This document shows positions 1-64,000 of a stretch of DNA of 64,000 nucleotides, one piece after another. Position 1 is the first letter of the stretch. Every line of letters starts with the position of its first letter. Source of the stretch: Owenia fusiformis (taxonomy: Eukaryota > Annelida > Polychaeta > Sabellida > Oweniidae); NCBI GenBank assembly GCA_903813345.2, contig CAIIXF020000009.1, positions 29,364,740-29,428,739 of the forward strand. The letters are read 5' to 3'. A program made the translations under genes and the position numbers. The notes beneath the pieces are model-generated. The model was not told the DNA's origin. It made no database searches and saw only the letters and a list, made by a program, of their open reading frames with translations.

Positions 1-107
1 GATCTTGACTGAATAGTATAGGTAAATTCTCCTGACCACCATGTAATTCTATATAAGGTTTTGATCCAGTATCCTGGGGTGGATACAACACAGCTTATAT
101 CACCAAC

Positions 108-3100
108 CTTTTTTCAAGTAAGATTTTCTTATATATATCAATAGCCTCTTGGTAATGGCCCCTGAAATAATGAATAGCTGCGAGAGAGAGGTGGTCCTCT
201 GTGACGTCAAGGAGATTCTGATGATGTGTCATTAGCTGTGACTCATTATTGAACTTACAAGCCAGATGCAACAAGACTCGATTCTGTTCACGAGACTTTG
301 GTCCTAGAATACAGGCCTAATATATTAGTTTGTCGTATAGACAAGATGATTTCTCGGGTAACTGCTATCATTAACAATTATGCTTGTTTATTTCCTAAAG
401 GGCTGCCGTGTGTGAATGTTTGTCTGTGTACCAATGCAAAATAAAGGTAGCCTGAGTAAAGTTGTTACCATTCGAACATGACTGTATTCACGCCCTCTAT
501 AAACTGTGAACAAAGTCAATATGCCTAGCCCTGCAGGGTGTATTTGACAATATTACCCCTACTCTTCGGTCTATATTTCTTAATTATTGTATGAAATGCT
601 ACCGTCTCAAAAAGAAATAAAAATGTAACATGTTAGTGACATTACATACATTTATATTTAAGAAAAATATGTACATTTTAAAGAATATAATACAGGATGT
701 CTATATAATGGCTCTTTACAAATACATTACAAAGTCTGTATAACATGTAAGGTAGACATAAAGAGACACTCTGTATATCAATCAATATTATGCTCAAAAC
801 AGTAAAATTTTATTTTCAAATTCCTCTATTATCTGAACATTTATTCATGTTAACAGTTTTTCATTCTCATTTTTTATCTGCCATATGCTTCCTTTGTTAA
901 AAACCTTGAAATGTGAACACTTGCCAATTTGTTCACTTACCTAGTCCCAGTGGTGTTCAGAGTAGACAGGTTTTACTGTATACTTTGTGACCATGTGTGA
1001 AGATTCATTCATTTGCATGCCATAAAATTAATGGGAACATATTTTGAACATGATGCTATAAATTAGCAATCACGATTGAGAGTATTAAGAATTTCCAATT
1101 TCACTGAACAATGTTTTAATACACAACAGTTTGTGAATAAATGATTTTAATCACTCAGGAAAAGCATATCATCCATTATACTTGTAGCCCAAAGGTATAT
1201 AATATTTTAAGTAAATTAACAATATGATTGAAAGTACATATTCCCAAAGGTTATCATTGGCATCAATGATATTAATGTGACTGACCAATAGCCAGGTTTT
1301 GCCTTGAGTGTGTTCAGTTTTCAAAAAATCCAGTTCATGGTTCAAATTTGAAAATTAGGCACAACATCACTTGAAAAATGTTAAAAATGGTGAAAAACAG
1401 CATGTTTTGTAAGAATTTGGGGTTACAGGCCTTTGTGAAGGGTTGCTATTGTGTAATATGAAGCATCACCTTTTTTGGATGCAGTTTCTGCCTCAGGATA
1501 CATCCCTAGGAAAAAGTAACAACACGCCAGGTTGATCCAAACATCAGGGTGACATGTGTCCTTCTTTGTCATTCTCTCATACTCCTGAAAATAAAAAAAC
1601 AGCATAAATCATTAATGTTATATACCATGTTTAATTTAGTATCATACATTTAAGGCATTACTTTGTAGTTGTTTACAATCAGAACTTTATTACTTTGCAT
1701 GACAAAATATGACAAAATTCATATTTTTCCTGGTTGAGCTGATATCAAAGGTTTATTGATATCAAACAAATTTTGTTTACCATCTTGTACTAACTGGAGT
1801 TAGATTTTTCTGAAAACTGCACACACATGAGAAACCTACCTCCATAGCCCGTTTATATTCCCCTAGATGGAAGGCACAGTAAGCGATCCATAGATCTGTC
1901 TCTTCAGACCCTCGGCCACTGTTTCTGCTGAACTGTAAACAAGAGGACATTTATCAATTAAACCAGGCTGAGCATAAGTAATCTTTAACTATTACCCTTT
2001 TATGTTGTTTCTGCTGTAATTTGGGGCATTCCTTTGGTATAGTTTTTATATACATATGTAGATGTAATGTAATTAACATATAATTTGGTATTTATATCAA
2101 TTGTACATTTAAGTAAATTCTCCTTACCAACGTATGATCCATTAATGGGGGATGCAAATTATGAGTAAGAAATATTGCACAGTAACATAATACTGGTATG
2201 TGTACATATTTACCTCTAATAATGTGATAGCTCCTGTGTAGTCTCGCACATTCAAGAAATCATCTAACTTTGGCATCTTCTTTTTCTTCTTCTGTTCTTT
2301 AGGAGGGGCTGCCGAACCAGACTGAGTGGCTGGCTTTGTCCTTGAGAGCATCTGGCAGAAAAATTAATTCATAAATAAATCCAAGTGCATGTTGCATCAT
2401 ATGACATGGTGACTTGTGTGGAAAATGCCCAGAATTTAACATCATTCAAAAATTATAGCTGGATTGCATAATTGAGTTCAGACCCCAATGATTTAAATGT
2501 CTATTTTGCAGTAACTGTTTCAAAACCTCCCTGGTCAAAAAAACCAAGTCATTTTTTGCCTTTTTCAGGACATATTTAAGATTTTTTTCATTCTGATAAG
2601 TTTTTTTGCCATTTAAAGGGTCCATGAAAAGCCTGGTGGCCTTGGGTATTTTCAACAAACCTCTTAATAGACAATTTACCTATATTGGCCAAATACAGTC
2701 TTGTTTGACAATTCAATATCATAAGATTTTAATATAGATTTGATCTAATGATAATACTATACTATATATGTCATGATTTAAGAGATTGAAACATGTTATC
2801 ACGGGGTACCATCGAATAATTTTGGCAACGTACCGGAGAACGACATTTTACTAAGAAATGGCAATGATTTAGCACAATATATTTTTTAACTAGACTTCTA
2901 TTTTGATTTTGACAAAAGTAAGTATTCCATGCAATATCTATTTCATTCATGAGTTTGTAGGAATTCTGTTGGAACCCAGTTCTGATCAAGTACGAAGTTA
3001 TTGAAATCGGCGCAGACGGACTTTACTCCGAAAGATGGTTTTTCTATTATAACTTTTCACAACATTTAAGTATAGACTTTTGAAAAAAGTACAGAATAGT

Positions 3101-6100
3101 CCTTATACTTTTGAATAATTCTGTTATTTCTGATTCACACGACTCTGATTTGTTTAATTCAAAAAAAAGTTTTAAAAATATTACTTAGGAACGTAACCGG
3201 AGCTGGGAACGTAACCGGAGCAGATCAGTTGAATTATTTAATCAAAAAAATTAAAACATATGATTTAAAGCACATATACTAATTTAAAAACATACGGGAT
3301 TTTTCGAATGCGTATTTATTAATATATATGCTTTAAATCATATATTTTATTTTTTTAAATTATATAATTCAACTGATCTGCTCCGGTTACGTTCCCAGCT
3401 CCGGTTACGTTCCTAAGTAATATTTTTAAAACTTTTTTTTAAATTAAACAAATCAGAGTCGTGTGAATCAGAAATAACAGAATTATTCAATAGTATAAGG
3501 ACTATTCTATACTTTTTTCAAAAGTCTATACATAAATGTTGTAAAAAGTTATAATCGAAAAACCATCTTTCGGAGTAAAGTCCGACTGCGCCGATTTCAA
3601 TAACTTCGTACTTGATCAGAACTGGGTTCCAACAGAATTCCTACAAACTCATGAATGAAATAGCCATTGCATGGAATACTTACTTTTGTCAAAATCAAAG
3701 TAGAACTCTAGTTAAAAAATGTATTGTGCTAAATCATTGCCATTTCTTAGTAAAATGTCGTTCTCCGGTACGTTGCCAAAATTATTCGATGGTACCCCGT
3801 GGTTATACCCTTGACAGTAATACATGTAACATGGTACCAGGCCAACGATTTATCAGGGTTCTGGTATCAAGCACATGTATCAAGATTCTACCTACTCGAT
3901 TGAATGTTTGTGCCAATGACAAATTGACACTCAATCTAAAGAATCTATCATGGACTTTCGAATCTCCGTCGAATCGAGAATAACATTACATACATGCAGA
4001 TTACTTTTATCCTCTAATTCTACTATTGTGTCTACTAAAGACCATGTAACCTTTGACAATAACAAGTAAAGGCCAGTAAAACTACCCTAAGACAAGAGTA
4101 TATTACACATCGAAAAAGGTTAGAGTCCAAGAAAGTTACGAAAAACGGCCAAAGTTACGCTTTTTGAAATGCCTACCTAAAATTTTTCAACGATCACGAT
4201 GTGGAAGATACGCTTTTAAGGCAAAGTAACGTGTTTTGAAAATACCTACATAAAAATTCATCCATTCTTCGTGGAAAAAAGTTAGAGTCCAATAAAGTTA
4301 CGTTTTTAGGGCAAAGTAACGTGTTTTGAAAATGGCTTGATAAAAATTCATCAGTCGTTCGTGTAGAAATGTCCAAGTCCCATAAAGTTACGCTTTTAAG
4401 GCAAAGTTACGTGTTTTGAAAATACCTACATAAAAATTCATCCATTCTTCGTGGAAAAAAGTTAAAGTCCAATAAAGTTACGTTTTTAAGGCAAAGTAAC
4501 GTGTTTTGAAAATGGCTAGATAAAAATTCATCAATCGTTCGTGTTGAAATGTCAAAGTCCAATAAAGTACCTAGAAAAGTTGAAAAATGGTCAGAGAATC
4601 CATATTTTCTTTCCCCCAGAATAAATTGTCTTCGAATTGTGTGTTGTAAAAGAGACGAAAAAAAGGTAACTTTCAAAATGCCAATATTTTCTGTCCCTAT
4701 ATCTTGACACTGTTGTACTATACTGCACATTTCTTACCAGAAGCAATAATCTTAGTTCACTGGTGATCCGCTCGATTACGCTGGAAACGTTTGGGTAACA
4801 AAAGGACCTTTGACGTTCCGACATTTTGTTACTGAAACGAACTGTTTCGGTAACCAGCTTATTCGAGTGGATCACCAGTGTTAGTTGATAACTGAAACCT
4901 TCAGCACATAATAACAAAACTAAAGTTCTGAGACCAGCATTTTAAGCTCATGTCCAAAGTTTATACAGTTCATTTTACGAGAGCTTTAAATAAAATGCCA
5001 ACATCCGAGCATCGAACAAACATTCCATTTTCACACATGTTCGGTAATATAATCTATCATAACTTCCGGAAATGACAAGCCAGTAGGAACATTTTTGGGA
5101 ATTTTTACAGTTCATTTACATTTCTTGTATAACTGTACTTATTGTTATTGAACGGAATGATAAGCTGATGTAGTTACATTTGGAAGGCACGTGAGGGTCC
5201 CATTCTAGACTATATCCTCTAGTCTGAAATTTTTTTGAAATTTGGAATGAAAATATTCAGACTGAATTCTCAGGAAATTCAGTCTATTGGATATAGACTA
5301 GTCCCATTCATCAGGTAACACTCATATGTCGAAGTTAAGTTCTTACCTTTTTAAACACGGAACAACACTGGCGGATTAGGGGGGGTCCTTGGGGCCCGCC
5401 CCCCCCCTTGGGTGGGCCCAGAAAAAAAAAATTGGGGCCAAAAAAGGCCTTCAGGCCCCAAAAAGTGGGCCTCTTTGGTCATTACTGGGCCTTTTAAGGC
5501 CTTATTTTTTAATTTCAGGCCAAATTTTGAAGAAAATGGGCCTCAAAATTTCAAAATTTGGGCCCACTTTTGAGTTTTAGGGGCCCAAAAATTTTTTCCG
5601 CGCAAATGCCGATGTTTTTTTCTCTGACCTGAAATTTGGGCCCCCCCCTTGTTGGTTCCCAGATCCGCCCCTGTAACAAGGAATAGTCTGAATACTAAAT
5701 AGGATATAGTCTAGGGAAGCAGGTACCATATTGTATGAGGAACGTTTTGAAACTGAAAGGTGATCACCTTTGTTTGAAATTTTCAAATTTAGTGACGCAT
5801 CTTCTGAATTATTATTTGAGCCTATGAGATCCTACTACAAAACGATCTTGCCAATTCTAGTAGAACAGTTAGGCCTAATTTTTCATTGAGTGATTGATTG
5901 ATTTTAGAGGCTAGGCTAGCTAGAGTCAATACGTCCAAATCCAAACAGGGGGGTAAACACGAACGGGTTCCAAATAATGGCAAGCAGATCATTGAATTGA
6001 ATAATAGTACCTCTACTACCTCTACATAATATTTATAGCTTGAAAGAATACAATATAATGATGTATACCAACAATCTTACAATAAAATAATCAATTATGA

Positions 6101-6655
6101 TGATTTAGGTGTTCAGAATTACCCCTATGCTAGTGTTTGGAATTACCCCCACAAACTCTGTGCGTTTAAATAAATAGATGTCAGTAATAAATGATTTAAA
6201 TTTGGGTTTCTTGATATGCAGGGGTGACAGGATCCAGTATCATAAGTTAAGGGTATCATATTATCATATAATGATATACCATCAATCTAATAATTAAAAC
6301 AATTAAGTTTAAGTTAAGTGTTTGGAATTACCCCCATGCAAGTGTTCGGATTTACCCCCCCAAAAAACACCTGTTCGGAATTACCCCCCTGAAATACCTT
6401 GTAGTAAAAATGGAATAACCCAGATATTTTTTACAATTTTTCGTAATTTTTTCTGCAAATGTATTCTACCGTGGATAATACACATAATATATATAGAATC
6501 ATAGCATAGATGTGCAGTACAGCCAAGCTAACTACATTTTTTGATGGGGGTGTTTGGAAATAGACGTAGACTACTGACTCTAGTCTAGAATATTTTTCAA
6601 AAAATCATAGACTAGACTAGATCTAGACTAGATCTATCAAATTTATACTCACCAT
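108..6655 (-). CDS. IFT56: IFT56/TTC26 intraflagellar transport protein, 5' exons (partial)
   Basis: Coding exons read on the minus strand are 2351..2214, 1932..1840, 1584..1470 and 303..108; the gene continues off the left edge. Every junction has AG/GT and the phases agree (0, 0, 1, 2). The peptide has the family's basic N-terminus (KKKKKMPKLDDFL, GAITLLE) and then TPR-type helices (DLWIAYCAFHLGEYKRAM; PDVWINLACCYFFLGMYPEA; LSLAAIHYFRGHYQEAIDIY). This is close to vertebrate TTC26, a TPR subunit of IFT complex B needed for cilium assembly. About 182 of roughly 550 residues are in the window. The exon at 2351 starts with ATG but is preceded by a good splice acceptor (tttttctgccag). An ATG directly followed by a strong donor (ATG|gtgagt) lies at 6655..6653. 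Joining the two gives Met-Met-Leu-Ser-Arg, the known vertebrate start, so I infer a first exon there with a 4.3-kb intron. Confidence is high for exons 2-5 and moderate for exon 1. Confidence 0.9.
304..1469. other. IFT56 intron with a degraded pogo-like MITE
   Basis: This 1.17-kb intron is AT-rich and I see no coding signal. Positions about 800-982 match the MITE at 19752-19921: both have AAAACCTT, AAATGTGAACAC, GTGGTGTTCAGA and the end ACAGGTTTTACTGTA. The left end is eroded. The remainder holds nothing I recognise. Confidence 0.55.
2800..3801. mobile_element. 1,002-bp near-perfect palindromic DNA element, CAC termini, 5-bp TSD
   Basis: The left half (2800-3280) and right half (3325-3801) are inverted copies with only scattered mismatches, separated by a spacer of about 40 bp near 3300. 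The ends read CACGGGGTACC and GGTACCCCGTG, and GTTAT flanks both sides (2795-2799 and 3802-3806) as a 5-bp target-site duplication. Open frames in the two arms translate to the same peptide on opposite strands, as expected of a palindrome, and are not genes. CAC termini plus a 5-bp TSD are typical of the Transib/RAG group, but many families could give this, so the class is unassigned. It lies in IFT56 intron 1. Confidence 0.8.
4107..4570. repeat. 90-bp tandem repeat with 180-bp dimer structure
   Basis: The phrase taaaaattcatc recurs at 4251, 4341, 4431 and 4521, exactly 90 bp apart. Odd and even copies differ: one type has aatacctaca and ccattcttcgtgg, the other aatggct and tcgttcgtg, so the higher-order unit is 180 bp. 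A diverged copy precedes at 4107-4200. The period is a multiple of three, so one frame stays open across the array and gives a repetitive peptide, which I treat as spurious. Confidence 0.85.
4758..4880. mobile_element. 123-bp hairpin MITE
   Basis: Terminal inverted repeats CACTGGTGATCC and GGATCACCAGTG enclose further complementary stretches (CTCGA, GCTGG, GTTAC), so the whole element folds into a hairpin. TTAGTT flanks both sides (4752-4757 and 4881-4886) as a likely 6-bp target duplication. Confidence 0.65.
5040..5310. repeat. Diverged arm of the fold-back family seen at 51114-55796
   Basis: The stretch shares tatcataacttccgga, a tttacagttc segment and agggtcccattc, in the same order, with the right arm at 55560-55735. 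It is followed by the short inverted motif family agactatatcc / ggatatagtct, which recurs at 5690-5720, 11330-11400, 11770-11820, 49885-49922 and 57920-57955. Confidence 0.5.
5366..5674. mobile_element. G/C-run MITE with CACTGGCGGAT-type ends
   Basis: The left end CACTGGCGGATTAGGGG and the right end (complement ACAGGGGCGGATC) are inverted. AACAA flanks both sides (5361-5365, 5675-5679). The interior alternates runs of G/C and A (ggggcccgcccccccc, gggcccagaaaaaa). It is nested between two fragments of the agactatatcc family. The 63-residue open frame inside is low-complexity. Confidence 0.5.
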
Positions 6656-7427
6656 CTTGAAGATTAAACCTAAAGCCCTGTAGGCTAGCCGTAAATGTTA
6701 GGTAGTCTAATCTCTCTGATCAAATGATTTTGTTATTTAGCCTTACAAATGCACTGGTTGTACATTATTTTAAATAAATAACGTAAAATCACTCCAAAAT
6801 CGAAAAAGTTTTTTGTTGCCCTGGAATTTGCCTCGTTTTGAATTTGAAGTAGAGTTTTAAAATCCGAAATCATTAAAATATGGATAATCATTTGTAGATT
6901 AAACTGATTAATGATACAATTTAATAAATGGTAAAAATATTTACTGTATTTTTGAAAATAACATTTGGGGTAAAATTACAGAATTGAATCAGATAAACTG
7001 TAATTTCGTTTTATTTAATTCCTAAAAAGGTTTGACATCCAGAGTAAAATTTTAACCTTTTCGCGTAGACTGTCCAGAGTCCGCGAATATTGGGCAGTTT
7101 CTGTATATATATGTACATAGATTTCAATAAGGTAAGTCATATTGCATCATGAATGTATGAGTTAATATTTGACCAATTTTAGTGTATTATATATGAATAC
7201 TTACCCTGAAAATTACTGTTGATAAGCATAAATGTTGAAAATTTATTTCATTTCCTGGTTCGCCCCACTTCCGTGTTTGGGCAGTCTTCTAACAAATGAT
7301 GAAGTCAGCCTTGTCGACCTTATTTCTAAGTTGTCTTCTTAGCTGTTAATGTTAATATCCACATAAAATCTGAAAAATATTACGCATTTTATTAATTATT
7401 AGTAGATCCATGGTAGGTCTAGGCCTA
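6656..7427. other. Intergenic, AT-rich
   Basis: If the inferred IFT56 first exon is right, its 5'UTR and promoter lie at the left of this segment. I see no coding sequence or recognisable repeat beyond short agactagatc motifs just left of it at 6580-6640. Confidence 0.4.
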
Positions 7428-7612
7428 GAGTCCATTTCACTGCTTCATTTCGTCAGTAGAACGGCAAAAATAAGAAATTGGGAAACCATTGTGCAATAAT
7501 ATATGGAAAAGTATATTCATAATGTACATAAATGACATTTGTATATCTTGGATTGCTTCTAGTTTGGCTTATAAAGTGTGTGGCCTCTTATTATCCCACT
7601 GAACGAAGTTTT

Positions 7613-10047
7613 GATGTATATCTTAACAAATTGATCAGTGTAATTCACACATCAGCAAATATGGTTTTACCTATGAAACGATACAGGAAATACCAGAAAC
7701 CATTTTGGGCTCATTTTCTAACCATACTCGTAAGAGAGCGCAACAGATCATGGCACAAGTGGCGGAACGCAGGCAAGCCACGCGATGGTATTTTATATAA
7801 CCAATACAAGTACGATAAAAAGGTATTCTTCAAAGAGTACTACAAGGCACAGATAGACTACGAAAGAGAAGAGATGAAGAAACTCTACGAAGCTGAAAGT
7901 ATTGACCAACGGTTTTATTGGCACCTCGTACAAAAGAGCAGAGGCAGTAGGAAGAGATCCAACATTTCAATTCGAAATAAAGATGGCGTGATTGTAACAG
8001 AACCGAATGAGGTTCGCCGGGTCTGGCGGGAACATTTTGAATCTCTAGCCACCCCTCTTGAAAGCCCATATTTCGACAACGATTTTAAAGCTCATGTGGA
8101 CAGTGAAATTGAATTAATGCAGAGAAAATCTTTTGACAATCCAAACGAATTTCTGGAAATTCCAATTACTGCTGATGAAATCAGTTCAGCCCTTAAGAAA
8201 ATGAAACGGGGCAAAGCTAGTGGATCGGACAATATAACAGTCCAACACATCGCCAATGCTGGTTCTGCCCTTTTAAAAGCGTTGCTGTTTATATTCCAAA
8301 ACATTATCGATAATGAGTACACGCCAGTTAACTTCAGAATAGGCATACTCATCCCCTTACTGAAGGGTGGAGTTCGTGATCCCCTCAACACCACTCATCA
8401 CAGGGGCATTACTCTTATGTCAGTGATTAGGAAACTCTATGACAATGTTTTGCTATCTCGTTACAAAGCTAGGTTGCAGGGAGCCATTCCCCAACTTCAA
8501 GGGGCGGCTTTAGATGGATGTTCATCTTTACATACTTCCTTATTACTCCACGAGACAATAGCCTACAACACCGCAAGAGGCGCCACCGTTCATATTGCCC
8601 TACTGGACATAAAAACCGCCTTCGACACTTGCTATATTAATGGACTGTTCTTCAAGCTTTACAATGTGGGGATCAACGGGAAACTGTGGCGAATACTGTA
8701 CGACTCTTACAAAGACTATCATTGTTCCGTTTCTGTTGCGAATGGTCTTTCAGAGCCATTCCTCGTCCGCCAGGGAGTATTTCAAGGGGCTGTGAACAGT
8801 ATGCTGATGTACCAGTTTTATATATGTGACCTGTTAGAACAACTGGAGAGCAGCGGCTTGGGGGCCAACGTCATGGGCATTAATGCATGCAGCCCAGCCT
8901 ATGCCGATGACATTGCACTCATATCACTTTTCCCGAACGCTATGAATACGCTTATTGACATAGCGTTTATGCACAGTAATAGATGGCGATATATACTACA
9001 TCCAGATAAGTGCGTTGCTTTAACATATGGTGGAGACACATCAAACTCCAAGTTTAATTTTAAACTGGGTGAAGAGAACATTAAGAACGTAATTAGTGCA
9101 TTACACGTTGGTATACCTTTATCAACCTCGGGAAATGTTAAAGACCACATAGCTCGAGCAAGCTCCAATGGGAAAAGGAAAATGTACTCCTTATTTGGTT
9201 TGGGTAGTAAATCTGGAGGGCTGACACCTATTGTTAGTGCCAAATTGTACAATAGTTTTAGCATCCCAACTATGTTATATGGGGATCAAATAATTGACTA
9301 TAAGAGAGGAGAAATTGAGCAGCTAGAGGTAACACAACGCCAAATTTGCAGGCGCATACAATTTTTGCCCAAGAATAGTAGTAACCCAACTTCAATTATG
9401 CCCCTCGGGATTATGCCGATACATCAATATATATATCAAGAATGTGGCAATGTGTACAGCGGTTCAACCTAGAAGAGGCAGTCATAGAAATGCTTACCTC
9501 TGCCATTTCCCCAACAAAACCTGCTTGGAAGCTCAAGATTAGAGACTTAATAGGCTGCGAGATAAGACGAGACTTTAGGACAACAAGCTCAATGTACAAT
9601 AGGCACGAAATATGTCAGAACATTTGCGATATCAGTGAGACGTCAGCAGGTCTGATGAAGCCAACTGCCTGGTGGACGTTATCAAGACTAAAACCAGAAC
9701 TTCTCATACCATGTAAAAACATAATGCGCCTCGCCACGGACTGTCATGATCTTCGCGTTAAAAATTCTGGTATTAACTGTATATGTGTGCTATGTGATTT
9801 ATTTGAAATAGAAACAATTGACCACTTTCTGAATTCTTGCAACGCGTACTCAGATGAGCATGCCAAACTGACATTAATCACAAGGAAATACATTAATGCT
9901 CATTCAAGAACATCTGTTCTATTTGCATTCAACGAAGTTAACGTTGACACAGAGGACATGATAGAGATATCTAAAATCATCTTAAGTATGACAAACAAAA
10001 GGTCACGCATGATGAGAGCCTATGTAGGTAACACAGGTTGCTCTTAG
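7613..10047 (+). pseudogene. LINE reverse transcriptase ORF, truncated and frameshifted
   Basis: One frame stays open to 9472 and contains the RT motifs in order: GKASGSDNITVQHI, a motif with AALDGCSSLHTSL, LLDIKTAFDT (catalytic Asp), FLVRQGVFQGAVNS, and YADD at 8900-8911 (the catalytic pair), then the thumb region. The frame then breaks. The reading continues in another frame from about 9442 to 10047, with a Cys-x2-Cys...His...Cys knuckle near 9780-9840 (CICVLCDLFEIETIDHF), typical of LINE C-termini. A single-base shift near 9440 explains it. The open frame extends upstream to 7532, but its first ~27 codons are flanking repeat sequence, so the true start has been lost. In an intact element this enzyme would do target-primed reverse transcription. 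Confidence 0.8.
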
Positions 10048-10236
10048 TTATTGACTATATTTAAACAATCGGGTAATACCGCAAGTTTGTGTTTCAAACA
10101 AAATAACAAAGACATGTACATAATATAGATTGGTTTATTTTTATGTTCTATTTCACAATACATAGATTGTAAGTTATAATGTGTTAAACTACTCTGTTTA
10201 AATACAGGCAAATAAATGATAATAATAATAATAATA
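7613..10236 (+). mobile_element. 5'-truncated non-LTR retrotransposon (LINE) with (TAA)n tail
   Basis: This copy holds the region upstream of the RT domain, the RT, and a C-terminal cysteine-rich region, and lacks the apurinic endonuclease. It ends in an (ATA)n run at 10216-10236. The flanks rejoin as one interspersed repeat: atcccactgaacgaag just left of 7613 and atagagaagccgtccg at the right match the uninterrupted copy at 20178-20225. A TAA tail is characteristic of I-type and some other LINE clades; I cannot place the clade with certainty. Confidence 0.8.
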
Positions 10237-11100
10237 TAGAGAAGCCGTCCGTCCGTTTGTCCGTCCATCCGTTTGTCCGTCCGTCCGTCCGTGTGTCCGG
10301 GCGATAACTCCGATACCAGTTGATGGATTTGGTTCAAATTTTATAGGCTTATGCCTTATGAGTGTAGGACCTCTGCTTGAGAAGGAATTTTTGATATGGC
10401 CGCTCAATTTAAAATGGCCGCCATTTTTCGTAAAAAATGTAATCGTTGATAACTCAAATACAAGTTGACGGATTTGGCTCAAATTTTATATGCTGATGCC
10501 TAGGGACAAAGGAGTTTCGCACATAAAGAGATTTTCAAGATGGCCGCTTAATTTTAAAATGGCGGCCATTTTTCGTAAAAATATGTAATCTTTGATAACT
10601 CAAATACCAGTGAACGGATTTGGTTCAAATTTTATATGATGATGCTTAGGGACACAGTAGCTATGTTCGACAAAAAATTTTCAAGATGGCCACTTAATTT
10701 CAAAATGGCTGCAATTTTTCGTAAAAAACGTAATCTTTGATAACTCAAATACCAGTGAACAGATTTGGTTGAAATTTTATATGATTATGCCTAGGGACAC
10801 AGTAGCTCTGTTCAAGAAATAATTTTCAAGATGGCAGCTGAATTTCAAGATGGCGGACGATTTTCGTAAAAAACGTAATCTTTGATAACTCATATACCAG
10901 TGAACGATTTGGTTCAAATTTTATATGATGATGCCTAGTTCACAATGGTATAAACTAACTTTGTGCCAAATTTTATGCTTCTATCTCAAAGTGCACAATC
11001 ATTTCAACATTTACACTAGCTATAATAATCATAATATGTTTTGTTCGGTGGGATTTGCTACTCCGTGGAGTTGCTGTTTTTCTAGTATTTTTATGTTTCT
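10237..11100. repeat. Interspersed repeat family A (CCGTCCGTCC ... ggccgccattttt)
   Basis: It begins agagaagccgtccgtccg, then has about five degenerate ~145-bp units. Each unit has gataactcaaataccagt, ggatttggttcaaattttatatg, atgcctagggaca, ttttcaagatgg and a ggcggccatttttcgtaaaa block. It ends ttgttcggtgggatttgctactccgtggagttgc. Other copies are at 20178-20835 and 61819-62532, with pieces at 63140-63620. It is probably a non-autonomous dispersed element. Confidence 0.75.
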
Positions 11101-11313
11101 CTGCCATGTTATTTTCAATAAGATTAACATGGCTGAAATTCTTCAAATTACAAGACGGCACAGGCTTATTGCACAAAAAACTAAAAAATCTGAAATATAC
11201 AAATGTCATTCATGTACATTATGAATATTCTTTTCCATATATTATTGCACAATGGTCTCCCAATTTCTTATTTTTGCCGTTCTACTGACGAAATGAAGCA
11301 GTGAAATGGACTC

Positions 11314-12617
11314 TAGTATGTATCCAACAGACTGACTTCCAGAAGTCAGTCTGAATATAATTCAGACTAAATAGGATATAGTCTAGGTCTAGGCCTAGGC
11401 GGAGCTCCCGTCCCCTAATGACTTTGACTATCGGAGTTACAATAGTGTCACTAGGGGATCGTCCCATATAAGAATTCATGAACTAAAGAAAAAAATTAAA
11501 TTTTGAACCCAGCCCTACTTTGGAGTTGATTTATCTCGTGCCAGGACTTTAGTCCTGAGAACGTCTCAATCTTTTGCCTGTACGATTACAACATGGGAGA
11601 ATTTTCTACGCCTCTTACACTTAAGATACCTACTTCAATAGATTCCTAGGTGTTTTGATGGAAATATTATTATTTACCCCAGCAAATCAAGTGCCATTTT
11701 GAAGCCAAGCAAATCTCAGATTATAAATAAAGCCCCGAGATGCATTAATGTACCTAGTCTAGGCCTAGATCTAGTGAAGTCTATATCCAATAGACTGAAT
11801 ATCTTGAGAATTCAGTCTCTTGATCGTCATATCCCTCCTGTGGGAAAAAACAGGAAATTTCCTGCACAAAATTAACAAATCCAGGAAGCTCCACTTCCAA
11901 AAAATAAACATTATAACAATTCAATTAAGTAGTAAGGTACAATCAAATGCTATAAAAAGTAACACAGCCTATTGTCAAATGAAAATAAAGCTAGGGGAAG
12001 TAACAAATATGCAAATTAGTTAACTCAATCGGCCATTTTGAATGGCACTTCCTATGTAAACAAATAATTTTCAATCCCAAATTTTAACATATGTGTGCTA
12101 ATAGTCTTAATATTTTCATTCCAAATTTCAAAAAACTTTCAGACTAGAGAATAGAGGCTAGGCCAAGATCAGGCATTAACGACGTGCCACGAAGTAAGAA
12201 GGACAAAATGGGTGGAGTGGGAGAGGAGTTGGTTTTAAGTGCATCAATGCACCTCTGGGTCTTAATTCATATTTCTGATATTTGTAACTGTCAGAGGTGC
12301 ATTTGCTGCCATCTAACTCTAAATCTGGAGTTACTTTTTCTCCAAGCTCCTTACCTTATAAGTCGATCTGTTTTCTGTAAATTCGCAATTTTTGTGCAGT
12401 CCACATCGGAATTTAAAAAATCAAAAATCACCATGGTCTGGGAATGGGGATAGAAAATCAAGGTGACATCATAAGACACTGATCTTATGCAGATTTCAAG
12501 ACATTGCTTGAATTTTTGAGTTTATTCAGATGTAGTTCATTGTTAAAAAAGTCATATTCTCATAAAGATTTGCTTAACAATGTGAAATACATAAATATGA
12601 AATAATTTAAATTGCAG
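11314..12617. other. Region upstream of ARPC1, repeat fragments
   Basis: It contains inverted agactatatcc-type motifs (11330-11400 and 11770-11825). Positions 12040-12160 match, inverted, the segment at 5220-5265 (gaaatttggaatgaaaatatt) and, in direct orientation, 49805-49890 (ggccattttgaat, cacttcctatgtaaacaaat). ARPC1's promoter and any 5'UTR exon should lie here or further left, but I cannot define them. Confidence 0.4.
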
Positions 12618-12687
12618 GAAAACAGGAAACAGAAGAAATTCAAAGACAGAATCATCACAATTTGACTAATTGAAATCTGAATTGAAG

Positions 12688-15600
12688 ATGGCTGTTGCTC
12701 ATAGCTTTGGTACAGATCCAATCACCTGTCATGCTTGGAACAAAGACAGATCACGTAAGAAACATGATAATAATGTAGACTTCATGTAGATTGTGTACAC
12801 ATACACCACAGATTGGCATAATTTTATAACATTGTGTTTTTAGATTCAGCTGTAAATGGCACTTCCTTTTTTCAAAAGAATTGAGAAATGAAATCATACC
12901 TAAATCACTTAATGAAACATGTTTTTGTTATTTTATTTTAGAGATTGCTGTTTGCCCAAATAGTAGCAATGTGATTATCTACACACTGCGTGCTGGTCGC
13001 TGGGAGGAGACTGCAGTGTTGAAGGAACACACACAGCGGGTTACTGGAATAGACTGGGCTGTCAATAGCAACCTCATTGTAACATGCAGTGCTGTAAGTA
13101 GGGACTCTAATTATTAAGATATGGCATCAGTGTTAGGTGTCTAAAACAAATTGTTTCACATTTATAACCAGATGGTGACATTTTGTCATGTTAATAACTT
13201 GTTTCAAAATGCTTAACCTTAACCAACCATTTTGTTTTAGAATAATAATTGCTCACTTGTTTTCTGTTACAAATATATTAAAGGCCCAGTCTCTTTAATA
13301 CTTGTTTCGTTTACTCCAAAATGTTTTCGCTTCATAACCTTCAGCAATTTGAATCTTCTTCTTCATAATAAAATAAACTCAGAAAAATGAGAGCATCTTA
13401 TTCAATTTGGAATTTTCCATGTTGCTATATCACTCTAGATGAGGATTTCTTTCATCATGATTTTCTGCCATTAATGATTGATGTCATAGCTGGGTGAAAT
13501 ATTAATTACTGTCTGTTATGTAGGATCGAAATGCGTATGTGTGGAACCTGCGTGATGGAGAGTGGAAGCCTACACTTGTTATCTTGCGTATCAATCGTGC
13601 TGCCACCTGTGTTAAGTGGTCTCCAAAAGGTAAACACAAAAAGCACATTTGTGTATTCTTAAAACTTGATTTTCAAAATGACAAACATGATTTTTTGTAT
13701 TTTTGAAATTGGTACATCGTCAGTATTACAGAATTGTCATAAGAACAATATGTTATGATAAGTCAAACTGGTTAGAGTTACACATCGGGCTTAATTGCCT
13801 CGTTACAGAGCATTTTGAAGGATTTTTAAAGTGTTACACAGACCCAAACCCCTTAATACTGGAGAATTTTTGTCAACTCTTCTGTGTAAAAGGTACCGCT
13901 GTTGTTCTGAAAATGTATAGTGTGGTTATGACTATTATTTCTACTTCTGTAGAGAACAAGTTTGCCGTTGGTAGTGGAGCACGTCTTATATCTGTGTGTT
14001 ACTTTGAGAAAGAAAATGATTGGTGGGTAAGCAAGCACATCAAGAAGCCAATCAGATCAACTGTTACAAGGTATGAACAAGGAAGTGATCAGTTCTCATC
14101 TGTTTTGAAAAGATATTTGGATAATTTGAAATTTTGAAATTTTTCAACACACTTCAACGTGATTACATGATGAATAGACCTGTTGGTGTTGTTACAAAAA
14201 GCTCCAGTTTAAACTGTCCTTATGTTTTTCATTTTTGTAGCATTGACTGGCATCCAAACAACATTCTAATCGGATGTGGATCGACTGACTTCAAAGCAAG
14301 GTATCGCAAAACACAATAATATGCTTATTGATTAATCTAATATGAAATCCTACCACCCTCTCTTATTTGGCAAATTTGGTACACTTTTGGTCAGGGTGTC
14401 TATTTGATTTGGTAAATTTGTGTCAAGTTAAGGATGATTCCAGTGCTGAATGTCTAACTCATATAGTGTTCAAGATATAAGTTACCTAGCATTGTTCGAG
14501 ACTTTCATTTCATTGAATGCCTGTATATAACAAAACATAAGTTTCAACCTTAATATTGAATTTCCTTGATATGAGTCATCTAATGACCATTATTTCCTTC
14601 CAGAGTTTTCTCGGCCTACATCAAAGATATTGAAGATAAACCAACTGCCACTGTCTGGGGAAAGAAAATGACATTTGGCAATTTGATGGCAGAGTTCTCC
14701 AATGGCGGAGGTAAGAAAGTTCAGATGTTATTCATCTGATTTCAAATTAAACTTTAACAGTTTTTTATCGTATCTAAAAAAGGTATGATATGGTCGCCAG
14801 CTTGACGGGTGGTGGGCAGTGTCTCACTTTCTTGTCACCACGATTCCAGTGATAGAGCTGATTAACTTTTGGATGGCCATCTTGCATTCTGGTGGCCATC
14901 TTGGAAGTTTTTAGATAAATCTTGTCATCAAGATTCCAGGAAAACCACTTGATTTACTTCAAATTTTCACACATGTTGGTATGAAGTTCTAGAGCTGATG
15001 AACTTTTCAGCAGGCATTTTGCTTTCTGGCAGCCATCTTGAAAGATTTACTTCAAATTTTCGCACATGTTACATAGTAAGAAGTTCTAGAGCTGATTAAC
15101 ATTTTGGCAGCCATCTTGCATTCTGGCAGCCATCTTGGAAGTTTTTAGATAAATTTCATCATCACGATTCAAGGAAAACCACTTAACAGATTTATTTCAA
15201 ATTTTCACACATGTGAGTTACATGCGAAACTAGCTTTCAAAATCTGTTGCGCTTATCCCCGGGTCAATGAATTACTACAATTCATTCATAATTTATATCA
15301 ACACGTGACTTTCGGGTCCATATATGGCAAAGAGGGTTGGCATTCGTCTGGTTGATTGACATGGGCAGCTATGCATAAGGAACATGAACGACTTACTTGT
15401 TTGTAAATAAACGCACTGTAACACAGATATTGAGTATCCTTTCCATAACGATAAATTTGTAGATTATGATTTATTTAGCTATTACCAGTGATTTATGATA
15501 CAATCAATTCTCAAAATAAAATATGAATGCAAACACTTAATTGTTCATAGTTTTCATGTATCAAAACATCGATGGCAGAATTTAAAGAAAATATAGTTTT

Positions 15601-18600
15601 TGAGGTTTATTCTGATTTTATTGCATATATCCATGAATTTAAATAAAAATATTATACAGCATTTGATGCAAATATGTTCAATTGATTGAAACCATATTCA
15701 ACGCCAGAAAGTACAATATTTCGTGTTTTGAAGAGACAGTTCCGGGAACGGTCAGATGAGTCCCCTAAGAAAAATCTTTTCAACTTAAACTCTGATTGAA
15801 CAATCTTCAATTTTGCATCAATACATGTTCCTGGGCCTATCATTTCACTGATATAATATTTTGCTGTGCTCATCTAAAATAGATTGGATTCACCAACTGT
15901 GGAATCGATTTGGATTCACTAGACAGGCCCATAGCCAGGGGGGTTATTTTTGGCAACTTTGGTACATTACGAGGGGAACATACTTTTTGGCGGCCATTTT
16001 GCATTCTGGTGGCCATCTTGGAAATTTTTCTTTCTGGCTCATCAAGCCCACACTGCTATGTTTTAGGTACGATATTGTTCACCCTGTGCCTTGTTTATTA
16101 AAAGCCTGAGTACATCAGACTTCTATTCTTCATTTCTTTGGTTTTTTTAGTCATTATTTTAGCAAAAGTGGTCCATATACGAGAAAATTCGACTCTTGAT
16201 TTTGATACATTATATTGTACATTATATGTGATTTGATTGCAGGAGGCTGGGTACATTATGTGGCCTTCTCTGCAAGTGGAGACAAATTAGCTTGGGTAGG
16301 ACATGATGCTAGTGTCTCGGTTGTTGACAGCAATAAGGAAATGCTGTAAGTAAACAGAGTGCTCAAAGTTCTAGTGTCCAAAACAAAATCTTAGTTATTT
16401 TCATTGAATTATCTAAGATATCACAAGGGATGGTTCCCAAATGTTGATATTTTTCAGTATTTTTGATCTTTAAAGAAGTCAAGTGAACAAAATAGCAATG
16501 CTTCAAATGAAAGTTTGTTTTATGAAGATAAGGTTAAATCTAAAATTGTTGATATTTTGTAGCCATCCCTTTTAGGTTTATTGGTGCAAATGTGTGTTAA
16601 AATGTTTGACAATTCTGAATGTTATTTTGCATCTCACTTTTAATCTCCATCTCAATTATATGTGCAGTAGTTGTTTCATCTATCATAACTATGACACAAT
16701 CTGTCCCTAATGAGCTTCCTCTTGACTCATTGGTGTTGTAGCAATCTATTACGCCAGAATCACTCTTCTGATTCTACTTTTGCATTGAATCTGAATTCCC
16801 AATGTCAATTGTCTGCCTCTGAATCTTTACTCTGTGAATGTATATCCTTGAGATCTGCATGCCCTGAAACATGATATAAATATAAATGTATTGTAAGCAA
16901 ATGAAGTCAGTTACAAAGCCCTGGTTATAGGCCATACAGGATGTCAATAGAGAAGTTTCGCAACTCACTAATAGCATGTTTATTATTCCCGTATAACTTT
17001 TGAAGCATTTGATTACCCCTCATTTATTTAGTGTTTCTTCGTAGAGATGACGATTTATAAGAATATCACACTTATGGATCTACTAAGAGCCACGCAATAA
17101 ATTATGACGTAAGCAAAGGCTTCATAAGTTATGCGGGATTCAAACATGACCATGCTCTCAACCAATCAGAATGTAGCATAGCCTATAATGAACATTCTCT
17201 ATTTCCCCATATATGCATGACTATGCCATATTCGATTTGCTACCAGGAATCGATGTACATGTATTGTTTTGTATTAAGACGTCACACCTTGGAATGGCGA
17301 GCAAGTTTGGTTATTTCATTGACCTAAATCACCAATGCTCTGAACAATCTTCATTTTCTCTGTTTGAATCGGAATGAATTTCGGTCCGGGCTTTGTAGGA
17401 CATTATGAACAACTCGTGCTGAATTTCACCATATTGAATGGTCTATCATTATTTATTCCTTAAATAATAAACATGCTATAAGTAAGTCTCTATTAAAACG
17501 ATTAACTCGCCTTTCATTCTTCTGTTTGACTTTTTGCTAGCTCTGTCATTATCATTGGCGCCATCTTTTGTTCTTTTGTCTTTTGTGGCATCAGCAAGTG
17601 AGGGGAAGAGCTAAAAGTCATATGTGTATAAATGTATCACTCAAACAACCATCCATCAATAATATTTGAACATATGAAATCTGACTCTTGTCTGAGCCAA
17701 TGGTAAAAGTGATTCAAAATGATTCTATTCATATGTGTATAAATGTATCACTCAAACAACCATCCATCAATAATATTTGAACACATGAAAACTGATTCTT
17801 GTCTGAGCCAATGCTAAAAGTGATTCAAAATGATTCTGTTCATATGTGTATAAATGTATCACTCAAACAACCATCCATCAATAATATTTGAACACATGAA
17901 ATCTGACTCTTGTCTGAGCCAATGCTAAAAGTGATTCATAATGATTCTATTCATATGTGTATAAATGTTTCACTCAAACAACCATCCATCAATAATATTT
18001 GAACATATGAAAACTGACTCTTGTCTGAGCTAATGCTAAAAGTGATTCATAATGATTCTATTCATATGTGTATAAATGTATCACTCAAACAACCATCCAT
18101 CAATAATATTTGAACATATGAAATCTGACTCTTGTCTGAGCCAATGGTAAAAGTGATTCAAAATGATTCTATTCATATGTGTATAAATGTATCACTCAAA
18201 CAACCATCCATCAATAATATTTGAACATATGAAAACTGACTCTTGTCTGAGCCAATGCTAAAAGTGATTCATAATGATTCTATTCATATGTGTATAAATG
18301 TTTCACTCAAACAACCATCCATCAATAATATTTGAACATATGAAAACTGACTCTTGTCTGAGCTAATGCTAAAAGTGATTCATAATGATTCTATTCATAT
18401 GTGTATAAATGTATCACTCAAACAACCATCCATCAATAATATTTGAACACATGAAAACCGACTCTTGTCTGAGCCAATGCTAAAAGTGATTCAAAATGAT
18501 TCTGTTCATATGTGTATAAATGTATCACTCAAACAACCATCCATCAATAATATTTGAACACATGAAAACTGTGTCTTGTCTTAGCTAATGCTCATATTCA

Positions 18601-21600
18601 TTTTATGGGAGTCAATACTGGCATTTTTCAACATATACAACGTTTAAGTTTTGTGTAACTTAGGGGAGCCATCAAAAGATTGGTGTCTGTTAAGAAACTT
18701 AAATAAACAAGTTTTGGGTGGGGGTTTCAATACTGGAAAGTTTTCTCTCCTACAAAATGAATGTTTCGAAAATTTCATAAAATCTGACATTTACTGCCTT
18801 CTAAGATATAGTTAAGTGTTACAAACTATTGGAATGACCAATTTAGATGCTAACTATCATTCTTGAAAAATTGTTGCTGAAACATACCGATTTCAGTCAT
18901 ATATTGGGCAAGTTTTACTTCTTTTTTTGTCATTTCAATTTTTGCCCCAATTTTAAATATTTTAAGAATTTATTTTTAATTAGGGGGAGATCAAAAGTAA
19001 AACTTGATTAGTTAAGTTTTTAAAGACATTGAGGTTTTGATGCCTCCCCTTACCTTGTTAAATTTATGAAAAAGATCAATCTCCTCGTTTGATGCCTCTA
19101 ACTCTGACATTGTTAACTATGTCTGCTTTGATGGTTTCTGTTTTACTTGCTGCTTTATTGTTGTCAACGACTGAGATTCTATACTCCTGGGAAATAAATG
19201 TAAAAACTATTCAGTTAAGGTATTTCATATTTTTTGGTGTCTCAGAGTTTTTTCCTGAGTGGATACAAAATCTTCAAAGGAGCACGTAGGTTATCGCAAA
19301 CAATTTCAAACGATTCTAACTTGAATTATGAATATTTTCTGATCATGAACATGGGTGTATCTTTTAGATCCATTCATTATCTTCAACTATTTGATACATC
19401 AAAATAAAGAATAGTAATGCATTGTAAAAAATGATTGCATTTTTGGTGCAAATGGGGTCGACATCTTAGAAAAAGTGTGTTGATGGGTTAATTGCTAGTT
19501 AAATATCTCCGAGTTTGTTTGAATTTATTATTACTGTGCATAATTTTCTGAGATAATGAATTGATCTAAAAGATAAACTTGTCTTCATTGTCAGAAAATA
19601 GTCATAATCCAAGATACAACCTTCTGAATTTGTTTGCAATAACCCACGTGCTCCTTTATAATTTAGGCTAAAGTGATGCAAATCAATTTTTAGCAAGCTG
19701 ACCAACATTATAAAATTTGTATTATTAGGAATCAGAATACATGTAAATATACAGTGAAACCTGAATAAATATCACCCCTCCTTTTAAGCTCCTTTCAATA
19801 TGAACACTTTTTCTCTTTCCCAAATTTTTTATCTCCATTGGCTCTCAGTCTCATGTATAAAAACCTTAAAATGTGAACACCTGCTTATCCAAGTGGTGTT
19901 CAGAATATACAGGTTTTACTGTACAAACATGAATCGTATCTTTTCTTAAGCATTTACCTTTACTTCATCCTGTGAGTTCTGATGGATAAGTGCTATCGCC
20001 CCCACTACAGCACCAAGGATGATGAACAGTACCAACGATGTTATCACCCCCGCTAACACATACTTGCACCGCCTTTCTGACTTTTTATCATAATAGCAAA
20101 CCTGCAAGAGATAAAATATCTAAAAGATACAATTTGAAGGTAGAATCAGATATAAGAGAGCAACCTTCCTCATCTTCTTATTATCCCACCACACAAATTT
20201 TGAGGGGAATATAGAGAAGCCATCGTTCGTCCATCCATCCGACTGTTCATCAGTGTGTCTGTGTGAACCTCTGCTCAAGAAGGAATTTTCAGTATGACCA
20301 CTCAATTAAAAAGGGCTACCATTTTTATAAAATTTTAATCTTTGATAACTCAAATACTAGTTGACAGATTCGGTTCAAATTTTAAATGCTGATGCCTAGG
20401 GATAAAGGAGTTTTGCTCAAGAAGACATTTTCAAGATGGTGACTAAATTTCAAAATAGCCACCATTTTCTTTACAAAACTATAATCTTTGATAACTCAAA
20501 TACCAGTGAATGGATTAAGTTCAAAATTTATATGCTGATGCCTTTGGACACAGTAGCTCTGTTTGAGAATGAATAATATCTCAAATATCAATGGATGGAT
20601 TTTGTTCAAATTTTATATACTATGCCTAGGGATACAAGAGCTCTGGCATGGGAACTGACATGGCAACTGAATTTCAGAATGGCCACCATTTTTCGGAAAA
20701 ATCATCCTTAATATAATAACTCATACCGGTGGATGGATTTCATTCAAATTGTATATGCTGATATGCTCTGTTTAATCAGAATAATTGTTTTGTTCGGTGG
20801 TATTTGCTTTTCCATGGAATTGCTCTTTCTCTAGTTCAAATTGGCCACCAAGTTGTTTACCCAACATGGCCAAACCTTTATCATATCTTAGCGCTTGTTT
20901 GTTCGTGAGTCAGGGCACTGACAACATCACTTTGAAAAAGTATGATAAAAACTAATGATAACTTTATTCAAGGAAAATACAGATATTATTTTTTTTTTTC
21001 ACATGAAAATAAATGTAGATATCCACATTTATTAGTTTAACCCAATTGCTTATAGTAACCACTTGATATTTCTTACTCGGGACTTCCATTTAATCTTAAT
21101 CCGGATTCTGCTGAATGTCTAGAACATAAACTGATATAAAACCCATAAATCACAATAATCATTAAAACCATAAACCAGTCCAGGTGTCAGTTTTTCTTAT
21201 GGAAACATGCATAGACACCTAATTGTAAAATGATGAAAGGCGATTTTCACGGGATGTTTTCACAAAATCGCCTGTTGCTTTTAGGGACTTTTCAACTTTT
21301 CCATGTTTTTACGATTTCCATTAATTTAGCCTGTTGTGAGAAATTCAAGTGAAACCCCTTGGGTCACCCAGTTCAGACAAACTTAGTTTTCTTAGACCTT
21401 GCATACCTGCCAACCTACCGTATTTTTACGGGAATCTACCGTAAATTTTTCGTTTTTCCGTAAAAAAATGACAAACTACCGTAAAAAAATACCATTTTTT
21501 TCCCGTAAAAACGCCCGTAAAAAAATATACCGTATTTTTTTCGTAATCTACCGTAAATTTTCTTTTTAAAAAACTCGTTTATTCCATGAGAACGGCCGTA

Positions 21601-24600
21601 AAATTTACCGTAAATTTTTGAAAATCTACCGTAAATTTTCGAAAATCTACCGTAAATTTTTGAAAATCTACCGTAAATTTTCGAAAATCTACCGTATTTC
21701 TGCTAAAATCGATGCAGCGATGGAGGCTTGTAATGGGAGTCCTTGCGCAGAATATGGGGGAGAGTGATAGAAGAACTGGCGAGATATCAAGGATTGTGGT
21801 TGAAATCTCTGAGTATTTGCAACTTCTCACATCTGGGGACCAAAACGCCGCTAAAACGAGGGACTTTGTAAACAAAAGCAATGTCTCGACTGAAAGGTAT
21901 TTCTGTGAAGGTTTTAATGGAACAAGTTTGAAGAAAAACGGTGTAGTGTGATACTCACAATCATTGATTTTCCAAAGACAGGGTAGATTTGAAATTCAAA
22001 TTAACGGTTTTGCGGGGCGTTTTGGTTTCGATACGCCCCGGTGAGTTAGTACCTCGTGATTATATCAGTAACAAATACATAATTAAAAAATAAAGCATTG
22101 AGTTCTGGTTTATTATAAAAGTATTGTGATATTTGAATCTGAACGATGTCTCAGGGGAAAGGTTTCAGCAAATGCTCATAACAGATTATTTTTGAAAGAC
22201 AATTGATTTGTACTTATTTTCTATTTGTGCCAGACAAACACATTGATATCATTAGAGACTTGCGAGTGAACAAATCAATATTTAATACCATATGATTCCA
22301 ATGTTATATGAACATTATGTCTGTCATTTCAATTCGTTAAAGTGATAGATCATCTAAGATGGTGAGTAAAAACGTGTAAAATCCATATTTTGTATTTCAG
22401 TAAATGTTTCATTCATGGTATTTCCAAACATCCTGATATCTAAAAAAAACTGGTTAGAAGGTGAATAAAAGTGGAGATATGAATATTGTGTTCGTATTTT
22501 GAATCAATATAGATTTATTGTAAAAGAGTTGTAAAAGAGTTGTATTCATATACATGTACATTTTGCTGAAACATTAAAATCCAAAGTTGCTGTCAGTCCA
22601 TTGTAGGCATGGTAAATGAAGAATAAAAAGTGTTTAGTCTCTATTTATTCTTGAAAATAGTACATGTATATCTATTTTTTCTTGAAAATAATAGTTTCGT
22701 ATAATTCTTAGGTGGTAGTTCTGCTTTACAAACTGTAATTATCAAAAGCACTCTTGCAGTAAAATATGTATTCACAATAACAACAACAATATGACCACGT
22801 AAACATTGTATTAATATATAGAAAACCGCATTGTATAAAGGTTTAACTACCGCATTTTTCAAAATCTACCGAAAAATACCGCATTTTGGCAAAAGTACCC
22901 GTTTTTCAAAAAATTACCGTAAAACTACTGCAATTTTCAAAATCTACCGTAAAACTACCGCATTTTTTCAAAATCTTCCGCAAAAGTACCGGTTTTTCAA
23001 AAAAGTACAGTAAAAACTACCGCAATTTTCAAAATCTACCGTTAAACTACCGCATTTTTCAAAATTTTCCGCAAAACTACCGGTTTTTCAAAAAACTACC
23101 GTAAAAACTACCGCATTTTTTCAAAATCTACCGTAAAACTACCGCATTTTTTCAGAATCTTTCGCAAAACTACCGGTTTTTCAAAAAACTACCGTAAAAA
23201 CTACCGCATTTTTTAAATATACCGTGAAACTACCGCATTTTTTCCAAATCTTCCGCAAAACTACCGCTTTTTTCAAATTTCTACCGCAAAATTACACTTT
23301 TTTCAAAAATCTACCCCAAACCTCTGCAACTACAGCATTTTTTTAAAAACTACCGCAAAAACTACCATATTTTTTTAATCTACCGCAAAAACTACAGTTT
23401 TTTAAAAAATCTACCGCAAAAACTACATTTTTTTTCTAAAATCTACCGCAAAAACTACCGCAATTTTGTTGAAAAATACCGCAAAAACTTCCGTATTCTG
23501 AAAAAATCTACCGCAAAAATACAGCAATTTTAAAAAAATCTACCGCAAAATTTTGGTCTTAGGTTGGCAGGTATGCCTTGTATCAGCCATGAAGATAATG
23601 ATTCTTTTGAAAAGTAGATGTTTCATCAAGGGCCATAGATAGATAAAAGACATACTATGAGTATTTGCTGAAATATGAGAAAAAAGCAGATATTAAAAGT
23701 ACAGTAAAATCTACTAAGTGGAACATCTACGAAGTGGAACATCTCTGAAAGTGGAACACCTCACAGGTGGAATGCTTTTTCAAAAGTCCCCTTTTCAAAC
23801 ATATTAACTTAATGAGATAGAATTGAACCTTTGCAAGTGGTACACTTTCAAACTGATTATTTTGATGCGAAAGTGGTCTACAATGGTAGGAGAGCATACT
23901 TTCAGTGATATACCAAGACAACAATATGACTAAATATGTTTTAGTCCATGTGAAACCATTACCTCTGTAAATGAAACACAATTGCAAGTGAAATATGTTT
24001 AGCAGAACCAAGGGTGTTCCACTTACACAAGTTAGACTGTACTTTAAGTGGCCTAATCTGAAAATAAGAGATAATACAAAGAACTTTTATGTTCTTTGCA
24101 AGGTATTTCTGTTCCCTATGAAATATATGGAATGGTTTCATAAACACTAGATAAAATACACTTTTTACAAAAAAACAAATCAATGCAATACATACTTTCA
24201 CCAGATTGAACCAATATTCAAATAAGTTTTTACATATAATTGTAAGGATTAGACATATTGTCTATCAGCTCACATAACACATGTTATTACCTGAATGTAT
24301 GGTTCTTGGTAACTTATTGAAAGCATTGAGATCTAAAGATTTATGATAAAAAATTCAGGGTGCAAAAAAATTCAGTAAGTACATGTAATATTTTTGTTAA
24401 AATAGTTTCGTCCAGAATGAGCCCAAAAAAATCAAATTATGTTTCTTGCTTTCCTCATCTATCTAGTTTTTGAAATTTCAAGAATAACTTAATTATTATT
24501 TAATGTACCTAAAATTTTAGTTTGGTAAACCAAAAGTGTAAATACATTCGTGCTGAACCTAAAAATTCTGTTATTATTTTCTAGTATAATTATAAATATT

Positions 24601-27600
24601 AAATACCTGAATTCTCACCCTTGGATGTTGTTCATGAAACATACTTGATTTTCTCCCAGAATTAACTGAGAGTAAGACTCTCTAAAAGTTGTAATATTTG
24701 CACGCAATGCTGTATTTACGTAGTTAGATACTAACTGTTATTTATCTTGGCTTTAAAGTGCTGCATACTGCTTAACCTCTGAAGCTCTGAGGTTAACACG
24801 ATTTAGAGAAAGATTGAGACTTGTAGCCCTTAACAATTATTCTGTACAACTCATCTTGAACTGTCACTTTTGATTTTAATGCATTATCGCTTAGCTTATT
24901 TTTAGCTATATTCTTGTAAAATATTCAAATCTTGAAATTGTGAGCGTCCTAGCTTTGATTGCCTACGAGACAAGTTTGTTTCCACTTTGAAGAAATGAAA
25001 TAGTTGTTATGGTGATGAGATATGTTTTTCATTTGACCTTGAACTCGAAATATGACTCATGTCATGTGACCTTCAGCTATTGTCGATATGCTGACCCTAA
25101 TAGCTTTTCATCATTATTATCATATTAGTACTTTCATTTTACATTTTATTTTCGTTTGTTGTTGTTTTGTAGGATGGCAACTGCTAAAACAGCGTTCCTG
25201 CCTTTCATGTGCTGTGAGTGGGTGTCGGAAAACAGCCTTGTAGTAGCTGGGCACTCCTGCAATCCAATGCTGTTTCTTCATGATGACCGCGGACAAATGC
25301 AGTTCTTGCATAAACTGGATGTTGAGAAACAGTCTGAGGGTGGAAAGATCAAGTAAGTTCAAAAGGAGTTATCCATATCTTGCAGTGGATAACACTGATG
25401 ATTCAAGTCTCATATATATATATATATATATATACCTTCTGTATCTGACTTAGCATACTGTAGATACACTTAATTTGGCAGATTTGCTCAATTTCACAGA
25501 TTTGCTCAATATTGGCGGCTATTTAATGTGATGGATTCAGGACTGAATTTTAATTATTAATGTCACTTCAATGTGTATTTACCAAGATATTGTAAAGTTC
25601 TAATGTAGAATTTACATTTTGACCATTTTTGGGGGGAAAAATGAGGCACTGAAGCTTAATTCTGAAATTGCACTGCATGAAATGGATACTTGGAATTTTC
25701 CAAAATACAACTGAAAATTGGCAATCTGTCAAATTAAAACCATAGCCAAATTAAGTGTATATACGTTTTACACACAAAAGAATATGTTGCAATTGTATAA
25801 TATTAGTATGTGTCACTGTCAATAAAAAGAATATGCATTCTTGAATTGTCATCCTTTATTGAAAGATATTAAGTCCCAAATTTTGTCTCAATATTTTGAC
25901 CCCAGTATGACTTATATTCCATTCGCTTTCATTTTTGCAGCGCCATGAAGAGGTTCCAGATGATGGACAAGCAGGCGGATGAATCTGTTGACAAGAAGCT
26001 TGGTACAGTACATCAGAACAGTATCACAGGGATCTCTATTCATTCAGGCTCTAAGGCGTCCACGCAGAAGTTTGCTACTGTTGGCGTTGATGGTCAAATG
26101 TGTCTCTGGGACTTCAAGGTGAGAATATACATCATTTTATGTCACCACCAAAAGTGCACACCATGTTTCAAGTGAACTTTTAATGGCAGTTCATGTTTTC
26201 AGCACCAGATGTGCTGCAGTAGCAATTACTCTTCTTCACAGGCATAAGACTTAATTAATCCCTGTGCAGAGAGGCTATGTCTAGCCAGTAGTCAGTAATA
26301 AGATACTATGCAGTGATTATTTTAAGGCCAGTTACTATCACTATCAAAGTAATTAGCCTCTTCTCCACTGTCAAATGTGTGCACATCTTAAAGCTTTTAA
26401 CTATACTAAATTGTTTTAAAACAGGCCAGAATTATTATTTTAAACATGTTAGTCTGGGATTAGTATGGTATTGCTATAAACCCTTTGATTTTATCATGAA
26501 TGATGGACTTTTCCACATGCACATGTAATGATATTTACTTCATTTAGCATGCAGCATGGGCAAAATGTATTAATCTTTCTAAATAATGGCAAAGTACTGT
26601 TGTTCCTAATCTCTTGTTCTTATATCAAGTAATTATCATTGAGTTACAAAGTAGCAGCCTAGGTAACAAAAGGTTCAGAAATTAGTATTTCTCGGGGTAC
26701 AAAGCACTTGTTAGATACACCTGACAGAATTCAAGCTATGAAGTATCAATTTTATTAGATGGAAAGTCTTTTGTATCTATGTTTAATTTGATGAAAATTA
26801 CTTAAAACAGAATTTTAAACAGTCTTCATATGACTTTAACATTGTATGTTAAAATTTGAGAGAACATTACAGATTAAGTTTAAGAAACATCAAATTAAAC
26901 ACATATACAGCATATAAAACATATTTTGACTTACCAAACAGAAGTTATTCTAATAATTTCTTCACACAGCGGGGTGTTCTTTTATTTATTATTGGAGTAG
27001 CAGTTGTTATCTCAGGCTGGCAGGACAATAGGTGTTCTGAGAGAGTTGAAGCGAGTCTATTTACCTCATGCCGTATTCCACACATTCGACGATCCAGATG
27101 ATTGAAGACTTTATGGACAGCTTCAACACCCTGTTCTCCCCCAAGGCCCATGCCACATTTGTAAGTTTTTATCCATGGGACAATATGGTCCTCTAACAAA
27201 TGCTGTTTGGGGATAACTTTTATGTCCGGGAACTCTTTCCTATATATAGCCAGGTAATTGTCAATACTCAGCTGTATTGATTGAATTTGGGCTTCTTCGA
27301 TGCGCTCACAATGTCCAATGTAATTATGCACAATGGCAAAAGCTTCATTGATTTTGATCACTTTATTTTTTAATACATGGGCTTTGTCTAAAAGTTTGTC
27401 TTCACAACTCAAGGTGCTCGATAGTGAATGGGTTTTTCTGACAACCTCATTGGCCACATCCTCAATGACATCTCTTTTTAAATAACGACTCGCATGGTTG
27501 CCCTCAAACGCTCCACCAAAATAGGCCGCACGCTTGATATGATGTCTTTTGAGTACAACGTCCATTTCGGCTCCAATTGGTCCCTTGGTCGATTTTAGTT

Positions 27601-30600
27601 CCAATTCACTTTTTTCTTCTTTGATTTTTTCCTTAATTTCATTTTTTAATGTTTTGGAATTTGCACATTTCAGTTTTTTTTTGAGACAATGTATTTTTTC
27701 CCACTTTTCTACATATTCACCAAAGGGTGTATCCCTCTTATTATCTGGCAATCTATTGTCCTTGGCAATAGCACGACCCAAGGCACGGTCAATTTGATTA
27801 CAGCCTTTTAGAAGGATATTGTGATGCTTTAAAACAATTCCCAACAAAATATGTAAGTATGGAGGGCAAATCCGACTGATTTCTATGTCAAATAAAGGTT
27901 CGTTGATTACATTCATATAGTGTTTTGCCTTGGAAATATTACTTTCAGCTTCATCGATAAATTTATCATAATCACTTTTTAAAGTCATTTGTGATCTCTC
28001 TGTGATCCCGAGTGATTCTCTTTCTTTTCTAGGAATACTATATTGTGTATGACGAATATGACAATATAGACACGAGTAGGAACCAGATGGCCCAGATAAG
28101 CCCATTGCCTTCGTCAAGAAGTCATAGTCGCCACACATGAACAGCTTGATTTTTTTACCCCGCCATGTCATATTGTTAATCTGATCTATGTCTGGCTTAA
28201 ATCTCTTAAGAACTGTATCCAAATTATCCCTAGTATCCTTTGCTCTAAACATGGCAAAAACTAAGCAATTGTTTGTGTTATTGGGTGATGCAGTGTTTAT
28301 CACTTGTAGTGTCGTTTTGAAACTATTTCCTCCATGGTCTGCACCTAATTTTACCCATATTTCGTTTCTTGGAATAACTGGATGATCCAGACACTATGTT
28401 CTGAATTCCGACATCATGCTGAGGTGGTCTCCAAGGTACTTTGGCAGATTACTAATATAGGCCATTGGCAGTTTTTTATAAACCATTCCTTTCTTACTAT
28501 CTGGGGCGTTGGGATCTCTAGTTCTGAGAAGTTTTAGTTTGGCTTTTAGCTTTATCTTGCTCAGTAATTTCTTTTTATATTCCCTTTGTTTGTTTTGGCT
28601 TTCCATTTTTACATTAAATGAACGTAAAAACCTTGATATCTCCTTTAACTGTCCCCATGATATTTTAGCTTTTGTTTTCATGGCCATTATTTTGCGGGTA
28701 TTCATAACAGAGGGTTTTAATTTACATAAAAACTCCAAACGCTCCCTGGCCCTCTTTTTTCTCCGTTGAACAAGCCATTCTTTTGACAGCTGAGAGATTA
28801 ACGAATCACTGCCCTTGCCACTTATTTTTTCTCTTATTTTCTGTAGTTTTCTGGCTCGTTTTCTTTTCAATGGTGATGAGGCCTTATCACTGCCTACCCT
28901 TGGTTCTGGCACTAGGACAAATCTGAGGCACTGAAATTGTAGTTTTACTTATATCTGTTTTGGTATTCTTAATAAAATAAACAATCTTTATTTGTATACC
29001 CCCCTCCCACTCAACTAAAGAAAATACCTTGTAAGGGGTTGAAGCAATTAAGCATAGATAATTACAAGTACTATCTCAATGGGGATTAAGTGAATATCAC
29101 AATAAGATAATTACCTTTCCTCTTTTGTTGTTTACAATGAGCTCTTCAGGGTCATTATGGGCTTTTAATTTTCTTTTCACAAGGAATGTCAATAGCTGTT
29201 CTTCAAGTACAGATAATCTTTCATTAATAGGTTTCTTGAATAACTCCCTGATACTTTGATCACGGCCACGTCCAGGTGTCATACCCAGGTCAATACTCCT
29301 ATTAGTGGGCTTATTGGGTGTTTTCTGTTTTTTAGGGGTGCTTCTGTGTTGATCAGAAATGTCATTTTCATTAAAGCTAATTTCCGATGTATCCAATGCA
29401 ATTTCTGAATATTTTCTTTTGTTCGGCTTGAGACATTTATTGTCACTATAATTTATACATATTGCACACTTTTCTCTTGTGGCTTCTTTGGGATATATCC
29501 ATTTTTCATTTATGTTGGTGATTTTGTCCTTCAAATTTGAATTAAATACATCCTTATACTGATAATGTTTAGCACAATTGTAACACTTCTGGCATATGTT
29601 TGCAGGATGGTACAATGGATTGTCATTATCAAATTTCAATCCGGGAATAGCTTTTTGAATTGATTCTTGTACTTTTGTAATTGACAATGGCTTGTATTTC
29701 TTTCTATACACTGTTGTCTTTTCTCCACATAGTCTACATATCTTTTCTAAAGCCTTTTGATGATAACTGCTATGATCACTTGTATCCATTTTTGTCTGCG
29801 TGCATCCTTTACCGCATGTGTACTTCAAAATATTGATTTCAGTAAGGCATATTTGAAGCAGGATTTCAAGAAATCTGGCATATCAAGCACCCCCAGACCT
29901 GTTTATTCCTACAGGGGAGGGTCTTAACTTATATTTGGTACAATTTGCATACTGCTTGACATGCAGGAAATTTACTTATAAGGGGATAATGTTAATGGCC
30001 ATTAAGTTAATGAGAGATAGAGATAGATTTGATACTTCAAAGTTTGAACTTATATAACAAGATTCCCTGTCTACAGATGGGCTGCACACTTTATCTGGTT
30101 CAATTCCTGAGTATTGAGAGTATATAAATTGACAAACTAAGAGTTAAGGATCAAAGCAAAGATGTGTAATTGAGGCAGAAAGTGAAGCTATCTTTCCTAG
30201 CTACAGAGAGGAAGTAAGCAGGCTGCCATTTTGATGCTGCAGTTGCTAGCAGCAACAAGCTAATTAAATATTAAGTAGGCAGTATCATGTTTCTTTCTGC
30301 ATAGGGATTAAGTGATACATATGCTAAGGGGCTGGGGATGGTGTGAGTGTTTAATGGTCTCCATTTTTTGTGATGGCAGTTGGTGGTTGGTGTCTGTAAC
30401 AAATTCTTTCAACTTCCAATTACTTAACATTTAATACTGTTTAGACAGACTCAAATATCATCGACAAGTTCTCTGAAGTTCAAATCTGACTTTCAATGAT
30501 CAATTTTTTTCAAAGTCATCAAGTTCTCGGAAGTTCAAATCTGACTTAAAGTCCCCGATAAATCGGGCTACGTATACCGCCGTGTTTACATTAGGGGATT

Positions 30601-33369
30601 AGAAGAGTTTATTTTTTATTTAGGTATGCAAGCTATATCAATATCAGGCCTTCATTCATGTACTCGTGTGCATGTAATCAGCATGCCCTTCAATATTATG
30701 TAAACCAGGCTATTCAAGTACTACATAATGTACACTATTTATGTGTGTACTACATGGGAATACAATTCCCTGGGAAACAAAACACAAATACTTTTTATAT
30801 GTTTAAAATGAGCCATTTGATTGATGCATACACTAAATACCTTCATAAATAACATCTACAAAGTACATATATCTAATAGTAATGGTGAAACTTAGGCTTT
30901 GTATAAAAAACCTCCTACCCACGTACCCTCGTACCCACGTACGTGGGTCCTGACCCAGTCTTTAAAGAGTTAAATTTTTAAATGTTTAAAACATTATTCA
31001 ATCTCAGTTTATCCTGAATTATAGATGAATTTATGCATCCATATGCCTTTATTTATAGGTCTGACATCTCTCTAGTAAAATAAAATAAAGCCGGAATTGC
31101 ATAAATGTTCATTATTTTTGAGCTATTTGATTTATGTTTTTGATATGTCGAAATGTTTTTTGTTGATCGGGCAGTCTTACCTGTATAACACATCAGTGCT
31201 GATAAGCAATCTCCTAGCCTTCGTCCAGTGCAATCCGTGCCTCCTGTTACCTCATGCAGATTGTAAATGTCCCGGGATGTTTACCCTTGTCCAAAAGTTG
31301 ACATCTTTTTAAAAATATATTTCTTAGAGTTTCCAACCAATTAAATTCACCACATTTTATTAGATGTTTATTTCAAATGTTATTAGAATTCATTCTTACG
31401 AATATTATACGTTATTAACGTATGTTAGTCAAAGATTTGGTGTCGTTGTTGTCCATTGTATTCACGTTTTACACCGCAAAAAGCTAGAAACTACAAAGCT
31501 GAACTTTTATCATTCAAACCAGTTTTACATCAAATCATTGTCAAAATAAAACTCTACTCTTCATATTACCTAATTATGGATCACATGAATAATGTCGAAG
31601 TTTACAAAACCAAACTTACACTCCCCTGCATAAGTTTGGCAACTCTAACTTTTAATTCCATCTAAATGATTCACTGAACTAGTGCGCACAATTATCCTTA
31701 AATTGTGCCAAAAAGCGATTAAAAACGAATATAGCGAATCCTTCTACTTTTCAAATATTTCGTTATTCAATTGCGCCACGGTTAAACAGAAATGCAGCCT
31801 TTATTATTCCTTGAGATCGTGTGAATTGATCACTCTATCACTTTGTATCTCCAATTCTGATGTTAAATTAAATAAAAGACATAAGACAAATTACACGTAT
31901 AGTTTAAATCTGTCGTGCAAACAATGAATACTTGTAATATCGTTTGAAAGAATAAAAAGTATATGTGATAAAAATCGAAACTACAGGGTGTTAAAAAACA
32001 GGACCGATGAAAAGTTGAATAACTTCGTCAATCCAGAATCATCCAGGTCATTCAATGTGAATTTTGTTGTAAAAGTTTGACTATATTCTGCTCATGGAGT
32101 CAAAAACTACAGCACTTTACAACACATGCCCCATGTGGCCAATTTGCGCCAAGCAATAGATTGGTTGTACACTGTAAGACTGCCCGATCAACAAAAAATC
32201 GCTTCGATATATCAAAAACAACACTCAAATAGCTCAAATGAACATTATGCAATGCCGGCTTTATTTTATGACGAGACAGATGTCCGATCTACAAATAAAG
32301 GCATATGGGTACATAAATTCATCCATAATTAAGCATACATTGAGATAGAATAATGTTTAAAAAATGTTAAAGATTTAACTCTTTAAAGACTGGGTCAGGA
32401 CCCACGTACGTGGGTACGAGGGTACGTGGGTAGGAGGTTTTTTATACAAAGCCTGAAACTTACTTGGTTACGATTATACGGGGAATCAACACGGAATGAA
32501 GATTGTTCACCTTCCTGGCTTACCTCTGAAGCCTGTACCTGGTAATCTCTTTATATAGGTTAGCGAGAGTGGTGCGCCTGCGCATTTTTAAACTTTGGCG
32601 CACACTTTAAGATTGATCGATTATATTGTGAGCAACTAGGTGGTGACATTTTGTTGTGTTAATGCCTTGTTCGTATAGCAATACTACACCATTTTTATGT
32701 CACCACCACATTTTGTTAAAGTCTCCAACTTTTTGTGAATGGTGTTTGGCATCTGCAACAAATGGAAAGTGGTAATATTTTGTATGTTACTGCCTTATTT
32801 CCTGTTTTAAAAGTGTAACTTTTGTTATACATGAATGTCATATGTTATAATAAAAATCCTTGTTTCATATGATAAAAGTCATTGTGCTCTAAATATCCCT
32901 GTGTTATGAGAGTCACCATTCTATACAAGTCCCCATGCCATTAAAAATTGACAATAAAAGTTCCCATATTGCAAATGTATACATGCTTTAAAAGTTCCCA
33001 TATTGCAAATGTCAACATGCTTTAAAAGTCCCCATGTTGTAAATATCATGCTTTAAAAGTCCCCATGTTGTAAATGTCATGCTTATAAGTCCCCATGTAG
33101 TAAGTCATAATACAATAAAAGTCTATGTGTTGCAGAAGTCATCATGCTATAAAAGTTCCTATGTTGTAAAAAGTCATCATGAAAGTTCCCGTCGACACTC
33201 TAAAAAAGTCATCATGCAGTAAAGGTCCTATGTCATGAATATCCTTGTGTTAAAAGTCCTCATATCAAAATAACTAACCATGTTCCCATATAATAATAAT
33301 CATCTGAACAAGATTCTTATGTTATTTCAGACATTGGAGTCCTCTATTGCTGGCCTCAGACTGCAGTAA
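12688..33369 (+). CDS. ARPC1: Actin-related protein 2/3 complex subunit 1 (ARPC1), complete
   Basis: Coding exons are 12688-12754, 12942-13093, 13524-13629, 13953-14070, 14241-14300, 14604-14710, 16243-16345, 25173-25352, 25941-26118 and 33331-33369. They total 1,110 nt, or 369 codons plus TAA, matching the usual 370-372 aa of ARPC1A/B. All introns are GT-AG and phases agree. The start [18 protein letters not shown] fits the family; an acceptor at 12616-12617 shows the ATG exon begins with 5'UTR. WD40 blades are clear ([96 protein letters not shown]). The seven-blade propeller is a structural subunit of Arp2/3, which nucleates branched actin. The last exon codes only 12 residues and lies 7.2 kb downstream, beyond a transposon-filled intron. 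Introns 2-4 (13094-13523, 13630-13952, 14301-14603 among them) hold nothing recognisable. Confidence 0.97.
14780..16080. repeat. Interspersed repeat family B (gccatcttgcattctgg) in ARPC1 intron 6
   Basis: It starts ggtatgatatggtcgccagcttgacgggtgg, then has several degenerate units with agttctagagctgat, ggccatcttgcattctgg, gccatcttggaag and ttcaaattttcacacatgtt (14780-15225). A further unit is at 15970-16030 and a new start, aggtacgatattgt, at 16065. A similar start is at 63778. The segment between, 15235-15930, is AT-rich and unrelated, perhaps an insertion; I see no gene in it. Confidence 0.6.
17617..18600. repeat. 111-bp satellite, about nine copies
   Basis: The start atatgtgtataaatgt recurs at 17620, 17731, 17842, 17953, 18064, 18175, 18286, 18397 and 18508, exactly 111 bp apart. 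Diagnostic differences (tgttt versus tgtat, cacatg versus catatg, gagcta versus gagcca) show that copies 3-5 closely match copies 6-8, so a 333-bp trimer has duplicated. It lies in ARPC1 intron 7. I see no direct repeat/spacer pattern, so it is not a CRISPR array. Confidence 0.92.
19054..24642 (-). CDS. Probable type II membrane protein with BRICHOS-like ectodomain (partial, frameshift)
   Basis: Four minus-strand exons with GT/AG borders read in phase 0: 24642..24607 ([12 protein letters not shown]), 24332..24291 (ends YQEPYIQ), 20101..19958 and 19186..19054. The third encodes a short basic stretch (KKSERRCK), then about 25 hydrophobic residues ([18 protein letters not shown]), so a single-pass protein with the N-terminus inside. 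The fourth has [12 protein letters not shown] and, one base out of frame, [12 protein letters not shown]. The pattern (ETI-x-D...N-V...DF-x-K) resembles the start of BRICHOS domains. The single-base shift inside the last exon means pseudogene, polymorphism or sequence error. A later minus-strand stretch (16863 to about 16630, interrupted by TAG at 16776) may belong to it. The gene is antisense within ARPC1 intron 7. The BRICHOS call is tentative; the membrane exon is more secure. Confidence 0.45.
19752..19921. mobile_element. 170-bp pogo/Tigger-like MITE
   Basis: The ends are CAGTGAAACCTG and CAGGTTTTACTG, flanked by TA on both sides (19750-19751, 19922-19923). Interior phrases are shared with the degraded copy at 800-982. 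The ends resemble pogo-group Tc1/mariner elements. No coding capacity. Confidence 0.7.
20178..20835. repeat. Interspersed repeat family A, second copy
   Basis: It begins ttatcccaccacacaaattttgaggggaatatagagaagcc and ends ttgttcggtggtatttgctt...ttctctag. Internal ~130-bp units carry gataactcaaatac, ggttcaaatttt and atgcctaggga. It shows the form of the family A copy before LINE insertion at 7613. Confidence 0.7.
21402..23575. mobile_element. 2.17-kb element with TIR CATACCTGCCAACCT and ACCGTAAAA arrays, 5-bp TSD
   Basis: The ends CATACCTGCCAACCT and AGGTTGGCAGGTATG are inverted, and CCTTG flanks both (21397-21401, 23576-23580). Just inside each end are long degenerate arrays of about 20-25 bp built on ctaccgtaaaattttcaaaat (21415-21700 and 22845-23555). 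The middle (21700-22840) is unrelated and includes a short open frame at 21712-21951 of unknown meaning. Several frames stay open across the arrays by periodicity and are not genes. It lies in ARPC1 intron 7. Confidence 0.8.
23702..24039. mobile_element. 338-bp pogo-like MITE
   Basis: The ends CAGTAAAATCTACTAAGTGG and CCACTTACACAAGTTAGACTG are imperfect inverted repeats and TA flanks both sides (23700-23701, 24040-24041). The motif aagtgg(a)ac recurs inside. It is typical of pogo/Tigger-derived MITEs. It has no transposase. Confidence 0.7.
25412..25434. repeat. (TA)n microsatellite
   Basis: About eleven TA dinucleotides in ARPC1 intron 8. Confidence 0.9.
25467..25757. mobile_element. 291-bp TA-flanked MITE
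   Basis: The ends CACTTAATTTGGC and GCCAAATTAAGTG are perfect inverted repeats with TA on both sides (25465-25466, 25758-25759). It lies in ARPC1 intron 8. No coding capacity. Confidence 0.75.
26945..29789 (-). pseudogene. Transposase with RAG1-like N-terminal zinc region; one internal stop
   Basis: Exon 1 is 29789..29115 (225 codons) and exon 2 is 28930..26945. The 184-nt intron has a gtaatt donor and a tttcag acceptor in phase 0. Residues 18-111 follow the RAG1 N-terminal zinc-binding layout: KICRLCG (C18, C21), [10 protein letters not shown] (H61, C66, C69), H75, then W97 and CAIC (C108, C111), followed by a basic segment. Exon 2 has a basic linker and a transposase core: [10 protein letters not shown] (Asp ~423), CGDYDFL (Asp ~493), a Cys-x2-Cys finger (SGSYSCLYC), PPYLHILLG, and [10 protein letters not shown] (Glu ~824/828). 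These are the likely DDE residues. TAG at 28396..28394 interrupts the frame at codon ~404; the frame is otherwise open on both sides. The first ATG in frame is at 29789; upstream codons lack ATG. By family this cuts and pastes DNA. It resembles molluscan N-RAG-TP; assignment by memory of motifs only. Confidence 0.7.
26945..29828 (-). mobile_element. RAG1-N-terminus-like DNA transposon (N-RAG-TP-like), coding core
   Basis: Two coding exons of one transposon gene lie antisense in ARPC1 intron 9. I could not find terminal inverted repeats or a target duplication in the flanks (26119-26944 and 29829-30560), so the true borders are unknown and the copy may have lost its ends. The flanks are AT-rich; 30460-30555 has a ~50-bp phrase twice (aagttc-tcgg/ctg-aagttcaaatctgactt). 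No RAG2-like gene is visible. Confidence 0.7.
30566..30625. repeat. Fragment shared with the Penelope-like locus at 34575
   Basis: It shares ggctacgtata, gtttaca, ggattag and ttttttat phrases in the same order and direction with 34575-34632, so it is probably a remnant of the same element's end. Confidence 0.5.
30895..32453. mobile_element. 1.56-kb fold-back element, ~300-bp TIRs, 9-bp TSD
   Basis: The left end, beginning GGCTTTGTATAAAAAACC, and the right end are inverted copies over the first ~90 bp almost without mismatch. They continue with lower identity to about 31190 and 32150 (e.g. gatcgggcagtctta against its complement). TGAAACTTA flanks both sides exactly (30886-30894, 32454-32462). 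A 9-bp duplication fits Mutator-like or FB-type elements. The outer TIR has the self-complementary block cccacgtacgtggg. The centre is AT-rich with only short open frames and no transposase. It sits in ARPC1 intron 9. Confidence 0.85.
32860..33260. repeat. Degenerate ~40-bp repeat in ARPC1 intron 9
   Basis: Variants of aaaagtccccatgttgtaaatgtcatgctt recur about eight to ten times with drifting length. No coding signal. The last ARPC1 exon follows immediately. Confidence 0.6.
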
Positions 33370-34560
33370 ATGCGTGCCTACAACATGCGAAGACAACACT
33401 TTGGCAACTGTACACCAAAAATAATTCCACTGGACATCTTCATAACAAACAATCACAATCTTCCACCGAGATGTCTTGAGCAAACACGATATATTAACAT
33501 AATGATTACCCTAATTGACATTGTCTTAAATTTTCCCATCCTCTACTAATTCAGGGCTACATTTGCTAGAGGTGTCACGGAGCAACAAAAAAATCGGAAT
33601 GGTTCGGTAGAATCCACTTTGTTCTCCTTCTGGAGCCCTGCATTTAGAGGGTGCTATTTCTGTACAATACACATCTTACTAGGCTTTGCCAATTCAGTGA
33701 TCAATTAAACTCACAATAATAACAGACTTGTATTTGTATAATTAAGAACATTTTGTATTTCATATGTAAATGTATGATTTTATAATACTGTATATAACAT
33801 AGCAACAGTTGCCAATAAATCAATGTTGAAAACTTACATAATAGTTACATTTTATATTCACTGTAATAATCAATTCATCCCAATTTTTCCAAAAACCCAA
33901 TATTCCCATCACCGGTAAATAATTGAATGTTACCATTTCCTAAAATGTCTTTAATTTGACATTTAATATTTCTGGATGTAAATTATGATAAGCTTTTTGA
34001 TAATAAATAATCGATAATAATATATAAAAATACAATATGACTATTAAACAAATAAATATATAGGGTGTCCACAAAGTCTACAATTCCAATACAGTCTTAT
34101 ACTGTGTAGAGACTTCACGGTTACCCTGTACATTTAAATACACATTTTATAATGTAAAGTATAACATGACAAATAATATGTCTGTGTAGTCATAATCATG
34201 AAGATTTTAATGGAAATGACTTTGTCCTTCAAAATTCTCCTTGGACCACAAATACTTTTCTACTTGTACTATATTAAGAAAGACAAATAATTGTTGGCTC
34301 AAGTCCTGCCATATGTTAAATACCTTGGTGTACAAAATAATGCTGTATGAAATTAAAAAAAATTATATTTTTGACAATATGTGCTTGATCATTCATATGT
34401 CTATTTTATGAGCATTCTTACATTTATGAATCCATAAGTCAATTGTTACAAAAATGTGCATGTTCATGCAGTAATGCACCTCAGATTATTGCACTTAAAA
34501 TTCATTTAAAATCAGCAGTTTTGGCTTTTTGGGCAGCATTCTAAATGTTTTTGCTTAAAG
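33370..34560. other. ARPC1 3'UTR and intergenic DNA
   Basis: The sequence after the ARPC1 stop is AT-rich, and a consensus poly(A) signal lies at 33814. Beyond it I see no gene or clear repeat until the Penelope-like locus. Confidence 0.5.
33814..33819 (+). terminator. Candidate ARPC1 polyadenylation signal
   Basis: AATAAA lies 445 nt after the ARPC1 stop codon, in the right direction. No transcript data are available to confirm use. Confidence 0.45.
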
Positions 34561-34574
34561 TGTCCGCCCTTTTT

Positions 34575-35420
34575 GGCTACGTATAGCACAGAGTTTACAC
34601 TAGTGGATTAGACTAGTTCATTTTTTATATGGGTGTGAAGACTCATTATTCACATGTTTCCTTTATTACTGTTTTGTTACGACTACCGAGGCTACTACTG
34701 TATATATAATCGGATACAACATCCACGTTCGCTTTGCGATCCTGTTTGACTTTATCTTTAGGATGAACGAGCACATTTCGAAGTGTTTGCATAGGTTTAA
34801 AAACTACTTTGATATCTTTTTTCTTCATTATTCTTCTAATTTGCTCTGATACATTTTTCACATAGGGTATGGTTACTACCTTTGTTATTTCTGTCTTGTT
34901 CTTATTATAAGAACAAGATCGTGGTATATCAAGTTCCATGCAACAATTGTAATAAAAGTTACATAGGAGAAACAAGTAGACCTCTTGGCACTCGCATCAA
35001 GGAACACAAAACAGAAGCAGATAAGAAAAAGAGTCACTACACTAGAAACAATAAAAAAGATTCTTTTAACAGCTTTAATAAATCAGCGATTACAGATCAT
35101 ATTCTCCAAGAAAACCACGAAATTGATCGGAACAATTATGAAATAGTTAGCACAGAAAGGAACAGAAACAATAGGTTGATAAGAGAAGCCATTCACATTA
35201 GAAAACATAAGAACTTCAAAAGAGACATGGGCAACTTTAATCTAGATCGCTTGTTGGATGAAGTTATATTGCCATAGCAATTAATTATTTTTTGACGTTG
35301 TTAAGGTTTAATGACGTAATAGTAGATTTACCTGTATTCATTTCAACTGTTTTCAATTTAAATTTAGTGATCATGGATGCAGTTTGCATTCGAAACGTCT
35401 AAAATCAAAAAATTGTAATA
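34575..35420. mobile_element. Penelope-like retroelement fragment with internal inversion
   Basis: The C-terminal part of a Penelope reverse transcriptase reads on the minus strand (34905..~34735: IPYVKNVSEQIRRIMKK, FKPMQTLRNVLVHPKDK). Its GIY-YIG endonuclease reads on the plus strand (34912-35277). In an intact element the second follows the first directly. An 11-bp inverted repeat, tcttgttctta / taagaacaaga, marks the junction at 34894-34918. The 3' tail to about 35420 has gtttgcattcgaaacgtc and an aataaa signal. Confidence 0.75.
34912..35277 (+). pseudogene. GIY-YIG endonuclease domain of a Penelope-like element
   Basis: The frame encodes VVYQVPCNNCNKSYIGET, then TRIKEHK, about 120 residues in all, ending at TAG 35275-35277. 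The first Tyr-rich segment, the CxxC insertion and the following Arg-...-Glu-His are those of Penelope GIY-YIG nucleases, which nick target DNA for reverse transcription. The N-terminal RT part has been inverted away, so this copy is inactive. Confidence 0.75.
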
Positions 35421-35871
35421 AAGTCTGTGACAATGAACACTAATAAATACTCCAAAGGTTGCATAAGTCACATATTTGAGGTCAGGCCTCCTTTTCACAT
35501 ACCCCTTAGAAAGCCGCTAAATATTTATGTGTGTAGTCATAATGGAAGTAAATTCTCTGTGATGTAGTCGAGGTCCACATACTTTTCATTCCACGTTCAA
35601 AATGGACCATTTCTCTTATAAATATTGTAAATACATTAATATTTAGCATCTACAGTATTGCTATTAGTCATATACAATTTAAATGACATATCATCTGCAT
35701 TCAATATCAACACACGCCGTTGTTGCGACCACAACCAGTGGCTCACCTCTGAGGTGAGCCCAGGCAATTCTCTATAGTTTATCAGCGCCTGGATCCATGC
35801 ATATTTTTATACTTAATTGGACACTTTAAAAAGCTCTAAAATGCTCTCGAAGAATTTCCACTCAGCAGTTA

Positions 35872-50202
<14,331 letters not shown>

Positions 50203-50262
50203 GTTTCGGTTTGATCAAAATTTGTAGAGCTCTTCAAAAGGAACTCTTCAATTTTGGAGACG
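50203..50262. promoter_or_regulatory. Bidirectional CRYM/NUP85 promoter interval
   Basis: Only 60 bp separate the CRYM start codon (minus strand, 50202) from the NUP85 start codon (plus strand, 50263). No TATA box is evident. The core promoters must lie in or overlap this interval, or the two transcripts overlap at their 5' ends. Confidence 0.7.
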
Positions 50263-53200
50263 ATGGCTGAGCGCGAAGAAGAACCTGAAGTCACGGTTAG
50301 TTATGATTTTGTAACTTAATTCGTGAGTTTAAGCATGCTACCTTGTATCATCTGATTATTTTATCAACTGACTAACATAATATATCGGTAAGATTCCGAT
50401 GTGCTACCTTGATATCTCTTAAGTGAGTAACATGAGTAAATTTAACATATTATCGCCCACAGTTTTTTCAATTTTTAAAAATTGCAGAGCTGTCAAGTGT
50501 CCAGCGAATGGCGGGATAATCACGCGAATTTGATCAAAATTATTCTAATTTGCGTGTCCCGCGAAGTCCCCCAGATGTCGGCTTTGACCTCCGCGAATGG
50601 GTTTGTAAAAAACCGGGTGGCCGGGTAACTGGTACACTCTTACTCGAGTCTCTAGCTTACAGCTAGACGAAACTTCATTGATTTCGTATGTACTGTGCTA
50701 CACGCACCTACACGCACCTAGAACTCATTTTTAATAAATTTTATAAATATTTTTAAGAATATTAATCATATTTAGGATGGAGCGTTGCTTGTCTGGATTT
50801 AGATATTTCAAAATTTCATTTCGGAGTTTGACACATGGTGAAATTTTCTCGCTGTAGCTAAAAATGGCTTCCGGTTCTGGACGTGAATAACATTTGAAAT
50901 TATTCTCGCTTAAAGAAATCAAATATAACAATAGATTCAGACGGGGATGTGAGCTGATGTTCTTCAAATCTATACATAAAGGTATATTTCATATTATTAT
51001 GCCATATTTACTGTGCGTGTGACACAATGATTTACAATATTTATAATACCAAGGCAGCTCAATCTTCCTCCTCAAAGCCGGAATATAGAGAAGGCTTTGG
51101 ACCGAAGTAAGTACACTCTGTTAAGGTTCAGCTGGAAAGTAACATTTTGGTAAAAAATTGCTATACCTGCACATGTTATTTTCTGGTACAAAATTAAGTA
51201 TGAAGTCATGTGTGTATTTCCTTGCTTTTTTCAGGAAAGGATCATTACACTGTCTATTTTTAGTAAACCTGGAAACAGGTCAATGGTAGTTCCTGTGTTG
51301 ACTGAAAACTTTGAAAGAAAATTTGGAAAAATAGAAAGTGTGAAATATCGGAATTTATTGGAGTTCCCATTGATCTCCTACCAGATATTCTAAAAGAAGA
51401 CAATGTAATGATACTTTCCTGAAAAAAGCAAGGAAATTGGCACATGCCTTCATACTTTATTTTGTACCAGAAAATAACATGTGCAGGTATAGCAATTTTT
51501 TACCAAAATGTTACTTTCCAGCTGTACCTTAAGCATGATAAAAGGCAAGAAGTTTAGTTAGAAATAAAAGAGTTATCTCATGAATGGGACCCTTACATGG
51601 CTCCTAAAAGGTAGAAGACACTAAATGGTGTGACACTATAAGCTGAATTTTGTCCACATAGAGCATGTGCACAATACTAAAGACATGTAAAATTGAACTG
51701 TCAAAATAATAGAAATTACTCACCAGCTCGCCTCTACCGGAAGTTATGATACGTTATGGTGTAACTACGGTAATTCATTTTAAAATATTGAAAAAATCAA
51801 CAACATTCAATTTCTAGGGTGTACAACCATTTTCGAGCGAATTTGCCGATATAATAACAATATTTTTGAGTTCCCCTAGGCTATATATAAACTTTATCAA
51901 TATACAGTATATTCAACATAGGTTTTGCTTCTCGATTTTTAAATATCACTATGCAAAGACAGGGACTCATTTTAGGTAAAATCATTGCTTCACCAATGAA
52001 AATTAAAGGGAACGTTAGCTCACAAAATAAATAAATCCATTACAATGTTAAGTATATGATTTGAAAGATTGTCTGGATTATATGTGTGATCGATTGATGC
52101 ATAAACAAACATATTCATTTCAACTTGCAGACCTCCATTCTGGCTCATGTATAGGCCTAAGACGCCATATTGCCTTATGTATTGTACTGCCCGTGCGTGC
52201 ATACTTAATGCGTGACGTCACATCGACAGAGATCAGCGATCAAGTTTGACTAAGAAATTAAAAGATCCACACTTAACAGCACAAAAATGATATCAATGAT
52301 CGCCTATTTCATATCAAATAAGTGTAGGATGTAAGGTTTAACATTTTTCATGTTATTTAGTATTTACAGAAGCAGAGCTTGTAAAGAAACCAAGTTTTAA
52401 ATTCCGATTTTGACTGTTGACAAAAATAAAGAAAAGAGAGAAAGAGGCGACTTGTTAGAAACAATGACATGAAATTGTGAATAAAAAAGATATTATTGTG
52501 GGTTTTATTTTTTGAGAGTTCATCAAATACACTCATGTGTATTAATTTAAATATGTATTGTAATACCTCTCAGTTCTACCAAGATTATAAAAACTGATCG
52601 AAATGGCTTCGTTTTTAAAGTATAAAAAACACTACCCTACCCGGAAGTAGTATAACATGTATATTGAAACCATGTGTAAACTGTAAATCACGTGAAGGTA
52701 TGAGTACCGTAATCCAACACCAAATTCGAAAATTCAGAACAATACTTTGCACATATGGCGTTCCTGATCAACTATAAAACGCTTACCCCCCATAGTGTTA
52801 TATATCAAAATGTACCTGTTCATATAGGGGTTCGATTGATCTACATCAAATTATAGGGAGTCAGATTACTTTTTGAGATATCAGCGTCCATTTATTGTAA
52901 CTCGCGTTTGCTACCATTTCCTCAATTCTTAGACGACGGGCAAACGCGTAGTAAACATGCTCACGTCGGAACTATTTTTGACCTACATCGCTATTTTCGT
53001 AATTCAAATGAAAAATGAACTCCTCTTCTTTAGTTTGATACCAAATAGTGGCATACTAGGTACCCTAGAAGCCAACTATGGCGTTATTTAGAACAAAACC
53101 ACAAGTTTTAAAATGGACTATATAGGGGTCATACCTTTTGGCGGATGGATATGGAACCTCATACCTGAATTGGCTGATGCAATCAGGATGTGACTAGTAC

Positions 53201-56200
53201 AAAGTAACTATGATGCAATCAGGATATGACTTGTGCAAAATAATTGGCTTCACCTAGAATTCGCGATCTTTGCTCTTTAGCATAACATGAAGACATGTTT
53301 TGTGTTTAAGTAGCTAGATTCAAATACAAACTAAATGAATATAACATAAACCAACCATCATTTGTTCCAATCATGGCGAATTTTCAAGGAAATACGTGTA
53401 ACTGAATGTAAATCAACAGCGGAGCTCTTCAATTATGAGGTAAGAAAAATGTAAAAATAAAAACAAAAATAAATCTCACAGAATAGAGCTATTTATACGA
53501 TTCTAAGTACATTTTAAGTGCTCCATACATTAATGTAAGTATGGTTATAATGAAAACACGCGCTACGCGCTAACGCGCCACGCGCCAATGCGCTAATAGA
53601 AAATGATCCTTCCCCCACGATGTGTGCGCATGTTTTAAGCGCATGTTTATGATTGGTCTATACCCTTGGCCCAGGGACATGTATAATTAGGGTTATGACT
53701 CCCTGGGAACTTGTCAAAACATTGACACTTCAAAGACTGTATAAATCACCGCTAACCTGTCAATCAGACTTTGATGTGAACTTTGCGGCCGCAGGAAATA
53801 AACAAAGCCTCTCGAAAATTACACTTTTCAAGTTACGATTTCTTTAAAAATATAAGACCAATTAAGATGTTCTTCACACCGTTAAAAAACAGAATTCAAC
53901 TTCAATTTAGGAAATAATTCCAAAACTAAATGAACGTGTACTTTTCTCTGTATTTGACCTGAGGGAACATGAGTAACTTAGAATTAATAAATATTTACGG
54001 CCAATTACCGGACAATGATAAAACACGCTGGTCGGGTTTACATTACTTTTTAAATCGTCTCTTATTTAAAACTTTAATTCCAAATGAAATACAACCCTGT
54101 TTTCAACAATATTCCTGGTAAAATAGGTAATACAATTCACTGGGACTGACGTAATTCAAAACTTTTTAAATCTAAAATCAAATTGAGAAAAACGAAAGCA
54201 AACATGAAAGGGGGGGGGGTTCATAGGGGTCTTGGAAATCCATAGTACACAGCCCCGAAGCCAGGGGGGTTCGGAGGGTGACTTTGGAATTTTTGAAAAA
54301 GTGACCCCCCCCCCCCCCTGGGAAATCCTGGTTACTGTCCTGGCATATGGCATATAGAGACTACTATGTATATAGAGATCTGGATTACCCCCATAAATGT
54401 GGGACTGATTTTTCAAATCACCCCCACAACCAGGCCCGTAGCCAGAGGGGGAGCTGGGGGAGCGGAGCCTGGAAAAAAGCTGGCTACGGGCAAGCCCCCG
54501 CAACTACTTGTGTATTGAAATCCCAAATTTATGGGGATAAGCTGGATCTGCAGTATTCGTTCAAACTGCCTTAAATTTCATAATAGGCTTCTTTAATTCT
54601 TTTAAAACATACAGGTATGTTTATTTAACTTATACGATGCCATATACGATAAATGTTGCCCCCTCTTATGCGGCCATACACAATAGATTTTCACCCTCCT
54701 CTTATACGATAACCCTATACACCCCCCCCATGAAAGCGAAAGAGAGTAACCGGGCACGAAAAGAAAAATGGAAAAATATAAATGCGATGCCTGAATTATC
54801 CCACCGTTTGGTAAGTCATGTGAGATATAACTTCAAATACAAAGAGTAAAGATATATAAAACATCCATGACTTGATATTAAGAGGTAACACGAGGTAACA
54901 TGCGACAAATAAACATTATATTAAGTCATTTGTCAAGTAGTCGGGCCCCCGGCTCAGATTTCGAAACGGGATTTTTCTCGCCGATGGATGGACCCAAATA
55001 ATGCAATGAAATAGGGAGCATATTCGCATATCTGCGACCATTCATCTTGTAAGGTGCTACTTTCTATCTTCCTTTTAAATCAGATAAAACACACTGACAA
55101 TCGATAATCTGCACAGTTAACGATCAAACATTGGGCTTCTTCATACTTCTGCTTTCTGATGAGCCACCTAATCTCTTCACTCACTCGATGTTTATACATC
55201 ATGTTCCCGGGCCTGTGGGAACGATCATTCTGAACAGTGCGTTAGTGCGCTAGCGCGTTAGCGCGTAGCGCGTGTTTTCATTATAACCTGTAAGTATAAA
55301 AGCCATTAACCTCAACTGGGAAGCACTTTCCAACTATTTTTACGGCTTGAATTGTAAGAAAATGGCACTTATCTCAAAAAATGGAAATTTGAAAGAAGCT
55401 CAATTTATTGTGAAGATGAAGTTTATATATATCTGTATATGGGGGTGTAAATATGTAGTCATAGTATGGGCTAATTCGCTTAAAAATGGCGATATATACC
55501 TCAGAACTTGTATTTTGTGATTTTTTCAATATTTTAAAATTAATTACCGTAGTTACACCATAACGTATCATAACTTCCGGAAGAGGCGAGCTGGTAAGTA
55601 TATTTCAGTTCTTTTGACAGTTCAATTTTACATGTCTTTAGTATTGTGCACATGCTCTATGTGGACAAAATTCAGCTTATAGTGTCACACCATTTAGTGT
55701 CTTCTACCTTTTAGGAGCCATGTAAGGGTCCCATTCATGAGATAACTCTTTTATTTCTAACTAAACTTCTTGCCTTTTATCATGCTTAACAGAGTGTAGG
55801 TCTAGTATGTATCCAACAGACCGAATATAATATTCGGTCTGTTATGATTGATATATTTCCTGTGGAAATCGCGGTGATATTTTTTGCACATAAATTTCTC
55901 GTTTATTACAAGAATGTTCACCTTGAAAATTGGTGAATATGTTCAACTAGAAGGGTATGCAACTCTATGTAATAACATGAGACCTTCAAAATGAGCAATG
56001 ACATGCTTCCCTTGTATGGCAATATTTCAAAAAGTATTAGATAAATGTATATGTTTTAGTATTATTTTGAATAAAAATCAATTTTTAATATGATTTAAGG
56101 TACAGCTGGAAAGTAACATTTTGGTAAAAATTTGCTATACCTGCACATGTTATTTTCTGGTACAAAATAAAGTATGAAGGCATGTGTCAATTTCCTTGCT

Positions 56201-59200
56201 TTTTTCAGGAAAGTATCATTACATTGTCTTCTTTTAGAATATCTGGTAGGGGTTCAATGGAAACTCAAGGAAATTCTGATATTTCACACTTTCTATTTTT
56301 CCAAATTTTCTTTCAAAATTTCCAGACAACACAGGAGCTACCATGGACCTGTTTCCAGATATTATAAAAGTAAACAGTGTAATGATACTTTCCTGAAAAA
56401 AGAAAGGAAATACACACATGACTTCATACTTAATTCTGTACCAGAAAATAACATGTGCAGGAATAGCACTTTTTTACCAAAATGTTACTTTCCAGCTGAA
56501 CCTTAAGCATAAAATATATTCAATATCATATAAAAGTAAACAAAAGAGACCAATAAGAATAAGAATTATCAAGGTTTCTCTTTGAGTATTGCATTGTGGG
56601 TAATTATTCAAGAACACATTCCAATAAAAACATAATTTGTGGGAGAATGTTCACTTTCTGTATTGTCATAATTATGATTATTTCCAATTTTTATTAAATT
56701 ATCAAGATGTATGTAGAAGATCATGTTTTTATTTTTGAGTTATTTCTTTTTAATCATCAATAAAAAGTACAAAATAAGATTTTCTTGGAATGTGTACATT
56801 CTCCAATTTTGAAAACCCATGGCAATGTTTATGTATGAAATATGGGAAGTTGCCTACCCTTCTAGTTGAAAGCCCATGATATGTTGAAGAGGTGTTCATC
56901 TTAAGGACAGGGTGCATGTTGGGAAATTTTCTGCATTCCTCAATTGAGTCACATGTTATTTTTCAAACAAGAATAACTCCTTCCCCACATTGTCTACATC
57001 TTCCAAGTTTGCACAAAGAGTGCACTTATGTGCCTAGAAAAGCCTTGTGAGAAGGTTTCCTTTGTAAAATGTATAAAAAATGAGAAAATCCAGTGAAAAA
57101 AAATTCTGAAAATTTTCTGATTTTTTTGACTGAATTTTCTTGTTTTGTATACACTTTATCAAAACATTCTTCTCAAAAGTCTTTTCTAGGTACATAAGTG
57201 CACTCTTTGTGCAAAACTGGAAGATAAAGACAATGTGGGGAAGGAGTGATTCTTGTTTGAAAAATAACATGTGACTCAATTGATGAATGCAGAAAATTTC
57301 CCAACATGCAACCTGTCCTTAAACTAGAAGCAAAAATATTTGTATAAGGCGGGTACAAGTTGATATAAAATAATGAAATGTTCAGACTCACCAAAACTTC
57401 AGGATGTGTTCATAAGTAGATCGCGAAATCAATGTCAAGGACGTTTGAGTTCACGAGATCCAAACGAGATACGCAAATTTTTGAACTTTGACAACACATG
57501 ACCACTTGATTACCTCGGCCTTCTTCATGAATATTTCCGCTCTATTTACTATAAATGAAGAAAATTAATCGGGATAATGATAAAAAATGACTAGATCTAA
57601 TAAATTCCCGCACTAATGGAATTTATCAATACGCTTCCGTAATGTTGCTCCGTCCGCTCCACGTGTTATTTGTTTACAAATAGACTGACGTCACTGGCTA
57701 AATCTCGTTTATCGTGAGAATTGGCATTGTCAAAATGGCTTGACCTAATCAATGGCTTCGCTACAAGAAGCGTCTGTACATTTTATGAATATCTTCAGTA
57801 AGAGGACAATATACGAAAAAATAATATTGTAAGTTCTTTATAAGGTAATCATTTCATCATTAAACAAACTTATTTGTAACATTTATACAACACCACATTT
57901 TACAATAGGTGACTTACAGTCTGAATATTTATTCAGACGAAGGATACAGTCTAGGGTAACTGGGTAACCGGGTACTTAACGTTCTTTGCAGGGTTACCAA
58001 CTTTCAAAGTTGCACATTTGTAGACTACCCTTCAATGCCTTCAATATTTTTACGTTATCATTTTACCAAGAACCTGTAAGAGACTGAATTTCGGAAGTCC
58101 TAGGTAGTTATTTACACAGTTTACACGTACGATGACGTTAGTTGCTTGATTTATTGTCTGAGTGATTGACAGGATATCGATGATTGTTTTTTTATGATGG
58201 CGATTTCTACTAGATATTAAACAAATCTGGAAGATTTACATATGCATAAATTGAAACGTCATTTGCCGTTTTTATATGTTAATTAGTGTACGATGTACAA
58301 TACAACGTTAGTTGCTTGATTTGTTGCCTCACTGATTGACATTATATTAATTTTGTTTGTCGTTTTGCCGGTTGATTTATTGGTAAATAAATTTTGTTGC
58401 TTGTTTGGTTGTTTGCTTGATTGGTTGTGTCACTGGTACGTTGATTTGGATGTCAGTTGGGCATTTTGAGGCATAAAATGAAAAAAATACCCGGTTACCC
58501 AGTCACCCGGTTTTTTACACAAACCCTCCGCGAATTTCCAAAATTGTTACAATCCCCGAGGCTAAATAATTGTGATTATCTAGTGATATAAGAAGCTATG
58601 TTTTTTTGCGCTTTTGAGATGTAAAGTAAACTCCCAGTGCATCAGATCATCGAAGACTGCTTTTGCAGCCCTGTCAACCCTCACGCAGTTGAGCTTGTAT
58701 GATCTAATATCACGCAAATCACGCATTATGTTGATATTTTTAGAAATCGTTTTTTGTGAAATGCTGATACGATAAAAATAAATAATAAATAAAAAATAAA
58801 ATCAAATGTCCTGCATAATCCCACGATTTTAGGTAGAAATAAAAACGAACTTCATTTTTTTTGTCATATACCAGTCATATGCACAAAAACTTACGACTAT
58901 ATCGTGGTCTTCGTCCAAAGATAAATCCCTGCATGTTTTTTACTGCTGTATACAGGTATTGTGACGTAATCATAAAATTTGAAATCAAATGTTCGCCATT
59001 TTTCCACATCACAATTTGAATTGCGTGTTTTGGTCTTATCATGGGCTTTCAACAATACCTCACCAAAAATTCCAAAACACACATGAAGTGATCAATGTAT
59101 TAGTTCACATCTTCTGGAACACTAACTTAAAATTTACAGCCAGTTACTCATGTCAGACAATAACAACATTTTGTCCAGTTTTTCGAATATCGCCATTTTT

Positions 59201-61506
59201 CTTGGAGTCGCTTATTTTGATTTTAGACGAAATCCTGACAAAATAATGCAATATCTCATCAAGGACCCCAGCCAGTTCCATTTTAATTTATGATTTATTT
59301 ATCTGGCTGCTGACTGCAAACCTGATCAATGTGTCACTGTCACCCCCACTCTCTCTCTCTCTCTCAATATGTTATTCTACATTTGATAGTCATTATAACA
59401 GGATAAAGGACGTATTGGATATTATATAGCACCAACCTGTTTTGTCGTCTCTCTCCCCAGCCATTTTGTTAAGTGTAGGAGACTTTGTTTGGGGAGTGAA
59501 AAATAAATCGAAAAATATTTGATTTTCTCTCCTTTTAACCCCTTTCAGGGTCTATTTCTTACAGAAATACAGACAGACTTGCTTGGCAGAAATGAGGAGA
59601 GGTTTCACTCTTATAGCCACTCTTAAATGACATGGCACATGCCTCCAATGTTTTAACTTTGTCAGTCTATTTGTCGTATATTTGAATGTATTAAATACTA
59701 TTTAGTACAAGTTGCAGTTTGATTATCATTCATCTTATGTATATAATTTCTTTGAAACATTTAAGATTGACTTTTGATGATTTTTGTCGATTGGTCAAAT
59801 TTCACCGTTTATTTTCAAGAAAAAAATACCATAGTTCTAGATTGGAAAAAAATTCACCATTTATTTTCAAGAAAAAAATACCATAGTTTTAGATTGGTCA
59901 AATTTCACCATTTTTAAAAAAATACCATAGTTCTAGATTGGTCAAATTTCACCATTTTTAAAAAAATACCATAGTTCTAGATTGGTCAAATTTCACCATT
60001 TTAAAAAAAATACCATAGTTCTAGATTGGTCAAATTTCACCATTTATTTTTAAGGAAAAAATACCATACTACTTTGTTTATTAGCAATATTGGCATTAAA
60101 TACTCAGTCATTATCACCTTTCATGCCTTCTTAAATTTACAATCAAATATATTTTTGCATGCTTTTCTTACAGGTGATCAATGATCCTGCATGCAGTATT
60201 GGGATCAAAACAACATGGGGCTTTGGCAATCAACTCTTTCTCTTTGCTGGCAAAGAAACTGACAAACTCTCAGATCCAGGTAAACAAGATGTAGTTAAAT
60301 TATATAGACTTCTTTATTGGTATGTCCAGTGATCCAATAATGCGCTGTCTTTATGTATATTTTATATGCATTTAAAAGAAATGTAAAACTCTTTGGCTTT
60401 GGGAAGTAAAGAACTTTTGAATCTATAGCTAGTCAATTATAAATACAATTTAAAGTGATAAGGTGTTAATCTCACTTGATTCATTCATTTTTGGTCTGTA
60501 AGTGTTGTTCACAAAACTGGAAATTAGTTTCCAATATTTGCTCAACTGATTGATAAAAGCTAATGTTCTGATTTGAATTTTGTTTATAGAAGGTGCTACC
60601 GGTTTCAAGGGTGCCACACACATATATGAGGTTGTGCGGGACACTGATATGCATGATCCTATTACCAGAAAACTTGTCAACGAATCACACAGTAAGGACA
60701 ATGTTGTAATGTAAATTATTACATAAAATCAATAATGTTCAATTTCACCAAAATGGCATGTTTCAGATGTTAGCTATGATTAATTATGTACAATTGCTAC
60801 TCGATAAATTATTGCTAATAAAATCTGAAAAAATAATATGTCTGATTTTATACTTTATTTCTAGACATATTTCTGAATCTGCAAAAGTTTGAACCAGAGT
60901 CTGCGGGAGCTTCCAAGAAACCTCAGTAGGTCTATTAGTTACTCTGTGATTAATCTAAGTCCCCATTGATATTACACACTTCATGACTCCTTTCATTGAT
61001 CTGACATGCTTCATTGGTATCCAATACTTTGTTGAAGTGACATGCTTCATTGATATATCATGCTTTATTGATGTGACATGCTTAATAAATGCGACACACC
61101 ATTCATGTGTCAAACTTCATTAATAACTTTGTTAATTTGTCATGCTTTGTTAATTTGTCATGTTTTGTTGATGAGACAAATTTTACTGAGCTTCATTGAT
61201 GTAACAAGCATTATTGATGTAACACACATTTTAATGTGGCACACATCATTGATGTGACAAGTTTCATTCTGAAACTATGAATCCTGGACAGCTTCATTAA
61301 TTAAGATATCATTTTTTCTAGATTGGTGAAGTTCAGTCGAAACTACAGATGTGTTATCAGATCATGTCTACAAGACCTCATGGCAGCTGTAGAAACATCC
61401 ATAGAGCCTCAAGTAAAACAAAAATATGAGGCACAGCTGCAGTTGTTTGACCTGACTGAGCTTGTCTGGAGCTTATGTGAAATCCTGTTTGTTGACACAT
61501 TGCCAG
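50263..61506 (+). CDS. NUP85: Nuclear pore complex protein Nup85, 5' exons (partial)
   Basis: Coding exons are 50263-50295, 60174-60279, 60590-60691, 60865-60925 and 61322-61506; the gene runs off the right edge. Phases agree at each junction. Exon 1 gives MAEREEEPEVT, parallel to the short acidic vertebrate start. Later segments match Nup85: KTTWGFGNQLFLFAG, IYEVVRDTDMHDPITRK, LVNESHNIFLNLQKFEPE, QLVKFSRNYRCVIRSCL, and LFDLTELVWSLCEILFVDTL. About 162 of roughly 650 residues are present, the N-terminal beta part and the first helices. Nup85 belongs to the Y-complex (Nup107-160) scaffold of the nuclear pore. Intron 1 is 9.9 kb and full of fold-back elements. The first exon is identified by its start, donor (gttagt) and phase, so is slightly less certain than the rest. 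Confidence 0.93.
51125..51528. mobile_element. 404-bp palindromic TTAA element, copy 1
   Basis: The ends GGTTCAGCTGGAAAGTAAC and GTTACTTTCCAGCTGTACC are inverted and the whole element is nearly self-complementary. TTAA flanks it (51121-51124, 51529-51532), the signature of piggyBac or Kolobok type transposition. Frames inside both arms mirror each other and are not genes. It is non-autonomous. Confidence 0.85.
53543..55287. repeat. Inverted pair of ACGCGC-rich segments
   Basis: The left copy 53543-53597 (ttataatgaaaacacgcgct, acgcgctaacgcgc) recurs inverted at 55235-55287. The blocks are themselves runs of GCGC/TAGCGC units in otherwise AT-rich DNA. They are the inner part of the 4.7-kb fold-back or a nested element. 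A short hairpin, gcccgtagccag...ctggctacgggc at 54434-54490, lies between them and resembles a MITE. Confidence 0.65.
56099..56502. mobile_element. 404-bp palindromic TTAA element, copy 2
   Basis: It is identical in length to copy 1 and in the opposite orientation. The ends are GGTACAGCTGGAAAG and CTTTCCAGCTGAACC, with TTAA on both sides (56095-56098, 56503-56506). It is highly similar to copy 1 throughout. Confidence 0.85.
56905..57318. mobile_element. 414-bp palindromic TTAA element, second subfamily
   Basis: The ends GGACAGGGTGCATGTTGGG and CCCAACATGCAACCTGTCC are inverted, flanked by TTAA (56901-56904, 57319-57322). The arms remain complementary through gtcacatgttatttttcaaa to the centre near 57110. 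A related end occurs at about 42114. Confidence 0.8.
57323..59792. other. NUP85 intron 1, right part
   Basis: It contains one agactatatcc-family fragment (57900-57957) and the outer inverted remnant near 58490. There is a short (CT)n run near 59348. I see no coding exon; the open frames of 60-85 codons here lack family resemblance and splice context. Confidence 0.4.
59793..60070. repeat. ~45-54-bp tandem repeat upstream of NUP85 exon 2
   Basis: Six units of gattggtcaaatttcaccatt + A-run + ataccatagttcta. Early and last units carry an extra tattttcaag segment. It ends about 100 bp before the exon 2 acceptor. Confidence 0.85.
61000..61260. repeat. Degenerate ~20-bp repeat in NUP85 intron 4
   Basis: Variants of tgatgtgacatgcttcat recur about twelve times with drift. 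No coding signal. Confidence 0.65.
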
Positions 61507-61818
61507 GTAACGTTATATAATTGCTGATTAATCCAGAGGTTCAATGTAAAAATTCAATCAGTCATCTGAATGGAGAGGTATATAATAGTCTAAAATATAT
61601 CACTCAATATATCTTCTCAACAAATTAATGCTGAACTAATCTATTTTTATGTCACCACCACAACATCCTCCGATCACAGGGCTTCAAAATCCAGAATATA
61701 TTCTTTCATTTTACCCACTGCTTGCAGTTAACATTTCCCCGATTAAGAACTCGCAATATGATTGGCTGTCGCAACACTGCGACAGAAATCATGTATAAGT
61801 CATTGCACATAATTATCC

Positions 61819-62532
61819 CAACGAACGAAGTTCGTTAGGGATATAGTGAAGCCCTCCGTCCATCTGTCCATCTGTCCGTCAGTCCATCAGTCCGTCAGTC
61901 CGTCAGCCAGTCAGTCCGTCCGTCTGTCCGGAAGATAACTCAAATACTAGTTGACAGATTTTCTTCATATTTAGTGGAAAGATGTATACTGGTGAATAGT
62001 TTTAACCAAAGTAATTAATATTATTGTTTGAAATTTTGGTAGTGTATTCACAACATTTATCTATTTCACATATATTCCGTGTTTTTCATCCTGACCCCCA
62101 GGGGCCATGTATGGGGGGACAGGAAAACAGAAATTTTCGCTTATTTTTAGATCTTTCTGAAGTATAGCTTTATTTTACTCAAATGAAAGGCTATTAAGAG
62201 TAGATTGCAAATATTGTATCTTTTTTCTGATTCGAGCCTCGTAAAATTCAAAATGGCCGTCTAATGTACGATTTCGCAATAATTTTTCGATCCCTTCAAA
62301 GTATGGCTATACTATACTCAAATTGAAGGAATTTTGGAGTAGATCACAATTATGGTATTATTTTTCAGATTTGTACCTCAGAAAATTCAAAATGGCTGCT
62401 TTGCAGGAATTCGCAATTCTAAAATCTAATTTTTCCATTTTCAACCAAAGTAATGAGTTTAATTGATTGGAATTCGGTAATTGATATTTTGTTCGTTGGG
62501 ATTTGCTACTCCGCAGAGTTGCCATTATCTAG
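61819..62532. repeat. Interspersed repeat family A, third copy
   Basis: It starts with a hairpin (tatcccaacgaacg / cgttagggata), then agtgaagccctccgtcc and repeated cgtcagtc. Next come gataactcaaatactagttg and two units ending aaaattcaaaatggc. It ends ttgttcgttgggatttgctactccgcagagttgcc. Complete boundaries fit those of the other copies. Confidence 0.75.
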
Positions 62533-63139
62533 TTAGATCACTTGATACTGTTTAATCAGGCGCTTCCAAATTGGTCATAGCAGGGGGAAGAACAGGGTTC
62601 GTACACACCTGGAAATGTCAGGGAAATTGATTTATTTTTCCAGGTACTGGAAATGTCAGGGAATTTTGAAATTAGGTCAAAAAGGGCCAAAAATGTCAGG
62701 GAATTTTGAAACAGTATATATGTCAGCGAAATGTCAGGGAATTTTGTATCATTGTTGAAAAAATAATGTTCCAGCAAAATATATTTTAGGGCTATGACAG
62801 GATATCAATAAAATCCAAAATCTAACATTTAGTTGTTTCCACAAAATTGAAATCTTTTCATTAGGGTTGATTGAATGACATTTTATCTGGTATATTGTCT
62901 ATTTGTAAGGACAGTTTGAACATTATACTGAAACCAAGCAATAAAGAATATACATATAATGTACAAATGGTTCAATGCAATTATGCTTCTCCATAAGTTA
63001 GTCTTGGGCCATTCAAAGTTAATTAACGGTATATGTTTTGTTGAGGGGTTAATCTGAGGAGGGTGGGTGAAAAACAAAAATAATTCCGGGAACTCTTTTC
63101 AATGTAAAACTGTATTTATATTAAGAAGCTGTCTGTTAG

Positions 63140-64000
63140 ACAGTCCTGTGGTACATCAGTCTATTTATCTGTCCATTTGTCAGGGCAATAACTCAAATAT
63201 CAGTTGACAGTTTGGTTCAAATTTTGTATTCCGATGCTTTGGTTAAGAACATACTTTTGCCATTTTTAATGAAAAAAACTAATTTTGAAAACATTATGAA
63301 CAGTTTTTAGATTTGGTCCAAATTTCAAGGGAAGGGGAGGAAATAACCCAGAATCAAAAGAATTAAGAACCTTTCTTCATGTAAAGATGAACCTATAGTT
63401 TTACTTTGGCTCAAATTTTATATGGCAATACCTCAGGGACAAAGGACCTGCTCAAGAAGAAATATTTAAGATGGTCTCTGAATTCAAATAGCCACCATTT
63501 TTTATGAACTTTTTGATAATTTAAAGAAATAAGATACCTGATAACACAAATATTATTTGATTTTGTATCATAGGCCTGTGACTTTTTGTGATGCTACTTG
63601 AGAAGGAATTTCTAATAAAGGTATCATGTTTTGGTATAGATTTTCCCAAAAGGAAGAAGACAATAGTAATTCCAGGTTATTGCTATCATATTATGTTCAC
63701 AATGATCAGTATTTGATAAAATATGTTTCATTAGGTGCATGGGAATTTCCCCTCGACGGAGTTGTTATTTTTATCGTACCTAACAAGAGGTACGATATTG
63801 TAGTCCGCTTGACGGGCGGGCTGGCGGCATCTCACTTTTCAGCTTGTCTACAGGTTTCCAGCCAAACCTTTTGAGGAATTCATCTGAAATCTTCAAGGAT
63901 GTTTCTACATATCAACGTCAAGAACTGATTAGTTTTTGGGCATTCTGGGTAAATTTTAAGGTGGCCATTTTGGATTTTCCGTCCTAAAATCTTCACTTTC
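63140..64000. repeat. Family A fragment and start of a family B repeat
   Basis: Positions 63140-63620 hold family A phrases (gtctgttagacagtcc, aactcaaatatcagttgacag, ttcaagaagaaatatttaagatgg). From 63778, aggtacgatattgtagtccgcttgacgggcgg starts a family B copy that runs off the window. The rest of 61507-64000 (NUP85 intron 5) has no gene signal; 62600-62760 repeats aatgtcagggaatttt four times. Confidence 0.6.

Follow-up and report, generated by a model that had tools for sequence, protein, structure and literature searches.

A transposon within an intron of ARPC1

The analysed window is a stretch of 64,000 nucleotides from Owenia fusiformis, and within it a two-exon transposase is encoded on the minus strand at 29789-26945, embedded in a larger mobile element. 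The features at the locus are the following.

25941..26118, plus strand: exon of the host gene ARPC1 near the 3' end of that gene; its end and GT donor are visible in the sequence
26153..26156: target-site duplication AGTG, left copy
26157..30345, minus strand: complete transposon of 4,189 bp, assigned to Chapaev, with 8-bp perfect terminal inverted repeats CACACCAT...ATGGTGTG
26945..28930, minus strand: exon 2, DDE transposase (DUF1280), stop codon at 26945-26947, in-frame TAG at 28394-28396
28931..29114, minus strand: predicted intron of 184 bp, phase 0, GT...AG
29115..29789, minus strand: exon 1, 225 codons, supported by its translation, the donor GGAAAG/GTAATT and a RAG1 match
30346..30349: target-site duplication AGTG, right copy

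The exon just upstream of the element matches residues 297-359 of the 370 residues of Arp2/3 subunit 1A (9.5e-14), confirming the original prediction that the transposase gene lies inside ARPC1, and the element occupies the intron following this exon, antisense to ARPC1. The motifs named in that prediction were found at the positions given and on the minus strand, but the true unit extends beyond 26945-29789, to 26157-30345. Its ends were set by a 98.9% identical copy on another contig together with the exact repeats and the duplication. This second copy occupies a different site and has its own target duplication. Together with the DUF1280 match of exon 2 and the genome-wide pairing of the two exons, it places the finding far outside chance.

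Exon 1 holds a zinc domain resembling Chapa and the RAG1 central non-core domain (CND) in about its first 115 residues, with a linker after it, and carries CAIC; GADHGG, CGDYDFL, CLYC and GGEQGVE are found in exon 2. The in-frame TAG leaves the frame of exon 2 open only as two pieces. It was not mentioned in the original prediction, and a genome search with DUF1280 likewise reported a single TAG in exon 2 of the window. The best reading of the locus is a Chapaev DNA transposon of young age, now carrying one damaging stop codon and placed in an ARPC1 intron close to the 3' end of the gene.

Kinship of the N-terminus with RAG1

N-termini were compared across 25 loci (the window and L001-L024), 17 of which entered a profile; L001 (same protein as the window), L002, L014, L017 and L020 (broken or partial), L016 and L018 (near-copies of L015) and L023 (near-copy of L007) were omitted. 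Against the 177,635 distinct sequences of the PDB this profile found RAG1 first, at 1e-10 for a RAG1 fragment and, over residues 97-229, at 2.4e-8 for full-length chains; the next match stood at 0.0086, and the alignment includes each of the three CxxC pairs as well as the His ahead of them. In an hhalign comparison the 17 N-termini matched a mouse RAG1 fragment with a probability of 96.3. A narrower profile of the window's clade (8 of the 17 rows, chosen by closeness to the window, with L012 as a distant member and L011 and L021 omitted) also placed RAG1 first, namely chain 21wb_A at 1.3e-4 ahead of a next match at 0.076, a score that is the sum of two stretches of which neither is significant alone (0.099 and 9.3); full-length RAG1 chains were absent from its list of PDB matches. 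PF12560 has four matches in the 498-Mb genome (E<=0.001), three of them with a transposase downstream, and exon 1 of the window by itself recovers three of the four places (4.9e-5, 5.2e-5 and 9.6e-4). The same model matches 10 of the 17 N-termini at E<=1, the best at 6.8e-10.

Zinc-knuckle spacing shared with RAG1 by mere convergence is the alternative that has to be weighed here, since short Cys-rich knuckles are common. In its favour, the window's own exon 1 lies below PF12560 detection (no match at E<=10), and the RAG1 match of the window's clade is composed of the two weak stretches mentioned above. When the window's sequences were searched singly against the PDB, only chance-level matches came back, with no RAG1 chain for exon 1, and a pairwise BLASTP of exon 1 against the RAG1 fragment gave 2e-4, as a single comparison only. 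Convergence is nevertheless very unlikely given that RAG1 ranks first among all PDB sequences with both profiles, that the 17-sequence match spans three CxxC pairs plus the upstream His, and that none of ten Cys/His-preserving shuffles of two N-termini matched PF12560 or zf-AD at E<=1. Single-sequence AlphaFold2 models were uninformative, with pLDDT of 44.9 for residues 1-130 and 38.7 for the 482-residue transposase part.

Homology of the N-terminal region to the non-core domain of the antibody-gene recombinase RAG1 is thus supported at the level of profile comparison, and the RAG1-like N-terminus of the original prediction was borne out rather than refuted by this search. The N-terminus that Chapaevs share with RAG1 is already described as the Chapa domain by Kapitonov and Koonin (2015; PMC4411706), and the RAG1 kinship is therefore known; the further suggestion that the element informs how RAG1 acquired its N-terminus brings no new information for the same reason.

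Assignment to Chapaev

The larger piece of exon 2 in the window matches the Pfam family DUF1280 (PF06918) at 4.3e-11. In the sister copy L001, where exon 2 is unbroken, the match to this family reaches 1.9e-17, and there are at least 39 such matches in the 498-Mb genome. DUF1280 is described as the family of Chapaev transposases (PMC3985635). Inverted-repeat ends of the form 5'-CAC / GTG-3' and exact 4-bp duplications were present in all eight copies examined (four pairs), every duplication being different (AGTG, TAAC, TGGA, TAAT, CGAA, CATA, CTTA and ATTC), and perfect terminal repeats in four families measure 8, 13, 16 and 16 bp. This agrees with the 3-4 bp given for Chapaev target-site duplications (PMC4079192). 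In an alignment of 13 transposases (L003 and L011 cut short, L015 and L024 without the front part), C(2)C (C293/C296) and LH (L365-H366) are invariant, and H(4)H (H-x4-H) occurs in 11, which are all those extending that far. The Chapa domain is recognised here through the RAG1 and PF12560 matches. No RING family scored above cut-off in the six longer frames and 17 N-terminal frames scanned; a RING finger after Chapa is a trait of two Chapaev subgroups and not of the whole group. One zf-UDP match below threshold (L004, 0.088) falls inside the zinc domain.

Other weak Pfam matches, such as exon 1 to DUF1660 and exon 2 to HTH_NDX (0.0011-0.0012), were judged chance or unproven and discounted, because single members of the 17-sequence profile and shuffled controls also hit families with no relation to them, at values as low as 0.0017 and 0.0021.

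A Transib or RAG-like transposon (TransibSU or ProtoRAG), which would place the element in the direct lineage of vertebrate RAG1, could account for the RAG1-like N-terminus and for C(2)C and H(4)H, motifs described as common to Transib, Chapaev and RAG1 (PMC12730594). Against it stand duplications of 4 bp instead of 5 bp in eight of eight copies and a DUF1280 core in place of a catalytic core of the Transib/RAG1 type. The profile of the 13 transposases found no RAG1 in the PDB, and at E<=0.01 the RAG1 core model PF12940 matched nothing in the genome, though nothing in the controls either. Within the element, the list of open reading frames holds no frame above 95 residues besides the transposase pieces. 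This identity was rejected on the duplication length, the core and the missing RAG1-core match, and is exceedingly improbable; of the original prediction, the RAG1-like N-terminus stands, and the element is corrected to Chapaev. The element is almost certainly a Chapaev combining a Chapa / RAG1 central non-core zinc domain (mouse about 97-229) with a DDE core of the DUF1280/CMC type.

Joining of the zinc exon to the transposase

Twelve of the 25 loci (the window, L001, L005-L012, L021 and L023) have their splice sites in the same position, a count that includes the near-copy pairs window/L001 and L007/L023. Among the others, L003 shows a splice variant, L002 carries a frameshift and retains its acceptor, both L004 and L014 are broken, and L013 and L017-L020 have no exon 2 within the fetched stretch. 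In L015, L016, L022 and L024 the finger domain continues in one frame into the beginning of the exon-2 region, and L022 is intronless, with an uninterrupted frame of 904 residues holding both parts.

Genome-wide, at least 26 of the 39 listed DUF1280 matches have an exon-1 match on their own strand within the 3 kb upstream, where about 0.006 would be expected, and none of the 39 has one downstream or on the opposite strand. Thirteen of these 39 have no upstream exon-1 match, and 16 of the 47 listed exon-1 matches are not followed by DUF1280. The 47 do not include the L022 and L024 N-termini, nor the 39 the L015 and L016 transposases, all four pairs being seen by tblastn; as both searches score best candidates only and missed these pairs, the pairing numbers are lower bounds.

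The genomic copies support the prediction that zinc exon and transposase form one protein, and the proposed joining of the N-terminal exon to the transposase held up on the conserved splice sites and the L022 frame. A pair of adjacent genes, in which the RAG1-like exon is not joined to the transposase, would be compatible with a join known from genomic sequence, but the common splice place, the single frame of L022 and the same-strand pairing leave that arrangement practically no chance.

A possible link to the insect ZAD

The ZAD of insects is located ahead of C2H2 fingers. The Pfam model of this domain, zf-AD, has three matches in the 498-Mb genome (E<=0.001), all of them Chapaev N-termini, and three places exceed its curated cut-off. 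The match extends over the first two CxxC pairs only. The RAG1 fragment itself scored 0.0049 against zf-AD, which is not significant alone because spurious matches reach 0.0017 and 0.0021. Perhaps a single homologous zinc-domain family comprises the insect ZAD, the Chapa domain of Chapaev transposases and the central non-core domain of RAG1, a view held here tentatively and with somewhat more doubt than belief. The ZAD-Chapa link, of which no published account was found, may be a new lead, and if it is true, the V(D)J recombinase of vertebrates and the ZAD zinc-finger factors of insects share a transposon-borne module.

Proposed mechanism and significance

A single gene would give rise to a transposase composed of an N-terminal Chapa zinc domain and a DDE core of the DUF1280/CMC type. 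This core would cleave at the CAC...GTG ends of the element and join it to a target cut with a stagger of 4 bp, from which the observed 4-bp duplications would result, the chemistry being that expected of the family. By analogy with RAG1, the zinc domain might act as a zinc-stabilised module for binding DNA or a partner; the RAG1 domain is described as binding two zinc ions as well as DNA, the latter depending on zinc and showing no sequence preference (PMC3124419).

Young, near-identical and differently placed Chapaev copies offer comparison material for the RAG1 non-core domain. Here the zinc domain readily finds RAG1 by sequence search and the catalytic core does not, a contrast that bears on the choice between an ancient common ancestor with both parts and a domain acquired later.

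Comparison with known systems

The closest counterpart is Chapaev itself (CMC: CACTA-Mirage-Chapaev), with which the DUF1280 core, the CAC...GTG ends, the 4-bp duplications and the N-terminal zinc domain shared with RAG1 are all alike. No essential difference from Chapaevs with a Chapa domain was found, and the present copies represent further families, without a RING family above cut-off in the scanned frames. Chapaev3 belongs to the same superfamily and is described as carrying a Chapa domain (PMC4411706), but its duplications are given as 3-bp TWA (PMC4079192), unlike the varied 4-bp duplications found here. TransibSU and RAG-like transposons, as well as vertebrate RAG1, share the N-terminal Chapa/CND zinc domain with the element, whereas they are marked by duplications of 5 bp, a core of the Transib type and RAG2 as a partner, in contrast to 4 bp and DUF1280. 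In RAG-like transposons a second gene encodes this RAG2-like kelch protein. The N-RAG-TP of Aplysia, which Panchin and Moroz reportedly presented in 2008, is said to be a transposon encoding a protein like the RAG1 N-terminus, and would be a likely relative of the present element. In the insect ZAD of C2H2 zinc-finger proteins, the first half of the domain is alike (CRxC ... P..(I/V)C..C), but the ZAD is described as standing before C2H2 fingers (PMC8022714), whereas the zinc domain of the element precedes a transposase.

Gene structure and genomic setting

All motifs named in the original prediction, which joined a RAG1-like N-terminal zinc region to a DDE transposase, are present on the minus strand of 26945-29789, where the window holds a gene of two exons. 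The exons, the intron and the neighbouring exon of the host gene are as follows:

25941-26118, plus strand: host ARPC1 exon upstream of the element, matching residues 297-359 of 370 of Arp2/3 complex subunit 1A (9.5e-14)
29789-29115, minus strand: exon 1
29114-28931, minus strand: intron of 184 bases between exons 1 and 2
28930-26945, minus strand: exon 2, stop included

As the plus-strand exon matches Arp2/3 complex subunit 1A, the element lies in an intron of ARPC1 near the 3' end and in antisense orientation, in agreement with the predicted location. One in-frame TAG (28394-28396) interrupts exon 2, and open-frame copies are present elsewhere in the genome; with its stop, the window copy probably does not supply transposase. 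Beside the element, 31053-31280 (minus strand) and 32023-32332 (plus strand) are oppositely oriented with similar frames (ARSTKN...) and probably represent a dispersed repeat.

Ends, copies and transposon class

When the 498-Mb genome of the window (525 contigs) was searched at the DNA level, it yielded a copy on contig C1 that is 99% identical to the window element and a third copy on contig C3 that is ~96% identical and in pieces. Likeness to the C1 copy runs from 26157 through 30345, which delimits the element. The window element ends in CACACCAT...ATGGTGTG with AGTG at either flank, and the C1 copy has identical ends flanked by TAAC instead. Three further pairs of Chapaev copies (L030/L027, L031/L028 and L029/L026) are 98.8-99.7% alike (98.8, 99.6, 99.7), and all six copies carry CAC...GTG ends and exact 4-bp duplications, each different (TGGA, TAAT, CGAA, CATA, CTTA, ATTC). 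These ends and duplications were thus seen in eight of eight copies examined, from four families; that copies so nearly identical occupy different places indicates that all four have moved recently.

Pfam DUF1280 is matched both by the larger piece of window exon 2 (4.3e-11) and by the stop-free exon 2 frame of the sister copy L001 (1.9e-17). PMC3985635 equates DUF1280 with Chapaev transposases and groups it with RAG1 in a single small clade of enzymes with an RNase H-like fold. PMC4079192 lists as Chapaev hallmarks duplications of 3 to 4 bp, termini reading CAC...GTG, and three motifs, namely C(2)C, LH and H(4)H. Both Cys and the LH pair are shared by all 13 aligned transposases of this genome, as are the first and second acidic residues, located in GADHGG and CGDYDFL, and H-x4-H is found in each of the 11 that extend that far; the third acidic residue would be the E of GGEQGVE. 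Based on the DUF1280 core and these hallmarks, the window element is a Chapaev with 4-bp duplications.

A predicted single protein with two domains

In 12 of the 25 loci examined, a donor reading GG(A/C)AA(G/A) before an intronic GT and an acceptor ending the intron in CAG stand at the same place, both in phase 0, and exon 1 of these loci, the sister copy apart, is just ~28-45% identical to window exon 1. In locus L022 a frame of 904 residues without a stop holds zinc domain and transposase together. Across the genome, 26 of 39 DUF1280 matches are preceded on their own strand by an exon-1 match at a distance below 3 kb, and none of the 39 has such a match downstream or on the opposite strand. 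At the level of genomic copies, the shared splice places and the single frame support the predicted joining of exons 1 and 2.

Relationship of the N-terminus to RAG1

Window exon 1 alone is too diverged to match PF12560 (RAG1_imp_bd) or to find RAG1 in a single-sequence PDB search. The whole genome contains only four PF12560 matches at E<=0.001, three of which are recovered with window exon 1 as query (4.9e-5, 5.2e-5 and 9.6e-4). Two of the four lie directly upstream of DUF1280 matches, the third (L014) has a transposase downstream by tblastn (5e-25), and at the fourth (L013, G000:C12:7052616) a transposase was not found within the fetched stretch. The same holds for the RAG1-like N-terminal domains of L017, L018, L019 and L020, which, like L013, may be remnants of truncated elements or else domains standing alone, possibly in use by the host. 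In L015, L016 and L018 (contigs C10, C2 and C3), the zinc domain of exon 1 is followed by a tandem repeat of ~22 residues, HNDDSSITSMDTTPEIVLHTSK, that differs between these copies.

Of the 25 N-termini in hand 17 were aligned, and PF12560 matches 10 of them at E<=1 (best 6.8e-10); Cys/His-preserving shuffles of two N-termini gave no match to PF12560 or zf-AD at E<=1 in ten trials. Against 177,635 distinct PDB sequences, the 17-sequence profile places RAG1 first (fragment chain 21wb_A, 1e-10; full-length chains, residues 97-229, 2.4e-8). A profile of eight window-clade N-termini likewise ranks 21wb_A first with nothing else below 0.05, its value of 1.3e-4 being the sum of two stretches, neither significant alone, with full-length RAG1 chains absent from the listing. 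The RAG1-like character of the N-terminus is recovered by the family profiles. In the 17-sequence match, each of the three CxxC pairs aligns with a pair of mouse RAG1, C110/C113, C175/C178 and C210/C213 (counted from the alignment), pairs that were mutated as possible zinc ligands in work described in PMC3124419.

A possible link to ZAD

The Pfam model of the insect zinc domain ZAD (zf-AD, PF07776) matches 14 of the 17 aligned sequences at E<=1, with 2.9e-7 as the best value; L009 and L012 score above the cut-off curated for this model. Genome-wide, three zf-AD matches reach E<=0.001 (27 candidates scored), namely L009, L012 and L025, and all three are Chapaev N-termini, with no other among the matches listed; in L025 a broken transposase follows ~2 kb downstream. 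After RAG1, the next PDB match of the 17-sequence profile is 7po9 (listed as LD30467p; 0.0086), which we take to be a ZAD-like chain and which the window-clade profile finds only at 0.93. As the RAG1 fragment scores zf-AD at 0.0049, below the cut-off and inside the chance range of controls, the direct RAG1-ZAD link is weak and runs via Chapa, the N-terminal zinc domain of Chapaevs. This suggests, short of proof, that the RAG1 domain, Chapa and ZAD form one zinc-domain family. Within the full-text collection searched, no paper dealt with ZAD and RAG1 jointly, and the word transposase is absent from the portions of the ZAD literature consulted.

Origin of the domain and comparison with known systems

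The kinship noted in the original prediction was already published: Kapitonov and Koonin 2015 (PMC4411706) equate the Chapa domain of Chapaevs with the domain that RAG1 and TransibSU carry N-terminally, and N-RAG-TP was described, according to citing papers, by Panchin and Moroz 2008. The window element itself is a new member. The same PDB search with a profile of 13 Chapaev cores of this genome did not find RAG1. That the N-terminal domain of these elements readily finds RAG1 while the core does not bears on the open question of the domain's origin. This contrast would be expected if the domain was acquired later; unequal rates of change would produce it too. Kapitonov and Koonin 2015 (PMC4411706) favour an ancient common ancestor in which the domain was already fused to the core.

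The copies display the ends, the duplications, the gene structure (by its conservation) and the conserved acidic and zinc-type residues. The DDE core would act by cut-and-paste, cutting at the CAC ends and leaving a stagger of 4 bp. By analogy with the RAG1 domain, for which PMC3124419 describes binding of two zinc ions and non-specific binding of DNA, the zinc domain may be a module that binds DNA or a partner. Among known systems, Chapaev3 was rejected for its 3-bp TWA duplication and Transib for its 5-bp duplication, against 4 bp here, whereas Chapaevs have the same DUF1280 core, CAC...GTG ends and C(2)C, LH and H(4)H motifs as the family of the window element.
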